A DNA stretch of 64,000 bases from assembly GCA_002284875.1 (NCBI GenBank), contig CP015604.1, positions 124,001-188,000 of the forward strand, written 5' to 3'. Each line of letters begins with the position of its first letter. The first letter of the stretch is position 1. Origin of the DNA: Actinobacteria bacterium IMCC26103. GTDB lineage: Bacteria > Actinomycetota > Actinomycetes > Nanopelagicales > Nanopelagicaceae. This document shows, piece by piece, positions 1 to 64,000 of the stretch. The notes beneath the pieces were generated by a model. That model was given only the letters and a program-made list of their open reading frames with translations. It was not told where the DNA came from and did no database searches. The position numbers and the translations under genes were made by a program.

Positions 1-461
1 ATCCATTGGTTAAGAATGCAAAGTTGACTTGGTTGTCAATTGACTGTCTCAATACTGCTGCTGTTTACACCAAAGCGCTTGCAAACTTGCCAAAGATTAA
101 AGCAGCAACTGATGCAACTATTGCCAAGCTAGATGCCGATATCGCTAAACAAACGATTGAAGTTGAAAAAGCTAATAAGTTGATCCCGGAATATCAGGCA
201 AAGATTGCAACGATCAATACTGCGCTAACAACTCTGAAGGCAGATACTGCTAACTTGGTTAAGAACAAGGCAACGATTGACAAGTATTCTGCCGCTGTCC
301 GTAGCTATGAAGCTGCGATAAAGGCATACTCCACAGTTGGAAAGCAGGGCGAACGAAGCGAGAAAGCTAAAGCGCAAGCTCTAGCTCAATATGAGAACTC
401 AAAGACTGATATTGACTCAACTCTCGGTATGGCTCAATTAATCTGTGCAAAGGGTTTTTAA
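1..461 (+). CDS. C-terminal part of a coiled-coil protein (partial, starts before the window)
   Basis: The reading frame is open through the left edge (first full codon at base 3) and stops with TAA at 459-461, so the N-terminus lies outside. The visible 152 residues are rich in Ala, Lys, Thr and Ile, with heptad-like spacing from about residue 20 to 120, which suggests a long helical coiled coil. Two cysteines are present, one early (SIDCLN) and one near the end (LICAKGF). No domain is recognised. A secreted or cell-wall-associated helical protein would fit, but the signal peptide, if any, is not visible. It converges on the Rieske gene with only 6 bases between the stops. Confidence 0.6.
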   Translation, partial: PLVKNAKLTWLSIDCLNTAAVYTKALANLPKIKAATDATIAKLDADIAKQTIEVEKANKLIPEYQAKIATINTALTTLKADTANLVKNKATIDKYSAAVRSYEAAIKAYSTVGKQGERSEKAKAQALAQYENSKTDIDSTLGMAQLICAKGF

Positions 462-467
462 AAATAA

Positions 468-896
468 CTAACCTATAGTTACGACTAAAGCAGTTGCCTT
501 AATTGGTAACTGCTTTAGTGCTTTGGTAGCCGGACCAATCAAGTTTTTTCCCGCCAAGGTAAAGGTTGCTCCATGGCCATTTACACATGCCCATTCGTTA
601 CCTGATTGTTCAACGATTGCGCCTTGGTGAGTACAAGATAAATTAATTGCCGTGTAGCCATTAGCCGCAGCAGTTGTCCGGACCAGCGCAATAGATTGAC
701 CGTTAACTCCATCTACGCGGACTACGCCGCCCACTTTTTTAAGTGCGCTATTTGATTTCAACGTCACTTCTACCTTGCCATTTTTTAAGATTTTCACGCC
801 TGTGGCTGCGATTGCTGGGGTAGCTGCTGAAGAAAGGCCTGCGCTCAGTAGCGCGACTCCACAAAGTAATGAGCGGCGAGAAATATCTTTTTCCAT
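468..896 (-). CDS. Tat-exported Rieske-type [2Fe-2S] protein with unusual ligand spacing
   Basis: This is a 142-residue exported protein. Residues 6-11 (SRRSLL) followed by a hydrophobic stretch and an Ala-rich cleavage region form a twin-arginine signal, as expected for a cofactor protein folded before export. The Rieske fold is indicated by Cys88-Thr-His90 and, after 13 residues, Cys104...His108 in CVNGHGATF. Normal Rieske box II is C-x-x-H; here it is C-x-x-x-H, read directly from the codons, so cluster binding may be altered. The second box cysteines that form the usual disulfide in quinol-oxidising Rieske proteins are absent. The likely role is small extracytoplasmic electron transfer. 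No redox partner is adjacent; the next gene is a divergent diguanylate cyclase. Confidence 0.8.
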   Translation of the reverse strand: MEKDISRRSLLCGVALLSAGLSSAATPAIAATGVKILKNGKVEVTLKSNSALKKVGGVVRVDGVNGQSIALVRTTAAANGYTAINLSCTHQGAIVEQSGNEWACVNGHGATFTLAGKNLIGPATKALKQLPIKATALVVTIG

Positions 897-941
897 CTTA
901 GGTTTCCCCTATTCATGAGCGCTATTTAAGTACTTTAACTT

Positions 942-2315
942 ATGTCAGTGCGAAATTACCATATCGCCAAGTGGTCCGCATCTGGGCTGTTGATAATTCA
1001 TATCCTTCTCAGAATTCTCGCCCCTGACCCCACTATTGCAAAAGATTTAATTCTCTACAACCTGATAGTTCTAGCTGCGATCATCGGTCTATTTAAGGCA
1101 CCGCTCCATAATGATCCCTTGGCGGTTGCATTCTTAACTCTTGCAATAGCTTCATGGGGGATCGGCTCAATTACTTCATCTTTAAGCCAATTCTTTGATT
1201 TTAGTGGGCATGAGCAATTGGTCTCCAACATCGCTTACTCACTCTTCTATCCCTTTCTTTTCATAGCAATTCCTCGAGCCATGAGTAGAGGTAAGCGATT
1301 ACAAGCCATTGAGCTATTGGATTCAGCAATTTTTGGACTGGGTTTGAGTTCAATTATCGCAGCGCTATTACTCACAAAGTTAGTTGGAGATTCCAGTCTG
1401 GGATATTTCTTCTCAGTTCTATATGCCGTGTGCGATATAGCGCTGATTGTGATTGTTCTTGCAAGCTCGGCAATCATCAGACCATCGATGCGAATAACCC
1501 TAATCATCGCTGGAGTACTTTCCTTTACCGTAACTGACTTTTATTACTTGTGGTCTCAAATTCAAGGTAGTTACAACTTTGGGCAATTCAGTGACGAGGG
1601 TTGGCTTCTAGGTTTAGTTTTACTCTCGCTATCTTGTTGGTATCGACCTAGCGATTTGGCGAGTGATACCAAGATCCATCCTGCGTTAATTGCAATTTCA
1701 ATATTCATAAGTCCAACCCTCTTATCAGCGATCGCACTTCGCCCTGATTACTTTCCGACATATGTGGTGATTCCAACGATCTCTACCTTGTTATTGGCTT
1801 TTGTACGCATGACCTTAGTCATACGCCAAGCCAATAATTTAGGCGAGGAGAAAGTTTTGGCTCGCACTGATGAATTAACTGGGCTTCCAAATCGTCGCAG
1901 ATTAATTGCAGAGTTATCAGCCTTTGATGGAATTGAAGGCGCCTTGTTGCTCTTAGATCTAGATGGGTTTAAACCCGTTAATGATAAATACGGACATGAA
2001 ATGGGTGATCGTATTCTGCGCCAGGTCGCAGAACGTTTTAGTAGATCACTACCAAGCGGTGCAATTTTGGCGCGCTTAGGTGGCGATGAATTTGGAGTCA
2101 TTGCAACAGGTAGCGCTCAGGCAACACTGGAGCTGGCTAGCGCACTAAAAGCAACGTTGAGTTATCCATTTTTGATTGATGGAAAGACAATCTCGATAAG
2201 TGTGAGTATCGGACATATTCGCAATGATGGCGATGGGGATTTATTGCAACGCGCAGATGCGGCGATGTATGAAGCAAAGCGCGCTAACGCGGAAGCTCAG
2301 GCTTATCTTCCTTAA
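942..2315 (+). CDS. Membrane diguanylate cyclase (GGDEF domain)
   Basis: The 457-residue protein has about nine hydrophobic segments in the first 300 residues, resembling a MASE-like sensory membrane domain, then a GGDEF domain. ARTDELTGLPNRR opens the domain and GGDEF itself is at residues 380-384, with the usual DLDGFKPVND segment before it. It should make cyclic di-GMP from two GTP. No RxxD inhibitory site is visible at the expected position five residues before GGDEF, so product inhibition may be lacking. There is no EAL or HD-GYP domain here or elsewhere in the window. The 3' end overlaps the end of the photolyase gene by 32 nt on the opposite strand. Confidence 0.9.
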   Translation: MSVRNYHIAKWSASGLLIIHILLRILAPDPTIAKDLILYNLIVLAAIIGLFKAPLHNDPLAVAFLTLAIASWGIGSITSSLSQFFDFSGHEQLVSNIAYSLFYPFLFIAIPRAMSRGKRLQAIELLDSAIFGLGLSSIIAALLLTKLVGDSSLGYFFSVLYAVCDIALIVIVLASSAIIRPSMRITLIIAGVLSFTVTDFYYLWSQIQGSYNFGQFSDEGWLLGLVLLSLSCWYRPSDLASDTKIHPALIAISIFISPTLLSAIALRPDYFPTYVVIPTISTLLLAFVRMTLVIRQANNLGEEKVLARTDELTGLPNRRRLIAELSAFDGIEGALLLLDLDGFKPVNDKYGHEMGDRILRQVAERFSRSLPSGAILARLGGDEFGVIATGSAQATLELASALKATLSYPFLIDGKTISISVSIGHIRNDGDGDLLQRADAAMYEAKRANAEAQAYLP

Positions 2316-3651
2316 TCTCTTGCAGACGCGCCAGTGATTCAATTCTTTCAACTGCATGATCAACGATTCGTTCAACATATCCTTTGGAATACCCATCTAG
2401 ATATAACCAAGGTTCATGAATCTCATCAGCTGATAAGTGAGCTAGCTCCGGAACGTATTTACGGATGTAATCTCCACTTTCATCAAAGCGTTTACCTTGT
2501 TCGATCGGATTAAATACGCGGTAATACGGGGAAGCATCTGTGCCACACCCGGCGGTCCATTGCCAGCCATGTGCATTTGATGCGACATCATAATCAACTA
2601 GATGTTTGGCAAAGAAGCGTTCACCAAGTTGCCACTCTAGATGCAGATCTTTTACTAAAAATGAGGCGACCACCATACGTGTGCGGTTATGCATCCATCC
2701 CTCGCGCACTAATTGACGCATCGCAGCGTCAACAAATGGGTAGCCAGTCTTTCCGTCACACCATGCTTGAAATTGCTTACCCGGCTTGTCATATCTCATC
2801 TGATTAAACCTAGGTGCGTAATACTCTGTATCGGTATTTGGATTATTAAAGAGCACATCGGCATAAAATTCACGCCAAGCAATCTCTTTACGGAAAGTAT
2901 CATGTGCTTTGCTTTCACCGAGATTTGCAAGCAGCGTGCGGGGGTGTATCTCGCCAAACTTTAGATAAGTACTCATCTTCGATGTGCCATCAATTCCGGC
3001 AAAGTTTCGATTTTCATCATATGAATCAAGACCGCTCTTTGAAAAACTCTTAAATCTTGTAAGTGCTGCTTTCTCACCAGCTTGGATCACCTGCACATCT
3101 GCTGGCATAGGAAAATCAGGAAAAGCGCGGTATTTATCTGGTGGAGTTGGCGCACTGATCTTGCTCGGAGTTTTAGCTGGTGCGCGCCAACCGTGCGTTA
3201 ACCAAGCGCGATAGAAAGGAGTGTAAACCCGATAAGGCGTGGCATCACTAGGTTTTAATACTCGACCCGGTTTAACAGCATATGGACTACCAGTTCTAAT
3301 AAGTTTTATTCCGGCTGCTTCAACACGAGCATCTCGTTCTGCACCGTATCTCTCGTATTCATCAGAGATATGGACTTCGTTGACTTTATATAACTCAATT
3401 AATTCGCGCAGAACTTCAACTTGATCGCCTTCAATGATGTGTAACTTGTTACCGAGTGAATCATCTAGTGCTTGTAAAGATTGGCCCATATACGCCAAGA
3501 GTTTTTCGCCAGCTTCAGCAATTTGTGACTTATCTAAAATAAAAAGGGGAATTACTTCATCGCTAGATTCGATAGCAGCCAATAACGCAGGGTGATCACC
3601 GATTCGCAAATCTCTACGAAACCAGATGATGTTGCGGCGCGGAGCGGACAT
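2284..3651 (-). CDS. phr: Deoxyribodipyrimidine photo-lyase
   Basis: A class I cryptochrome/photolyase of 455 residues from the ATG at 3651; a TTG four codons upstream is less likely. The N-terminal antenna domain starts IIWFRRDLRIGDHPAL, and the C-terminal FAD-binding domain carries GWMHNRTRMVVASFLVKDL and NAHGWQWTAGCGTD, the family's most conserved blocks. It repairs UV-induced cyclobutane pyrimidine dimers using blue light, which suits a sunlit-water organism. It follows citrate synthase on the same strand by 49 nt and its 3' end runs 32 nt into the diguanylate cyclase gene on the other strand. Confidence 0.93.
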   Translation of the reverse strand: MSAPRRNIIWFRRDLRIGDHPALLAAIESSDEVIPLFILDKSQIAEAGEKLLAYMGQSLQALDDSLGNKLHIIEGDQVEVLRELIELYKVNEVHISDEYERYGAERDARVEAAGIKLIRTGSPYAVKPGRVLKPSDATPYRVYTPFYRAWLTHGWRAPAKTPSKISAPTPPDKYRAFPDFPMPADVQVIQAGEKAALTRFKSFSKSGLDSYDENRNFAGIDGTSKMSTYLKFGEIHPRTLLANLGESKAHDTFRKEIAWREFYADVLFNNPNTDTEYYAPRFNQMRYDKPGKQFQAWCDGKTGYPFVDAAMRQLVREGWMHNRTRMVVASFLVKDLHLEWQLGERFFAKHLVDYDVASNAHGWQWTAGCGTDASPYYRVFNPIEQGKRFDESGDYIRKYVPELAHLSADEIHEPWLYLDGYSKGYVERIVDHAVERIESLARLQEIKEDKPELPR

Positions 3652-3700
3652 GGCGCTATTCAACCACTATGCCCTGGAGAAGGTTTATCGAAAGTGTTTG

Positions 3701-4816
3701 CTAGCCGTGCAACATTCCGACGGATTCATCCCAACCATCGACATCTTCTGGATTGCGTGGGCCTTTACCGACATAACGCGCAGATGGGCGGATCAAACGT
3801 CCGGTTCGCTTTTGCTCAAGGATATGCGCAGACCATCCTGCGGTACGTGCAGCGGTAAACATCGAAGTAAAGAGCGGTGCTGGTACCTGTGCGAAGTCCA
3901 AGATAATCGCGGCCCAGAATTCCACGTTTGTCTCTAAAACACGATCTGGTTGACGCTCGCGAAGTTCCTTTAGCGCTGCTTGTTCTAGCGCTTCAGCAAC
4001 TGCATAACGTGGAGCATTTAGCTCTTTTGCAGTGCGGCGAAGTGTGCGGGCGCGTGGATCTTCGGCGCGATAAACGCGGTGTCCGAATCCCATCAAACGC
4101 TCTTTGCGATCTAGTAAACCTTTTACATAAGCGGTGGCATCACCAGTTTTTTCAACTTCTTCAATCATATGTAAGACACGAGATGGTGCTCCACCGTGAA
4201 GTGGGCCAGACATCGCGCCGATTGCGCCAGAAATTGCTGCGCAAACATCTGCACCAGTTGATGCGATTACACGGCCAGTAAATGTTGATGCGTTCATTCC
4301 GTGTTCTGCTGCAGATACAAAGTAAGCATCGATTGCGCGAACGTGAAGAGGATCTGGCTCTCCACGCCAACGGATCATCATGCGTTCAACAACTGTATGC
4401 GCCTTATCAACTTCTGATTGCGGAACCATTGGTTGCCATGTTCCGCGAGCGGCTTGTGCTAAATATGAAAGAACCATTACAGATGTACGAGCTAAGTTGC
4501 TGCGCGCTTCTTCATCTGAAATATCAAGTAGTGGTTTAAATCCCCAGGCCGGTGCCAACATTGCAATTGCTGATTGAATATCTACGCGCACATCACCTGA
4601 GTGAACTGGAAGCGGAAATGGTTCAGCATTTGGAAGACCTGGATTAAATAGATCGTCCACGAGCAGACCCCATACGTTGCCGAAGGTAACGCGACCTACG
4701 AGGTCATCGATATCGACGCCGCGATAGCGAAGCGCACTTCCTTCTTTATCTGGTTCTGCAATTTGTGATTCGAAGGCGATAACGCCTTCCAGGCCGGGTT
4801 TGAAATCATCTGACAT
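3701..4816 (-). CDS. citA: Citrate synthase (short actinobacterial type, CitA-like)
   Basis: Condenses acetyl-CoA with oxaloacetate at the entry of the TCA cycle. The 371-residue protein begins at MSDDFKPGLEGVIAFE and keeps the catalytic triad: His207 (GPLHGG), His246 (FGHRVYR) and Asp307 (ILDFAQVP). An open frame continues 342 nt further upstream but runs antisense through pdxH and has no homology-like content, so ATG 4816 is chosen. The order citA, divergent pdxH, then serC is the same group seen in other actinobacteria. The 97-nt space to pdxH must hold both promoters. A second, longer citrate synthase may exist elsewhere in the genome. Confidence 0.92.
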   Translation of the reverse strand: MSDDFKPGLEGVIAFESQIAEPDKEGSALRYRGVDIDDLVGRVTFGNVWGLLVDDLFNPGLPNAEPFPLPVHSGDVRVDIQSAIAMLAPAWGFKPLLDISDEEARSNLARTSVMVLSYLAQAARGTWQPMVPQSEVDKAHTVVERMMIRWRGEPDPLHVRAIDAYFVSAAEHGMNASTFTGRVIASTGADVCAAISGAIGAMSGPLHGGAPSRVLHMIEEVEKTGDATAYVKGLLDRKERLMGFGHRVYRAEDPRARTLRRTAKELNAPRYAVAEALEQAALKELRERQPDRVLETNVEFWAAIILDFAQVPAPLFTSMFTAARTAGWSAHILEQKRTGRLIRPSARYVGKGPRNPEDVDGWDESVGMLHG

Positions 4817-4913
4817 GCTCCAATTCTGCACCTTCCAAGGGGGTGCTGACGACCACTGATCCAAGAATTCACTTAAAGGTGACGCAGAGGTAAAAGTGAG
4901 GTTCGATACATCT

Positions 4914-5573
4914 ATGAGCGAACTCGATCGTGAAGCTATCCGTGCCATGCGCCGTTCGTATGGCGAAGTTGGTCTGGAGTCATTGCCCGATAATCCATTC
5001 ACCGCTTTCGCTGGCTGGTTAAAAGAGGCATCTGAAAATTCATTTATCGTTGAGGCAAATGCCATGGTGCTTTCCACTCTGGGCGATAACGAACATATTT
5101 CAACGCGGACTGTTCTCTTAAAAGATATCTCTGAAGGCGGATTTACCTTCTTTACCAATTACTCATCGCGTAAAGCACAAGCAATTGAGTTAAATTCACA
5201 AGTCACACTGTTATTTCCTTGGTATGCAATGGAGCGCCAAGTTTCAATTAGCGGCTTTGCTGAAAAAATTAGCGATGCCGAATCTGCCGAATATTTCGCA
5301 ACGCGCCCTTGGTCTAGCCAAATTGGTGCATGGGCAAGCGCACAATCAGCGCCACTTGCATCGCGCGAAGAGTTGGAACAACGATTTGCTGGTGCATCTG
5401 AAAAATGGCCAGAAGGCTCGGTAGTTCCAAGGCCACCGTATTGGGGCGGCTATCGCATTACACCAATCAGTATCGAATTTTGGCAGGGGCGATATTCGCG
5501 ACTGCACGATCGCCTGCGCTATGAGCGGGCTAACAGCAGCGCTAAGTGGGAGATCACTCGCTACTACCCTTAG
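4914..5573 (+). CDS. pdxH: Pyridoxamine 5'-phosphate oxidase
   Basis: FMN-dependent oxidase that converts pyridoxine- or pyridoxamine-phosphate to pyridoxal 5'-phosphate. The 219-residue protein starts at ATG 4914 (MSELDREAIRAMRRSYGE); a GTG at 4896 would add six residues not typical of the family. Recognisable blocks are NPFTAFAGWLKEA, TRTVLLKD, FFTNYSSRKAQ (FMN and phosphate binding), ATRPWSSQIGAWAS, and the C-terminal WGGYRITPISIEFWQG...RLHDRLRY, which carries substrate-binding residues. It is divergent from citA and followed 9 nt later by serC, itself a PLP enzyme. Confidence 0.93.
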   Translation: MSELDREAIRAMRRSYGEVGLESLPDNPFTAFAGWLKEASENSFIVEANAMVLSTLGDNEHISTRTVLLKDISEGGFTFFTNYSSRKAQAIELNSQVTLLFPWYAMERQVSISGFAEKISDAESAEYFATRPWSSQIGAWASAQSAPLASREELEQRFAGASEKWPEGSVVPRPPYWGGYRITPISIEFWQGRYSRLHDRLRYERANSSAKWEITRYYP

Positions 5574-5579
5574 TCTTAG

Positions 5580-6701
<1,122 letters not shown>

Positions 6702-6707
6702 TCCGCG

Positions 6708-7871
6708 ATGCCAAAAACTTTTCAACGCAACGGACAGTTCTGGCTGCTTGCGCTGCAAGTTGCGACAGTAAATTTCTTTACCGGCGGATTTGGTCCATCC
6801 CAGGCTTTATTGCGTGAGGATCAAGGAACTTCACTCGGCGTGGCAGGCCTTCACGGCACCGCCATGGGAGTGGCTGCAATTATCGCCGGTGGTCTTAATT
6901 CAAAGTTGGTTCATCGCTATGGCCGTTCCAACACAACTTGGATTGGTTTAACCGTATTTTCAATTGGAATTACCTGCTTTGTCTTTTCTCCCCCAGTGCA
7001 ATTAACGCTTCTGGCGACTCTCATAGCTGGCTTTGGAATTTCGGTTGTAATTAACAATGTAAATACCGCCGGATCACATGCCTTTGCCGAGCGTTCACAC
7101 ACTGCGGTTGCGCAAATAAACGCAGTTGCGATCGCAGGATTTGTAACCGGCAACTTTATTATCGGAACAACTGCAAATATTGTTCGTGATCAATGGCGCC
7201 TTGGACTCTTGATCACAATTCCATTTGCTTTGGCGCTATTTATTAAGGGGCGACAGTACGAGCCAGACTCTCATATTCCAGATGAAAATGGCCCACAACG
7301 CGGAAGGCTTTCTAAAGGATTCTGGTTCTCATTTACTGGCTTCTTCATCTCAATTAGCGCTGAGTTTGCAACTTCTTTCTGGTCAGCATCACTAATTAGC
7401 GATCGCACCGATGCGAGCGCAGCGATCTCGACTCTTGCTGTAATCGCCTTTGGTACAGGCGTTGGCACAGGGCGTTGGTATGCCGGACGCGTATTAAAGA
7501 GATTCCATGCCGATGAACAATTAAAGATCGCACTTTCACTGCAATTTATCGCCTTCGGGCTCTTCTGGTCTTCTCATATCTTGGCGCTATGTCTAATCAC
7601 CTTATTTTTTGTAGGACTTGGGATTTCAGTGCAATTTCCACTGTTTACTCTTCGCATGGTCGCCTTTAGTGAGGGTCGTCCTGATTTAGCGATCGGTAAG
7701 AGTTCTATTGCAGCTGGAATTGCTATCGCTTGTTCGCCTTTGCTACTTGGCATATTGGGAGATAACTTCGGAATTTCTCGCGCCTACATTATGGTCCCAG
7801 TTTTAATCGCACTTGGATTTACTATGGTTTCATTATCTCCATCCAAGCACCTCGGCGCGAATAATATTTAA
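6708..7871 (+). CDS. MFS transporter, substrate unknown
   Basis: A 387-residue, 12-helix major facilitator protein with no extra domains. The loop after the second helix carries SKLVHRYGRSNT, a version of the MFS A-motif region, and the central cytoplasmic loop is short (GRQYEPDSHIPDENG). It begins 6 nt after the serC stop, which suggests co-transcription, but nothing in the sequence tells the substrate. Its stop codon TAA is directly followed by the ATG of a 26-codon hydrophobic ORF. Confidence 0.85.
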   Translation: MPKTFQRNGQFWLLALQVATVNFFTGGFGPSQALLREDQGTSLGVAGLHGTAMGVAAIIAGGLNSKLVHRYGRSNTTWIGLTVFSIGITCFVFSPPVQLTLLATLIAGFGISVVINNVNTAGSHAFAERSHTAVAQINAVAIAGFVTGNFIIGTTANIVRDQWRLGLLITIPFALALFIKGRQYEPDSHIPDENGPQRGRLSKGFWFSFTGFFISISAEFATSFWSASLISDRTDASAAISTLAVIAFGTGVGTGRWYAGRVLKRFHADEQLKIALSLQFIAFGLFWSSHILALCLITLFFVGLGISVQFPLFTLRMVAFSEGRPDLAIGKSSIAAGIAIACSPLLLGILGDNFGISRAYIMVPVLIALGFTMVSLSPSKHLGANNI

Positions 7872-7952
7872 ATGAATTACCGCACCCGTCGCTTAGTTAC
7901 CGCACTTACTTTAATTGGAATATTAGCGTTGATCATCGTAGGTGGCAGGTAA
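7872..7952 (+). CDS. Possible 26-residue single-helix membrane microprotein
   Basis: ATG at 7872 abuts the TAA of the MFS gene with no spacer, a layout that suits translational coupling. The peptide has a basic N-terminus (MNYRTRRLV) followed by a hydrophobic helix (LTLIGILALIIVGG) and ends with Arg. This positive-inside single-pass design is not what random sequence usually gives. The last 30 nt overlap the 3' end of the opposite-strand MFS gene, which could alternatively explain part of the composition. No known family is recognised. Confidence 0.35.
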   Translation: MNYRTRRLVTALTLIGILALIIVGGR

Positions 7953-9191
7953 TACGCCTTCCACTGAGATATCTTTCGGCAATTTAATTTTATTGTGAAA
8001 GATCGCCCAGATTGTCAAGCATGCTCCAAGTGAGATAAGCCCGCACAAAGCAATTGTTTGGCGAACTCCAAATACTTCAACCAACCAACCAATAAGCGGT
8101 GAACCAAACGGTGTTCCGCCCATAAAGATAAGTAAGTAAATGCCTGATACACGCCCGCGAATTGCTGGGTCAGAGTTAACTTGAATTAAAGAATTAGCGG
8201 TAATTAGCATGGTGAGTGCGCTAAGTCCACAAAGCGGTAACCAGAGTGAGTACCAAGTATAAGTGGGTGCAATTGATAAGAAAGTAATGGCGAGCGAGAA
8301 CGCCACACCACCTCTAATAACAAATATGGTCCGGCGAAAACGTTCCAAACGGGCCGAAATTAGCGCACCTGATAGCGAACCAATTGCAACGTATGTACCT
8401 AATAGACCGTATGACGCTGGTCCTTTTCCAAATTCTTTCGTCGCCATAAGCGCGTTAAAGATCTGCATATTGAGACCAAAGGTGGCCACGAAAAAGACGA
8501 CCAACATCACCACATAAAGATCTGGCCGCGCTAGTGCATATTCCAGACCTTCACGCACCGTGCCCTGGGTGACTTTCTTCTCTTGGATAAAGAACTCAGA
8601 TTCACGCATCCGCAGCAGCGCCAGAATCACGAATAAGTAAGTAAAAGCATTAATTAGAAATGATGGCCCAGTATCAAAGCGTGCGATTAGAAAGCCCGAT
8701 AGCGCAGGGCCAACTAAGCGCCCAGCGTTGAAATTAGCTGAGTTAAGACTTACCGCGTTTGCGATATCAGAATGGCCAACGATTTCTGAGGTGAAGGATT
8801 GGCGAATCGGCGCATCAACTGCCGAGGAAATTCCCAAAGTTAAAGCGAAGAAAAATACATGCCATACCTTCACATGACCGGCAAGAACTAATATCCCAAG
8901 TCCTAGTGAAGATAACGCACCGACAAAGTTGGTGGCAATTAATAATTTACGTTTATTTACGCGATCGGCGAGTGCGCCACCTTGCAGTGAAAAGAAAAGT
9001 ACCGGTGCAAATTGAACTGCTGTTACTAAACCGAGATAAGTGCCACTGTTATTTGTAAGTTGGAGAATTAGCCAATCTTGGGCAACGCGTTGGGCCCACG
9101 TGCCGATATTTGATGCGGCATTTGCCGGAAAGAGGATTCGGTAATTGCGGTGGCGGAAGGAGCGCCAGTTACCGTCTGCTTTTACCGCCAT
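7923..9191 (-). CDS. MFS transporter of the enterobactin-exporter-like (MFS_3) type
   Basis: A 422-residue, 12-helix MFS protein. The N-terminus FRHRNYRILFPANAASNIGTWAQRVAQDWL is typical of the EntS/MFS_3 efflux subgroup, and GGALADRVNKRKLL is the A-motif between helices 2 and 3. Position beside DUF2530, cspB and DUF3027 genes mirrors the mycobacterial Rv0871-Rv0884 neighbourhood, where an MFS gene is also found. The substrate is unknown. Its start faces the start of the DUF2530 gene on the other strand with only about 18 nt between them. Confidence 0.85.
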   Translation of the reverse strand: MAVKADGNWRSFRHRNYRILFPANAASNIGTWAQRVAQDWLILQLTNNSGTYLGLVTAVQFAPVLFFSLQGGALADRVNKRKLLIATNFVGALSSLGLGILVLAGHVKVWHVFFFALTLGISSAVDAPIRQSFTSEIVGHSDIANAVSLNSANFNAGRLVGPALSGFLIARFDTGPSFLINAFTYLFVILALLRMRESEFFIQEKKVTQGTVREGLEYALARPDLYVVMLVVFFVATFGLNMQIFNALMATKEFGKGPASYGLLGTYVAIGSLSGALISARLERFRRTIFVIRGGVAFSLAITFLSIAPTYTWYSLWLPLCGLSALTMLITANSLIQVNSDPAIRGRVSGIYLLIFMGGTPFGSPLIGWLVEVFGVRQTIALCGLISLGACLTIWAIFHNKIKLPKDISVEGVLPATYDDQR

Positions 9192-9209
9192 CGCTTGTAT
9201 GCTTCCTTT

Positions 9210-9410
9210 GTGGATTTAAACAAAAATTCTGAAATAAAGTCTGTCGTAACTCTAATCTCTTTTGGAACCGCGGCATGGGTTATTGCCGGAATTGTTTTTG
9301 CAATTACTGGATCAGATGCCAAAGTTATTTGGACATGTGTGGCAGGGGCGCTTTTAGGCGCATGGGGTATTCGTTACTCAAAGCGCCGCGCTAAGCGTAG
9401 CGGCATCTAA
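9210..9410 (+). CDS. DUF2530-like small membrane protein
   Basis: About 66 residues with two hydrophobic segments (SFGTAAWVIAGIVFAI and WTCVAGALLGAWGI) and a basic tail (YSKRRAKRSG). The pattern W..A..V......W.C..G..LG..G..Y..RR is that of the actinobacterial DUF2530 family. I place the start at GTG 9210; TTG 9195 and ATG 9150 are in frame, but the last would overlap the opposite MFS coding sequence by 42 nt. The function of the family is not known. The stop is 9 nt from the stop of cspB on the other strand. Confidence 0.65.
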   Translation: MDLNKNSEIKSVVTLISFGTAAWVIAGIVFAITGSDAKVIWTCVAGALLGAWGIRYSKRRAKRSGI

Positions 9411-9418
9411 GTAAAGTT

Positions 9419-9802
9419 TTAAGCTTCTAGCTGTCCTGCAATACCGCGCAGAACACGTCCTAGACGTTCTGCTTCAGAACCAGATGGATGGCGGCCATGG
9501 CGTAAACCATTTCCGACCTTATCTAAAATCTTAATTGTGTCTTCAATCATCGCAGCTAAATCATCGTTATTAACGCGTGAGTTTTCCGCCAATGAAACTG
9601 GTGCATCAACGATATGAACAGACATCGCCTGTGGCCCTTTACGACTATCGATAATGCTAAATTCGATCTTTGTTCCAGGCTTAACTGTTGCTACGCCCTC
9701 AGGAAGTGATGTCGCGGCAAGATAAACATCTTCGCCTTCATCATTTGAGATAAAACCAAAACCTTTTTCGAGGCTAAACCATTTAACGCGGCCTGTAGGC
9801 AT
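9419..9802 (-). CDS. cspB: Cold-shock domain protein with C-terminal extension (CspB type)
   Basis: The first 65 residues are a cold-shock domain that binds single-stranded nucleic acid: GRVKWFSLEKGFGFIS holds RNP1. RNP2 is VYLAAT instead of the usual VFVHFS, as in mycobacterial CspB-like proteins, so aromatic base stacking there may be weaker. A helical extension of about 60 residues (DDLAAMIEDTIKILDK...) follows, making 127 residues against about 67 for ordinary Csp proteins. A clear ribosome site AAGGAG lies 7 nt before the ATG. The neighbourhood with DUF3027 and MFS genes is conserved in actinobacteria. Confidence 0.88.
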   Translation of the reverse strand: MPTGRVKWFSLEKGFGFISNDEGEDVYLAATSLPEGVATVKPGTKIEFSIIDSRKGPQAMSVHIVDAPVSLAENSRVNNDDLAAMIEDTIKILDKVGNGLRHGRHPSGSEAERLGRVLRGIAGQLEA

Positions 9803-9903
9803 GGGGTGCTCCTTATAAGAATTTCGGTACTCGTGTAGCCGCAGGGGCGCGGACAGGTCTTAAGTTTATCGCAAGGCAAGGCGGGCGTGAACCCGTATTA
9901 ACG

Positions 9904-10575
9904 CTAGTTGTTGAGCGTAGCTTCAGAGTGCGCACCGCAGCCATGGTCGACTGAGACTACGCGCGCATCATCAGGTGCGATCGCATTGGCGCAAACACCA
10001 AATGAAGAACGAAGTGAACCTGCGATTGGAATAAAGAAACCGCATGATGCGCAAGGCTTTGGTGCGTTCTGTGCCAGCGGTGTATTTGGTCCACGGTCCC
10101 CCGTGTACCAACGCTTACTTGCTTGATCGCGACCTTCGATAGAAAGCACGCGCGGACGCATTAAACCAAGATCGAAAGTTTCGGTTGCATCTAAGCCTTC
10201 ATCTTGAATTAGCGCGTTAACGCCAGGAACTAAACGAGTGTCATCTAAAACGCTTGGAACAATAACGCCAGGTTGAATATCTTCCGGCAAGATGCGATCT
10301 TTATATTCGATCCAATCTGGTGCCAAAAGTGAATCTGGTCCAGGTAGAACAACGACATCGCACACTGTTGGTTCGGCATCTTTATCAACCTTGGCAACAG
10401 TTACACACCAGCGCCAGCCTTTATAGCCTTGAATATCTGCGTCAAAGAGATAACTGGCTACGCGATTTTCATCTTCGAATTCGACAGAGATGAAAGCACC
10501 GACCTGCGAAGGCTTTTCAGCCCCCGCAAGTGCGGCACTTCTTGCAATCTCTTGTGCGCCGAATTCTTTTGTCAT
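9904..10575 (-). CDS. DUF3027 family protein
   Basis: A soluble 223-residue protein of unknown function, found in most actinobacteria near cspB and serC. Conserved features are GAFISVEFEDENRVASYLFD, GYKGWRWCVTVAKV, and a C-terminal four-cysteine segment (CASCGFFIP...FGVCANAI...DHGCGAHSE) that looks like a zinc site. The start is placed at ATG 10575 (MTKEFGAQEIARSAAL), 4 nt after the groEL stop; a longer frame upstream overlaps groEL and is not supported. It is probably read through from groEL. Confidence 0.8.
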   Translation of the reverse strand: MTKEFGAQEIARSAALAGAEKPSQVGAFISVEFEDENRVASYLFDADIQGYKGWRWCVTVAKVDKDAEPTVCDVVVLPGPDSLLAPDWIEYKDRILPEDIQPGVIVPSVLDDTRLVPGVNALIQDEGLDATETFDLGLMRPRVLSIEGRDQASKRWYTGDRGPNTPLAQNAPKPCASCGFFIPIAGSLRSSFGVCANAIAPDDARVVSVDHGCGAHSEATLNN

Positions 10576-10579
10576 GGAT

Positions 10580-12269
<1,690 letters not shown>

Positions 12270-12314
12270 CGCCAAATCTACGGCCTTCTATTCCGAGGCG
12301 CAAAACGAGGTGGG

Positions 12315-12581
12315 CTAGCGAGCAGAACGAGCGAGCATGCGGGCCTGCCGGAGGCGGCGCAGGCGCTTAACGAGCATCGGAGAGGCCGTTAAGGCATCTT
12401 CACGATCAATCAGGTCGTTAAGGAGTTGGTAATAACGTGGTGCGCTTAAATCAAAGAGCTCTTTAATTGCAGACTCTTTCGCACCGGCAAAGCGCCACCA
12501 ATTAGATTCGAAATCCAAGATGCGGATTTCGAGGTCGCTAAGTGAATTACTCACTTCTTGGTTATTTTCCAGCGCTGACAT
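12315..12581 (-). CDS. DUF3263 family protein
   Basis: A small soluble protein of 88 residues. The block FESNWWRFAGAKESAIKELF, then SAPRYYQLLNDL and a C-terminal RLRRLRQARMLARSAR are the hallmark of DUF3263, an actinobacterial family of unknown function with a helix-turn-helix-like and strongly basic character, so DNA binding is possible. It lies upstream of groEL on the same strand and downstream of a decarboxylase gene on that strand. Confidence 0.82.
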   Translation of the reverse strand: MSALENNQEVSNSLSDLEIRILDFESNWWRFAGAKESAIKELFDLSAPRYYQLLNDLIDREDALTASPMLVKRLRRLRQARMLARSAR

Positions 12582-12621
12582 ATGGCAAATCTTAAACCAG
12601 GCCGCGCTTAAATTGTGGGAT

Positions 12622-13974
12622 TTAGAGCGTATCTAAAATCATTGAGATATCAGAGATCTTGGTATAGGGATTCACTATGGCAAAGCGCAAGATTGCCTCG
12701 CCTTTATCTGATGATGGCGGGATAAAACCAATTTGATCTGCTAATAATTTATCACTCCACTTTTGATAATCATCGGCCTTCCAACCGATTCGTTTAAAGG
12801 CGACGATGGAAAGTTCTGGTTTCATTACAAGTTCTAAATTGGGATGAGCGGTTATTAAATCTGCGGCGGCGTGTGAGACATTTAAAGTCTCTTCCATCGC
12901 TTGGCTATAAGCATCTGTGCCATGTGCGGCAAGTGAGAACCAGAAAGGTAAGCCGCGCACGCGACGTGTTAAGTGAATTGCAAAGTCCGATGGTGACCAA
13001 GAATCGTCATGCAATGTATCTAAATAAGATGCATGTTGGGTATGGGTCTCTTTTGCAATCTCGGGGTTGCGATAGATCAAAGCGCAAGCATCGAATGGTG
13101 CAAATAACCATTTATGCGGATCAACTATTAATGAATCAGCCTGTTCTACCCCGTTAAATTTGCCGCGCACAGATGGCGCACATAACGCCGCCAGACCATA
13201 TGCGCCATCGACATGGAACCAGATATCGCGCGCATGGGTTGCAGCTCCTACAGTTTCTAAATCATCAATAATTCCCAAGTTAGTTGTGCCACCAGTTGCA
13301 ACGACTGCAAAGACGCGGGTTTTCGAGGTGGCGTGCAGGTTATCGATTGCCGAGCCCACTGCAGCGCCATGAATTTTGCGATCACTGCCGGGTTCGATCT
13401 GTAATAAGTCCACATCCATAATATGAGCGGCGCTAGCGATTGATGAATGCGCTTCGGCGCTGCAGGCTATTGCCCAACGCGCAGTATCGGGATATTTCTT
13501 ACGCGCATCAGCTCGTGCGGTAACTAGCGCGGAAAGATTTCCATTAGTGCCACCTTGTACAAATACTCCACCTGCAGATTGCGGCAGCCCTGCTAAATCA
13601 GCGATCCAGCGCAGCGCTTGATTTTCCGCAAATACTGCACCTGCACCTTCTTGCCACGAACCACCATAAAGTGAACTTGCACCAACTACTAAATCAAAGA
13701 GGTTGGAATATTCAGTTGGAGCAGATGGGATAAATGCCAAGTTACGGGGATGATCAGTTGAAATACATGCTTTCGCTAAGACATTTGTAAATACCGCAAG
13801 TGCTTCATGGCCACCTAGCCCTTTAGCGGTTATGGTATTGCCAACTTCATTATATAAATCTTCTGCTGTGCGCGGGCCATCAAGTGGTGGGTCATCTTTG
13901 AGGCGGTGCAAGCTATAGGCCAAGATTTCCTTGGCGAGGGCCTCAACTTCCGGTGTGAAATTATGAATTGGCAT
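12622..13974 (-). CDS. Group II PLP-dependent decarboxylase, substrate unknown
   Basis: A 450-residue fold-type I PLP enzyme. VDPHKWLFAPFDACALIYR contains the PLP lysine in the His-Lys-Trp setting typical of aromatic amino acid, glutamate and diaminobutyrate decarboxylases; WFHVDGAYGLAAL supplies the aspartate that pairs with the pyridine nitrogen, and GGTNGNLSAL binds the cofactor phosphate. The substrate cannot be told from sequence. The start overlaps the end of the SDR gene by 14 nt on the same strand, which indicates a shared transcript. Confidence 0.85.
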   Translation of the reverse strand: MPIHNFTPEVEALAKEILAYSLHRLKDDPPLDGPRTAEDLYNEVGNTITAKGLGGHEALAVFTNVLAKACISTDHPRNLAFIPSAPTEYSNLFDLVVGASSLYGGSWQEGAGAVFAENQALRWIADLAGLPQSAGGVFVQGGTNGNLSALVTARADARKKYPDTARWAIACSAEAHSSIASAAHIMDVDLLQIEPGSDRKIHGAAVGSAIDNLHATSKTRVFAVVATGGTTNLGIIDDLETVGAATHARDIWFHVDGAYGLAALCAPSVRGKFNGVEQADSLIVDPHKWLFAPFDACALIYRNPEIAKETHTQHASYLDTLHDDSWSPSDFAIHLTRRVRGLPFWFSLAAHGTDAYSQAMEETLNVSHAAADLITAHPNLELVMKPELSIVAFKRIGWKADDYQKWSDKLLADQIGFIPPSSDKGEAILRFAIVNPYTKISDISMILDTL

Positions 13975-15442
13975 AATCAGTGCGATTAGCTTTTCGAATT
14001 AAATTACGCATCATTGTTGGAAATACAAAGGAATGAAAGGGAAGTACTGCATACCAGTACAACTGTCCGCCTAAACCGCGCGGTGAGAAACTCGCTTCTT
14101 GGCGCACAATTCGTTTGCCGCCTTGTTCGGAAATTGAAAATTCCAACCAAGCTTTACCAGGCAGAACCATTTCGGCATATAGCTTTAACCTAACGCCGCG
14201 TTCTAACTCTTCTACTCGCCAAAAATCTAAACTCTCGCCAACGTGAAGTGTCAGCGGATCGCGGCGTCCGCGACGTAAGCCGACTCCACCAAAGACGCGA
14301 TCCAAAAGTCCACGCAGATACCAGAGAAAATCAGCGCCATACCAACCATTTTCTCCTCCGATACTTTCGATCGCCTGCCATAGAGCAGCAGCTGATGCAT
14401 CGGTTGCGCTTTCGCGGCGATCGCGCAAGACCATTTCACCGGCCCATTCCGGATCGCTCTGGGCTTTCTGCCAAGGCGCAGTTGGATATGCCGCATCTGA
14501 CCAACGCGTTACTACTTCGCGATCAGCAATTCGCGAGAGCGCTAATTTAATTGCACCTTCCACATCAATAAAGCCTTCAGGTGGTGGGGCAATTATTGAA
14601 TCAATACTCTTCTTGGGATCTGCAACTACTTCACTAATTAAAGATTCAACTAGCGGTCGCGCTAAAGATGTTGGTACAGGTGTAACGAAGCCGATCCAAA
14701 GGCTAGATAACTTTGGGGTAAGTACTGGAACTTGAATAATCCAGCGTTTGCGCAGCCCAGATAACTTGGCAAATTTCTGCATCATATCCGCGTAAGAAAG
14801 CACTTCTTTGCCGCCAATATCGCAGATCTTGGAAACTGGCGTCGGCAGCGCAGCACATTTACGTAAGTAATAAAGCGCATCACGAATCGAAATCGGCTGA
14901 GTTAAATTTGAAACCCATTTTGGAGTTGTCATGATCGGCAAGCGATGCGTTAGATGGCGCAACATTTCAAAGGAGGCGGAACCTGAACCGATAATAATTC
15001 CGGCGCGCAGTTCAAGAACTGGAACCTTGCCAGAGGCTAACTGTGTTCCGGTGTTCATTCGTGAGGCTAAATGCTGGCTCCGATTTAGATCGTTGGCGAT
15101 ACCGCCGAGATAAATAATCTGCGAGATATTTTCCGCTTCGGCTGCTTGCGCAAAATTCTGCGCCATGGCATTTTCGACTTCATCAAAATTCTTTCCGGCA
15201 TTTATCGAATGTAGTAAGTAATAAGCGGTGTGGACTCCGTGCAAAGCTCGTCGCAGATCGGCTGGGTTGTTGGCATTGCCGGCAACGATTTCAACGTCTT
15301 TGGCCCAAGGTTGTTCGCTAACTTTCTGCGCATCACGCACCAAGACTCGTACTGCACAATTATCTGAAACTAAATCGCGAACCAAACGGCCACCAACATA
15401 GCCAGATGCGCCGGTGACGAGGATTAAGCGCTGCGAGTTCAT
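13961..15442 (-). CDS. SDR-family NAD(P)-binding protein with C-terminal DUF2867-like domain
   Basis: A 493-residue two-part protein. Residues 1-300 form an atypical short-chain dehydrogenase (Rossmann motif TGASGYVGGRLV, AYYLLHSI, then SQIIYLGGIAND where the usual Tyr-x3-Lys is not evident). The remaining ~170 residues (DFLWYLRGLLDRVFGGVGLRRGRRD, then DFWRVEELERGVRLKLYAEM) match the DUF2867 region, a polyketide-cyclase/START-like fold often joined to such SDRs. The reaction is unknown. It is divergent from ndh with 23 nt between starts. Confidence 0.8.
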   Translation of the reverse strand: MNSQRLILVTGASGYVGGRLVRDLVSDNCAVRVLVRDAQKVSEQPWAKDVEIVAGNANNPADLRRALHGVHTAYYLLHSINAGKNFDEVENAMAQNFAQAAEAENISQIIYLGGIANDLNRSQHLASRMNTGTQLASGKVPVLELRAGIIIGSGSASFEMLRHLTHRLPIMTTPKWVSNLTQPISIRDALYYLRKCAALPTPVSKICDIGGKEVLSYADMMQKFAKLSGLRKRWIIQVPVLTPKLSSLWIGFVTPVPTSLARPLVESLISEVVADPKKSIDSIIAPPPEGFIDVEGAIKLALSRIADREVVTRWSDAAYPTAPWQKAQSDPEWAGEMVLRDRRESATDASAAALWQAIESIGGENGWYGADFLWYLRGLLDRVFGGVGLRRGRRDPLTLHVGESLDFWRVEELERGVRLKLYAEMVLPGKAWLEFSISEQGGKRIVRQEASFSPRGLGGQLYWYAVLPFHSFVFPTMMRNLIRKANRTDYANS

Positions 15443-15465
15443 AGTTCAGAGCCTAGACTGCGGCT

Positions 15466-16698
15466 ATGGCTTCTTCCACACGACCAAAGGTCGTAATTCT
15501 CGGGGCAGGTTTCGGTGGGCTCACCACCGCTAAAGCGCTGTCTAAAGATGCCGATGTCACCGTTGTAGATCGCCATAACTTCCAAACTTTCCTGCCGCTT
15601 CTGTATCAGGTGGCTACCGCAGGCCTTGCTGCAGACCATGTCGCGCACCCGGTCCGTGGGGCGCTGCGTAAAAGTGGTGTGAAATTTCGAATGGGCTCAC
15701 CAATTTCGGTAGACCATAAAAATAGAACAGTGAAGTTAGATTCTTCTGAAACTCTAGAATTTGATCACTTGGTTGTTGCACTCGGTTCTGCCACGGCAGA
15801 TTTTGGAGTCTCAGGTGTTAACGAAAATGCGCTTGGTATGAAGAGCGTTCATGAAGCAATCGGTATTCGCGCTGAAGTAATGCGCCGCTTTGAAGATCTC
15901 TGCCGCTTTGAAGATCAAACTCGACTGTCGCTAAGCGTTGTCGGTGGCGGCCCAACAGGTGTCGAGATGGCAGGTGCCTTAGCTGAATTAGTTCGCGGAC
16001 CACTTGCAAATGACGAGGCCAATGCTGCCAAACATATCGATGTTTATTTGATTGAAGCTGGTCCTCGTATTCTGCCCGCGTTTAGTGAAAAACTATCTGC
16101 ACGTGCTAAACGAGATTTAGAAAAGCTAGGAGTTAATGTTTTACTAAATACCGCAGTGCAAGAAGTAAAGCCCCGTCAGATTTTGATAAAGGATGGCAGC
16201 CCAATTCCATCTGAAGTAACAATTTGGGCAGCTGGCGTTAAAGGCGAACCAACTGGTGCTTTGCTTAATTTGCCTCTTGATGGAACTCGCATCAGCGTTA
16301 CACAAAATTTACAGGTAAGCCACTATCCAAATATTTGGGCAATCGGTGATATCTCTGGTGCAAAGGGCGCAGATGGACGTTTCTTGCCGATGGTTGCACC
16401 TGTTGCAATGCAACAAGGTCGCTGGGTTGCTAAACAAATTATGCGCGCAGCCGGCGGAAAAGCACTTCAAGATTTCAAGTACTTAGATAAAGGTTCGATG
16501 GCAACTATTGGTCGCCACAAAGCAGTAGTTCAATTTAAAGGTATCCAGATCTCTGGCGCCATTGCTTGGTTTGCCTGGTTATGGCTGCACTTGTTCTACT
16601 TACTTGGTGGGCGCAACAAGATCGGCACGATTGCTGATTGGACTTGGAACTACCTAACTTTTGATCGCGGCAATCGCCACATTATGGATAGCATGTAA
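15466..16698 (+). CDS. ndh: Type II NADH dehydrogenase (NDH-2)
   Basis: A non-proton-pumping, FAD-containing NADH:quinone oxidoreductase on the inner face of the membrane. The 410-residue protein has an FAD dinucleotide motif at VVILGAGFGGLTTAKAL, the quinone-side FLPLLYQVATAGL segment, an NAD motif SVVGGGPTGVEMAGAL, and a C-terminal amphipathic and hydrophobic region (ISGAIAWFAWLWLHLFYLLGG) that anchors it to the membrane. It lies 4 nt before an alpha/beta hydrolase gene on the same strand. Confidence 0.93.
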   Translation: MASSTRPKVVILGAGFGGLTTAKALSKDADVTVVDRHNFQTFLPLLYQVATAGLAADHVAHPVRGALRKSGVKFRMGSPISVDHKNRTVKLDSSETLEFDHLVVALGSATADFGVSGVNENALGMKSVHEAIGIRAEVMRRFEDLCRFEDQTRLSLSVVGGGPTGVEMAGALAELVRGPLANDEANAAKHIDVYLIEAGPRILPAFSEKLSARAKRDLEKLGVNVLLNTAVQEVKPRQILIKDGSPIPSEVTIWAAGVKGEPTGALLNLPLDGTRISVTQNLQVSHYPNIWAIGDISGAKGADGRFLPMVAPVAMQQGRWVAKQIMRAAGGKALQDFKYLDKGSMATIGRHKAVVQFKGIQISGAIAWFAWLWLHLFYLLGGRNKIGTIADWTWNYLTFDRGNRHIMDSM

Positions 16699-16702
16699 TT
16701 TG

Positions 16703-17482
16703 ATGTCGGGCTATATAAATCTGCGCGGCCAGCAAATACATTCGCAAGAATGGGAAAATAATGGCGAAGCCGTAGTTCTTCTGCACGGTGGTTTAAGTCA
16801 AACTTCGCATTGGGATTATGTTCTGGCTCCAGATCTTGAACCCGATTTTCATCTCTTTGCTTACGATCGCGCAGGTCATGGTTACACCGCAGATCAAGCA
16901 GAATCTTTTCACTTCAAATTTCAAATTCGCGAAGCTATCGCCTACCTAGAAGATGTTGTAAAAGAACCGGCTCATTTAATTGGTTGGTCAGATGGTGGAA
17001 TCATCGCGATGTCGATCGCTATCGCTCGACCAGAGTTAGTTAAATCCTTAGTCCTAATAGGTGCGAATTATCATTATTCTGGCACGCTAATTCATCTCCC
17101 CTTTGTTGAGCCAAGTGAAGAAGATAAAGCCGAATATATGGAAACTTCACCAGATGCACCTCACACACAGGTGGAGAAGATAAAGAAGATGTTAAGTATT
17201 TGGGAGACTGAACCTGATATTCCGCTTAGCGATTTAGCAAAAATTCAATGTCCTACCTTGATAATTGCTGGCGATGACGATGTAATTTCACACGAGCACA
17301 CCCTTGAGATGTATCGCGCCATCGAGTTAAGTCAGTTGGCCATAATGCCTGGCACATCACATATTGCGCCCAAGGAAAAACCCGCTCTATTTAGCGCTTT
17401 AGTGCAGCAGTTTTTAACGGATTTAAATTATCCGATTACTAAGATGCCGATTCGTCGAGTTAGCAATCAACCGGAAGAATAG
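16703..17482 (+). CDS. Alpha/beta hydrolase, substrate unknown
   Basis: A 259-residue cytoplasmic hydrolase. LLHGGLSQTSHWDYV forms the oxyanion-hole region, Ser96 in LIGWSDGGII is the nucleophile, and Asp in AGDDDVISHEHT and His in MPGTSHIAPKEKP complete the triad. I start it at ATG 16703 (MSGYINLRGQ), 4 nt after ndh; a longer frame inside ndh is not credible. The last 23 nt overlap the carbonic anhydrase gene on the other strand. The substrate is not inferable. Confidence 0.88.
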   Translation: MSGYINLRGQQIHSQEWENNGEAVVLLHGGLSQTSHWDYVLAPDLEPDFHLFAYDRAGHGYTADQAESFHFKFQIREAIAYLEDVVKEPAHLIGWSDGGIIAMSIAIARPELVKSLVLIGANYHYSGTLIHLPFVEPSEEDKAEYMETSPDAPHTQVEKIKKMLSIWETEPDIPLSDLAKIQCPTLIIAGDDDVISHEHTLEMYRAIELSQLAIMPGTSHIAPKEKPALFSALVQQFLTDLNYPITKMPIRRVSNQPEE

Positions 17483-17978
17483 TTCCGGTCTTCACATCAT
17501 AAATCGCACCAGCCACAGTCACGCCATCGCGCAATAACGGATAAGCCCGGATACGATTGACGTCAGTTGCCAGCGCACCTTCTTGATCACGAGTTGTACG
17601 AAATTCGAGTGAGCGAGTGTCAACGCCAAATTTCTCATCGATAAGTTCGTGGATATCTGCTTCATCACCGCGCGCCATTGCGCAATCGGTGTGTGGCATC
17701 ACCAAGATACGATCGACATTTAAAAGATAGGTTGCCAGCACGAGTGTGCGGATAACGTCTTCCGTTACTCGGGCTCCAGCGTTACGTAAAATCTTGGCAT
17801 CGCCTGAGCGCATGCCGACCACAGACAAGGGATTGATTCGTGAATCCATGCAGGTAATGATTGCTAGACCCTTGGCGGCGCGACCGGTGAGTTCTGAGTA
17901 TTTAAATGACTTTATATATTCGGCATTTGCCGCGATTAGGTCGTCAAATTCCTCGTGAGGAAACGAATAGTTCTTCAT
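17460..17978 (-). CDS. Beta-class carbonic anhydrase
   Basis: A zinc enzyme that interconverts CO2 and bicarbonate. The 172-residue protein keeps the zinc ligands Cys43, His96 and Cys99 and the Asp45-Arg47 dyad (CMDSRINP and MPHTDCAMARG). At this size it belongs to the small actinobacterial beta-CA group. A GAAAGG ribosome site precedes the ATG. It is convergent with the hydrolase gene (23-nt overlap) and lies just downstream of the tRNA-Thr gene on the same strand. Confidence 0.92.
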   Translation of the reverse strand: MKNYSFPHEEFDDLIAANAEYIKSFKYSELTGRAAKGLAIITCMDSRINPLSVVGMRSGDAKILRNAGARVTEDVIRTLVLATYLLNVDRILVMPHTDCAMARGDEADIHELIDEKFGVDTRSLEFRTTRDQEGALATDVNRIRAYPLLRDGVTVAGAIYDVKTGTILPVDC

Positions 17979-18009
17979 CGTTAACCTTTCGCATTGGGTT
18001 GAAACTGCG

Positions 18010-18081
18010 AGCCCCCCGTCAGGATTGAACTGACGACCTGCGCATTACAAGTGCGCTGCTCTACCACTGAGCTAGAGAGGC
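18010..18081 (-). tRNA. tRNA-Thr (anticodon TGT)
   Basis: A full cloverleaf can be drawn on the minus strand: acceptor 5' GCCTCTC with 3' GGGGGGC, D-arm GCTCAGTGGTAGAGC, anticodon stem GCGCA/TGCGC around loop CTTGTAA (anticodon TGT), variable AGGTC, and T-arm GTCAG-TTCAATC-CTGAC. The 3' CCA is not encoded. The acceptor stem contains two G-T pairs. Confidence 0.95.
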
Positions 18082-18178
18082 TTGCCGCCTATGTGAGGCA
18101 ACGGGCGTAATTATGGCAGTTAACGCCGTAATCTAAAAATCATCAATCTCGGCAGCGTAAACAGGTAGGTTTGGCGCT

Positions 18179-19096
18179 ATGCGATTGGGCGTTTTAGATG
18201 TGGGTTCAAACACCGTCCATCTCCAAGTCGTTGATGCGCACCCTGGTGCTCGCCCAAGCCCGGCTACCAATCAAAAAGTCGAGCTGCGACTTCACGAATA
18301 TTTGAATAAAGATGGCGAAATAACCGCAGAAGGCGTTGCGCTACTTGAAGCATCAATTGAAGATGCAATTTCACATGCGAAAGAGTTTGAAACTGAAGAG
18401 ATCTTGGCTTTTGCTACATCCGCAATTCGTGATGCAAAAAATGGCAAAGAAATTCTGGCCGAGATAAATCAGAAATTTGAAATAGATCTGCAAGTTCTCT
18501 CTGGTGATGATGAAGCACAGATGACTTTCTTGGCAGTACGACGCTGGCTCGGTTGGTCCAGCGGTCGTTTGCTCGTCTTAGATATCGGTGGTGGCTCACT
18601 TGAAATCGCCGTTGGTGATGACGAACGTGCCGAGGCAACTGTTTCACTTCCGCTTGGTGCATCCCGTTTAACGCGCGAATATCTAGGCTCTGATCCCCAC
18701 ACCTCGAAAGAGATCAAAGCTTTAGAAATTTATGTATCAGATGCGGTTAAGAGTTCAGTACCAGAAGACATCATGGATCACGTAGCCGATCATTTCGTTG
18801 CAACCAGTAAAACCTTTAGAACTCTAGCTCGCTTGGGTGAACATTGGTTTGACGATAATCCCAAGTATTTAAAGATTAACTCGCTCACAAAAATGATTCC
18901 AAAGTTGCAAGATATGTCTAATAAGGATCGTGCTGAATTGCCGGGTGTTTCACAGAGCCGGGCGCGCCAAATTGTGGCGGGTGCGATCGTGGCGCGCACT
19001 GTTATGGAAAGGCTGCACATCAGCGAACTAGAAATTTGCCCTTGGGCGCTACGCGAAGGAATTGTCCTGCGTTGGCTCGATTGGATGGAGCGTTAA
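18179..19096 (+). CDS. ppx: Ppx/GppA family exopolyphosphatase
   Basis: A 305-residue member of the actin-like ASKHA fold that removes terminal phosphates from polyphosphate, or from pppGpp in GppA relatives. The phosphate-binding motifs are VLDVGSNTVHLQVVDAH near the start and VLDIGGGSLEIAV at about residue 140. It is the short two-domain form, lacking the C-terminal HD domain of E. coli Ppx. Polyphosphate kinase lies close by in the opposite direction, so synthesis and breakdown genes are neighbours. Confidence 0.88.
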   Translation: MRLGVLDVGSNTVHLQVVDAHPGARPSPATNQKVELRLHEYLNKDGEITAEGVALLEASIEDAISHAKEFETEEILAFATSAIRDAKNGKEILAEINQKFEIDLQVLSGDDEAQMTFLAVRRWLGWSSGRLLVLDIGGGSLEIAVGDDERAEATVSLPLGASRLTREYLGSDPHTSKEIKALEIYVSDAVKSSVPEDIMDHVADHFVATSKTFRTLARLGEHWFDDNPKYLKINSLTKMIPKLQDMSNKDRAELPGVSQSRARQIVAGAIVARTVMERLHISELEICPWALREGIVLRWLDWMER

Positions 19097-19121
19097 GACC
19101 TTAAAGTTAATTTAAATTACC

Positions 19122-20024
19122 CTAAATTAAAGGCTCATCGATCCAGTCACAAGCGATTACAACACCTGCACGACAATGCAAAACAATGGCTTGAGCCGGT
19201 TCTAAATCGCGATCCATAGATTTAAAATATTTCTTTCCAACTAACTTCTTTACTACCTTCGGAAGAATTGGATTATGGCTACACACAATTGCTGGAACAC
19301 CGCGATCCATTAAATCTTGAACATAATCCAGCGGTGCTTCGCGATCTTTGGCAAAACCATATTCAGATAAATCCGAAGCGAAGATCGGAGTTTTTTTGAG
19401 CGAACGCGCCATGACATCTACAGTTTCTATACAGCGCAGCGCATCTGATGTGTGAATCTCTAAATCGCCATATGGCATGTAGATCGGAAGTAAGCGCTTT
19501 GCCTGTAATTGACCGCGGTGTTCAAGTGGACGATCACCATCATCGCCATCCCAATCGGTGCGCTTTAACGCCTTGGCATGTCGCAGCAAAATAATTGGAA
19601 AGGTATCAGTGCCAAATTCCAAGAAGTAATCAACAATCGCGCGATCATCTTTATTAGTTAATTTCTCTTTAGCTTTCTTCGGCGCTAACCATTCGACTTG
19701 ATCGACTTCTATCGGATCTGGATGGCCGGTCATTTCTGTGGCATGTGCTGACCAAAAACGAACTTCTTTAGGAGCGCCTTCTAATTTGTAAACAACTGTT
19801 CCGATTTCAGGTCCGAAGATCGATTCGTAACCAGTTTCTTCTTGAATTTCGCGATAGCCGGCTGAGATATGAGATTCACCGGCTTCGACTTTTCCTTTGG
19901 GCAGTGACCAATCGTCATATTTTGGGCGGTGAACAATTGCAATTTCCAGATCACCCTTGTCACTCTTGCGCCATAAAACAGCACCTGCTGCTTGGATTAA
20001 AGGTGCGGCAACTTCTTTAGCCAT
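19122..20024 (-). CDS. mutT1: Nudix hydrolase fused to a SixA-like histidine phosphatase (MutT1 type)
   Basis: A 300-residue two-domain protein. Residues 44-66 (GKVEAGES...REIQEETGY) are a complete Nudix box; from residue 145 LLRHAKALKRTDW opens a histidine-phosphatase domain with catalytic His149, ending with VCSHNPILPKVV. In mycobacterial MutT1, the same fusion clears 8-oxo-GTP/dGTP and diadenosine polyphosphates, and the gene is also next to ppk. The start overlaps the ppk stop (TAATG), so translation is coupled. Confidence 0.9.
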   Translation of the reverse strand: MAKEVAAPLIQAAGAVLWRKSDKGDLEIAIVHRPKYDDWSLPKGKVEAGESHISAGYREIQEETGYESIFGPEIGTVVYKLEGAPKEVRFWSAHATEMTGHPDPIEVDQVEWLAPKKAKEKLTNKDDRAIVDYFLEFGTDTFPIILLRHAKALKRTDWDGDDGDRPLEHRGQLQAKRLLPIYMPYGDLEIHTSDALRCIETVDVMARSLKKTPIFASDLSEYGFAKDREAPLDYVQDLMDRGVPAIVCSHNPILPKVVKKLVGKKYFKSMDRDLEPAQAIVLHCRAGVVIACDWIDEPLI

Positions 20025-22087
20025 TAGTGCACCTTCTTATATCGCTTGATATAGACGTTCTGCAGATCTTGCAGTGGCTCACCGGAATCGTTCTTAGCCA
20101 CCCGCAGCCACTTCTCTTCCGATTGGTGCCAGCTAGCGGTCTCATCACTTAGTGAGAGATCAAAGATTTCTTGGAGCGACGTTTTGTGTGCGGGACGATC
20201 AATGCGTACCAAACTTTCTACGCGGCGATCTAAATTGCGATGCATTAAATCTGAGCTACCGATCCAGTATTCGTCATCACCACCATTTACAAAGTGATAA
20301 ATACGCGAATGTTCAAGAAATCTTCCGAGGATAGAACGAACGTGAATATTTTCAGATAACCCAGGAATGCCCGGCTTAAGCGAACAAATTCCGCGGATTA
20401 CTAGATCAACTTTTACACCAGCTTGCGATGCTTCATAAAGAGATTCCGCAAACTCTTCATCAAGAAGTGAGTTTAATTTCATCTGGATGCCTGAGGGACG
20501 ACCTGCTTTCGCGTTTGCTATCTCTAGCGCAATCTTTTCTAACAATCCGGTGCGCAGAGTGCGAGGTGCAACTAAGAGACGGGAATATGTTGAGTGTGGT
20601 GCGAAGCCAGATAATTGATTAAATAACTTGGTTAGATCTTCTGTTAAAACTGGATCTGCGCTGAGCAGACCCAAATCTTCATAGAAGCGCGCTGTCTTTG
20701 GGTTGTAGTTACCGGTTCCCATATGACAGTAAAGTCGCAAACCTTGTGCTTCATCTCGCACAACCAAAGAAATTTTGGCATGCGTCTTCAAACCCATAAG
20801 GCCGTAAACCACATGCACACCAGCGGCTTCCAGTTTGCGTGCCCAGCGCACATTTGCCTGCTCATCAAAGCGAGCCCGAATTTCAATAACGGCAAGTACT
20901 TGTTTGCCGGCCTCTGCAGCTTCTATTAACGCTTCGATAATTGGTGAGTCACCTGATGTGCGATACAAGGTTTGTTTAATCGCCAAAACATTGGGATCTT
21001 GCGCCGCATGCTGCAAGAACTGCACAACTGAAGAGGTGAAAGACTCGTATGGGTGGTGGAGCAAGATTTCGCCTTGGCGGATCGCTGCGAAAAACAGGTC
21101 AGGTTCCTCTGAATCAACTTCGCGCAACGCAGCTACTGTGCGCGATCTAAAAGCTGGATACTTGAGTTTGGGTAAATCCAAATCAGCGATCTTTGTCAGA
21201 TCGGTTAGATCAAGCGGTGCCGGCAAGGATAAAACATTTGCTGGGTTTATATCGAGTTCTTCACAAAGCGTTTGTAGTAAGTGCTGGTCGATACCTTCTT
21301 CAATCTCCAAGCGAACCGGCGGCCCAAAACGTCTACGTGCTAACTCTTGCTCAAGTGAGTTAAGTAAATCTTCGGTATCTTCTTCTTCAAGTTCGATATC
21401 TTGATTACGGGTAACTCGGAATGTGTAATGATCTTGGATAAGCATTCCTGGAAAGAGCTCTTGGAGATGGATGGCAATTAGCTCTTCGAGTGGCAGAAAG
21501 CGTTTACTCTGCGGCGCTGGGCTAACTGCAATCAAGCGCGAAAGAATTGGTGGCACCTTAACTCTGGCAAAATATTCTTCGGAGCTCTTTGGATTCTTAA
21601 CTATTACCGCCAAGTTAAGGGAGAGCCCTGAAATATATGGGAATGGGTGAGATGGATCTACCGCAAGCGGTGTTAGAACCGGAAAGATGCGATCGCTGAA
21701 TATGCGAGAGACATGGGTGCGCTCGTCATCGCTTAGATCATCCCAATGGATAATTTCAATATCGTGGGTTTTAAGTTCGGGGGCGATCTTCTTTTTAAAT
21801 AATCTGGCATGTCTTTGCGAAAGATCACGAACACGCACTGCGATCGCCTCGATTAACTCAGCTGCTGTATAGCCAGCTGAGTTAATTAAATGTGGATTGG
21901 TTTCAAGCTTTCCAAGGACTGATGCCACGCGCACCATGTAGAACTCATCTAAGTTGGAGGCAAAGATAGTTAAGAAGCGCACGCGTTCCAGCAAAGGAAT
22001 TGATTCATCCTCGGCTAGTTCAAGGACGCGCTCGTTAAAGGAGAGCCAGCTGATCTCGCGATCAATCAAGTTAGCAGCATCAGGCAT
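20024..22087 (-). CDS. ppk: Polyphosphate kinase 1
   Basis: A 687-residue enzyme that reversibly polymerises the gamma-phosphate of ATP into polyphosphate. LIDREISWLSFNERVLELA is the standard start; RARFDEQANVRWARKLE and LYCHMGTGNYNPKTARFYED carry the phosphate-binding residues and the phosphorylated His; the C-terminal phospholipase-D-like half ends normally with GSSDLMHRNLDRRVESL. Length and blocks are complete. mutT1 is coupled downstream and ppx lies just beyond, convergent. Confidence 0.96.
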   Translation of the reverse strand: MPDAANLIDREISWLSFNERVLELAEDESIPLLERVRFLTIFASNLDEFYMVRVASVLGKLETNPHLINSAGYTAAELIEAIAVRVRDLSQRHARLFKKKIAPELKTHDIEIIHWDDLSDDERTHVSRIFSDRIFPVLTPLAVDPSHPFPYISGLSLNLAVIVKNPKSSEEYFARVKVPPILSRLIAVSPAPQSKRFLPLEELIAIHLQELFPGMLIQDHYTFRVTRNQDIELEEEDTEDLLNSLEQELARRRFGPPVRLEIEEGIDQHLLQTLCEELDINPANVLSLPAPLDLTDLTKIADLDLPKLKYPAFRSRTVAALREVDSEEPDLFFAAIRQGEILLHHPYESFTSSVVQFLQHAAQDPNVLAIKQTLYRTSGDSPIIEALIEAAEAGKQVLAVIEIRARFDEQANVRWARKLEAAGVHVVYGLMGLKTHAKISLVVRDEAQGLRLYCHMGTGNYNPKTARFYEDLGLLSADPVLTEDLTKLFNQLSGFAPHSTYSRLLVAPRTLRTGLLEKIALEIANAKAGRPSGIQMKLNSLLDEEFAESLYEASQAGVKVDLVIRGICSLKPGIPGLSENIHVRSILGRFLEHSRIYHFVNGGDDEYWIGSSDLMHRNLDRRVESLVRIDRPAHKTSLQEIFDLSLSDETASWHQSEEKWLRVAKNDSGEPLQDLQNVYIKRYKKVH

Positions 22088-22142
22088 AGGTTCATCATCT
22101 CCTCTCTAAGTGAATTTCAAGTAATCGCTATATGGACAACGG

Positions 22143-22919
22143 CTAAACACGCCATTTGGTAGGCGTTGGATACTTGGCCACACGACCATCGCCAGATGAT
22201 TTACCGCGTAAGCGCCGCCAAATCCAAGGCAGTGCAAATCCGAAGAACCATATTGCAGAAATTAACCGCTTTTTTAGCCACGGAGTCGGTTCTGCCGGTG
22301 GCAGCGGAACTCGCCAGCTGGGATTAAATGGATATCCCAATTTTTCTAATAAGGCTTGGGCAACACGATTGTGTCCTTCGGCATTTAAGTGCAAGCGATC
22401 GAAGGCTAGAAAACGGTTGTCGCTAAAGAATGTTTCATTATTGGCATCGACAATGATTGCGCCTACTTCAGCGCCGACTTTACGAACTATCTTGTTGAAT
22501 TCACCAAAGCGGGCTGCCCAAACATCCGAGCCGCGACCAGTATTGCCAGTGCGTTCTAAAACTGTAAATAACATAAGCGTTGCACCGGTTGCGGCCGCCC
22601 GACGTACAGCCTCTGCATAAAGTGATTGCGCAACTTCGGGTTTATATCCTGGACGCAGCGCATCGTTGGCGCCAGCATGGAAGGTAAGCAAAGTTTCCGG
22701 GCCAGTCACATATTTAATTGCAACTGGTAATTGATCATCAATTACTTGTTTCAATAATTTGCCACGAACTGCCAGATTTACATAAGTAAATCCAGGTGCC
22801 TCCTTGGCCATTACATCTGCGATGCGATCGGCCCATCCCCGATATTGCCCGTTGACCATCTCATCGGACATACCTTCAGAGTAAGAATCTCCACAGACGA
22901 TTAAACGTTGGTATTTCAT
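22143..22919 (-). CDS. SGNH/GDSL hydrolase
   Basis: A 258-residue esterase-like protein. Block I has Ser12 in VCGDSYSEGM, block III has the oxyanion Asn in HAGANDALR, and block V has the Asp-His pair in DRLHLNAEGH. A hydrophobic stretch near the C-terminus (LISAIWFFGFALPWIW) followed by a basic tail could tether it to the membrane. The block II glycine is in NLAVRGKLL. The substrate (lipid, acetyl sugar or other ester) is unknown. Confidence 0.85.
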   Translation of the reverse strand: MKYQRLIVCGDSYSEGMSDEMVNGQYRGWADRIADVMAKEAPGFTYVNLAVRGKLLKQVIDDQLPVAIKYVTGPETLLTFHAGANDALRPGYKPEVAQSLYAEAVRRAAATGATLMLFTVLERTGNTGRGSDVWAARFGEFNKIVRKVGAEVGAIIVDANNETFFSDNRFLAFDRLHLNAEGHNRVAQALLEKLGYPFNPSWRVPLPPAEPTPWLKKRLISAIWFFGFALPWIWRRLRGKSSGDGRVAKYPTPTKWRV

Positions 22920-22940
22920 CCCATTACTCTCTCTAAATAT

Positions 22941-23879
22941 TTACTTGCGGCGCTGCTCGTCAACCCAGAACAAGGCAATCGATGTTGCCACGCTTGCGTT
23001 AAGTGATTCTGTTGTGGCGCGCATTGGAATTGATACAACCAAGTCGCACTTCTCGCGCACTAAACGCGATAAACCTTTACCTTCAGAACCAACAACTAAC
23101 ATTACATTCTCCTTGGCAACTTTCATTGCGCTCAAAGTTTCATCTGATTCGCCATCTAAACCGATAACAAAACAGCCTATTTTCTTCGCATCTTCGATGG
23201 TGCGCGCCATATTGGTTACCTGCGCAACCGGCAGACGAGCTGCCGCACCGGCGGAAGATTTCCAAGCAGATGCCGTCATTGCAGCTGCGCGACGTTCGGT
23301 CATAACAACACCGGCAGCACCAAATGCTGCCGCGCTTCGCACAATTGCGCCAAGGTTACGTGGATCTGTCACGCCATCGAGTGCCACAATTAAAATTGGG
23401 TGGTTAGCGCGTTCTGTTATCTCCTGGAAAGAAGAGTATTGATAAGGCTTAATCGCCAAGATAATTCCTTGGCTATTTGCGCTGATGCCTTCAATTTCGG
23501 CGCGGTGAACTTCGCGAATTGGCAATTGATGATGCAAAGCAAGTTGTAGTGATTCAGCAACGCGATCATCAACATCGATGCTGCGCGCCACAATCAATTC
23601 AGTTGCCGGAACGCTAGCGCGAAGTGCCTCAAGTACGGCATTACGACCTGAAACAATTTCGCCCTTTGGCTTTTCACTGCGACCCGTGCGAGTACGTGGA
23701 GCTGCTTTCTTTTCGGCAGCCTTCTTTCGTTTTGCAGCTGCGTGATACGGACGATCTTCCGCCTTTGGCGTTGGACCTTTTCCTTCTAAGCGACGCTTAT
23801 TCTTTCCACCGGTTCCACCAGTTGGTCCCTTTTTAGAACTAGTTCGAGCTGCGCCACGAGGTTTTGCAGAGCCGGCCAT
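22941..23879 (-). CDS. rlmB: 23S rRNA (guanosine-2'-O-)-methyltransferase, TrmH/RlmB type
   Basis: A SPOUT methyltransferase of 312 residues. After a very basic, probably disordered tail of about 75 residues come the substrate-binding domain (SGRNAVLEALRA) and the knotted SAM-binding fold: VALDGVTDPRNLGAIVRSA, VVGSEGKGLSRLV and SLNASVATSIALF are the three family motifs. It starts directly after the cysS stop with no gap, continuing the carD-ispDF-cysS-rlmB order known from mycobacteria. Confidence 0.92.
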   Translation of the reverse strand: MAGSAKPRGAARTSSKKGPTGGTGGKNKRRLEGKGPTPKAEDRPYHAAAKRKKAAEKKAAPRTRTGRSEKPKGEIVSGRNAVLEALRASVPATELIVARSIDVDDRVAESLQLALHHQLPIREVHRAEIEGISANSQGIILAIKPYQYSSFQEITERANHPILIVALDGVTDPRNLGAIVRSAAAFGAAGVVMTERRAAAMTASAWKSSAGAAARLPVAQVTNMARTIEDAKKIGCFVIGLDGESDETLSAMKVAKENVMLVVGSEGKGLSRLVREKCDLVVSIPMRATTESLNASVATSIALFWVDEQRRK

Positions 23880-25283
23880 TTACTTCTCGCTTATCTGTGA
23901 GATAGACCAACGTGGTCCTTGTGCTGTGTCTTCAATAATTATGCCAAGTGCTGCAAGTCCATCACGAATCTGATCAGATGCTGCAAAATCTTTACGATCG
24001 CGCGCTGCCGCACGTTGTGCCAACGCTAATTGGATAACACCATCGAGTGCACCATTTAAATCAGCGCCACCAGAAGTTGCAAAGGCGGGATCAAATGGAT
24101 CGCAACCAAGTACTTCAAGTGCACCGCGAATTTCATTGGCAGATGAAGAAATAACTGCCTTATCACCAGAAGTGATTGCGCTATTTCCTAGGCGCAACGC
24201 CTCAGATATGCCTGCCAAAGCAGTTGGCACCGCTAAATCATCGTTCATGGCATCGCTAAAGCCTTGCGAAATAACTGGCGTTGGAGCCGTTCCCAGAATT
24301 TCAGTTACGCGAGTTAAAAAGCTTTCAATTCTGCGAAAGGCTGTTGCAGATTCAGCAAGTGCTTCGTGTGAGAACTCGAGCATCGAACGGTAATGCGCGC
24401 TGCCGAGATACCAACGTAATTCAATTCCGCGCACCGTCTTTAACAATTCGGCTACTTGCAGAGAATTTCCCAGTGACTTACTCATCTTTTCACCAGATGC
24501 GGTAACCCAAGCGTTATGCATCCAGCGCTTAGCAAATGCATATCCAGCAGATTCTGATTGGGCGATCTCGTTTTCGTGGTGCGGGAAGATCAGATCAAGT
24601 CCGCCACCATGAATATCAAATGCTTCACCAAGATATGCCTTAGCCATCGCTGAGCATTCCAAGTGCCAACCCGGACGGCCTGGACCCCACGGAGTTGGCC
24701 ATGATGGATCTCCTGGCTTTGCTGCTTTCCATAGGGCAAAATCGCGTGGATCTTTCTTATTTGTCTCATCAGCATCTGCAGCCGGTTGTAGATCATCTAG
24801 CTTTTGACGAGAAAGCGTTAGATAAGAACTTAGCTTGCGCACATCTAAATAAACATCACCATTGCCCGGCGCATATGCCGCACCGCGTTCAATTAACAAA
24901 GCCATTAACTCAATCATCTGAGTTATATGCCCGGTGGCACGCGGTTCATATGTCGGTGGCTGCACATTTAAAGCAGCGTAAGCATCTGAGAATGCGCGCT
25001 CATATTTCATGGCAACTGCCCACCAAGGAGCATTTTCATGTACTGCCTTATGCAAAATCTTGTCATCGATATCGGTGACGTTGCGAATAAAGGTTACTTT
25101 GTAGCCAGATTTAGTTAACCAGCGGCGCAAAATATCGAAGTTAACGCCAGAGCGAATATGGCCAATATGAGGAGGGGCTTGCACCGTTGCTCCACATAAA
25201 TAGATTCCGACTTGGCCATCCTTTAGCGGCACAAATGCCGATGTGGTTCGCGTTAGCGTGTCATATAAAGATAGCGAACTCAT
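23880..25283 (-). CDS. cysS: Cysteinyl-tRNA synthetase
   Basis: A class I aminoacyl-tRNA synthetase of 467 residues. The HIGH motif is in PPHIGHIRSGVNFD and KMSKS in SGEKMSKSLGNS; the zinc-site cysteine is in YLCGATVQAPP and the second zinc segment in GWHLECSAMAKAYLG. The mycothiol ligase MshC is a close relative, but the full-length anticodon-binding C-terminus, the size and the locus between ispDF and rlmB all argue for CysS. Confidence 0.95.
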   Translation of the reverse strand: MSSLSLYDTLTRTTSAFVPLKDGQVGIYLCGATVQAPPHIGHIRSGVNFDILRRWLTKSGYKVTFIRNVTDIDDKILHKAVHENAPWWAVAMKYERAFSDAYAALNVQPPTYEPRATGHITQMIELMALLIERGAAYAPGNGDVYLDVRKLSSYLTLSRQKLDDLQPAADADETNKKDPRDFALWKAAKPGDPSWPTPWGPGRPGWHLECSAMAKAYLGEAFDIHGGGLDLIFPHHENEIAQSESAGYAFAKRWMHNAWVTASGEKMSKSLGNSLQVAELLKTVRGIELRWYLGSAHYRSMLEFSHEALAESATAFRRIESFLTRVTEILGTAPTPVISQGFSDAMNDDLAVPTALAGISEALRLGNSAITSGDKAVISSSANEIRGALEVLGCDPFDPAFATSGGADLNGALDGVIQLALAQRAAARDRKDFAASDQIRDGLAALGIIIEDTAQGPRWSISQISEK

Positions 25284-25306
25284 TGGCTAAGTCTATCTTG
25301 CAAGGG

Positions 25307-26428
25307 TTATTTAGAATAAATCAGCGCTGATGCAATGGCGGCTATGCCCTTGCCTTCACCGGTTAAGCCCATTCCGTCGGTTGTTGTTGCAAGTAGCGCG
25401 ACTTCTGCGCCACCTAAAGCCGCAGAAAGTGCAGCAATTGCTTCAACACGACGTGAACCAATCTTGGGGCGATTGCCAATTACTTGCACTGATACATGTG
25501 AAATTTTATATCCGCTCTTGTGAACTAAAGCTAAAGTCTCTTTCAATAACGCGACACCAGATGCACCGGCATATTCAGGTTTATTTGTTCCAAAGTTGGA
25601 ACCCAGATCGCCTAAACCACTTGCTGCAAATAAAGCATCACAAATTGCATGTGCTGCAACATCACCATCGGAATGTCCTTCAACGCCATCTTGATCTGGC
25701 CATAACAAACCAGCTAACCAAAGTGGGCGACCTGGTTCGAAGTGATGAGCATCAACGCCAACGCCAGTTTTAAAGTTTGGTGATTGACCTAAGAATTGCA
25801 GCGCAGTTGCTAGATCAGATGGTGTTGTAATTTTGATTGCCCGTTCTTCGCCTTCAATCACGCGAACTGGCTTGCCAAGTGATTCAACAAGTGCAGCATC
25901 ATCAGTTGCTTCACCAGATTGTGCATGAGCTTGATTGATCAGGCCAAAGGTAAAACCTTGGGGAGTTTGAATCTTGCGCATTGATGTGCGATCAGGTGTT
26001 GCAGTTACTATTCCATCTGCGTTTACAACTTTTACTGTATCGGTTTGAGCAAGGCCCGGAACAACTGCTACATCTCCATTCTTTAGAGCTGCAACAACGC
26101 TCTGCGCCAAGGCAGGAGATGCCAAAGCGCGGGCAGCATCATGGATTAATACGTATTCTGCTTCGCATAAGACTTTAGATAGACCGATCCGAACGCTTTC
26201 GGATCGCGTTGCTCCACCTGTAACAACGATGATGCCATCGCCAACTAGCGTTTGAATTTGCTTTTCATATCCGGCAGGTGCGGTAACAATTATTTGATCT
26301 GCGACAGACGAGATAGATGAAACGGCATGTTCTATTAGGGTTCGATCACCTAATTGAATTAACGCTTTGGGAGTCCCCGCACCAAATCTTTCGCCACTGC
26401 CTGCAGCAGCGATGATGGCGGCGATCAT
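25307..26428 (-). CDS. ispDF: Bifunctional IspD/IspF of the MEP isoprenoid pathway
   Basis: A 373-residue fusion. Residues 1-210 are the cytidylyltransferase IspD ([29 protein letters not shown]-like segment [10 protein letters not shown]) and residues 217-373 the 2C-methyl-erythritol 2,4-cyclodiphosphate synthase IspF ([14 protein letters not shown] with Asp/His metal ligands, [21 protein letters not shown]-like segment). Together these catalyse steps 3 and 5 of the MEP route to IPP and DMAPP. Many actinobacteria carry the two as separate neighbouring genes; here they are one polypeptide. carD lies 16 nt upstream. Confidence 0.95.
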
Positions 26429-26444
26429 GGATTAGGTGAGTTGA

Positions 26445-26927
26445 TTAAGAAGCGAGAACCTCGTCAAGGAGAGTTGCAGCCTTTTCTTCATCTGTGCGCT
26501 CGGCAAGAGCTAGCTCAGAGATAAGGATCTGCTTCGCCTTGGCGAGCATGCGCTTTTCACCAGCAGAAAGGCCACGATCTAGATCGCGACGATAAAGATC
26601 GCGCACGACCTCGGCGACCTTGATGACATCTCCTGAGGCAAGTTTTTCTAAATTGGCCTTGTAACGACGTGACCAGTTGGTTGGTTCTTCGGTATATGGC
26701 TGGCGAAGGACGCTAAATACGCGGTCAAGACCGGCGCTATCGACAACATCGCGAACTCCGACAAGATCTACATTATCTGCAGGAACGCGGACTGTGAGAT
26801 CTCCTTGTGCAACTTTCAAGACTAGGTAGGTACGCTCTTCGCCCTTGATGATGCGAGTTTCAATCGCTTCGATTAGAGCTGCTCCGTGATGGGGATAAAC
26901 AACGGTTTCGCCGACCTTAAATGTCAT
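26445..26927 (-). CDS. carD: CarD-family RNA polymerase-binding regulator
   Basis: A 160-residue global regulator that stabilises the open promoter complex at rRNA and other promoters. The N-terminal Tudor-like RNAP-interacting domain begins [21 protein letters not shown]; the C-terminal helical DNA-binding part contains the conserved tryptophan in [12 protein letters not shown] and [21 protein letters not shown]. An AAGGG ribosome site precedes the ATG. It heads the ispDF-cysS-rlmB group and is divergent from an LpqE-like gene, as in Mycobacterium. Confidence 0.95.
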
Positions 26928-27031
26928 GTGTTGCCCTTCGCTAGACAGACAATTCTACCAGCGATTTAGAGGTCAGAAAACCCCAATAAATCAGGGGTAA
27001 ATGGCCCTAAATCGCGTGAGAGAATGTCCCC

Positions 27032-27556
27032 ATGCGTCGCACCATTACAACAATTACCGCTCTATTAATTGCTACATCGCTAACTGCATGTGGTGCTGGC
27101 CAGAACGCGGCAACCCGAAATATTAAGCAAGTAACTGATGGTGTTGAAAAAATAATCACTCAAAATGGCAGTGCGATAAAAATTGTGAACCTACTTCTTG
27201 TTGCAACCGAAACTGGCGATGCTGTTGTCGTCGGAACTATTGTTAATCAGGGCGCTGCGCCAGATAAATTACTTGGTATAGCAGTTGGTGGTGGCACGGC
27301 CACAATTACTGGTGATACAACTCTAAACCAGAACGCACCTCTACGATTTGAAGGCGAAAGCGCCAACGTCAAAGCAGTATTTACTGGAGTTTCACCAGTT
27401 GCTGGTCGCCACGTAAAACTAACTCTTGGATTTGCTCGCGCCGGAATGGTTACTGCAGAAGTAATTATCCGCGACAAGCGTGATGCATACAAGAATGTGA
27501 CTTCAGGAATTACTCCTGTGGCTACTTCTTCCCCTGATTCGCAACCGCTTCAATAG
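27032..27556 (+). CDS. LpqE-like lipoprotein
   Basis: A 174-residue exported protein. The N-terminus [23 protein letters not shown] is a lipoprotein signal with lipobox LTAC, so the mature protein should be acylated on that cysteine and face the outside. The beta-rich body ([38 protein letters not shown]) resembles the LpqE/PCu(A)C-like family, whose members sit opposite carD in mycobacteria exactly as here. The usual copper ligands (H-x-M patterns) are not visible, so copper handling cannot be claimed. The last 35 nt overlap the 3' end of gpmA. Confidence 0.7.
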
Positions 27557-28271
27557 CAGCCTTTGCAGCATCTGGATCTAAGTACTCACCGCCTTTTTTA
27601 ACCGGCTTAAAATCAGCGCCCAAGTTATATAGCAACGGAATTCCGGTCGGAATATTAAGTTCTGCAATATCTGATTCAGAAATACCATCTAGGTGCATCA
27701 CAAGTGCGCGCAGTGAATTTCCGTGAGCGGTAACAAGCACGCGCTTGCCAGCTTTAAGATCAGGAATTATTGATTCTTGCCAGTAAGGCATCATGCGTGC
27801 AACCACATCTTTTAGACATTCTGTTGCTGGCAGGTCTTTGCCCAAATCTGCATAACGCGCATCGTTTGCTTGGCTATATGGGTCATTGGCCTCAATCGGT
27901 GGAGGTGGCACATCGTATGAACGGCGCCATAGCTTGAATTGTTCTTCCCCATATTTAGCTAGCGTCTCTTTCTTAACTTTTCCTTGCAGTGCGCCGTAAT
28001 GGCGTTCATTTAAGCGCCAAGACCGGCGGACCGGAATCCAATGGCGATCGCAGGAATCAAGAGCTAATTGCGAAGTATGAATTGCTCGGCGCAGTAAAGA
28101 TGTATGAACTACATCTGGCAACAAGTTGCGATCTAACAATAACTTTCCGCCGCGGGCTGCTTCTGCTTCACCTGCTGCAGATAAACGAACATCTACCCAA
28201 CCAGTGAAAAGGTTCTTCGCATTCCATTCTGATTCACCGTGGCGCAGAAGGATTAATTCATAGTTCGACAT
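27522..28271 (-). CDS. gpmA: 2,3-bisphosphoglycerate-dependent phosphoglycerate mutase
   Basis: A 249-residue glycolytic enzyme that interconverts 3- and 2-phosphoglycerate. [20 protein letters not shown] carries the phosphorylated His; [16 protein letters not shown] and [15 protein letters not shown] hold the other active-site residues. The neighbours ybjN and mshA are the same as in mycobacteria (mshA, ybjN-like gene, gpm1). The C-terminal 11 codons overlap the LpqE-like gene on the opposite strand. Confidence 0.95.
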
Positions 28272-28303
28272 AGCGCCTATCTTGCCATGTGTTGCGCATA
28301 TCT

Positions 28304-28786
28304 TTAAATCAGATGCGCAAAGGCGTCGAGATTTGCTAAAGATTCACCACGATTTACCCGCCACGCCCATTCGCGGCGGATCGCATTGGCAAATCCGAGT
28401 TCCAGTAGCGGATTAAATGACGAATCCGAATATTGCAGTACCGCACCGATCAAGTGATCAATCTCGCGATCTGTTACAGCGGCAAGCGGCAAGCGGCCGA
28501 CTAGGAAGATATCTCCGAGTTCATTAGTAGCAAAGGCGATGCCATACATTCCAGCGTTCTTAGCCATGCACCAAGCATGAACCGCAGCTTCATTTTCATC
28601 CGGCTTGCGAATAACAAATGCGTTAATACTGAGCGAATGATCGCCAATTATGAGTGCGCAATGAGTCTGCAATTTCTTCTCACCTGGCAAGGTAATTAAA
28701 AAAGTGTTGTTATCTTTACTTTCATATTCCAGATCATGCGAATCTAAAAATTCTTCAATCACGATCGCCGGATCTATCGCCGCCAC
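28304..28786 (-). CDS. YbjN-domain protein
   Basis: A 160-residue soluble protein with the secretion-chaperone-like YbjN fold; recognisable blocks are [30 protein letters not shown] and [26 protein letters not shown]. The molecular role is not established. In actinobacteria it sits between mshA and the phosphoglycerate mutase gene, as here; it starts 3 nt after the mshA stop and is likely co-translated. Confidence 0.82.
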
Positions 28787-28789
28787 AGC

Positions 28790-30049
28790 TTAACCAATCG
28801 ACTTATTTACGCGGGCAGCCTCGGTTAGCACTTGATCATAAATATCTAGCGTGCCGCGGGCGGTGGCATCCCAACCGAAGTGCGATGCATGTTCGATCGC
28901 ACCCATCGAAAGCAGTACGCGGCGCTGTGGCTCTTGCAGCAAACGGGCAAGAACAGATGACCAGGCACGTGGATCATGACCATCGACTAATACGCCAGAA
29001 ATACCATCTGCAACAGCGGTGCGAAGTCCACCCACGGCAGTAGCAACAACTGGTGTGCCACAAGCTTGCGCTTCAAGTGCAACTAAGCCAAAACTTTCGG
29101 AATAACTTGGGACGCAAACTAAATCTGCTGCGCGGTACCAGTTAGGCAATTCCGCGCGTGGCACAGGTGGAGAAAATGAAATTACATCATCTATTCCGAG
29201 CCAACTAACCAACTCTTTTAATCGTTCTACTTCGCTGCCATTAGCCCCTGATGCGCCACCCACAATAAAGACGCGCAATTTAGGACGTAGATGTGGTGAG
29301 TGTGAAACGAGTTCGGCGGTGGCACGAATCAATAACTCGGGGCCTTTATGTGGCTGGATACGTCCGACAAAGGTAATGACATGGGCATCGCTATCGATTC
29401 CGATTACCTTGCGCGCAGCCAGACGGCCAGCACCAGGTGTGAAGTTATATAAATCAACGCCCGGAGTTACAACGTGAACAATGTCGGGGCAGGCTTCATA
29501 TAGCGAAACTAGGCTGGCTGCTTCAGCATCGGTATTTGCCGTTAGCGCATTGGCTGCAGCAACAATTTGAGTCTCACCCTGCACGCGAATCATCGGTTCT
29601 GGGATTTCACCTTCGGCCAGATTTAAATTTTTAACTCGCGCCATCGTGTGCATGGTGTGCACCAGCGGCATCTTTAACTCTTTAGCAACCGGCATCGCGA
29701 CTTTTCCAGATAACCAATAGTGAGAATGGATTAAGTCATATCGGCGATCACCAGATAAAGCCTTCTTAAATTCAGCACTTAACTCGCTAAAGTGCGCCGG
29801 AACTTGTTCTTTCGTCCAATGCAGATCATGGCCGGCATCTAGGTGATGGACATTTACACCAGGAGATAATTGAACAACTTCAGGTAGAGCTAAGTGATCG
29901 CGGCGCGTGAAGATATCTACTTCCACACCTTGGGCTGCCATGCGCGCGGCACTTTCGGCAACATAAATATTCATTCCACCAGCATCACCAATACCTGGTT
30001 GCTCCAGTGGGCAGGTGTGAACCATCAACATGGCCACCCTGCGTTTCAT
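28790..30049 (-). CDS. mshA: D-inositol-3-phosphate glycosyltransferase (mycothiol synthesis)
   Basis: A GT4-family, GT-B-fold enzyme of 419 residues that joins GlcNAc from UDP-GlcNAc to inositol-3-phosphate, the first step of mycothiol synthesis. Diagnostic pieces are MLMVHTCPLEQPGIGDAGGMNIYV at the inositol-phosphate-binding N-terminus, HSHYWLSG, HTMHTMARVKN, and the nucleotide-sugar site ESFGLVALEAQACGTPVVATAVGG. Mycothiol replaces glutathione in actinobacteria, so this gene is one of the strongest taxonomic markers here. Confidence 0.95.
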   Translation of the reverse strand: MKRRVAMLMVHTCPLEQPGIGDAGGMNIYVAESAARMAAQGVEVDIFTRRDHLALPEVVQLSPGVNVHHLDAGHDLHWTKEQVPAHFSELSAEFKKALSGDRRYDLIHSHYWLSGKVAMPVAKELKMPLVHTMHTMARVKNLNLAEGEIPEPMIRVQGETQIVAAANALTANTDAEAASLVSLYEACPDIVHVVTPGVDLYNFTPGAGRLAARKVIGIDSDAHVITFVGRIQPHKGPELLIRATAELVSHSPHLRPKLRVFIVGGASGANGSEVERLKELVSWLGIDDVISFSPPVPRAELPNWYRAADLVCVPSYSESFGLVALEAQACGTPVVATAVGGLRTAVADGISGVLVDGHDPRAWSSVLARLLQEPQRRVLLSMGAIEHASHFGWDATARGTLDIYDQVLTEAARVNKSIG

Positions 30050-30069
30050 GGTTGTAATGGTACGCGCGA

Positions 30070-30993
30070 TTAAATGGTGGCGCGAATGGTGCCAATTACA
30101 CGCGGGCCGCCCATTACTTTTTCAGGCGTTAGCGCTGTATCGATACCAAAATCTTTTAAACAGGCATGAACAATGGTGCGAAATGCGCGCAGTGATCCAT
30201 CGCTTACTTTAAATACAAATGAACGCCCATCTGCAAGTGAGCCCACATTTACCGCTTCAGCCCCATCTTTCATAAATAACCCAGGTACTTGCTGCATCAT
30301 CTCGGTGTTATGGCGACCAACTCCACCGACCATTTCCGGGAAAGCACGCGCTGCGCTCATTACGCTTTGATGTACTGGATCAGATGAAAGCGTTATTGCA
30401 CGAATTGTACGAGTTAAACCAATTACTGAAATCAAGAAAAGAGGCGCACCACAACCATCGGTTGAAGTAAGTGTGATCACCTCACCAGCTAAATCTTCTA
30501 ACTCTTTCTTGATTGCCAACTGCAACGGGTGGTTTGCATCTAAATAACTTTCAATCGGCCAACTATTTTTAACACAGGTTGCCAGCATCGCCGCATGTTT
30601 TCCGCTGCAGTTCATGGCAATTTGGGCCGGTTCTCTATCGCCCCAGGCGCGACGTTCTGCATCTCCTAGCGGGCGATCTGTTGCACATTGCAGAGCGCTT
30701 TCATCTAAACCAACTGATGCCAAAATCTCACGCGCGCCATCCATATGCATCGCAGCACCTGAATGGCTAGATTGCGCCAGCGCCAGCAAACGTGGCTCTA
30801 AAACCAATCCGCTACGCACCATTGCAGATGCTTGGGCGCATTTGACAGTTGAACGCGGAAAAATCTTGGTATCGATATCACCCAGTGATTTAATCAGTGC
30901 GCCATCAGCGTTTAATACTGCAAGAAATCCACGATGTTCAGATTCAACAACGCCATCGCGAACGTATTCGGCTAAGACCGCATCTTTAAACAT
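30070..30993 (-). CDS. L-asparaginase II family protein
   Basis: A 307-residue member of the PF06089-type asparaginases, unrelated to the E. coli enzymes. Conserved blocks are RSTVKCAQASAMVRSGL, LAQSSHSGAAMHMDGARE, IAMNCSGKHAAMLATC and STDGCGAPLF, which in this beta-lactamase-like family supply the Ser/Lys catalytic residues. It should hydrolyse asparagine to aspartate and ammonia. The start overlaps the stop of the nitrobindin-like gene by one base (TAATG). Confidence 0.87.
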   Translation of the reverse strand: MFKDAVLAEYVRDGVVESEHRGFLAVLNADGALIKSLGDIDTKIFPRSTVKCAQASAMVRSGLVLEPRLLALAQSSHSGAAMHMDGAREILASVGLDESALQCATDRPLGDAERRAWGDREPAQIAMNCSGKHAAMLATCVKNSWPIESYLDANHPLQLAIKKELEDLAGEVITLTSTDGCGAPLFLISVIGLTRTIRAITLSSDPVHQSVMSAARAFPEMVGGVGRHNTEMMQQVPGLFMKDGAEAVNVGSLADGRSFVFKVSDGSLRAFRTIVHACLKDFGIDTALTPEKVMGGPRVIGTIRATI

Positions 30994-31493
30994 TAATCGC
31001 TCTGTCTTTCTAGCGATGACCAGATGTGTGCTTGCAGTTCTTGTCCTTCAGCTGCCATGTCATAAGCAAAGAAGAGTTCGCCTGCAACCAAACCATATAA
31101 ACGCACGCCGGCTGTAACAATCTTCGCTGACGGCGCTGAATAACCTTGATCCATTACTAGTTGAATCTTGGGACCATCAAACTGTCCCACCCAACCTTCA
31201 GCAATTCCAGTGTTATGTGCGATCACAACTTCCAGAACGTTATTTGGTTTAACTCGCCAGAAACCTGTTTCAGATCCTGCCGGGCGAATAATTTCACCAT
31301 CTTTATCGATGATCCAAGAACGTGAGTAATAATTTAAAAAGGGGCGACCATCGTGGTTAAAGACAACTTCATGGGCAAATTCAAAGCTTTCAATCGTTGG
31401 GTAATCCCCGCGACCTTTGCCCCGCCAAGTGCCAACCATCCATGCCAAGGGATTTAGATCTGGATGCAAACCTTCTGGAATTGTAAAGACCAC
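30993..31493 (-). CDS. FABP-like heme-binding protein (nitrobindin family, DUF1794)
   Basis: A 166-residue ten-stranded beta-barrel protein. LHPDLNPLAWMVGTWRGKGRGDYPTI includes the family's GxWxGxG motif. In the Mycobacterium and plant homologues, a His near the C-terminus binds ferric heme and handles peroxynitrite or NO; a matching site was not positioned with certainty here. Translation starts at a GTG directly following the TAA of a 44-codon upstream ORF, suggesting translational coupling. Confidence 0.85.
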   Translation of the reverse strand: MVFTIPEGLHPDLNPLAWMVGTWRGKGRGDYPTIESFEFAHEVVFNHDGRPFLNYYSRSWIIDKDGEIIRPAGSETGFWRVKPNNVLEVVIAHNTGIAEGWVGQFDGPKIQLVMDQGYSAPSAKIVTAGVRLYGLVAGELFFAYDMAAEGQELQAHIWSSLERQSD

Positions 31494-31628
31494 TTAGAGT
31501 CTGCCCCTTCGATATGTTCGCGCATCACGTGCCTGTGATTGGCGACGACCACGAAATCCGTAAATCAATAACGCCACACCAATAATTAGAGAGATAACTC
31601 CAAGCAGCACGGCGCTAAGGATTTCCAC
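31494..31628 (-). CDS. Possible 44-residue single-pass membrane protein
   Basis: This frame is too short to be listed by most callers but looks real. From GTG 31628 it encodes a hydrophobic helix (ILSAVLLGVISLIIGVALLI) followed by a strongly basic tail with eight Arg (GFRGRRQSQARDAR..). Its TAA abuts the GTG of the nitrobindin-like gene with no spacer. Residue composition, membrane topology (tail inside) and tight coupling support coding. No family is recognised. Confidence 0.55.
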   Translation of the reverse strand: MEILSAVLLGVISLIIGVALLIYGFRGRRQSQARDARTYRRGRL

Positions 31629-31645
31629 GCCTTAATCCTAAGGCT

Positions 31646-31720
31646 TTAGAGCTTAGTTACCGTCCACATGATCGCCAGCATTGCCAAAGCGACAACCAAA
31701 CCTTGCGCAATCGTGGCCAT
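31646..31720 (-). CDS. Possible 24-residue hydrophobic microprotein
   Basis: The ATG at 31720 directly follows the TAA of ygfZ, with no spacer. The 24-residue product (MATIAQGLVVALAMLAIMWT..) is nearly all hydrophobic with a short VTKL end, as expected of a single membrane helix. It lies 17 nt before the 44-residue membrane ORF. It fills part of the 227-nt gap between ygfZ and the nitrobindin gene, which is otherwise unexplained in a genome with very tight spacing. Coding status is inferred only. Confidence 0.4.
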   Translation of the reverse strand: MATIAQGLVVALAMLAIMWTVTKL

Positions 31721-32626
31721 TTATGCGGGAACAATCACTTGTTGCGATGCGGCCACATCTGCAACCGTTAACTGCGCATCTACTGGGGTAGTGCGCTTTA
31801 CAACGGCTAGCGCAATTGGCCCTAATTCAAAATGGCGGGCAACTGTGCCGAGGAAACCAACTTGAATTTCACCATTCATAACCGGTGTACCTGGTGCAGG
31901 CATGATGACTTGGCTGCCATCTAAATGCAACATAACTAAACGCCGCGGTGGATTTCCTAAATTAAATATCTTCGCCACAGTTTCTTGGCCGCGATAACAA
32001 CCCTTATTCATATGTACTGATTTATTAAGAACACCAAGTTCGTTGGGAATTGATTTGTGATCGGTATCAAAGCCAATGCGTGGGCGACCTGCGGCAACTC
32101 GTTCTGCATCAAGTGCCCAAGTTCCAACCTGCATCGCAGTTGCCCCAAAAGTTTCCTGCATCTCTTTTAATTCAGAACGCGGAACCAGCGCAAATGGTCC
32201 GCCAATTTCATTTGCTGTACCTGGTGCGCGCAAGACAACAAATTCATTTGAAGCATCGCGCACATCAACGCGCAACATAAATTTCATCTTCTGCAAATAT
32301 GTAACCAAATTTTCGATATAGCCCGGATCAATTACCAACCAGCTGGTTTCGCCATCATCTACCAAATTAAATTGATATTCGACATGGCCTTGTGGATCCA
32401 AGATCAGAGCTGAACTCCATTGCCCAACGCCAAGTTCAGATAAATGTTGAGTTGTTAAATCGTGTAACCATTTCAGACGATCGGCGCCAGATACGGCGAT
32501 GATGTTTAGGTGGGAGAGATCAGCCCAAGCTTTACCTTCCAGCAGAGCTTTCTGTTCTTTATTGGGTTCACCAAAATGCCAAATGGCGCCCTTGTCGACG
32601 CCATCTTCTACAAATACTGCAGTCAT
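31721..32626 (-). CDS. ygfZ: YgfZ/CAF17-like folate-binding Fe-S repair protein
   Basis: A 301-residue GcvT-fold protein. The motif KGCYRGQETVAKIFNLG, with its conserved cysteine, defines the YgfZ/CAF17 family, which uses tetrahydrofolate to help assemble or repair certain [4Fe-4S] enzymes. The N-terminus WADLSHLNIIAVSGADRLKWLHDLT is also typical. It starts 2 nt after the Fur-family gene stop, so both are probably on one transcript. Confidence 0.9.
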   Translation of the reverse strand: MTAVFVEDGVDKGAIWHFGEPNKEQKALLEGKAWADLSHLNIIAVSGADRLKWLHDLTTQHLSELGVGQWSSALILDPQGHVEYQFNLVDDGETSWLVIDPGYIENLVTYLQKMKFMLRVDVRDASNEFVVLRAPGTANEIGGPFALVPRSELKEMQETFGATAMQVGTWALDAERVAAGRPRIGFDTDHKSIPNELGVLNKSVHMNKGCYRGQETVAKIFNLGNPPRRLVMLHLDGSQVIMPAPGTPVMNGEIQVGFLGTVARHFELGPIALAVVKRTTPVDAQLTVADVAASQQVIVPA

Positions 32627-32628
32627 AT

Positions 32629-33036
32629 TTACTTAACGCACGCAGCGCATAACCCATAAACTGCAAAGTGAGTGACATCGGTTTTAAAGCCATAATCATC
32701 GGCTAAATTTTGTACAAAGTTTGCCGCCGCATTTATTGGCGCATCTCCAACAGAGCCACAATCGCTGCAGACTAAATGTAAATGAGTGAGCTCTTCGGCT
32801 GCGTGATAAGTCGCACCGCCATGGCCCAAGTGCGTGTGCTGCACAAGGCCAACGTTTTCAAGTGTTTCTAAGTTGCGATAAACCGTTGAAAGATTGATAC
32901 CAGGGTGAGTTGCACGTACCTTTTCCGCAACTTCTTCCGGTGTTGCATGACCGAGTTCGCGCACGGCAGATAAAACCAGTTCGCGCTGTGGAGTTAAGCG
33001 CAAGCCCTTATCGCGGAGTTCATGTTGGTCAGCCAT
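32629..33036 (-). CDS. Fur-family metal- or peroxide-responsive repressor
   Basis: A 135-residue winged-helix dimeric repressor. LRLTPQRELVLSAVRELGHATPEEV and GINLSTVYRNLETLENVGLV form the DNA-binding domain; THLHLVCSDCGSV plus CAACVK provide two CxxC pairs for a structural zinc, and HLHLVCSDCG and H-rich segments the sensing site. Whether it senses iron (Fur), zinc (Zur) or peroxide (PerR) cannot be told from sequence alone. It heads ygfZ and lies just after the DUF1416 gene. Confidence 0.87.
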   Translation of the reverse strand: MADQHELRDKGLRLTPQRELVLSAVRELGHATPEEVAEKVRATHPGINLSTVYRNLETLENVGLVQHTHLGHGGATYHAAEELTHLHLVCSDCGSVGDAPINAAANFVQNLADDYGFKTDVTHFAVYGLCAACVK

Positions 33037-33051
33037 GGGTTAAGCCTACCT

Positions 33052-33372
33052 TTAAAGTGAAATGACGAGATCGGCAGGAACGCCTTGCGCTGCGGTGATC
33101 TGCTGTTCCACGCGCACACCTGGCGCTTGAACTACGAGAGTCCAAGATCCAGGTGCGGCGAAGAAACGAAACTGTCCTTGCGAATTAGTTGGAAGCTCTG
33201 CGGTGAATTCTCCGTCGCGATCTAACAAACGGACATGTGCGCTACCGACTGGAGTGCCGTTTGGTACTCCGTCGTCCCCGTCCCTGAGTACAACACCTTG
33301 GATGATTGTTTGTGTTGTAACGTCAATGCCATCGAGTGATGGACCACCAGGAGTTGCACCGCAGGTCTTCAA
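33052..33372 (-). CDS. sseC: DUF1416 (SseC-like) protein
   Basis: A 106-residue actinobacterial protein with an early cysteine (MKTCGATPGGPSLDGID) and an immunoglobulin-like, carboxypeptidase-regulatory-type beta sandwich (VRLLDRDGEFTAELPTNSQGQFRFFAAPGSWTL). In mycobacteria the homologue SseC lies directly after the thiosulfate sulfurtransferase gene, as here (one base between stop and start). A sulfur-related role is assumed by context only. Confidence 0.85.
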   Translation of the reverse strand: MKTCGATPGGPSLDGIDVTTQTIIQGVVLRDGDDGVPNGTPVGSAHVRLLDRDGEFTAELPTNSQGQFRFFAAPGSWTLVVQAPGVRVEQQITAAQGVPADLVISL

Positions 33373-33373
33373 C

Positions 33374-34207
33374 TTACGCTCCTACAGCTACTGGTACACC
33401 AACGAGTGAACCGTATTCAGTCCATGACCCGTCGTAATTCTTAACGTTGGCAACGCCAAGAAGTTCATGCAGCACGAACCAAGAGAACGCAGAACGTTCT
33501 CCAATACGGCAATACGCGATGGTGTCTTTTGCAAGATCAACACCGGCACCGACGTAAAGATCTTTTAGCTCTGAATCTGTCTTAAAGGTGCCATCTTCAT
33601 TGGCAGCCTTTGACCAAGGAATGTTCTTGGCAGTTGGAATATGTCCCTTGATCTGACCTTGTTCTTGTGGCAAATGTGCAGGTGCTGCGAGTTCGCCACT
33701 GAATTCGGCAGGAGAACGAACATCTACGATATTTAGCGTGCCAATTGCTGCGATAACTTCATCGCGATATGCGCGAATTGAGTTATCGCGCTCTTTAGCA
33801 ACATAACGAGTTGCGGTGCGAGTTGGAACAGCAGTTACGAATGGGCGAGCATCGAGTTCCCAACGCTTGCGTCCGCCATCTAGCAATCGAACATCTTGGT
33901 GGCCATAAACCTTGAAATACCAGAAGGCATAGGTTGCAAACCAGTTGTTATTGCCGCCATACAAGATCACGGTTGAGTCATTAGAGATTCCTGATTTTGA
34001 AAGAAGCGCTTCAAACTTCTCCTTTGAGATCAGGTCGCGAATCAAGCCATCTTGTAGATCATCGCGCCAGTGGAATGTGATCGCGTTCTCGATATGGCCT
34101 TGCTCATACAAAGTGGTGTCTTCATCGACTTCCACGATTACTACCTTTGGATTATTAACGTTCTCAGCGACCCAATCGGCGCTGACTAGTGATGTTTCAC
34201 GTGACAT
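33374..34207 (-). CDS. Thiosulfate sulfurtransferase (two-domain rhodanese, CysA/SseA type)
   Basis: A 277-residue tandem rhodanese. The first, inactive domain (VSADWVAENVNNPKVVIVEVDED) is followed by the active one with catalytic Cys233 in YCRIGERSAFSWFVL. CRIGERS is the loop of actinobacterial CysA2/SseA-type thiosulfate:cyanide sulfurtransferases. It would move sulfane sulfur from thiosulfate to a thiol acceptor. It is flanked by DUF4395 and SseC genes and lies downstream of a cysteine-bearing leader peptide. Confidence 0.93.
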   Translation of the reverse strand: MSRETSLVSADWVAENVNNPKVVIVEVDEDTTLYEQGHIENAITFHWRDDLQDGLIRDLISKEKFEALLSKSGISNDSTVILYGGNNNWFATYAFWYFKVYGHQDVRLLDGGRKRWELDARPFVTAVPTRTATRYVAKERDNSIRAYRDEVIAAIGTLNIVDVRSPAEFSGELAAPAHLPQEQGQIKGHIPTAKNIPWSKAANEDGTFKTDSELKDLYVGAGVDLAKDTIAYCRIGERSAFSWFVLHELLGVANVKNYDGSWTEYGSLVGVPVAVGA

Positions 34208-34260
34208 TTTCTCTCCTAATTACTTAGATATTTTGGGTTTAATAAAGGGGATAAAGCGAA

Positions 34261-34680
34261 TTACTTAGCTGTGCGTGCGCGCAAGATGAGCAAATACATC
34301 TGGCAACCCAAGCAGAAATTAAATGCTGCATTTAAAAATGCGGCAGCAAGTGCAAAGGCGACTGCAACTGTAAAGACCCCACCGGCCCCAGTAACAGATG
34401 CAATAACCGCAACGAGTGCAAAGCCGAGTCCAACCGCCTGGGCAAACTGCGGCGGGCGAACATCTTCGAAAGTCACCGGTGACTTCAAACGTGGCTTAAT
34501 TAAGGATTTAAAAATAAGTGCATACGGTGTGAACTGCGGTCCACGAAGTGCTCCGATGGCAAAGACAATTGCCTGAAAAGCAATTATCCAAACGTTAGAT
34601 GTCACAAGAGCAGTTGCTAGGACAACTGTTGTGATCGCCGCAGACCATCGTGGTCCTCTGGCATCTATCGATACTGTCAT
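34261..34680 (-). CDS. DUF4395 membrane protein
   Basis: A 139-residue protein with four hydrophobic helices. FEDVRPPQFAQAVGLGFALVAV and the C-terminal AFLNAAFNFCLGCQMYLL, with a CxxC, match DUF4395, found widely beside thioredoxin-like and sulfurtransferase genes. Transport or electron transfer for a sulfur compound across the membrane is a guess. A GAAGGA ribosome site lies 7 nt before the ATG, and 48 nt separate it from the leader peptide stop. Confidence 0.85.
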   Translation of the reverse strand: MTVSIDARGPRWSAAITTVVLATALVTSNVWIIAFQAIVFAIGALRGPQFTPYALIFKSLIKPRLKSPVTFEDVRPPQFAQAVGLGFALVAVIASVTGAGGVFTVAVAFALAAAFLNAAFNFCLGCQMYLLILRARTAK

Positions 34681-34728
34681 TTTATTTCCTTCACTTATGG
34701 GTCGTTGAATTAGTTTTTAAGTTGCAAA

Positions 34729-34812
34729 CTAAGCACGACACATAGCGCCAGTTAAGCGACCGTAATCAAGCACACGGCGCTTTGTGAAGTAACTGGTTTG
34801 AATGCGTTGCAT
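34729..34812 (-). CDS. Putative cysteine-bearing leader peptide (27 residues)
   Basis: From ATG 34812 to TAG 34729-34731 the frame encodes 27 residues. The C-terminal half, KRRVLDYGRLTGAMCRA, has the same shape as the actinobacterial 'putative leader peptide' family found upstream of sulfur and cysteine genes (basic stretch, HVDLxRV, then a Ser/Ala-rich segment and CR at the end). It lies 48 nt before the DUF4395-sulfurtransferase-SseC genes. Cysteine-responsive control through ribosome pausing at Cys25 is the analogy from mycobacterial work. It has no clear ribosome site close to the ATG, so the mRNA may be leaderless. Confidence 0.6.
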   Translation of the reverse strand: MQRIQTSYFTKRRVLDYGRLTGAMCRA

Positions 34813-34874
34813 GGCTAAAGAATAAAGTGGGACAAGGCAAAAGACTAATTGCAATAAATTCGCAACTGCCTGAG

Positions 34875-35288
34875 TTAGCTAATAGCAGCGAGCGCAGCGT
34901 GAACTTGAGCGCGCTTTGGTGTTCCCATCGCTCGGCCAACTTCAACTCCTGCTGCATTTAAGAACAAGGTCGTTGGCGTTGATAAGACATTTAATTCACG
35001 AACTAGCTCTAGATGAGATTCAGCATCGATATGGGCATATCGAACATCCGGCATCGTCTTGACCATATCTTGCAGCAGCGCCTTGGTGGCCCGGCATGGT
35101 GTGCAGAAAGCCGATGAGAACTGGACCATCGTCGCGCGCGATCCGAGTTCGGTTCCAACGATTGCTGCGGTCAGAGTTGGCCCATTTACCGTCTTCTTCT
35201 TGCGAAATTCCCCACGGGTGCGCTGAAACCAGATCCCAAAGCCAGTGGCAACGATCAGCACGATCACGAGTGGAACGAAAGTTTTCAC
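34875..35288 (-). CDS. Membrane-anchored thioredoxin-like protein
   Basis: A 137-residue protein with one N-terminal membrane helix ([18 protein letters not shown]) and a thioredoxin fold ([22 protein letters not shown], active site [14 protein letters not shown] with cis-Pro). The same kind of gene (thiX) lies next to the sulfurtransferase group in mycobacteria. The membrane anchor places the domain either side of the membrane; the basic segment after the helix ([10 protein letters not shown]) suggests the inside. It is divergent from the regulator gene. Confidence 0.87.
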
Positions 35289-35306
35289 GACGGTAGTCTA
35301 GATCCC

Positions 35307-36020
35307 ATGGCCAAGGTGTTGTTACTTACAAATACCAATGGCGCCAGCGCGGAAGTTCTGCCATCACTCGCACTTTTACAACACACTGTAAAGATCATGC
35401 CCGCTGAAGCTAGCGTGCTAATTGATTCACCAGTTATGGATATTGTCTTTGTAGATGCTCGTCGCGAACTGCCCGCAGCTAAGAATTTAACGCGCTTACT
35501 TACCTCAACCGGTGTTGGCGCACCTGTCATTGCAATAACGACCGAAGGTGGCCTATCTGCAATGAGTGCAGACTGGGGCGTCGATGATGTAATTCTCGAT
35601 ACTGCAGGTCCTGCAGAAGTAGATGCACGTATCCGTATCTGCATCGGTACACATCTTGCAGCCTTAACTGCTGCCGATCCAACCGCTGGTGAAATTCGCA
35701 CTGGAGATGTTGTTATCGATGAAAGTACTTACACCGCCAAAATAAAAGGTCGCTCACTTGATTTAACATTTAAAGAGTTCGAACTTCTTAAATATCTTGC
35801 CCAGCATCCAGGCCGCGTCTTTACTCGCGCACAGTTACTGCAAGAAATTTGGGGCTATGACTACTTCGGTGGAACTCGCACTGTCGATGTTCATATCCGT
35901 CGCCTACGTTCCAAGCTCGGCCCAGAATTTGAATCCATCATCGGCACAGTACGTAACGTTGGTTATCGCTTCACACTTCCAAACGGCGGTAAAGAGAGCC
36001 AAATTTCCGAGCGGGTATAA
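35307..36020 (+). CDS. GlnR-like OmpR-family transcription regulator
   Basis: A 237-residue protein with a receiver-like N-terminal domain ([24 protein letters not shown]) and an OmpR winged helix ([54 protein letters not shown]). There is no kinase gene beside it. Position before mshD and after a thioredoxin-like gene is that of mycobacterial Rv0818, a GlnR-type nitrogen regulator; the family acts without the usual aspartate phosphorylation. The assignment as GlnR is by context and domain type. Confidence 0.75.
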
Positions 36021-36025
36021 CCGCA

Positions 36026-36499
36026 ATGCGCCATATTTTAAAGATTCACAGATCACTTACCGATCCGCTGCCAACTACAAAGCGCGAATACACAATCCGC
36101 ACCTTTAACCCAACACAAGATAAAGACCGCTGGCTTGCGCTAAATAATAAAATCTTTGCCAACCACCCCGATCAAGGCAATTGGGCGCTACAAGATCTTG
36201 AAAACCGCATGGCCGAAAACTGGTTTGATCCAACCGGATTCTTCCTCGCTACAAAAGGCGATGAAATAGTTGGTTTTGTTTGGACCAAGATCCATCAAGA
36301 TTTTGTAAACCAGCATCCCGTAGGCGAGTTATATGTCGTCGGAGTCGATCCCGATCACGCCCACCAAGGCATTGGCCGCGCAGTATCAGTAGCTGCTATA
36401 AATTACCTCGTTGCTAAAGGGCTAAAGCAAGCGATGTTATATGTCGATGCCGATAACGAAAAAGGTTTAGCGCTCTATACAAGTTTAGGTTTTAACTAA
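36026..36499 (+). CDS. mshD: Single-domain MshD-like mycothiol acetyltransferase
   Basis: A 157-residue GNAT protein that corresponds only to the C-terminal, catalytic half of MshD, the last enzyme of mycothiol synthesis (N-acetylation of Cys-GlcN-inositol). NNKIFANHPDQGNWALQDL, WFDPTGFFLA, GFVWTKIH and GELYVVGVDPDHAHQGIGRA match that half closely. The N-terminal GNAT domain of the usual ~300-residue enzyme is missing, and the protein also stops at LYTSLGFN, before the usual last strand. It follows the GlnR-like gene by 5 nt, the same order as in mycobacteria. It may be active, reduced or repurposed. Confidence 0.72.
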   Translation: MRHILKIHRSLTDPLPTTKREYTIRTFNPTQDKDRWLALNNKIFANHPDQGNWALQDLENRMAENWFDPTGFFLATKGDEIVGFVWTKIHQDFVNQHPVGELYVVGVDPDHAHQGIGRAVSVAAINYLVAKGLKQAMLYVDADNEKGLALYTSLGFN

Positions 36500-38196
36500 G
36501 CCTTCTTCTTATATCCCGCAGGACACTTAGGTGAAACAGCACTGACCTTTTTTGTTACCTTGCCTTTAACGCAGGTGATGGTTAATTTCTTGACAATCGG
36601 TGCTGAAACTTTTTGTGAAAGCAGATCATCACCGGCTGCTGGAGTAGGTGTAGGAGAAGCGGCTACAGCATTAGCGTCTTGAGTTAGCTTAACTTTCAAA
36701 GTTGGTGAAGAGAAGGTGAAGCCAGCTGCACTTAAATGTAGCCAACCATTAGTTTCATTCACAACTGTCGTTGCTACAGATTGTTGTCCGCCGTCCGAAG
36801 AAGTTACGCTTACGGTTGCTGAAATTGGCGCGCTACTAAATTTATAAATACAACGGGCGACCTTAGAATCTATATATAAGTTGTACTTGCCTTGAAAAAC
36901 TTTTCCATCAGCCAAGTAGTGTGGTGACGCCACTTTGTAATCTAGTGTTCCCGTTTGAACATTATAAATAGGCGGGGTTGCCGTGTAAGTCGTCGAATTC
37001 GTGGTGACAAATCCAGCTAATGTTTTTGAATTTTTGATACAACTGCTTGCCGCCTCGATATCTCGTTCTGGAAGGTTGTAGAAAATCCATTGAGTTGGAT
37101 TTGCAGTCGCTGTATCTTTCAAAACACGCGCCCACATATTCAACATTTCCATCGAGTAGTCGCCGCTGGCTCCTGGGTAAGTTGACTGACCCACAGGTAT
37201 ACCTTGAATCCTAGATTTTTCTTGTGTAGTAAAGGAATTTGGATCCACCCAACCAGCAACAATTGGAACGCGAGTCGATTGACCCTTCATATCCACTCGG
37301 GTTCCATAACTAGTTAATTCATAATCAATTTCAGGAGAATCGATACGCCCATGCATCCAGCCATTAATCACTTTTGAGAATCTGATAACCATTCCGAACT
37401 TAATATCTTCAGGAAAAGTTTGTCGCAGAGCACAAACACCATCACCAACAATTGCGCAGACATCAAACGGTAGCTGGCTCGGATGATCAATCGCCATTGA
37501 ATTAGAACCGTCGGGTCGTTGCATAATTCTTGAAATATTTGCTTTGTAGCGAGAGTCTCGAACAATATTTACTGGGTAAATTGCTGCACGGAAATCGCCA
37601 CCACCCCATGGGTCTGACCCCGGTGGCTGTGCAATCCAATTCGTACCATTGCGTTTCAAAGAACCAACTCGAGAAACTATCCCAACAAAATTAGTTGTGC
37701 CTCCGCCATGATTTATGTTGGGAATTTCCCAGACCCCAGACACTGAGCCTTGCGGTAAGCCATTATCAGGATCTGCCGTAAAAGGATTCGCAACTTTCTC
37801 AGGAATTGATTCCTTATAAACTCCTTTAATGCGCGCCGGAGAGCCTGGAGCGACTGCATAAATGCTTTCGATGCAATCCACTTCAGTAGCGGATTTACAT
37901 GGCGGCATAAGCGCGTAATATTTCATAAATTCGGCTGAAGAACATTTTGGGTCGTTTAGCCCACTGCAATATGAAACAACACTTGGTGACTTTCCATTAG
38001 ACGCCGTGTAGCTGTAAAGGAGTGACGGCATTCGTAATGTGTCTACATTTTCTTCAAAAAGTACTCCCACTTTGTCGGGTTGAGCACCACTTTGGTTAAT
38101 CGAATATTGCTCATCTATAACACCGGCTGCACTTGTAAATGATGGACTAAGTCCAGTGATTAAAATAGTCAGCGTTACAGCCAGCGCACGTTTCAT
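36496..38196 (-). CDS. Large secreted protein with a CKG/GYKKK C-terminal tag, function unknown
   Basis: A 566-residue protein with a Sec signal (MKRALAVTLTILITGLSPSFTSA). The mature part contains several cysteine pairs, Gly/Asn-rich loops and a beta-rich C-terminal region; a Thr/Pro linker (SPTPTPAAGDD) precedes a final 30-residue tag, LTITCVKGKVTKKVSAVSPKCPAGYKKKA, here described only by its pair of Cys and KKK end. The tag could be a wall or surface retention signal. No catalytic motif was recognised. The stop overlaps the mshD-like stop by 3 nt on the other strand. Confidence 0.78.
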   Translation of the reverse strand: MKRALAVTLTILITGLSPSFTSAAGVIDEQYSINQSGAQPDKVGVLFEENVDTLRMPSLLYSYTASNGKSPSVVSYCSGLNDPKCSSAEFMKYYALMPPCKSATEVDCIESIYAVAPGSPARIKGVYKESIPEKVANPFTADPDNGLPQGSVSGVWEIPNINHGGGTTNFVGIVSRVGSLKRNGTNWIAQPPGSDPWGGGDFRAAIYPVNIVRDSRYKANISRIMQRPDGSNSMAIDHPSQLPFDVCAIVGDGVCALRQTFPEDIKFGMVIRFSKVINGWMHGRIDSPEIDYELTSYGTRVDMKGQSTRVPIVAGWVDPNSFTTQEKSRIQGIPVGQSTYPGASGDYSMEMLNMWARVLKDTATANPTQWIFYNLPERDIEAASSCIKNSKTLAGFVTTNSTTYTATPPIYNVQTGTLDYKVASPHYLADGKVFQGKYNLYIDSKVARCIYKFSSAPISATVSVTSSDGGQQSVATTVVNETNGWLHLSAAGFTFSSPTLKVKLTQDANAVAASPTPTPAAGDDLLSQKVSAPIVKKLTITCVKGKVTKKVSAVSPKCPAGYKKKA

Positions 38197-38234
38197 TCGG
38201 CAAATATAACTTCAGTAAGGCAATTTACCTAGGG

Positions 38235-39593
38235 CTAACCCACCAAGTCAGCGCACATGGCGCGAAATGCCGCAGTATGAGCATCAACATCAGCTGCTGT
38301 GGTTGCCGGTGACATCAGCGCCATATTGTGAAATGGCGTCAGCAAGAAGCCATCGTTTAATAAACGCAAGTGAATATATTGCTCGAGTTCAAAGTCACCA
38401 GATTCGGCAGCTTCACGCCCAGTACGTGGTGCTTTTCCTTTGAAGATGTATTCCCCACGTGCACCTAATCGATTGCAATGCCAATCCAAATCGAATTCAG
38501 CAATCGCCGCATCAACGCCATTGCTCCAACGATCACCAAGTGCGATCATCGATTTAAAAGCATCTGCCGTTAACACTTCATTTAAGGTCGCGCGCATTGC
38601 CGCAAGTGACATGGCATTTCCAGCCAAGGTGCTGCCGATTCCACCTGTATCGATGATTTCTAGCTCCACAAGTTTCTTAATTGAATTAGCCACATCTTCA
38701 GTCATTCCAAATGTGCCAACTGGAATACCGCCAGCAATTGCCTTACCAATCGTTAAGAAATCAGGCTTAAGGCCAAGATCTAGCGTCATTCCACCAGGGC
38801 CAACCGAGATCGTATGTGTCTCATCAATGATTAAGAGTGCGCCGTATTTCTTAGCTAACTCTTGAACCGCATATAAATAGCCATCTTCAGGAAGAACAAT
38901 GCCCACATTTGTCATCGCAGGTTCCATCAAGATTGCTGCCACATCACCATGCTTTAACGCAGCTTCCATGCCGGCTAAATCATTAAATTCCACAACGCGG
39001 GTTGTAACAGCCAAATCAACTGGCGCACCAAGATTGCCTTCGCGCTTAACGGTATTGCCTGCATCATCTAGCGTTGCAAAGGTTTCATCAACGCTGCCGT
39101 GATAACAGCGATCGATAACAATGATTTTGCTGCGGCCCGTAATAAGGCGGCAGTAACGAATAACGTGGCGATTTGCATCAGTTGCGGTGACTGTAAATTG
39201 CCACTTCGGCAGACCAAAGCGCGCAGCTAGCTCTTTCGATACAACAGCAGCATCCAAAGTCGGCAACATCGAAGTAATACCAATCTCTGCTTGGCGCTTG
39301 ATCGCCGCAATAGTCGCATCAGGTGAATGGCCAGTCATCGAACCGGTATCGCCTAAACAAAAATCAATATAGCTATTGCCATCGATATCGGTGAACTTGG
39401 CGCCCTTTGCTTCCTTTACGAAAACTGGATGCGCACCTGGCCATTTAGCCATCCATGACATCGGAACACCTTCGTGCATCACTTTTTGTGAATCAGTAAA
39501 TGCTTCACCACTTTTTTTATGGTTGGTCAAAAAGCGCTCTTCTTCTATTTTGCGAAGCGCAGCAAGGTGCGCGCGATCAATTACCTTCGACAT
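38235..39593 (-). CDS. Class III PLP aminotransferase (GSA-aminomutase-like)
   Basis: A 452-residue fold-type I enzyme. LLIIDETHTISVG supplies the cofactor aspartate and FLTIGKAIAGGIPVGTFG the PLP lysine; CLGDTGSMTGHSPDAT and IDRCYHGSVDET are pocket segments shared with glutamate-1-semialdehyde aminomutase and related transaminases. Its sequence neighbourhood (aldose epimerase, PfkB sugar kinase, UPF0303) suggests catabolism or amino-sugar metabolism rather than heme synthesis. The exact substrate is unknown. Confidence 0.8.
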   Translation of the reverse strand: MSKVIDRAHLAALRKIEEERFLTNHKKSGEAFTDSQKVMHEGVPMSWMAKWPGAHPVFVKEAKGAKFTDIDGNSYIDFCLGDTGSMTGHSPDATIAAIKRQAEIGITSMLPTLDAAVVSKELAARFGLPKWQFTVTATDANRHVIRYCRLITGRSKIIVIDRCYHGSVDETFATLDDAGNTVKREGNLGAPVDLAVTTRVVEFNDLAGMEAALKHGDVAAILMEPAMTNVGIVLPEDGYLYAVQELAKKYGALLIIDETHTISVGPGGMTLDLGLKPDFLTIGKAIAGGIPVGTFGMTEDVANSIKKLVELEIIDTGGIGSTLAGNAMSLAAMRATLNEVLTADAFKSMIALGDRWSNGVDAAIAEFDLDWHCNRLGARGEYIFKGKAPRTGREAAESGDFELEQYIHLRLLNDGFLLTPFHNMALMSPATTAADVDAHTAAFRAMCADLVG

Positions 39594-39605
39594 TTACCAA
39601 TCCTT

Positions 39606-40370
39606 TTATTCTTCAGTAAATACAAATAGAGCTTCGATGTAATGCTCGCCAGTAATTCCTAAATTCTGCGCATCAGGCGGTGCGGTCTGTGGCTCAACAC
39701 AAACACCATCAGAATCTTCGTTATAGACAACCCACCATGGCGCATCAGATTCAATTGAAATACGCGCGCAATCTTCCCAAACAATGGCCGGAATGCCCTG
39801 TACTTCTGTAAAGGCATCATCCCAAGGCCCTGGAGGCTGCGGCACATATTCCCCGCTTGGTATGCCATCTTGATCGCGCTTTAACATCTTCGCAGCCTTG
39901 AACTCAATTTCTGCGCTGCCGCCACGATCTAAATCGCGTGGAAACCATGGATGCATTCCTATCCATGCCGGTAATTTGCAATCGCCTGGGTCGTATTCAA
40001 GTGACCAGCGAACCGCATCATCTAAAACTTCAATAGTTTGTTCGATAGTTGCTCCGCCATAAGGCTTTGGTAAATGCAAGAGCGAACGCCCCGGACCAAT
40101 TTCTTGCCAAGAAGATGTAAAGCCATAACCATGAATTGCATGCGGTGGAATCACATTGGTTGGTAGTTGAATATCTTCACCATCTGGTCCGTGCAAAATT
40201 CCATCGCGGATGCGCCCAGCCCATGGCCCCATCGCATACCAACCATGTGTTCCAGGTTCGCCGCGATACGGAACAGTAAATTGCATATCGCGCCAAGTAA
40301 TCGATGAGATACGCGCACCGTTATCTAAATCAATTGCGATTTGAAATTCTGCATCATCGATATATTGCAT
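39606..40370 (-). CDS. Aldose 1-epimerase family protein
   Basis: A 254-residue galactose-mutarotase-type beta-sandwich enzyme. NVIPPHAIHGYGFTSSW holds the catalytic His, WIGMHPWFPRD the second His, and NEDSDGVCVEPQTAPPDA the carboxylate (Glu) near the C-terminus. It interconverts alpha and beta anomers of a sugar. It lies 10 nt after the sugar kinase gene and 13 nt before the aminotransferase start on the same strand, so one operon is likely. Confidence 0.88.
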   Translation of the reverse strand: MQYIDDAEFQIAIDLDNGARISSITWRDMQFTVPYRGEPGTHGWYAMGPWAGRIRDGILHGPDGEDIQLPTNVIPPHAIHGYGFTSSWQEIGPGRSLLHLPKPYGGATIEQTIEVLDDAVRWSLEYDPGDCKLPAWIGMHPWFPRDLDRGGSAEIEFKAAKMLKRDQDGIPSGEYVPQPPGPWDDAFTEVQGIPAIVWEDCARISIESDAPWWVVYNEDSDGVCVEPQTAPPDAQNLGITGEHYIEALFVFTEE

Positions 40371-40379
40371 GGCGCCTAC

Positions 40380-41285
40380 TTATAACTTTGCTAGCTCGTG
40401 CTTATATGGCGGTTGCGCACCTGCACGAGAACATGTAATTGCTGCAGCTGCAGCGGCACGATCAAGAACCTTCTTTAAGCCATCTCCTTGCAGAGATAAA
40501 ATTCCATCTTGAATCATCGCTTCAATGATGATCGCACCGACTGTGTCACCGGCACCGACAGTGTCAGCTAAATCAATCTTCACACCATGGGCTTCTTCGC
40601 GGCTATTTTCGGTATATCCAATTGAACCGTTAACTCCGCGCGTGACAACTACCAAAGCCGCACCATCTGCCACCCATCGTTTGGCAATTTCTTCAAATGG
40701 TTGATCCGGATACAGCCAAGCTAAATCATCATCGCTGACCTTGATCACGCTTGAAATTGCGGCCCATTTCTCAACGGCTGCTTGATATCGATCGCGATCT
40801 CCCATTACAGATGGGCGAATATTTGGATCAAAGACAATCGGTGCAAATTCAGCCACCTGCAGCGCCCAGTCATAGAGAACCGATGCACCAGGCTCAACAA
40901 TCGTTACCAAAGTGCCGATATGAAGCACGCTTGGCTTGTGCACTGAAGGATCCGGCAACCAATTCAAGCCAAAATCAAAAGTTGCGGTGCCATCTATTTT
41001 AAATTCATAACTAGCTTTGCGATCAGCAGCTAAAGTAACAATTGCTAAACAAGTTGGTTTATCACTGGTCAAAGCCAGATCTAATTTAACTTCATCCGTT
41101 AAAAGTTCTGCTCGCGCCTTAACACCGTAATCGTCAGTTGAAATTCCATCGATGAACTGCACATCGTGTCCAAGCCGCGCCAGCGCCTTTGCAGTATTTG
41201 CCGGTCCTCCGCCAACAACGGCTCTGCGCTCTGGTTCACCTGGCAATAAATCAATTAATACTTCACCACAAACCCAGATGCTCAT
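40380..41285 (-). CDS. PfkB-family carbohydrate kinase (fructokinase-like)
   Basis: A 301-residue ribokinase-fold enzyme that phosphorylates a sugar or nucleoside with ATP. WVCGEVLIDLLPGEPERRAVVGGGPANTAKALARLG contains PfkB signature 1 and DTVGAGDTVGAIIIEAM is signature 2 with the catalytic Asp. The start pattern is that of fructokinases. It overlaps the UPF0303 gene by 4 nt (ATGA) and is followed by the epimerase gene, consistent with uptake and activation of one sugar. Confidence 0.9.
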   Translation of the reverse strand: MSIWVCGEVLIDLLPGEPERRAVVGGGPANTAKALARLGHDVQFIDGISTDDYGVKARAELLTDEVKLDLALTSDKPTCLAIVTLAADRKASYEFKIDGTATFDFGLNWLPDPSVHKPSVLHIGTLVTIVEPGASVLYDWALQVAEFAPIVFDPNIRPSVMGDRDRYQAAVEKWAAISSVIKVSDDDLAWLYPDQPFEEIAKRWVADGAALVVVTRGVNGSIGYTENSREEAHGVKIDLADTVGAGDTVGAIIIEAMIQDGILSLQGDGLKKVLDRAAAAAAITCSRAGAQPPYKHELAKL

Positions 41286-41773
41286 GCGTTCTCTCCTTGG
41301 CGCGCCAAATATTCTGTAATTACCTCAACGCCCAATAAATGATCTTCAACTTGTGGCAGACCGCTAATTAATAAAATCCCCGCAAGTCCGTGACCTGCAA
41401 CATTAAGCGCCAAGCCACCACCATGAATTGCATGGAGCTCTTCACTCAAACCGGTCTCTTTATGCCAATCAACGCCACGTTCTTCAGCAGATACACGTTC
41501 ATAAATTGTTGACTTACCTGTTGCCAAAACAACGCGCGCTTTACGCGCCACCCAAGAATCGTTATCTGGCTTTGAACCAGTCATCGCAACTTTAAATACA
41601 GTCCATTCGCCCATTCGAACTTCCACAATGATCGGCAGAGCCCGTTCAGTCGCCTTTGCAAAAGCGATCTCACCAATTTCAATTGCTTGCGCCTGTGTCA
41701 GCGAGGGCAAAACCAGAGCCGTAGCTTCGCGCTCAAGGCCTGCGCTTGTGAAGCCACCCGTAGTTTCAACCAT
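41282..41773 (-). CDS. UPF0303 / GlcG-HbpS-like protein
   Basis: A 163-residue protein with the heme-degrading/GlcG-like fold; LPIIVEVRMGEWTVFKVAMTG, the KARVVLATGKST segment and HAIHGGGLALNVAGHGLAGILLISGLPQVEDH are the UPF0303 pattern (YBR137W type). The function is not established. It starts the four-gene group UPF0303, PfkB kinase, epimerase, aminotransferase and overlaps the kinase start by 4 nt. Confidence 0.8.
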   Translation of the reverse strand: MVETTGGFTSAGLEREATALVLPSLTQAQAIEIGEIAFAKATERALPIIVEVRMGEWTVFKVAMTGSKPDNDSWVARKARVVLATGKSTIYERVSAEERGVDWHKETGLSEELHAIHGGGLALNVAGHGLAGILLISGLPQVEDHLLGVEVITEYLARQGENA

Positions 41774-41864
41774 GGGCCAAGGTTAGGGGTTCATCTGATC
41801 AATTCACCAATTTTTCACCGTGCACCTCTAGGCATCCCCCTAGACCCAGATGTACCTTCTTTCC

Positions 41865-43649
41865 ATGAAAAAAGCCCTCGCCTTGGTACTTGCCGCATCA
41901 ATCTCACTAATTAGCGCTCCAGGGGCGCAAGCAGCCAATCCAAAGGCCGGTGGTGCTTGTTCAAAGCTAAATCAAAAAGTTAATTACTCAAACAAAACTT
42001 TTACCTGCATTAAAAAAGGAGCCAAGTTGGTTTGGGATGCAGGAGTTGCATCAGCCAAGCCCGAAGCAAAACCTGCAGCTTCTGCAAATGTGACCGAAGG
42101 ATTCCTCTGCACTGAAGGAAGTGCGCCGGCAAAGAGTGCAAGTGGAACAACTCTGTATTGCACAAAAGGTGGCGATGGAAAGAGTTCATGGCGACCACAA
42201 GAGCAACAAAGCAGTGGTTCTGGCAGCGGATCAGGTTCCGGTGGCGGATCAGGTTCCGGTGGTGGTGGCGGTGGTGGCGGCGGTGGCGGCGGAAATAATC
42301 AGAGCGCCGGATTTAAATTAGGCCAGCTTGGTTCTTCATGTAGCAAAAATGGCGATATTGGTTGGAATGGAATCATGACCGCTATTTGTAAAAATGGAAA
42401 AGTCAGTTACGTCTTGGCAAGTGATGTTCCAAAAACTCCAACTAGCGGTTACACATCTCGACCAGATTGGTACCCAACGCTTGCCCAAATACTTGGCAGC
42501 CCAAATGGAGCTGAGCCGACTTGTTCACCATCTTCAATTAAATTCACTTCCCCTGTGCTCCCCCTTGATCAATTAGCGCCTTCCATTCCTTACGGTTTAA
42601 TGGTGGGAGGTCACGTAACTCCGATTGATCACGCTTACTTAGGATCTAAACCGCTATCCAAGTCGTCATCTCAATTAACCGCAGCCGATTACATCCCTGT
42701 TACAGCCCCGGCAGATGGTGTGATAACTGAACTTTCAAATCTTGGGGCACCTAATTCTTACCGTGTTGTCATAAACCATGGATGTAATCTCTATTCGGTA
42801 TACATGGTTATGAATAAGGTAACTGGGGTATTGGCATCACTTGCATCGCAAGCAAGTAGCTCGGGTTACTTGAAAACCAACGTAAAGATAAAAGCGGGAG
42901 AAGAGTTTGGGCGCCAAGGCGAGACCATGCTCGATTTCAATGTCTTCGACGGAACAACCTGGCTATCTGGTTTCCAAAATCCTCAGGCCTATCTGACTTT
43001 AGATACCTGGAAGCCATACACGGCTGACTATCTGCCATTTTTCTCAAGTGAGATAAGAAGTGCGATGGAGGCCCAACTACAAAAGACAAGTTCTCCTCGC
43101 GTTGGAAAAATCGATCACGATATCGCCGGTACCGCATCTGGCAACTGGTTCCTTGCCGGAACAAATGGTTACGCCGGCCGATTAAATAGCGATTACGAAA
43201 ATGCAGCCACGATGATCGGTAGCGGCTCAGTTCCGGGGAAGAACGATTACTCATGGAGCCATCTTGCAATCGCGCCACATCAAGTCGATACAAAGGCGTG
43301 GGTCTTCTCATCTGGTTGGTGGAAAGATCCAAATGGTGATGCAGATCAAGCAGCGTTAGTAGTAGCACCTGGTCAAGTTGCGCCAGATAAACTCACCGCA
43401 TCTAGTGGAATGGTTGTATACAAGCTCGCACAATTGTCTTACACCCCACCTTCCGGAGTTGCCGCAAATCCACCAGGAAGCATGGCCCCATGGCCAGTGG
43501 GTTACACCGTAATTACAGGATCAGAAAAGGGAGTAGTTGCGCTGCAAGTAAATACAGATGGAACTTTGAGTGTCGAATTAAATACTTCAATAACTTCTAT
43601 CTCTGGATTTACCGCATTTACTGCAGCCAAGCGCACTTATAACCGTTAA
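41865..43649 (+). CDS. Secreted modular protein: three Cys-pair repeats, Gly/Ser linker, degenerate M23-like domain
   Basis: A 594-residue exported protein from ATG 41865 (MKKALALVLAASISLISAPGAQA signal). After cleavage come three similar ~35-residue modules, each with Cys at the start and Cys-x-Lys near the end: GGACSK...FTCIKKG, EGFLCTEG...LYCTKGG and GSSCSKNG...AICKNGK. Between the second and third is a long Gly/Ser tract. The rest resembles an M23 peptidase fold (PVTAPADGVITELSN, VVINHGCNLYSVYM), but the zinc His pairs are not complete, so it may bind rather than cut cell-wall or glycan. Start at 41850 is unlikely. Confidence 0.78.
   Translation: MKKALALVLAASISLISAPGAQAANPKAGGACSKLNQKVNYSNKTFTCIKKGAKLVWDAGVASAKPEAKPAASANVTEGFLCTEGSAPAKSASGTTLYCTKGGDGKSSWRPQEQQSSGSGSGSGSGGGSGSGGGGGGGGGGGGNNQSAGFKLGQLGSSCSKNGDIGWNGIMTAICKNGKVSYVLASDVPKTPTSGYTSRPDWYPTLAQILGSPNGAEPTCSPSSIKFTSPVLPLDQLAPSIPYGLMVGGHVTPIDHAYLGSKPLSKSSSQLTAADYIPVTAPADGVITELSNLGAPNSYRVVINHGCNLYSVYMVMNKVTGVLASLASQASSSGYLKTNVKIKAGEEFGRQGETMLDFNVFDGTTWLSGFQNPQAYLTLDTWKPYTADYLPFFSSEIRSAMEAQLQKTSSPRVGKIDHDIAGTASGNWFLAGTNGYAGRLNSDYENAATMIGSGSVPGKNDYSWSHLAIAPHQVDTKAWVFSSGWWKDPNGDADQAALVVAPGQVAPDKLTASSGMVVYKLAQLSYTPPSGVAANPPGSMAPWPVGYTVITGSEKGVVALQVNTDGTLSVELNTSITSISGFTAFTAAKRTYNR
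42210..42294. repeat. Gly/Ser-coding low-complexity tract with an 18-bp tandem repeat
   Basis: Within the secreted modular protein, bases run as GGN and TCN/AGC codons. An 18-bp unit beginning GGATCAGGTTCC occurs twice in tandem (42228-42245 and 42246-42263) and is followed by a run of Gly codons. It encodes a flexible linker and could vary in length by slippage; any change in units of 3 would keep the frame. Confidence 0.85.
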
Positions 43650-43665
43650 TCCCTACACTCAGCAC

Positions 43666-44589
43666 ATGATCAAAATTGTAGGGACCAATCTTGAAGTCTT
43701 TCCACTTTGCCTGGGTGGCAATGTCTTCGGCTGGAGCGCCGATGAGAGCCAATCTCAAGGGGTTTTAGATGCCTTCACAGCATCCGGCGGTAACTTCATC
43801 GACACCGCAGATGTTTACTCCGAATGGGTCGATGGCAACGTCGGCGGCGAATCCGAAACTATTATCGGCAACTGGATGAAATCACGCGGCAACCGCCATT
43901 CACTTGTGATTGCAACCAAAGTCGCCAAGCTTTCGACCCGACCTGGATTGCGCCCCGAAAATATCATCGCTGCTTGCAACGATTCATTGAAGCGTTTACA
44001 AACCGACCACATAGATCTTTATTATTCTCACCACGACGATAAAGATGTTCCAATCGCCGAAACCTTGGGCGCATATCAAACATTGATTACTGAAGGAAAG
44101 ATCCGTTATATCGGTGCATCCCAACACACCGGCGCCCGTTTGCAAGAAGCGCTCGATATCGCAACAAAAGAAAACTTGCCTAAATACATCTGTTTGCAAG
44201 ATCAATATAACTTGATGGAGCGCAACCCTTTTGAATCCGAACAGCAAAATGTATTAAAGAGAAATAACCTCTCAGCACTTCCTTTCTATGGTCTTGCCCG
44301 CGGATTTCTAACTGGTAAATATCGCCCTGGTGTAACAGTCGATTCAATCCGCGCTGGTGGTGTCACTGATTATCAATCCGATAAAGGTTATGCCGTAATA
44401 GAAGCGCTAGATAAAATTGCTAAAGCTCATAATTCTTCAATCTCTGCAGTTGCTCTTGCTTGGTTACGTGCCAACCCTCAGGTCAGCACACCAATTGCTT
44501 CAGCGCGTACCGTTGAACAACTGCACGAGATCATGCAGATCGTTGAACTAACTAACGATGAAGTGGCTCTGCTAAATAAAATTAGTTAG
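43666..44589 (+). CDS. Aldo/keto reductase
   Basis: A 307-residue TIM-barrel NADPH-dependent oxidoreductase. The catalytic tetrad is visible: Asp and Tyr in FIDTADVYSEW, Lys in VIATKVAKL, and His in LYYSHHDDKDV. The C-terminal nucleotide site is SAVALAWLRANPQVSTPIASAR. The substrate is unknown. The stop overlaps the ApbE gene end by 8 nt on the other strand. Confidence 0.92.
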   Translation: MIKIVGTNLEVFPLCLGGNVFGWSADESQSQGVLDAFTASGGNFIDTADVYSEWVDGNVGGESETIIGNWMKSRGNRHSLVIATKVAKLSTRPGLRPENIIAACNDSLKRLQTDHIDLYYSHHDDKDVPIAETLGAYQTLITEGKIRYIGASQHTGARLQEALDIATKENLPKYICLQDQYNLMERNPFESEQQNVLKRNNLSALPFYGLARGFLTGKYRPGVTVDSIRAGGVTDYQSDKGYAVIEALDKIAKAHNSSISAVALAWLRANPQVSTPIASARTVEQLHEIMQIVELTNDEVALLNKIS

Positions 44590-45355
44590 TAATTGCAGGT
44601 CCAACGCCCCAAGCTCCACCGCTATTGCGATCGATAACCCATGCCGAGTATTCGGCTAATTCGGGCTGCGCAAACCAAACCGCACCATCTTCACCTGAAA
44701 CCATCAACGCCGTCGCCAGCGCATCGGTTAAACCACCATCTGGCCCCAATACCGTCGCTGACTTTGCTCCAATTGCAATCGTGCCCGTGGCCGGATCAAA
44801 GATATGCGCACCACGTTCGTATGTACCGCTAGTTGCAATCGCACCATAGTTAATCTCAAATATTCGCAAGACTTCTTGGCGGTTATCAGGATTTACAACA
44901 CCGATCTTCCATGGCCAAACCACGCCCTTTTCATTTATCCCACCGCGCAGCGTTAAATCCCCCGCTGCATTTACCTGAATATGTTCACAACCAGCGTCCA
45001 GCAAAATCTGCGCCACCCGATCTGCCGCCCAACCTTTTACATAACCCGATGGATCAAAGCCACCAGCAACTGCCCACGGATCAAATGCGCCATCAGTTAA
45101 ATCGCGCGCAATCGCACACAAACCCCAAACCTCTTCAACATCGGCGGGGCAATCATCAATCGAAATTTCCCCACGGCGCAGCTTTGATACAAACGAGCCA
45201 TCTTTATAGGTTGAGAAATCCTCATCAACGCCATAAACAAATTGCTTAACGCCTTCAACGGCCGCATCCATCGCAGCTTCCGACAGCGCCGAAGATCCCA
45301 CATCTAAAAAGAGAACGGTGCCCCAAACGTGTATTTCATATCGTTTGCGAACCAC
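44582..45355 (-). CDS. apbE: FAD:protein FMN transferase
   Basis: A 257-residue ApbE-family enzyme that attaches FMN, taken from FAD, to Thr or Ser of a target protein outside the cytoplasmic membrane. FDPSGYVKGWAADRVAQILLDAG and the nearby QVNAAGDLTLRGG form the FAD site. No export signal is evident in this shorter actinobacterial form. It starts at a GTG 9 nt after the FMN-binding protein gene, which is its probable target. Confidence 0.9.
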   Translation of the reverse strand: MVRKRYEIHVWGTVLFLDVGSSALSEAAMDAAVEGVKQFVYGVDEDFSTYKDGSFVSKLRRGEISIDDCPADVEEVWGLCAIARDLTDGAFDPWAVAGGFDPSGYVKGWAADRVAQILLDAGCEHIQVNAAGDLTLRGGINEKGVVWPWKIGVVNPDNRQEVLRIFEINYGAIATSGTYERGAHIFDPATGTIAIGAKSATVLGPDGGLTDALATALMVSGEDGAVWFAQPELAEYSAWVIDRNSGGAWGVGPAITN

Positions 45356-45364
45356 GAAGCTAAC

Positions 45365-46006
45365 TTACATCCCCGCCTTTGCCAGCGCGCTGACCAACGA
45401 TGTGTACCAACCGTATGAAGTAAAAGATGCACCAGATGCGCCATTGATACGTGCTGATTGCGCCTGCAAAGTCTGTTGGCGCAAGATCGGAACCGCCATC
45501 TGTGTCCAGCGATCATTACGTCCAGTAGGTGCCTGAACTGCCTGCGCATCAGTTATCTTGCCATTTTCCACTGTGATCTTTACCTGCACAAAGCCATAAC
45601 GCACATTTACAGAATCACCGATAAAAGTCCCTGAAGCTGACTTAGTAACAGGTGTTGCAGATGCTTTTGTCTGCGTCGGAGTTGGTGTTGCCGATGGTGT
45701 CTGCGCAACCGGTGTCTGTGATTGCGTTGAATTAACTGCTGCGGCTTTCGTTGCCGCAGAACTCTTGGTTGAACTCTTCTTTGTTGGCTTTGCTGCCGCG
45801 CTCTTCGTCGCAGCAGCTGTTGCAGTTGCAGATGGCGTAACGCTCTGTGTTGCAGCTGGAGTCGAAGCAGGTGCGGCCGGTGTAGAAGATGTTCCAGGCA
45901 ACGCCATTGGCGAACTTTGTGTAGAAGTAAATTGCGGAGGAGTCACGGCCAAGACAGCGCCCAGCCCACCGACGGTGCCGGTTGCAATCAATAACGCGCG
46001 TTTCAT
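45365..46006 (-). CDS. Exported FMN-binding-domain protein, probable ApbE target
   Basis: A 213-residue protein from ATG 46006 (MKRALLIATGTVGGLGAVLAV, a signal or anchor). A long Ala/Thr/Ser/Pro/Lys linker (residues ~25-130) leads to an FMN_bind domain (GDSVNVRYGFVQVKITVENGKITDAQAVQ). The attachment site reads INGASGASFTSYGWYTS; most family members have SGAT, so the flavinylated residue may be Ser or the next Thr. It sits between the ferric-reductase-like gene and apbE, forming an outside electron-transfer module. Confidence 0.87.
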   Translation of the reverse strand: MKRALLIATGTVGGLGAVLAVTPPQFTSTQSSPMALPGTSSTPAAPASTPAATQSVTPSATATAAATKSAAAKPTKKSSTKSSAATKAAAVNSTQSQTPVAQTPSATPTPTQTKASATPVTKSASGTFIGDSVNVRYGFVQVKITVENGKITDAQAVQAPTGRNDRWTQMAVPILRQQTLQAQSARINGASGASFTSYGWYTSLVSALAKAGM

Positions 46007-46024
46007 ATCCGTACCTTCCCTCAC

Positions 46025-46034
46025 CTATCTGTGA
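46025..46034. promoter_or_regulatory. Shared 10-base element upstream of the FMN-binding gene
   Basis: The plus strand reads CTATCTGTGA; on the coding (minus) strand it is TCACAGATAG, ending 18 nt before ATG 46006. The same ten bases, at the same distance, lie before the ferric-reductase-like gene. It may be a promoter or operator element; its function is not known. Confidence 0.35.
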
Positions 46035-46068
46035 AAACTCTTAACGCTGCCCCAACTTGGGCTGCGAC

Positions 46069-47421
46069 TTATTCGCTATGGAAGGCAAATGCCTCATCAT
46101 GGAACCGATTCTTCGGCACACCAAGGTCATCTGCAGCAGCCTTCACCGATTCAACCAGCGGCCCAGGGCCACAGATATAGATATCTGAATCAGAAAAGCG
46201 CGGAATCAGCGCCTTTAACGATTTCGCATCCATCGGATGTTCTTTACGCGAACCAATTAAATAATGCACCTGGATCGATCCATTTGAATGGTATTCCAAG
46301 TAATCAAGTTCATCCTTTAAAACCAAATCTTCTTTGCGCGATACGCGATAGATAACATCCATCTTCACGCCATTTTTAAACTCATCCATCAACGCGCGAA
46401 TCGGGGTAATTCCCACACCGCCACCAATCATCACCACATGCGGCATCGTTGCCCGCCCTGCCGTAAAGGCGCCATATGGGCCTTCCACAAAGACGCGCAC
46501 ACCAGACTTTAAAAAGGCCAGCGACCTTGAATGATCACCTAAATCTTTAACGGTGATACGCAAGAAATGCGCAGTAGGGGCTGCAGATAAAGAATAAGGA
46601 TGTGACATTAAGAAATGTCCCTTAGCCGCAAAGCGCCAACCAAAGAATTGTCCGCCTTCTGCCGCAAGTTCAGTTAGCTTGCGCCCCTTCATCACAACCG
46701 AGATGACACCCGGTCCTTCCACCACAACTTTATCCACCCGCAAGTTATGCCGCAGCGAGCGCCCCAGCGGAATACCAATTCGCCACCAGATAATTGCAAA
46801 GGCCATCGCAACATATAGAAAAGTCCAATACGCACGATTTAACGGATGGTCGATAAACATCTGTCCGTTAATTACTTGGTGCATAAAAGATGCCGCAACT
46901 GCAATGTATGTATAAACATGGATGATCCACCATGTTTCATAACTCATCTTGGCGCGCGCCTTCTTATATGAGGTAACACCTGCCATCACCATCAAAACAA
47001 ACCCAGCTAGCGCCCACCACATCCATTCGAAATTACCGAGCATCCGCCACAATTCCACAGCCAACGCCACATGGTCTTGCCCAGCAAAACTCAAAATAAT
47101 AAACATCACATGAAAACCAATTAGATAAAGGCTCCATGGCCCAAGCTTGCGATGCCAAGTAACCAAACGATCATGGCCCACACCACGTTCCACCCAAGGA
47201 ATTCGCGCCACCAAGAAAATACCAACGATTGCAAAGTAAGTACCGGTCAGCGCAGCCAATCGCGATATCGATGCAACCAAGGCATAAACAGATGTCAGAT
47301 CGCTATGGCGCATCGTCGTTGCCTGCAACGCCAGCGTCAGTCCCAAACCAATACCCAACATCCACGCCGCCCAATCAGTGCCGGCCGATGAATATTTGCG
47401 AAAGGTCGCAGGCGTTTTCAT
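46069..47421 (-). CDS. Ferric-reductase-like transmembrane flavocytochrome
   Basis: A 450-residue protein from ATG 47421; a TTG two codons upstream is in frame. The N-terminal half has about six helices with His residues suited to heme binding (WHRKLGPWSLYLIGFHVMF, WWIIHVYTYIAVAASFMHQ), and the C-terminal half is an FAD/NAD-binding module (HPYSLSAAPTAHFLRITVK, MIGGGVGITPIRALMDEF, DIYICGPGPLVESV). It would take NAD(P)H electrons across the membrane. The next genes (FMN-binding protein, ApbE) suggest the electrons go to an extracellular flavin carrier. Confidence 0.9.
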   Translation of the reverse strand: MKTPATFRKYSSAGTDWAAWMLGIGLGLTLALQATTMRHSDLTSVYALVASISRLAALTGTYFAIVGIFLVARIPWVERGVGHDRLVTWHRKLGPWSLYLIGFHVMFIILSFAGQDHVALAVELWRMLGNFEWMWWALAGFVLMVMAGVTSYKKARAKMSYETWWIIHVYTYIAVAASFMHQVINGQMFIDHPLNRAYWTFLYVAMAFAIIWWRIGIPLGRSLRHNLRVDKVVVEGPGVISVVMKGRKLTELAAEGGQFFGWRFAAKGHFLMSHPYSLSAAPTAHFLRITVKDLGDHSRSLAFLKSGVRVFVEGPYGAFTAGRATMPHVVMIGGGVGITPIRALMDEFKNGVKMDVIYRVSRKEDLVLKDELDYLEYHSNGSIQVHYLIGSRKEHPMDAKSLKALIPRFSDSDIYICGPGPLVESVKAAADDLGVPKNRFHDEAFAFHSE

Positions 47422-47439
47422 AGCCAAAGCCTGCCCTAT

Positions 47440-47449
47440 CTATCTGTGA
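47440..47449. promoter_or_regulatory. Shared 10-base element upstream of the ferric-reductase-like gene
   Basis: Plus-strand CTATCTGTGA, identical to 46025-46034, ending 18 nt before ATG 47421 on the coding strand. Here CAGATA recurs nearby (TCAGATAACTCACAGATAGATAG on the coding strand is described only in parts), so it may be a small repeated binding site. Confidence 0.35.
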
Positions 47450-47515
47450 GTTATCTGAGCCGCGACAGAGAGCCAACCGCGAAAGAACGACAGGTGCCCC
47501 GATAGACTTGCGCCC

Positions 47516-48469
47516 ATGCGCGTTTTCATCACCGGTGGCGCCGGTTTTATCGGCTCTCACCTCTGTGATGCCCTGCTTAAAGATGGCCACAAGGTTTCAA
47601 TCCTGGACAACATATCCACAGGTTCTAGAGCCAATATCGCCCACATAAAAGATGAAATCGAAATCCACCAAGGCGATATCCGAGACGCCGCCTTAGTCGA
47701 AAAAATAATGGCCCCAGCCGACCTAGTTCTTCACATGGCCGCAGCCTTGGGCGTTAACACAATCCTAGAAAACCCAATCGAATCAGTATCGACAAACTTC
47801 ACGGGCTCTGAAGTCGTACTAAATGCCGCAACCAAATTAAACAAGCGCATCATCATCGCCAGCACATCCGAAATTTATGGCAAGAACCCCAACCAACCAC
47901 TTAACGAAGAATCAGATCGCGTAGTCGGTGCCCCACAAAAGATCCGCTGGACTTACTCCGATGCCAAAGCGCTTGAAGAAGCCATCGCCCATGCACTATT
48001 TCTAACCAAACAACTTAAAGTCACCACCGTGCGCCTCTTTAACACCGTCGGCCCACGTCAAACCGGTCGCTACGGAATGGTCGTCCCACGCTTTATCCAA
48101 TCTGCAATCAAAAACGAACCCATCACAATCTATGGCGATGGCACCCAATCCCGAGTTTTCTGCCACGTACAAGATGCAGTCAAGGCAATCTTGACCATTG
48201 CCAAAACAGACTCCACAATCGGTCAGGTCTATAACATCGGCGGCGTTGGCGAAACTACTATCAAGCAGCTAGCCGACAAGATCATTGAGCGCACAAAATC
48301 AACTTCAACGATTACCTACACCCCATACGAAGACGCATACCCGTCAACCTTTGAAGATATGCAACGCCGCGTGCCAGATATAACCAAGATAAAAAACAGC
48401 ATCGGATGGGCGCCAGCGAACACGCTAGATAATATTATTGATGATGTTGCTCTAGAAATGAAGAAGTAA
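47516..48469 (+). CDS. NAD-dependent nucleotide-sugar epimerase/dehydratase
   Basis: A 317-residue extended-SDR enzyme. ITGGAGFIGSHLCDALL is the NAD site; ASTSEIYGKN and YSDAK give the Ser/Thr and Tyr-x3-Lys of the catalytic site; VRLFNTVGPRQTGRYGMVVPRFIQ binds the nucleotide sugar. It resembles GalE, UDP-glucuronate decarboxylase and dTDP-glucose dehydratase relatives, and the exact product cannot be assigned. It opens the surface-glycan region and is divergent from the ferric-reductase-like gene. Confidence 0.87.
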   Translation: MRVFITGGAGFIGSHLCDALLKDGHKVSILDNISTGSRANIAHIKDEIEIHQGDIRDAALVEKIMAPADLVLHMAAALGVNTILENPIESVSTNFTGSEVVLNAATKLNKRIIIASTSEIYGKNPNQPLNEESDRVVGAPQKIRWTYSDAKALEEAIAHALFLTKQLKVTTVRLFNTVGPRQTGRYGMVVPRFIQSAIKNEPITIYGDGTQSRVFCHVQDAVKAILTIAKTDSTIGQVYNIGGVGETTIKQLADKIIERTKSTSTITYTPYEDAYPSTFEDMQRRVPDITKIKNSIGWAPANTLDNIIDDVALEMKK

Positions 48470-48493
48470 GTAAAGGATTAGAGGAGATGCGAA

Positions 48494-49834
48494 ATGGCTA
48501 AGCAAATCAAAAATAGGAAGCCAGCTGCTCAGGCCAACAAATCTGCTATAAAAATTAACCGTTATCTAATCGCATTTCCGGTTATCGCTTTTCTTATAAA
48601 ACTAATAATTATCTTTAACGTTCAAGCCGGTGGCTGGCTAGGCGCGGATGGCGAGAATTACTTAAAAGGCGTAGATGGCCTGCTTAACCAAGGTTTCTTT
48701 TCAACTGAAGAGAAATTGACTTATTGGCCTGCTGGCTATCCATTGCTAATTTGGCCATTTGCCGCAATTTCGATTACAAAATTCCTTTATATGCTCAGCA
48801 TCATTCAATCGTTATTTTTTGCATATTCCACTTACTTCTTAACTAACACAATCAGTAAAACAAAGGTTGCATACCTAGCCTTCACTGCTTCTTTCTTGAT
48901 CAGCTTTAACCCAACCCTGTCTTTGGGAAGCCTTACCGTGGGTTATGAAACTCCCGTTGCATCGTGCTTGATGATGGCACTGGCGATTGCAATTAGTTGT
49001 CTGACCGATGATTCAGATGCCAAATTTGGCAGCAAGCAAATCATTTATATCGGTCTTTGGTTCGGCTTGGCCAGCTTCTTACAACCAAGATTTATACTTG
49101 TCGCAGCAATATTTATCATTGTCTGTGCTCTTTATACCGTTGGCCGCAATTACCAAATTAGATTGGCTGCTATCGGTGTAATTGCATTAATGCTCCTGCC
49201 ATCTGTATTGATCTTCAGAAACGCTGAAGCGGTCGGTAAGGCCACAATCTCAACAAACCTTGGGGTCACAATGAATCTTGGGGTGGGTGAGGAAACCCTT
49301 GGTGGCTATAACCGAATCGGTCCAGCAATCAAATGTGAACCAAAATCACCTGGGGCAACGGTTACAGATAATGAAGTCGTTATCTGCGTCTTGAAATGGT
49401 ATGCAACTCATCCCATCAAGACTATAAAACTAGCATTTAACAAATCTTTATACTTCTGGTCACCGTGGTCTGGTCCTGTGGCTGAAGGCACAACCGCCAG
49501 AAACCCATGGTTAAAGATTTCACCAGTTCAGAATATGCAGAAGACAACAACTGCGGTAAACCTTATTCAAGGTGGTGTCGGTAAGACTATTTCTTATGGA
49601 TGGCTACTTGGACAACTCGCACTGCTTGTTTATGGCTTCTTGAGCCTTAAGAAACGTGGTGGCCTTGGTAAGAAAATTGCGATCCTTGCAGCAACCCCAG
49701 TTGTCTTGGCTTGGTTAATCACTATCGGAACAATCGGAGATCACAGATTTAGAATTCCAATTATGTCGCTCAGTCTCTTACTCCAAGTCGCCGGAATATT
49801 AGCTATTCGCGAAAAAACTACTAAAGCCCTATAG
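48494..49834 (+). CDS. Multi-pass membrane glycosyltransferase-like protein (GT-C type)
   Basis: A 446-residue protein with about 10-11 membrane helices after a basic N-terminus. GGWLGADGENYLKG near residue 50 lies in the first outside loop with an acidic pair, as in GT-C enzymes that use polyprenyl-phosphate sugars; SFNPTLSLGSLTVGYETP and ATHPIKTIKLAFNKS are further loop segments. A GAGGAG ribosome site precedes the ATG. A role in sugar transfer for a surface glycan is inferred from fold type and neighbours. The end overlaps the sugar dehydrogenase gene by 14 nt. Confidence 0.65.
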   Translation: MAKQIKNRKPAAQANKSAIKINRYLIAFPVIAFLIKLIIIFNVQAGGWLGADGENYLKGVDGLLNQGFFSTEEKLTYWPAGYPLLIWPFAAISITKFLYMLSIIQSLFFAYSTYFLTNTISKTKVAYLAFTASFLISFNPTLSLGSLTVGYETPVASCLMMALAIAISCLTDDSDAKFGSKQIIYIGLWFGLASFLQPRFILVAAIFIIVCALYTVGRNYQIRLAAIGVIALMLLPSVLIFRNAEAVGKATISTNLGVTMNLGVGEETLGGYNRIGPAIKCEPKSPGATVTDNEVVICVLKWYATHPIKTIKLAFNKSLYFWSPWSGPVAEGTTARNPWLKISPVQNMQKTTTAVNLIQGGVGKTISYGWLLGQLALLVYGFLSLKKRGGLGKKIAILAATPVVLAWLITIGTIGDHRFRIPIMSLSLLLQVAGILAIREKTTKAL

Positions 49835-51026
49835 CTCCATCGACTTTACCTGTCGTATCAAATACATACGGTGCAGATTTAAGAACCGCACTCTTATCCA
49901 TCGCTGAGTGCAGCGTAACTACGATTGCAATTTCAGAGCCCCCGAGTGCACTTGATTCTTGACCGTGCCAATTTTTTACAATCGGATCGTGCCAAGAAGT
50001 GATTGCTCCTTGGGAATTTAACTCATCAATCACTAATTCAGCAGGAGTTTCTCGCACATCAGCAACATCTGGCTTGTAGGAAACTCCAATAACTTGTACA
50101 CGTTTACCCTTGAGAGTGCCACCATTATCGGCGGCAACCCGCTCAACAATGTATTTAGGCATCTCAAGGTTTACCTCATTGGCGCGCTGGATGAAGGTAG
50201 CCGGAACACCCATTTCTGCGGCGACGTGGGCCAAATAACTTGGGTCAACCGGGATGCAATGTCCGCCCACACCGGCACTTGGGCTAAATTTCATAAAGCC
50301 ATAAGGCTTAGTGTTCGCCGCATCTAAAGTTTCGTGAACTGAAATACCGAGTGCATGAGCGATCTCAGCAAATTCATTAACGAGTGCGATATTGACCTGA
50401 CGGAAAGTATTTTCAAATAACTTAGCCGCTTCAGCAACTTCAGGTGAAGAAACTTCAACTAAATTGTCGCAAAATGTCGAATAAAAAGATCTAGTCCGAT
50501 CCGAGGCTTGTTTAGTTAATCCGGCAAATAACCGTGGTGTGTTCTTTTGATTCCAGTCCACTCGGCCCGGATCAACGCGCTCTGGCGAGATCGCATATAG
50601 ATGTTCAATTTTTGCTGCGGAGTACTTTTCGACTCCTGGCTTTATATAGTGGCGCAAAGTACCCGGAAATGATGTTGATTCATTAATAATTAAAGCCGGT
50701 TTTTTAAGTGAAGAGCCAATTGTCTTGCAAGCAGATTCAATGAATGATAAATCTGGCTTTCTATCCTTCGTCAAAGGAGTTGGTACAGCAATAACCACAA
50801 TTTCAGCTTCGGAAATATCACTGGCATTTGTGGTTGCCCTGTAATTTCCCGCAGCAATAGCAGAAGCTAGATCCTTCGAGTCAACGCCTTCTATATGAGA
50901 AATTCCCTGATTTAGACGAGACACATTTTCAGAGTTATTATCAAAACCAATAACTTGGTGGTGTTTGGAAGCAAAGGCCGAAATTGTCAGCCCAACGTAG
51001 CCCTGCCCGATTATTGCTACCTTCAT
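49821..51026 (-). CDS. UDP-sugar (UDP-Glc/ManNAc-type) dehydrogenase
   Basis: A 401-residue NAD-dependent enzyme that oxidises a UDP-hexose or UDP-HexNAc to the uronate. IIGQGYVGLTISAF is the NAD motif, VVIAVPTPLTKDRKPDLSFI is conserved, and GVGGHCIPVDPSYL carries the catalytic Cys. IQRANEVNLEMPKYIVERV resembles WecC/WbpA-type enzymes more than UDP-glucose dehydrogenases. Its start overlaps the ligase-like gene by 4 nt (ATGA). The product would be an acidic sugar for a surface polymer. Confidence 0.88.
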   Translation of the reverse strand: MKVAIIGQGYVGLTISAFASKHHQVIGFDNNSENVSRLNQGISHIEGVDSKDLASAIAAGNYRATTNASDISEAEIVVIAVPTPLTKDRKPDLSFIESACKTIGSSLKKPALIINESTSFPGTLRHYIKPGVEKYSAAKIEHLYAISPERVDPGRVDWNQKNTPRLFAGLTKQASDRTRSFYSTFCDNLVEVSSPEVAEAAKLFENTFRQVNIALVNEFAEIAHALGISVHETLDAANTKPYGFMKFSPSAGVGGHCIPVDPSYLAHVAAEMGVPATFIQRANEVNLEMPKYIVERVAADNGGTLKGKRVQVIGVSYKPDVADVRETPAELVIDELNSQGAITSWHDPIVKNWHGQESSALGGSEIAIVVTLHSAMDKSAVLKSAPYVFDTTGKVDGAIGL

Positions 51027-52738
51027 TGTTTAGGCACATCAAAAATATTTGGGTTACGCGAATCAAGTCTCAATAGATTCTCTTTTGCAAGCGCTTTATC
51101 TTCAGGCGTTGCCTTCTGAACGTAATAAAGCATCTTCCAAGCATCAAAGAAGTCAGGATTGAACTCGACACCAATCTTGGCGTACTTGTACGAAAGGTCA
51201 TAGAGTTTGTTAGCTTCAAGAAGCTGGGATGCACTGGCATAGCGATATGAATTTTGTGGATTTAAATAACTAGGTACTAAAGACTTTTCAATTTCAGCAA
51301 CATTTCCCGAACCAAGGGCTGCCTTCCACTTTGAATCAGAGCTATATGGTGGAACTGCCACCAATAGCCCGACAAGAGCTCCAATTATCCCCGTCATAAA
51401 TGGTGAAATACCCACGCTTTGCTTTGCTTTAGCCCGATTTTTACCACCACTAGATTTGTTCTCTCGAGTTTCTTCATCTGTAGACGAGCGCGTAAAGCGT
51501 TCGTATGCAATCAAGGTTCCACCAAGCAGCCAGCCCCAGATGGCAAGACCGATTTGATTGATACTGATTATTGACTGGACCTGGTAACAAACCCAGGCAA
51601 CAGCTAAACCAATAAATGTGAAGTTAAATTCTTTGCTACGTAAAGTCACTTTGATTATTGCAATTACTACAAGAATTAGAATCGCTAAATAGGCAATCAG
51701 CATAGGCCAGCCACCATAGGCGAGTTGGTCCATAACAACATTGTGTGACGCATTTGAAATAGTGTTGGGTCCTGGATTAATCAGCGCGTGGTCATTGCGA
51801 AGTCTGCGATACCAATCACCGTAGGTATCCATTCCCACACCGGAGAAGGGGAATTTAGCCGCCATGTTCCAGCCAGCGTGCCAATACTCACCACGTAAAG
51901 AAACTGAGTTCTTATAAATTAATTGAGTAAGGGGACCTTTTTGCAGCGCACCCATTACCGATACAAGGCCTAAAACAGCTACTAACGCTGAATACACAGC
52001 AGGAATTAAAGTTGATTTAAACCTTGCGCGAAGGAAGTAGAAGCCCACTATCGCCATGCCGCCGGCGGTAACAACTATTCCTTGAATCGCATGCGAGGAC
52101 TTAATTTCATAAAATGTAATGAGCAATATAACTGAAGATATAGATCTAATTAATATAGATACCTTGGGTTGCACTAAATACGCAAAGAGCACGCTTGCAA
52201 AGATTCCTAGAAATGCACCCACAAAATTTGGGTTACCAAATGTTCCTAGGATATTGCCGTATGGATTTGTCCAACCAATAAAATCACCAAATGTGACAAC
52301 CCAGAGCGAATAAATGCAATTGATAAGACCTGCAGCCAGCAATCCATAACTAATTTTTAGGAAACTTAACTTATTTGATAGCCCTAAGGTTGCTACAAAA
52401 AGTAATGCCAGCAATAAATACGTTACTAACCCTGAATTTCGTCCATAAGCACCATAAATAAGCTGTGTTAAAGGAGCTTCGCTCTGAACAACTGAATTTA
52501 AAACTGTCGCAAGGAAGATAATTAAGGCGACTAATGCGCCTTTGTGCTCTAACCAAATACGCTTGGCGCCAAATGAAATCGCAATGGCAACACCTGCGCC
52601 AGCAACTGCTCCGAGAGCTAAGAGCTTGGTGACATTTACAGGATCAGTTACGGTTCCCCAAGCGACAAGGATCGTGACAAAAGCCGAACCAACCATTAAC
52701 AAATTCGCTAACGTTTTTTCCGAAGCCGTATTCAACAT
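51023..52738 (-). CDS. O-antigen ligase/polymerase-family membrane protein
   Basis: A 571-residue protein with about 12 helices and a large loop near helix 8. SLRGEYWHAGWNMAAKFPFSGVGMDTYG and NTISNASHNVVMDQLAYGGW are the outside loop of the Wzy_C/O-antigen ligase family, with the conserved His. The C-terminal ~100 residues are soluble and helical, TPR-like (YLNPQNSYRYASASQLLEANK, VEFNPDFFDAWKML). It would join or polymerise a lipid-linked glycan outside the membrane; it could also glycosylate a protein. Confidence 0.82.
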   Translation of the reverse strand: MLNTASEKTLANLLMVGSAFVTILVAWGTVTDPVNVTKLLALGAVAGAGVAIAISFGAKRIWLEHKGALVALIIFLATVLNSVVQSEAPLTQLIYGAYGRNSGLVTYLLLALLFVATLGLSNKLSFLKISYGLLAAGLINCIYSLWVVTFGDFIGWTNPYGNILGTFGNPNFVGAFLGIFASVLFAYLVQPKVSILIRSISSVILLITFYEIKSSHAIQGIVVTAGGMAIVGFYFLRARFKSTLIPAVYSALVAVLGLVSVMGALQKGPLTQLIYKNSVSLRGEYWHAGWNMAAKFPFSGVGMDTYGDWYRRLRNDHALINPGPNTISNASHNVVMDQLAYGGWPMLIAYLAILILVVIAIIKVTLRSKEFNFTFIGLAVAWVCYQVQSIISINQIGLAIWGWLLGGTLIAYERFTRSSTDEETRENKSSGGKNRAKAKQSVGISPFMTGIIGALVGLLVAVPPYSSDSKWKAALGSGNVAEIEKSLVPSYLNPQNSYRYASASQLLEANKLYDLSYKYAKIGVEFNPDFFDAWKMLYYVQKATPEDKALAKENLLRLDSRNPNIFDVPKQ

Positions 52739-52794
52739 AATCCCATCTTACTTTCACCGCTTCATAATTTGAGCCACAAACTTGCCCCTCAAAG

Positions 52795-52834
52795 CCGAAA
52801 CCCGGCCCCCTCATAAGAGGGAACCGGGTTTCGG
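52795..52834 (-). terminator. Strong stem-loop terminator after the surface-protein gene
   Basis: An 11-bp perfect stem (CCGAAACCCGG / CCGGGTTTCGG, 52795-52805 and 52824-52834) encloses a second 5-bp stem (CCCTC / GAGGG) around ATAA. On the minus strand it lies 28 nt after the surface-protein stop, followed by CTTT. It separates that gene from the O-antigen-ligase-like gene. Confidence 0.85.
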
Positions 52835-52862
52835 TTCTAGATCTTTAGAAGATCAGGGCTAA

Positions 52863-54773
52863 TTAAGCCTTTACCTTCTTCTGGATCTTAACTACGAGGT
52901 TAGTCAAAGCAGTGATCTGTGCACGAAGTGCTGAGATCAAGCTTGTGACCTGTGCTGATAGCTCTGCAACTGCATCTACGGCCTCTTGTGCCATAGCTGT
53001 TGCTGCTTCTGCTGCTTCTGCTGCAGAAAGTGCTGCATCAGTTGCATCATTTGCTGCTGCTGTTGCTTCTTCTGCTGCAGCTTGTGCTGCACCTGAGTCA
53101 GGTGTTGAAGTTGTTACAGAAATTGTGCGTGCAACAGCTGACTTAGCTGTTGTAGCCATTGTTCCTGTTGTGTACTTGAACACGAATGTTCCAGAGTATG
53201 CAGGCATGTATACCTTGTAAGTTACAACGCCATCAACTGTTCCAAGACCACCGTTTGGTGTTGTTGTACCTGTGATAGTTGCAGATGATGAACCAAGGGC
53301 TACTGGAGCCACGATTCCACCTGTTGCAAATACTGTGTAAGTATCTGGAGCAAGGATCAAACCAGCTGCATCAACAGGTTTTACTGTGATTACTGCTAGT
53401 TCGCCTGGGAGGTATGAAGCTTTGTCGAATGTAACAAGCACATCGTCAAGCTTGGTTGCGCCGCCACCTACGCGGATTGATACTGAGTTTGCATCTACAC
53501 CAGTAGTTGCAGCAGCAGATGACTTAGTTCCAACTGTGACTGATGCAGTTCCTGCAGCAACACCAGTAACAGTTACGTAGTAACCCTTATCTGTTGTGTC
53601 GTAAGCAACTGTCTGAGATGTGTAAGCACCTGAGATTGTTGCTGTAGCTGAAGAAGTTACATACATAGTTGTGATGTTTGAAACTGATACACCGGCTGCA
53701 TCTTCAACCTTGACAAGAATTGTATTTGCAGTCGCTGCTGCAGTTCCAATTACGCCAATAGCTGCTGTTGCAGTTGCCTTTGTAGCTGTTCCGAAGAATG
53801 TAAGTGTCTCAGTTGCGAGAACTACACCTAGTGCTGACTGGATTTCAATAGTTGAAACTCCTGAAGATCCATCGCCGAATACTGCAACAACGTTATTGCC
53901 GCGTACAGTGATTGCACGTCCACGTGCATCTGCTGTTCCGCCACCTGCTGTTGCTGCGTATGTGTTAGTTAGTGCACCAGAACCAAGAAGTCCAGGACCT
54001 GACTTAACAATAGCTGTATAAGATTCACCAGTTGTTGTAACTCCTGCTGCATTCTTCAAGGTTACCTTGATGTACGCAACTTGGTTAGATGCTGATGAGA
54101 TAGCAGCTGTTGCAGCAGTTTGTGCAGTCTTTGAGGCTGTGACTGTTGCATCTGTTGTGTTTGTTGTATCTCCAGAAGTAGTGATGATAGATGTTGCAGA
54201 AGTTGCAACAGTATCTGTCAAAGGATCTGCAGTAACGGTAACTGTCAAAGTTACGTTAGCTGAGTTCTTGACTCCACCACCATTTGTTACAGCTGGTGCC
54301 AAAGTGAGAACATATGTTCCTGCCTTAACTCCTGCTGCTTCAGAACCTGTAGCTGCTACCAAGTTGACCTTGAACTTTGCAGTTACGTACTTTGTATCAG
54401 CTGATGGGCTGACATAAGCAACCTGGTTCAACTTGTCGCCAACGAGGCCAGCTGCTGCAGTGATGCGGCTTGTGCTCACGAAAGCGTTTGAAGTTTCAGC
54501 AAGTGTCAACTGTGGAACAGCTGTGCTTCCTGCTGGTGCTGAAGTTACATAAGCTGTAACTGTCATTGAGTCTGTTGTTGTTTCAGCGTAGAAAGCAACT
54601 GTCGCAGTCTGAGCTGTCGATGTTTCGCTATCTTTCATTGAAGCTGTAGCAGCTGAGAGAGTTAGTGTGTCTGCTGAAGTTGCAGCCGTTGAAGGCACAA
54701 CTGACATAACACCAAAGCCCAACGCAGCAACAGTTACAAGCGCTATGCGCTTGAAAGTTGTCTTTGTAGACAT
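52863..54773 (-). CDS. S-layer-like secreted surface protein (candidate)
   Basis: A 636-residue exported protein from ATG 54773 with an AAAGGA ribosome site; the frame upstream of this is a leader, not coding. Signal peptide: MSTKTTFKRIALVTVAALGF.. to about residue 31. The mature protein has no cysteine and is dominated by Ala, Thr, Ser, Val and Gly in repeated beta-strand-like segments. The last ~80 residues change to an Ala/Glu-rich helix and then a Leu/Ile heptad stretch with a basic end (ALTNLVVKIQKKVKA). Composition, long leader and terminator suit an abundant S-layer-type protein. Directly upstream is a membrane-tethered sigma factor. Confidence 0.75.
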   Translation of the reverse strand: MSTKTTFKRIALVTVAALGFGVMSVVPSTAATSADTLTLSAATASMKDSETSTAQTATVAFYAETTTDSMTVTAYVTSAPAGSTAVPQLTLAETSNAFVSTSRITAAAGLVGDKLNQVAYVSPSADTKYVTAKFKVNLVAATGSEAAGVKAGTYVLTLAPAVTNGGGVKNSANVTLTVTVTADPLTDTVATSATSIITTSGDTTNTTDATVTASKTAQTAATAAISSASNQVAYIKVTLKNAAGVTTTGESYTAIVKSGPGLLGSGALTNTYAATAGGGTADARGRAITVRGNNVVAVFGDGSSGVSTIEIQSALGVVLATETLTFFGTATKATATAAIGVIGTAAATANTILVKVEDAAGVSVSNITTMYVTSSATATISGAYTSQTVAYDTTDKGYYVTVTGVAAGTASVTVGTKSSAAATTGVDANSVSIRVGGGATKLDDVLVTFDKASYLPGELAVITVKPVDAAGLILAPDTYTVFATGGIVAPVALGSSSATITGTTTPNGGLGTVDGVVTYKVYMPAYSGTFVFKYTTGTMATTAKSAVARTISVTTSTPDSGAAQAAAEEATAAANDATDAALSAAEAAEAATAMAQEAVDAVAELSAQVTSLISALRAQITALTNLVVKIQKKVKA

Positions 54774-54937
54774 TTGTTTCCTTTCGATAGTCGAACCACG
54801 GACGATCCGTAGGTCGGCTCGGAGTGAACTAGTCACTCCTTCTCGATACATCGCACGTGCTGATGTATCAAATTCCCCGCCGTGTATCCGGACGCGACGG
54901 AGAAATCTATTTAGGTGAAATTTCACGTGCTTCACCG
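54774..54937 (-). promoter_or_regulatory. Long hairpin-rich 5' leader of the surface-protein gene
   Basis: Between the sigma gene stop and the surface-protein ATG, 164 nt contain five inverted repeats (plus-strand coordinates): ACGGA/TCCGT 54798-54810; GGAGTGA/TCACTCC 54821-54839; GATACATC/GATGTATC 54845-54869; a G-C-rich stem 54877-54900; GGTGAA/TTCACC 54914-54936. The ribosome site AAAGGA lies after the last hairpin, outside any stem. Such leaders protect mRNA of abundant proteins or carry control. It belongs to no riboswitch I recognise. Confidence 0.65.
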
Positions 54938-56305
54938 TTATGCCTTACCTTCAGTCACAAGTACTGACTGAGATAAAATTTGTGTCTTGCCTGAATTGAG
55001 AACAAGTCGAGTTGTTATCGACTTGATAGGACCTGTTAGGTCGAAGCCGCGGCTTCCCACGGGGATAAAGAACTCTGAAGTTGGGGTTGAGACTACGAGA
55101 ATTCTAACGGTCACAAGGTACTGCCCGTTGGACATCCGCTCAAAATCGGCCGTTGTGGCGCCGAGGTTAAGTGGGGTCCAGCTTCCTGCAACACCGACTG
55201 ATACTCCGCTTACGGAGTATGTGGTGCCGTTGCCATCCACTGTGATGTTCTGAGAGATCATCACATTTGGGCCACCTACCGCGGTGATGGCCTGGGTGTT
55301 CAACTCTGTTCCGGCTTCAGTGGCCGTTGGCGTATTTCGGTTCACACGCAATGTGCCTGGTGTGCCGTTATCGGTCGCAACAGTAAAACCTGTTGGGATC
55401 CCGTCTTTATCTAGACCTGGGAATGAAAGCTTGGCTGATTTGATTGCAACGCCTGAGACCATGGTGTTGGACTTCTTAGCTGGCATTGAGATAGATGGTG
55501 TTGGGGTGCTTGCCTCAACTGGTGCAACTGCCTCTGATGATCCGGCAACTGCGCCGGATGCAATCTCAGATGGAGCGGTTGGGTTGATCGTCACGCCTTC
55601 GCGGCCAGTCATTGAGTTAAAGCCTAAGAAAGCAGTGATAACCAATAGTAATGAGAGCGCAACTTTGGAAGATTTCTGGGCAAGCTCTGCTGCCTTCTTA
55701 TAAGTAGTAGAAAGCATGTCCAGTGCTGTTAGGCCACGCTCTTCGTCGATAACGAGTTCTGACAAGACGCGGCGAAGGGAAGTACGAGCGCGAGAAACAG
55801 TGTGGCGCACTGCAGATTCCTTGATGCCAAGTTCTGCTGCGATCTCCTCTGTTGAGCGGCCTTCCATTTCCCACATAACAAGCGCTGCGCGCTCAGCAGG
55901 TGAAAGAAGTGCAAGTGCTTGACGAATGATTGCTGCATCTTCTGCAGCAGAGATTGCCTGTGAATGATCGCCATCTACCTGCCAGGCAGCTTCAACTTCA
56001 GCCTGGGCATCGTCGATAACCACAAGGTTAGGACGGCGGCCTTCAAGGCGGAACAAGTCGATGCAGAGGTTTTCGATGGTGCGGTGTAGATAAGAAAGAG
56101 CATGATCATTTGATTCAAGCTCTGGGGCTGCGAGCATGAACTTAATCAACGCATCTTGGGTGATTTCTTCAGCTTTAGCGGAATCCTTTAGGACGCGGTT
56201 TGCGTGGGCAAGAAGCTCTGAACGGTGCTCTGTGTAGAAAGCACCGAGCTCTGCGACGGTCCACACACGGGGACCTGCAGAAGCTGCAGACTTCTTAAAT
56301 GCCAC
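54938..56305 (-). CDS. ECF-type sigma factor fused to a membrane helix and extracytoplasmic domain
   Basis: A 455-residue protein starting at a GTG with AAGGAAG upstream. Residues 20-88 are sigma region 2 (ILKDSAKAEEITQDALIKF-like, SYLHRTIENLCIDLFR) and 129-182 region 4 (LSPAERAALVMWEMEGRSTEEIAAELGIKESAVRHTVSRAR). Residues 214-229 (KVALSLLLVITAFLGF) form one membrane helix, then a Pro/Ser/Thr linker (260-280) and a beta-rich ~170-residue outer domain with no cysteine. So the DNA-binding half is inside and a sensor-like domain outside in one chain. No anti-sigma gene is adjacent; the surface-protein gene is next downstream. Confidence 0.85.
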   Translation of the reverse strand: MAFKKSAASAGPRVWTVAELGAFYTEHRSELLAHANRVLKDSAKAEEITQDALIKFMLAAPELESNDHALSYLHRTIENLCIDLFRLEGRRPNLVVIDDAQAEVEAAWQVDGDHSQAISAAEDAAIIRQALALLSPAERAALVMWEMEGRSTEEIAAELGIKESAVRHTVSRARTSLRRVLSELVIDEERGLTALDMLSTTYKKAAELAQKSSKVALSLLLVITAFLGFNSMTGREGVTINPTAPSEIASGAVAGSSEAVAPVEASTPTPSISMPAKKSNTMVSGVAIKSAKLSFPGLDKDGIPTGFTVATDNGTPGTLRVNRNTPTATEAGTELNTQAITAVGGPNVMISQNITVDGNGTTYSVSGVSVGVAGSWTPLNLGATTADFERMSNGQYLVTVRILVVSTPTSEFFIPVGSRGFDLTGPIKSITTRLVLNSGKTQILSQSVLVTEGKA

Positions 56306-56423
56306 TTTGGGACTTCCTTTTTAACCGGTTTTGTATTTCAGCGACACCCGTCGGTGCCTCTATAGCCTTCTACGAATCCTAGCCCTAGATGTAGCGGGGA
56401 AGGGACAAAACGGACATTTCGAA

Positions 56424-57140
56424 CTAATTCTTAAATGATATTCCTATGAATTTTCGGGTATCAAAAACTATTGCAGGTTGATTAAGGAACCGGGTTGAGG
56501 CTTCACCCCAAGCAGGAGAAGCGTCTACATCGTCTGATAGCAATATGCCACCAGGAGCCAAGAGATTCCAAGCCAAAGAGTATTCAAATGACTGCCATGT
56601 TTGCCCATGATTTGAATCATGCAGCCAAATGTCGCATGGACCAATCAAATTCGCTTCTTTTTTTAGCTGATGTTGAATTCTTCGATTCGGTTCAAGCTTA
56701 TGGAATTTCCAATTGCCTTTCCCAGTGTAAACATTTCGTGAAGACTCGAGAATATCAAATGAGTGAAGGGTCCCATTGGTGCGTTCGAGAGCTCTCATAA
56801 TTACACGAGTGGTAATGCCATTTGCGACACCAGTTTCAACCACCGTTTTGAATCCGTTCAGCAGAATTAATGCGTATAACAGAACGCACAGATTTGATTC
56901 TGCGTTCCAATGCTCAGCGGCCACATTGTTTTTATTAGATGATGATTCTTCATCCCAAACCTGCCTACCTTCGAGAACTAACATCTTTATTTGTTCCTCG
57001 GAATACATAGTGCGTAGGTACGTATACCCGTCTACGAAAATCTTATTTAGTGACTTTCCAAGCCAGCCGACACTGACTCCTTTGGAAAATCCCTGAACCA
57101 GCAAACCCAATCGTGCCAACACTACTTTTGCGAGTTTCAT
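56424..57140 (-). CDS. Class I SAM-dependent methyltransferase (Methyltransf_24 type)
   Basis: A 238-residue protein. KTVVETGVANGITTRVIMRALE is the SAM-binding segment, DILESSRNVYTG and PCDIWLHDSNHGQTWQSFEY follow, with LAPGGILLSDDV late. Such enzymes sit in surface-glycan clusters and methylate sugars or related groups. It lies on the same strand upstream of the sigma gene with 118 nt between, a gap that must hold the sigma gene promoter. Its codon use looks more AT-rich than that of the housekeeping genes. Confidence 0.75.
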   Translation of the reverse strand: MKLAKVVLARLGLLVQGFSKGVSVGWLGKSLNKIFVDGYTYLRTMYSEEQIKMLVLEGRQVWDEESSSNKNNVAAEHWNAESNLCVLLYALILLNGFKTVVETGVANGITTRVIMRALERTNGTLHSFDILESSRNVYTGKGNWKFHKLEPNRRIQHQLKKEANLIGPCDIWLHDSNHGQTWQSFEYSLAWNLLAPGGILLSDDVDASPAWGEASTRFLNQPAIVFDTRKFIGISFKN

Positions 57141-57192
57141 AGTCCACCAATCTCAGAATTGTCTAAATATAATTTCAAGGGTACCCTTATCC

Positions 57193-57313
57193 CATCGACG
57201 CACCGCGCATCGATGAACTTCCCCCCAAAGTGAGCCCAATGGCCACTTACTTGCGAGTCTTATCACTGCCCTGGCCCATTCGAGGCCATACCCGAGACGC
57301 GCTTGTCGTCTCG
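57193..57313 (+). promoter_or_regulatory. Structured leader before the DEAD-box helicase gene
   Basis: The 189-nt space before the helicase holds three inverted repeats: CATCGA/TCGATG (57193-57215), TGGCC/GGCCA (57272-57288) and CGAGACG/CGTCTCG with a 7-nt loop (57293-57313), the last ending 16 nt before the ATG. No clear ribosome site is visible. The hairpins could make expression depend on temperature or on the helicase itself; this is a guess. The other part of the gap holds nothing I recognise. Confidence 0.45.
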
Positions 57314-57329
57314 ATTGGTATGCATTTCT

Positions 57330-59363
57330 ATGTCTCTACAGCCACGTACAACCGCGCCCGGAAAAGCCCGCAGAGAAGCATCTGCTAAAGCTGGCAAGCC
57401 CCGCGCGAAGAAGCCATCTGCTTCAACGCCCATTTCAAAGCCTCGCCACACCAGCGCTGAAAAATCAGCACGCAAAGGCGCTGCTGCAAAGCCATTTAAA
57501 GCAGCTTCAGCAAAGTCAGCAAGCAAGCCTTCAACAAAACGTTATTCAGATGTCGACACGTCAACTCTTTCAAAGAAAGAAGTTCGTTTAAACGATCGTT
57601 CCAAAATGCGTGCCAAGCGTTATCAAGAGAAAACGGCATCTAAGCCACGAGAGGTAATAGAACAAGTTGTAAAGCCAGAATCTCGCGCCAAGAAATTCGT
57701 TTCAGATCGCAACGAGCGCACTGCTCGTCCAGAATTCAAGAAACCAGATACACGTCCAACAACACGGCGCGATGCCGCTAAAGAACGCGTTGCTCGCACA
57801 GATGACGGCCGTCCAAACTTTATTCCTGGCAAGCGAGAGAAATACAAGCCAGGTGCACCGTCTAAGCAAACTTTTGCAAAGCACAAATCAGCACCAGATG
57901 TAACCGCTTCTAACTTTCGTGCTGAGCGTCCAATAAAACCTGTTCGTGATCGTCGCAACGATTCACTTGCATATGCTCGTGATGATCGCAAAGCACATAA
58001 GACCCACAACAATGCAGCAGTTGATTTTGGTGCAGACGATAACTACATCTCAGCAAACTTGGCTGATGCCAATTTAATTGATGCAACTCCACTTTCTGAA
58101 GTAACAACTACTTTCCGTGACCTTGGTATCGCACCAGCTCTTGCTAATGCGCTGAATGCCCAAGGCATTACACATCCATTCCCAATCCAAATCGCGACCG
58201 TTCCAGATGCAATCGCAGGCCATGACATCCTTGGCCGCGGACAAACCGGATCAGGTAAAACACTTGCTTTTGGCCTTGCTCTGCTGACAAATATCAGCGG
58301 CAAAGCGGCAAAGCCTCATAAGCCATTGGCATTAGTTCTCACACCGACTCGCGAACTGGCACAACAAATTGATGAAGTTCTAACACCACTGGCTCGAGCA
58401 ATCGGTCACGATTCCGTTGTTATCGCAGGTGGAATGCCTTACGCAAAGCAGATCACTGCGATGCGCAAAGCAACTGCAATCCTTGTTGCAACACCAGGAC
58501 GTTTGATCGACTTGCTCAATAAAGGTGAAGTTCAACTCGATGATCTAGAAATCACAGTTCTTGATGAAGCAGATCAAATGGCTGATATGGGATTTTTACC
58601 AGTCGTTAAAGAGATTCTTGACCAAGCAAAGCCAAATGGTCAAAGACTTCTGTTCTCTGCAACCCTCGATCGCGGTGTTGATGCTTTGGTTCGCCAATAC
58701 TTGAACAACCCGAAGACTCACTCTCTCCAAAATGACCGCGCATCCGTTTCAACAATGGAGCACTACGTTCTGGTTATGCACCCTGGTGACAAAGATGACA
58801 TCACCAATCAGATTGCAGCACGTAATGGAAAAACAATTCTCTTTGTTAAAACACAGCGCGGTGCGGATCGACTAGCTGACAAACTTGCACATGCTGGTGT
58901 TCCAGTTGGCGCACTTCACGGTGGAAAGTCACAGGCTGTTCGTACTAGAACACTCGCGCTGTTCAAACAACTTCCGAATGCGGCTCTGGTAGCAACGGAT
59001 GTTGCGGCACGTGGAATCCACGTAGATGGAATTTCTCTTGTTGTTCACGTGGATGCTCCGACAGATCACAAAGATTATTTGCACCGTTCAGGCAGAACAG
59101 CTCGTGCGGGCGAAGCCGGTGCTGTAGTTACTCTTGCAACAACCAAACAGCAAAAATCTGTTGGTGGTCTAACTTCACGTGCTGGAGTTACACCGAAATT
59201 TGTTGGGGTAAAACCACTAGATCAAGATCTGATGCGAATTACGGGGGCACAAGAGCCTTCTGGTATTCCATACGTTACGCCAGTGGTTGAAAACAAGGGG
59301 CCAAACCGTGGATCTAGAAAGCCACGTCCCAATTCAGATCAGCGGCGCCGACGCCCAAGATAG
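57330..59363 (+). CDS. DEAD-box ATP-dependent RNA helicase with long basic N-terminal region
   Basis: A 677-residue protein from ATG 57330; a TTG at 57303 is in frame but would overlap the upstream hairpin. About 260 residues of Lys/Arg/Ala/Ser-rich, probably disordered sequence come first, then the helicase core: Q motif (FRDLGIAPALANALNAQGI), GQTGSGKT, PTRELAQQ, VLDEADQMADMGF, SATL, and HRSGRTARAGEAG. It unwinds RNA in ribosome assembly, decay or cold adaptation. It sits inside the glycan region without an obvious link to it. Confidence 0.93.
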   Translation: MSLQPRTTAPGKARREASAKAGKPRAKKPSASTPISKPRHTSAEKSARKGAAAKPFKAASAKSASKPSTKRYSDVDTSTLSKKEVRLNDRSKMRAKRYQEKTASKPREVIEQVVKPESRAKKFVSDRNERTARPEFKKPDTRPTTRRDAAKERVARTDDGRPNFIPGKREKYKPGAPSKQTFAKHKSAPDVTASNFRAERPIKPVRDRRNDSLAYARDDRKAHKTHNNAAVDFGADDNYISANLADANLIDATPLSEVTTTFRDLGIAPALANALNAQGITHPFPIQIATVPDAIAGHDILGRGQTGSGKTLAFGLALLTNISGKAAKPHKPLALVLTPTRELAQQIDEVLTPLARAIGHDSVVIAGGMPYAKQITAMRKATAILVATPGRLIDLLNKGEVQLDDLEITVLDEADQMADMGFLPVVKEILDQAKPNGQRLLFSATLDRGVDALVRQYLNNPKTHSLQNDRASVSTMEHYVLVMHPGDKDDITNQIAARNGKTILFVKTQRGADRLADKLAHAGVPVGALHGGKSQAVRTRTLALFKQLPNAALVATDVAARGIHVDGISLVVHVDAPTDHKDYLHRSGRTARAGEAGAVVTLATTKQQKSVGGLTSRAGVTPKFVGVKPLDQDLMRITGAQEPSGIPYVTPVVENKGPNRGSRKPRPNSDQRRRRPR

Positions 59364-59383
59364 AATCCTCAAATGAGGTCATT

Positions 59384-59953
59384 GTGCGCTGGGAAGTAGC
59401 TAAGCGATTCGACCAATCTATTTCACCGATAAGAAGTGAATTAAAGTCGATTGCTTTGGTTGGTGGTTCTGAAAACGATTCAGAGATAAAACAATTTTTG
59501 AATACTGATGCTTCAGTAACATTCCTCGGTGTTGAGCCAGTAAAAAATTTCAATTTCCGGTATTTCGATTTGAATCAAAAAAATGTTAGTGAAGAACAGT
59601 ATGACTTGGTGATTTGCTCGCAAGTTTTAGAACATATTTGGGATCTTAAGGTTGGTCTAGAGAATTTAGCCAACTTAACCAAACCTAATGGCCATTTATG
59701 GATTAATTGCCCCTTCAGCAACCATTCACATGGATCTCCGGAGTATTTTTCTGCCGGTTATGCTCCTGCGATAATCCTAAATTTGACTAGCCTGTTAAAA
59801 TTGGAAAAATTTTGGCATGTCAGATTGGCTCATGGCGGCAATACTTTTTTACTCACACAATTCAATATTGGCCTACCGAAGATATATATCTGCGCCCTTG
59901 GAAAATCCCAATTTCCAAATACTTCATTTCACAAATTTTTTGGAGAATTTTAG
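59384..59953 (+). CDS. SAM-dependent methyltransferase (Methyltransf_11/23-like)
   Basis: A 189-residue protein starting at a GTG 20 nt after the helicase stop. YDLVICSQVLEHIWDLKVGLENLANLTKPNGHLWINCPF is the conserved middle of the fold (DxVxxxxVLEH and KPGG-like segment). The N-terminal SAM loop is degenerate (IALVGGSENDSEIKQFL), so activity is uncertain. Low GC and the next glycosyltransferase-like gene suggest it belongs with the glycan genes. Confidence 0.65.
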   Translation: MRWEVAKRFDQSISPIRSELKSIALVGGSENDSEIKQFLNTDASVTFLGVEPVKNFNFRYFDLNQKNVSEEQYDLVICSQVLEHIWDLKVGLENLANLTKPNGHLWINCPFSNHSHGSPEYFSAGYAPAIILNLTSLLKLEKFWHVRLAHGGNTFLLTQFNIGLPKIYICALGKSQFPNTSFHKFFGEF

Positions 59954-60025
59954 CAATGGCGAAAAACTCTGAGGTCACAGAAAACGAACGTTCAGCAACC
60001 GAAACAATTGTGTTCCTGAAGAAAA

Positions 60026-60913
60026 ATGAATAAAAGTTTTTTACTAGTGGGCACTGTCTCCAATGTACAGAAAGGCTTAATCTCAGATTTGAGCAGGATA
60101 GAAAGAGCTATTGGACAACTAGGCGACCTAGAAATCTTCCTAGTTGAATCTGACTCCACAGATGCAACATTGACGACACTTGAAAACCTAAGTCTTGAGA
60201 CGCCAGGATTTGGTTTTAAATCTTTTGGCAATCTGAAAGCCAAATACCCTAAACGAACAGAACGAATAAGATTCTGCAGAAATGCGTATGTTGATTATAT
60301 TCAGACTAACTTACAACAGCGAAAATGGGACTACGTCATTGTTGCCGACCTAGACGGTATGAATTCCGCAATCACGGAAAAGCGGATAGTTAAATCATTA
60401 AAGAGAGAAAATGAATGGGACGTTTGTTTTGCAAATCAAACTCTGGGATATTACGACCTATATGCATTGCGAGCAGACAATTGGGTGGAGCAAGATTGTT
60501 TTGAAGAACTAAAAGAATTGCAACAAGTGAATGTCCTTCGCAAGAAGTATAGGAATCCTTTTTTAGATTTTCTCTCTGCTTTCTTACATTTTGATAGGAT
60601 GCGAAGAAAAGTCATCTATAAGCGAATGAAAAGGTTAAAAGGAGACTTAATTCCAGTTAAATCAGCTTTTGGTGGTTTCGGCATATACAAACCAGCAATA
60701 TTCGAAAAAATAAATTACTCCAAGAGCGATTTAGGGGGAATATCCGACTGTGAACACTTAGACCTGCACCATAAATGTTTACAATATGGATTCAGATTAG
60801 TTATTGACCCAAGACTAATCAACAATCATATAAATGTTTACAATTTAAACAAGTTTACAATCGTAAGGTTTTTAAGAGAATATCGGAAATATCGTTCTCG
60901 AATATCCAATTGA
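60026..60913 (+). CDS. Glycosyltransferase-like protein (GT-A fold, GT69-like features)
   Basis: A 295-residue protein without membrane helices. IFLVESDSTDATLTTLE near the N-terminus and YVIVADLDGMNSA at about residue 110 resemble the donor-site and DxD regions of GT-A enzymes such as the fungal CMT1/GT69 type; AFGGFGIYKPAIF and DCEHLDLHHKCLQYGFRLVIDPR form the acceptor part. The sugar transferred is unknown. The starting ATG at 60026 follows a purine-rich stretch. Strongly AT-rich. Confidence 0.62.
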   Translation: MNKSFLLVGTVSNVQKGLISDLSRIERAIGQLGDLEIFLVESDSTDATLTTLENLSLETPGFGFKSFGNLKAKYPKRTERIRFCRNAYVDYIQTNLQQRKWDYVIVADLDGMNSAITEKRIVKSLKRENEWDVCFANQTLGYYDLYALRADNWVEQDCFEELKELQQVNVLRKKYRNPFLDFLSAFLHFDRMRRKVIYKRMKRLKGDLIPVKSAFGGFGIYKPAIFEKINYSKSDLGGISDCEHLDLHHKCLQYGFRLVIDPRLINNHINVYNLNKFTIVRFLREYRKYRSRISN

Positions 60914-60914
60914 C

Positions 60915-61844
60915 CTATAACTTGATGGCTTGTAATTTTTCATGGGGTACTGCGAAAACATTTTCATATCTTCTATTGGGATCAAAATCAACTTTCGCTC
61001 CATCTTCAATCACTATAAAATCATAGTTTTCTAAACTCTCCCAGAAGCGCTTTTTCTTTGAATTTTGACTTGTTGGGGGGTTATTCTCAAAAAGAATTAC
61101 CGGACGAAATGAATTTACTAAACCGCTGGCCCCCTCAATCACTTCGTCCTCAAATCCTTCCGCATCCATTTTAATCAAAATAGTTCGAAAGCTAGTTATT
61201 TTTTCTGGAGTGAAAACACTTGCGATTGCCTGATCGAGAGAGATTATTGGAGCAAGAACAGAATTATTTTCAATTAAACCGGGGCTCCAGTCACGATTAA
61301 CTGAAGTAGCGCCCAAGTTTCCAGGTGGAGAGTAAAGTTGAACATATTCTATGTTTTTCCTTGAATTGCCTAGCGCAAATGGAAAAAGGCAGAATTTTAT
61401 GGGTGAATTCAATGAAAGATTGTGCGTTAGTTGAGCTAAAGCATAAGGATTTGGTTCAAAAGCTATTGTTTCGTATCCCAAGGCTGCTATTGGAATCGAA
61501 GTTAAACCGGTGTTAGCTCCAATATCAATGTAGAGGGTTTCGTTTGCTTCGTACTGTTTAATGAAATTTAAAGATGAATCATCCCACTTTTTGTTAAGTG
61601 CTGTTCGGTATCCAATAATGTCATTAATATCTACGGATGCCGATATTCCTGAATCCAACTTTATGGTTTTAAAGGTTTGGTTACGACCGATTTTTGCGTA
61701 GTTTCGTATCGAATTAGGGTCAAATAAAGTTCTTATACCTTCACTTGGAATCGTTTTTGCAATTCTAAGTCGTAATCTAGGATTCAATTTTGCAATTGTT
61801 GGGGATGTTAATCTAAGCAGTTTCCTAAAGTTTTCTGTTTTCAA
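60915..61844 (-). CDS. FkbM-family methyltransferase
   Basis: A 309-residue SAM enzyme. ETLYIDIGANTGLTSIPIAALG is the SAM-binding loop, TIAFEPNPYALAQLTHNL the acidic strand, and ILIKMDAEGFEDEVIEGASGL the FkbM hallmark. Members O-methylate sugars in surface polymers and antibiotics. It ends 2 nt from the convergent glycosyltransferase gene and starts 3 nt after the ABC transporter stop, so it is likely transcribed with it. Confidence 0.85.
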   Translation of the reverse strand: MKTENFRKLLRLTSPTIAKLNPRLRLRIAKTIPSEGIRTLFDPNSIRNYAKIGRNQTFKTIKLDSGISASVDINDIIGYRTALNKKWDDSSLNFIKQYEANETLYIDIGANTGLTSIPIAALGYETIAFEPNPYALAQLTHNLSLNSPIKFCLFPFALGNSRKNIEYVQLYSPPGNLGATSVNRDWSPGLIENNSVLAPIISLDQAIASVFTPEKITSFRTILIKMDAEGFEDEVIEGASGLVNSFRPVILFENNPPTSQNSKKKRFWESLENYDFIVIEDGAKVDFDPNRRYENVFAVPHEKLQAIKL

Positions 61845-61846
61845 AG

Positions 61847-63697
61847 TTAGAGGCCCATGAGTTTGGCCTGCTGATCAAAATCAGGTATTTGCTTTCGGAC
61901 TTCGTCAAAAGTTCCCACAGCTGCAACTCGACCATTTTCCATGTATATGACTCGGTCGACTTCTCGAACGGTGGACAGTCGGTGGGCGATCATAACTACA
62001 GTCGTGTTACCCCTAAGTGCTTGAATTGACTCAGAAATGCTTGCTTCTGTAGCGCCATCTAGCGCACTCGTTGCCTCATCGAGAATTAAAAGCCTCGGAA
62101 GGGTAAATAAAGCTCTTGCAATTCCAAGGCGCTGGCGTTGACCACCACTGATTGAGGTGCCGCGGTCGCCAACTTTTGTTTCAATTCCATTTTTAAGCGT
62201 GGAAACGAATTCACTCAATTGCGCAATTTCCAGCGCCTTTTTAATTAAATCAACATGACTTTCGTCGGCAGGATATCCCATTGTGACATTTCCTGAAATT
62301 GTTGTATTTGTGATCACTACATCCTGTGGAACGTATGACAAGGCGCCCGGCCAATTCCGAACCGCCTCAATAGGGGTCATTCCAGAAATTGAAACTTCCC
62401 CGGAGGACGGAGTCAAAACACCAAGTATCAAATCTACAAGAGTCGTCTTGCCCGCGCCGGACGAGCCAACAATCGCTACAACAGAACCAGTTGTTATCTC
62501 AAGATTTACGTTATCAACAGCCGGATTTTCATTTCCTGGATAGGTAAATGACACTTCATGTAACTTTATTTCTGGTTCGAATCCTGAATGATCCGTTTGT
62601 ACTGTATCTAATACTTTTTCAATTGACTCTTCGCTGCCCAACACTTCAATTAATTCCAAAGTTGGTCCAGCGGTGCCAACGCTTGATTTAATTTGCAGTA
62701 ATCCTGCCTGAACCCGAAGAACTGCAGGACCAATTCTGGTGCTTGCCGCCAAGAAGATAGCTAGCACTGCAATTGCGTGTGGAGCTGTTTGGGTAGAAAA
62801 TTGGATTGCCGAAATAAGTAACGCACCAAATACAATTGTCATTTCCATAACATATTTTGAGATATTCTGGCGAAACGTGTTTTCAGCCATGATGTTAGAT
62901 AATTCAAGGCGAAGTTTTCCAAATTGATTAGAATAAAAGTATCTTCGATTTCTGACTACAAGCTCCCGGTAAGAACTCAAAACCTCCATGAGTTTCTCTG
63001 AGCTTTCAATGCTAAGTTCCGCTTGCCTATTTCCAAGTAAGCGAACACGGACATGCATTACTTTATATAGTAAAAATCCAATTAGCGAGAAAATGAAAAG
63101 CGTGGAGAAAGCTATGGTTGTGTCAACAACAAACAGTCCAGTAGTTAGGATAATCAATAGCGAAATATCCGATATTAAATATATTAGAGTGCCAAGAACG
63201 CCAACGGTGATAGTACTCACGCCATTCGTGAGGGCGTAGATCGTTTGTTGCGTTGATCTTTCCTGAATTCTTAATAATGATTGGCCAAGTAGTTTTGAGA
63301 TCAAGATGGAAGAAAGCTGTGCACTTCGCCTACTCAAGAAATACAATGTGCGCCTGGTGAAGTAGAGGGAAACTAGGGTCTTTAATATCAAGGTAGAGGC
63401 TGCAATGAGACCAAGAATTGCTACTTGATTCTGAAGCGGTAGATTTTCAATTTTGAGAAACTCTAATACCTGGCCGACGCGGTCTCCACGATTTGAATTT
63501 GCAACTCCGGTGATTGCAAGCGAACCTAAAAGCCCGACTAGGAGAACACCAGCTAGATCCAAAAGGCTAAGACAAATCTGAATTATGGCTACTGCAATAA
63601 TCAAATACCTCTCACGTTTTGTCAAAACGCGTAAAGAGCGCATAACCGTTGAGGATGAGAGACGATTTCTTCGTGCTCGAAGGAAACTACTAACCAT
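61847..63697 (-). CDS. ABC exporter, fused permease and ATPase (MsbA/PglK-like)
   Basis: A 616-residue half-transporter with six helices in the first ~330 residues and a nucleotide-binding domain: Walker A VGSSGAGKTTLVDLIL, signature SISGGQRQRLGIARALF, Walker B RLLILDEATSALD and the H-loop IAHRLSTV. It should flip a lipid-linked glycan or export a lipid. Position between FkbM and glycosyltransferase genes suggests a glycan flippase; specificity is not readable. Confidence 0.9.
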   Translation of the reverse strand: MVSSFLRARRNRLSSSTVMRSLRVLTKRERYLIIAVAIIQICLSLLDLAGVLLVGLLGSLAITGVANSNRGDRVGQVLEFLKIENLPLQNQVAILGLIAASTLILKTLVSLYFTRRTLYFLSRRSAQLSSILISKLLGQSLLRIQERSTQQTIYALTNGVSTITVGVLGTLIYLISDISLLIILTTGLFVVDTTIAFSTLFIFSLIGFLLYKVMHVRVRLLGNRQAELSIESSEKLMEVLSSYRELVVRNRRYFYSNQFGKLRLELSNIMAENTFRQNISKYVMEMTIVFGALLISAIQFSTQTAPHAIAVLAIFLAASTRIGPAVLRVQAGLLQIKSSVGTAGPTLELIEVLGSEESIEKVLDTVQTDHSGFEPEIKLHEVSFTYPGNENPAVDNVNLEITTGSVVAIVGSSGAGKTTLVDLILGVLTPSSGEVSISGMTPIEAVRNWPGALSYVPQDVVITNTTISGNVTMGYPADESHVDLIKKALEIAQLSEFVSTLKNGIETKVGDRGTSISGGQRQRLGIARALFTLPRLLILDEATSALDGATEASISESIQALRGNTTVVMIAHRLSTVREVDRVIYMENGRVAAVGTFDEVRKQIPDFDQQAKLMGL

Positions 63698-63729
63698 AAT
63701 TTCCTATTCTATACTTTTAAACAGCCGAA

Positions 63730-64000
63730 CTATGCTGATTCAGCCAACAACAGCCAAGAATCAATAAGAGTATCTAGAAATCCTGAATTTAAAGCGAATT
63801 GAATTGAATAGGCGTCATCGTTCGGTTCTGCATCCAGCGCATTATCAATTTCCTGCGATAAGGACTGTGGGGAGATAGATGCTTCAACTATTGTTATCGA
63901 GTTTTCGCCAAACAATTCTCTCGCGTCTCGCGCACCGTTTGAATCTAAGGAAATGACTGGAACCCCAGCAATAACAGATTCTCGGAGACCAAGTCCGTGC
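63730..64000 (-). CDS. C-terminal end of a GT-B glycosyltransferase (partial, continues past the window)
   Basis: The frame is open at the right edge; the visible 89 residues begin HGLGLRESVIAGVPVISLDS, the nucleotide-sugar-binding region of GT4-like enzymes (G..LRE..IAGVPVI), followed by FGENSITIVEASISPQSLSQEIDNAL, and end at TAG 63730. A start inside the window (TTG 63915) is not needed. It precedes the ABC exporter gene by 32 nt on the same strand. Confidence 0.6.
   Translation of the reverse strand, partial: HGLGLRESVIAGVPVISLDSNGARDARELFGENSITIVEASISPQSLSQEIDNALDAEPNDDAYSIQFALNSGFLDTLIDSWLLLAESA

Follow-up and report, generated by a model that had tools for sequence, protein, structure and literature searches.

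The locus raises the question of how a sigma factor that carries its own membrane anchor and outer domain may be linked to the surface protein encoded by the very next gene. Both genes lie in the window, a stretch of 64,000 nucleotides from Actinobacteria bacterium IMCC26103.

The sigma factor and its membrane tether

The sigma gene and the parts of its product are as follows.

54938..56305, minus strand: membrane-tethered ECF-type sigma factor, 455 aa (ORF, Pfam, AlphaFold2)
56036..56239, minus strand: sigma region 2, residues 23-90 (Pfam Sigma70_r2, 47.3 bits, cut-off 24)
55775..55930, minus strand: sigma region 4, residues 126-177 (Pfam Sigma70_r4_2, 50.3 bits, cut-off 25.7)
55610..55666, minus strand: single transmembrane helix, about residues 214-232, flanked by conserved KSSK (N-terminal side) and GFNS (C-terminal side) (hydropathy, homologue comparison)
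54941..55438, minus strand: outer all-beta domain, residues 290-455 (AlphaFold2)

The reading frame, from 56305 to 54938, starts with GTG behind the ribosome site AAAAAGGAAG. Sigma70_r3 stayed below its Pfam cut-off (14.9 bits against 25.3), and the predicted layout is that of an ECF (group 4 sigma-70) factor with sigma2 and sigma4 only, lacking sigma1.1 and sigma3. The first-pass annotation had placed sigma regions 2 and 4, a single helix and an outside beta-rich domain on one chain, and Pfam, homologues and AlphaFold2 agree with this arrangement. Its worry that the helix might be a frame artefact can be dismissed, because all 52 translatable homologues have exactly one hydrophobic segment above the hydropathy threshold, that of the window being SSKVALSLLLVITAFLGFNSM. 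For this comparison 57 near full-length homologues from 76 loci were tried; 52 translate without a stop, and five were left out because the cut range reached a stop codon near its end. In the AlphaFold2 model both sigma domains are helical, the membrane helix at 216-227 has low confidence, and residues 290-455 form a confident all-beta domain (ten-residue blocks of 83-95, the last 77). This domain, unrecognised at first pass, gave no PDB sequence match in a profile search and no Pfam family over the cut-off, only weak Pfam matches; the structure-search lists for the protein were filled by the sigma half, and the outer domain was compared by sequence only. In one relative (G014) the sigma ORF has 337 aa and similarity to the window protein stops near residue 289, yet the pair with the surface protein gene is kept.

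The closest solved sigma factor by sequence is M. tuberculosis SigL (E 6.7e-11), and SigE, SigL and SigH of M. tuberculosis are among the top eight Foldseek rows. These three factors are not known to have a fused membrane helix or outer domain, whereas the window protein carries both. Whole chains of the 52 homologues contain 0 to 2 cysteines, and the window protein has no zinc-finger Pfam match. No anti-sigma gene adjoins the sigma gene, in line with the first-pass view that none was in sight: the upstream neighbour on the same strand encodes a methyltransferase (PF13578), and the surface protein gene lies on the other side. A search for the sigma factor in phages gave two weak matches, to the sigma domains only.

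The first-pass annotation had called ECF factors with fused membrane extensions a known type, which agrees with actinobacterial ECF48, ECF52 (SCO4117) and ECF53, whose C-terminal membrane-spanning extensions are proposed to be released by proteolysis (PMC8999054). The window protein shares this extension, with one helix (52/52), but lacks their zinc-finger anti-sigma part; it differs further in an outer domain without PDB sequence or Pfam match and in its tie to the surface protein through an RNA leader. In IutY of Pseudomonas putida (ECF243), too, sigma factor and membrane-bound control part share one chain, and intramembrane proteolysis frees the sigma factor (PMC8999054). IutY serves iron-starvation cell-surface signalling, while the factor here, from an actinobacterium, has the gene of a surface protein as its partner. 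Tethered ECF factors are thus already known; this one differs in the lack of a zinc finger and the link by an RNA leader to the surface protein.

The conserved module and its leader RNA

The sigma gene is followed on the same strand by a structured leader and the gene of an S-layer-like protein (SLP).

54774..54905, minus strand: structured RNA leader with four hairpins (conservation, covariation)
54873..54904, minus strand: leader hairpin P1, conserved loop UCCGGAUA (covariation)
54845..54869, minus strand: leader hairpin P2, ACGU loop (covariation)
54821..54839, minus strand: leader hairpin P3, whose sequence and length vary (single-sequence folds)
54792..54816, minus strand: leader hairpin P4 (covariation)
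54774..54935, minus strand: ORF through the leader, in frame with SLP (ORF list, frame comparison)
54779..54785, minus strand: GAAAGGA, conserved among leaders, which we take to be the SLP ribosome site
52863..54773, minus strand: SLP, 636 aa, with signal peptide, tandem Ig-like domains and C-terminal helix 560-635 (ORF, structure comparison)

Among 75 public Nanopelagicaceae loci searched, the leader follows the sigma gene in 61, which are all 61 with sequence past the sigma gene; the other 14 run out no more than 14 bases from the sigma match. At least 40 bases remain after the leader in 57 loci, and all 57 show an SLP-type start there (54 recognised by pattern; L203, L171 and L178 on visual inspection). 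These loci are related to one another and the counts are not independent, but the order sigma, leader, SLP recurs in at least eight genera, and the fear that the pair might not be conserved did not hold. Some genus members of 98-99% completeness (e.g. G053, G232, G243 and G249) show no leader, so the module would be dispensable, provided that these draft assemblies do not simply lack the region. No SLP start was obtained from L066 and L067, two more remote sigma relatives that lie outside the family, the second with >700 bases after the sigma ORF.

Covariation strongly supports a predicted RNA structure in the leader. Of 32 pairs, 23 had double changes. Double-change cells numbered 109, where shuffles gave 31.6; in a second set of 26 leaders outside model building (one of which, L200, is common to the first set) they numbered 154, where shuffles gave 48.4. 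None of 500 shuffles was as high in either set. No match at gathering score was found among 4227 Rfam families for the leader of the window or those of L148, L185 and L171, and sub-threshold matches of the window leader were at chance level (best E 1.2). The idea of a known riboswitch was dropped on these grounds, and the leader is a concrete candidate family for Rfam. A second leader was not found in the window's genome. The sole viral_contigs match (L224) adjoins phage-structural-looking ORFs and appears chance-like by eye, and the occurrence of the leader on phage contigs was rejected.

The open frame through the leader allows a different reading, in which the leader is mainly coding, as an N-terminal extension of SLP or as a leader peptide coupled to the sigma stop, and the RNA fold is secondary. 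Of 54 distinct leaders, 40 have frame 0 open, while the other frames are open in 6 and 9; between ACGU loop and SLP start, 46 of 57 entries share the same distance modulo 3 (9 different lengths in the majority class, 6 outside); and several genera, as judged by reading, have an ATG that overlaps or directly adjoins the sigma stop. However, changes in the stems replace amino acids without restraint and preserve the pairs, and both loops are nearly invariant, wobble positions included. Moreover, some members of the window's own genus have a broken frame and keep the structure, and the conserved ribosome site stands directly before the MSTKT start. We consider a mainly coding leader very improbable.

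Speculatively, the 5' strand of P1 (GUUUCCU) could pair alternatively with the ribosome site, as suggested by eye. A tentative and broader possibility is that the leader represents a novel class of cis-acting RNAs and gates the synthesis of surface protein, either through a partner that binds it or through ribosomes that arrive from the sigma gene and read it in the SLP frame. With a tethered sigma factor that senses the envelope, it would give a two-level feedback on the coat, and in some genera P1-P2 would also mark where an S-layer inversion switch is active.

The sigma promoter and a probable self-contained operon

Upstream of the sigma gene three elements were found.

56359..56394, minus strand: ECF-type promoter core of the sigma gene, CTACA-N16-GT-N9-TAGA (motif count across loci)
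56403..56418, minus strand: direct repeat TGTCC-N4-TGTCC (AATGTCCGTTTTGTCC) upstream of the promoter, conserved in one of two promoter clades
56340..56361, minus strand: hairpin whose GACG loop is invariant, where the sigma mRNA presumably starts (covariation)

The exact core CnACA-N16-GT-N9-TAGA precedes the sigma gene in 63 of 70 loci, against about 0.0003 per locus in mononucleotide shuffles; the remaining seven retain CnACA-N16-GT and deviate in TAGA. It has one copy in the window's genome and one in the backward control, no further exact-core targets were found in this genome, and with one mismatch allowed a related pattern has one other genome site versus two in the backward control. A conserved core before the sigma gene that is single in the genome suggests a single autoregulated operon; with a core this short, targets whose sites match less closely would escape the count. 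AATGTCCGTTTTGTCC is likewise the sole exact copy in the genome, with 3-mismatch copies at backward-control level, and the GACG-loop hairpin covaries (64 double-change cells against 17.3 in shuffles).

We therefore regard it as probable that the locus is one operon, in which the tethered sigma factor drives its own gene, the leader and SLP, with the tether restraining it and cleavage freeing it. The factor would recognise the promoter ahead of its own gene, because the ECF-type core is conserved and genome-unique; the core could also belong to another sigma factor, since the genome has four Sigma70_r2 genes. The transcript would span the sigma gene, the leader and the SLP gene, because no conserved promoter was found between the two genes. 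The leader may then raise or gate the yield of SLP relative to sigma, by stabilisation or processing of the message and by presentation of the ribosome site.

In the first-pass annotation a sigma-dependent start was instead expected upstream of 54773. Codon conservation does not rise over the last 15 usable sigma codons, a weak test at 15 codons, and the interval holds a structured RNA leader, which the first pass had missed. A separate conserved promoter before SLP is thus unsupported; a variable one is conceivable. SLP might accordingly have its own constitutive promoter, at the end of the sigma gene or just before the leader, with the leader only stabilising the coat-protein mRNA, a separate job for sigma, and a locus that moves as a block. 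Long stable leaders are known on coat-protein genes, and a TAAATA-like A/T-rich sequence lies just upstream of P1 in some leaders. Nevertheless, the region just before P1 differs between genera, neither a conserved promoter-like element nor codon constraint appears at the sigma 3' end (15 codons), and sigma gene and leader are adjacent in 8 genera and in 61/61 loci reaching far enough. An independent SLP promoter seems unlikely to us.

For control of the operon, the membrane tether would hold sigma activity low, and a cut in or near the conserved helix would release the cytoplasmic half. The window's genome has one M50 (site-2 protease) gene and one rhomboid protease gene, and either sole enzyme may make this cut. 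The outer beta domain may report on the condition of either the envelope or the surface protein, which is the weakest step; we infer both sensing and cleavage, and found nothing that ties the outer domain to SLP. Alternatively, sigma may act uncleaved from its anchored position, which would place production and export of the surface protein beside the envelope. The helix in all 52 tested homologues suits this as well, cleavage itself being our own supposition. However, a membrane-bound RNA polymerase would, on general reasoning, be restricted in its promoter search, and such fused factors are thought to be freed by proteolysis (PMC8999054). Action in the anchored state is thus quite improbable, and release by cleavage is the route we prefer for the operon.

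The module has the appearance of a self-contained circuit by which the cell makes its surface: in common lake bacteria, a sigma factor, a hypervariable surface protein and, between them, a conserved RNA that Rfam lacks share one compact locus. No description of the sigma-SLP pair or of the leader was found in the open PubMed Central literature, which leaves absence from print unproven. Lytic phages have been raised from isolate LanE-43 (PMC10202952). This isolate carries the module (L176), as do cultured Planktophila lacus (L158) and P. versatilis (L145), and the question can thus be tested in cultured strains.

The surface protein and its relatives

The next gene had been described as that of a cysteine-free surface protein, and SLP, read from 54773 to 52863 on the minus strand, indeed has no cysteine and has a signal peptide as judged by eye. 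Two further features follow.

52798..52831, minus strand: strong hairpin 3' of SLP, possible terminator (read from sequence)
51023..52738, minus strand: O-antigen-ligase-like protein (Wzy_C, PF04932) after SLP (Pfam)

A relative of the O-antigen-ligase-like protein is present on 19 of 36 fetched stretches. From its sequence, SLP looks like a secreted, coat-like protein that changes fast to the point of hypervariability; no sequence family was found for it, and no second SLP in the window's genome. We call it S-layer-like from the signal peptide and the Ig-like fold, as a candidate only. In Foldseek the S-layer chains 7ptp and 9g93 ranked 1 and 3, and FdeC came first in VIA-align (Z 12.1, 278 residues, rmsd 16.2); unrelated Ig-like strings (complement, integrin) also score in these lists. 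Tandem Ig-like domains are common to SLP, the H. volcanii S-layer protein, B. anthracis Sap, SbsC, FdeC and invasin. SLP differs from such proteins in its weak overall superposition (TM 0.2-0.3), its lack of a sequence family and its own conserved 76-residue C-terminal helix; the protein has a coiled-coil-type end.

In four relatives a convergent pair of SLP genes is flanked on either side by inverted repeats, and a tyrosine recombinase lies between or beside the genes. Such pairs are absent from the window's genome, and a swap of SLP copies between related genomes, sought as proof of inversion, was not seen. The SLP copies are most alike within one genome in G140, G128, G169 and G043, and not in G186. 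Invertible S-layer or cell-wall protein loci are known from Lactobacillus (slpA), Campylobacter fetus (sap) and C. difficile (cwpV). The four relatives share with them the inverted repeats and recombinase, and the convergent pairs resemble a putative S-layer inversion switch.

The tethered sigma factor and its surface-protein neighbour

On the minus strand, the window carries a membrane-tethered ECF-type sigma factor, a structured RNA leader (54774..54905) and an S-layer-like protein (SLP) in this order:

56305..54938, minus strand: sigma ORF, 455 aa, in which sigma regions 2 and 4 score over the Pfam cut-offs
54935-54774: leader, with an open frame that continues into the SLP gene
54773..52863, minus strand: SLP gene, next after sigma, 636 aa, cysteine-free
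Behind the SLP gene: O-antigen-ligase-like gene (Wzy_C), with a relative on 19 of 36 fetched stretches

Region 3 was not above the cut-off in the Pfam search of the window sigma protein, whose closest solved relatives by sequence were ECF sigma factors with M. tuberculosis SigL at the top. Sigma region 4 is followed by a conserved juxtamembrane segment (GLTALDxLSTTYKKAAELAKKSSK), a single hydrophobic helix and a conserved GFNS. Exactly one hydrophobic segment was present in all 52 sigma homologues translating without a stop (57 near full-length loci of 76 were tried, and 5 were dropped when the cut range hit a stop codon). AlphaFold2 with 53 sequences predicted an all-beta outer domain at residues 290-455 confidently, and gave a mean pLDDT of 71.4 and a pTM of 0.40 for the whole chain. 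This outer domain matched no PDB sequence, and nothing in Pfam exceeded the cut-off for the window protein; among 41 members, Pfam matches were weak (best E 0.0038, 4 members). When the whole model was searched by structure, the sigma half, not the outer domain, took up the lists.

PMC8999054 describes ECF48, ECF52, ECF53 and IutY as ECF factors to which a membrane control part is fused; according to it, release by proteolysis has been characterised experimentally for IutY and is expected for the other three. The window sigma can be likened to these factors in its way of working. However, the actinobacterial groups have a zinc finger according to PMC8999054, whereas the window sigma has none, and hence it was not filed in the actinobacterial fused groups. 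No description of the locus was found in the available portions of the lake-bacteria and phage literature, including PMC10202952, PMC9426551 and PMC12143481.

In the SLP, a signal peptide is followed by Ig-like domains in tandem and a C-terminal helix of 76 residues. Foldseek ranked the S-layer protein 7ptp first (E 1.5e-10) and Sap third, with weak superpositions (TM 0.2-0.3). In VIA-align, FdeC came top (Z 12.1, 278 residues, rmsd 16.2), above SbsC, invasin and Sap mixed with unrelated Ig-like chains. On these results the protein is an Ig-like surface protein, for which 'S-layer' is a likely guess. Its signal peptide and C-terminal helix are conserved and the middle is divergent. Identities to the window protein were 34-77% for SLPs (n=23) and 44-94% for sigmas (n=52), the two sets of loci overlapping without being identical. 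Draft contigs L104, L105, L111, L112, L113, L115, L118 and L125 are broken less than about 400 bases away from the leader, a pattern that hypervariability of the SLP gene in the population would predict.

Leader RNA and occurrence of the module

Twenty-six intergenic regions were alignable across about 120-175 bases ahead of SLP, and RNAalifold predicted hairpins P1, P2 and P4 with compensatory changes in 24 of 40 predicted pairs; P3, between P2 and P4, is variable. In the named structure 96.4% of cells were paired, and double-change cells numbered 109, compared with 31.6 in shuffles (0/500 as high); since this structure was drawn up by hand on that very alignment and relatedness among sequences can lift counts above shuffles, this control should be read together with slid versions of the structure, which gave at most 19. 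A second set (n=26, L200 shared with the first), cut out by a covariance model but unused in building it, had 91.8% paired cells and 154 double-change cells versus 48.4 (0/500 shuffles as high; slid versions at most 40). The loops are almost invariant, UCCGGAUA in P1 and ACGU in P2, with P1 exceptions including L103, L118, L132 (G014) and L123. The single leader copy in the own genome folds at -60.1 kcal/mol (z -4.75), and the leader had no Rfam match at gathering score.

In L049 (G014), L123 (G147) and L103 (G169), sigma similarity breaks off in the outer part, and in the adjoining leaders P1 is absent or its loop altered; the outer domain may be swapped together with P1.

In 40 of 54 distinct leaders, one frame also stays open into the SLP, whereas the other two frames are open in 6 and 9. 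Stops in those frames come from the conserved motifs themselves, and thus the loop-to-start distance, which has the same value modulo 3 for 46 of 57 entries (genome G014 counted twice), is better evidence for the frame. In part of the window's genus the fold is kept and the frame lost. In several genera the ATG of the leader shares bases with the stop codon of sigma (TAAATG).

An SLP start followed sigma in 26 of the 33 first-set loci with sigma matches (L035-L067); sequence runs out too early in L041, L051, L053, L061 and L064, and the sigmas of L066 and L067 are distant ones from other families. Searching the genome collection at the protein level yielded 76 loci. With the covariance model of the intergenic leader, 75 loci (L136-L210; L211, a 29-residue match, excluded) were searched and the leader was found in 61, and all 14 loci lacking it stop no more than 14 bases from the sigma match. 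An SLP-type start followed the leader in all 57 loci with at least 40 bases beyond (54 by pattern, 3 by eye). In overlapping samples, the leader occurred in 56 of 151 family genomes (9/17 genera) and 70 of 151 order genomes (9/15 genera). Since some genus members of 98-99% completeness (e.g. G053, G232, G243, G249) had no match, the module is widespread without being universal, or else missing from some draft assemblies.

Upstream promoter and proposed mechanism

Two sequence clades upstream of sigma both carry CnACA-N16-GT-N9-TAGA (window 56359..56394, minus strand), followed by a GACG-loop hairpin. Because rows of this alignment were picked by the TAGA and GACG marks, the fairer count is the exact core in 63 of the 70 loci that have 230 or more bases upstream; the remaining 7 keep CnACA-N16-GT with TAGA changed, and 2 of 3 loci set aside for shorter upstream sequence have the core. 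From general knowledge of ECF promoters, we take the two parts to be -35 and -10 elements. The own genome has one exact match to the core, and the backward control also gave one. For the hairpin, double-change cells numbered 64 versus 17.3 in shuffles (0/500 as high); counted as pairs that show double changes, the signal was weaker (36/500 as high). One promoter clade has a further element, perhaps an operator:

56403-56418: direct repeat TGTCC-N4-TGTCC, ahead of the promoter

The last 15 usable sigma codons showed no constraint, which speaks weakly against a separate, conserved promoter for the SLP gene.

The fused sigma architecture, strict gene order, covarying leader and conserved upstream core are established here. 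In the mechanism we propose, sigma would recognise its own upstream promoter, sigma, leader and SLP would be cotranscribed, and the leader would control yield. The outer domain would act as sensor and sigma would be released by proteolysis, for which one M50 and one rhomboid protease are available in the own genome. Counting against this mechanism are four sigma70_r2 genes, each a possible user of the promoter, and genomes that seem to manage without the module.

Convergent and duplicated copies in relatives

The own genome has one SLP, and a recombinase of the type described below was not found in it. Six family-sample genomes have more than one leader match, and a tyrosine recombinase lies within a few kilobases of an SLP leader in five (G043, G128, G140, G169 and G186, not G245); in the other 145 family genomes, a recombinase match occurred anywhere in 11. 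These figures cover the family sample, and the order sample holds further multi-leader genomes (G050, G054, G268, G270). Two recombinase examples exceeded the Pfam Phage_integrase cut-off.

In G128, G140, G169 and G186, where both copies lie on one fetched stretch, the SLPs are convergent, and a tyrosine recombinase lies either between the two genes or next to them:

L100, 7062-12001: convergent SLP pair
L101, 6346-13278: convergent SLP pair
L102, 6911-12239: convergent SLP pair
L103, 6275-14292: convergent SLP pair

Inverted repeats lie at both ends, one spanning leader P3-P4 and the signal peptide (145-186 bases, 83-96%) and the other the SLP 3' region (210-287 bases, 86-93%), and the sigma gene with P1-P2 accompanies just one of the two SLP copies. 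No inverted state was seen in these relatives. The pairs look like an S-layer inversion switch, by which one sigma-leader expression site could serve alternative surface proteins.

In L163 (2603-9196), the whole sigma-leader-SLP cassette is duplicated in tandem, and the copies share 77-93% identity across the five repeat families shown. The module is also carried by LanE-43 (L176), a host isolate on which, according to PMC10202952, two phages were isolated; these phages offer a ready test of whether the SLP is a receptor.
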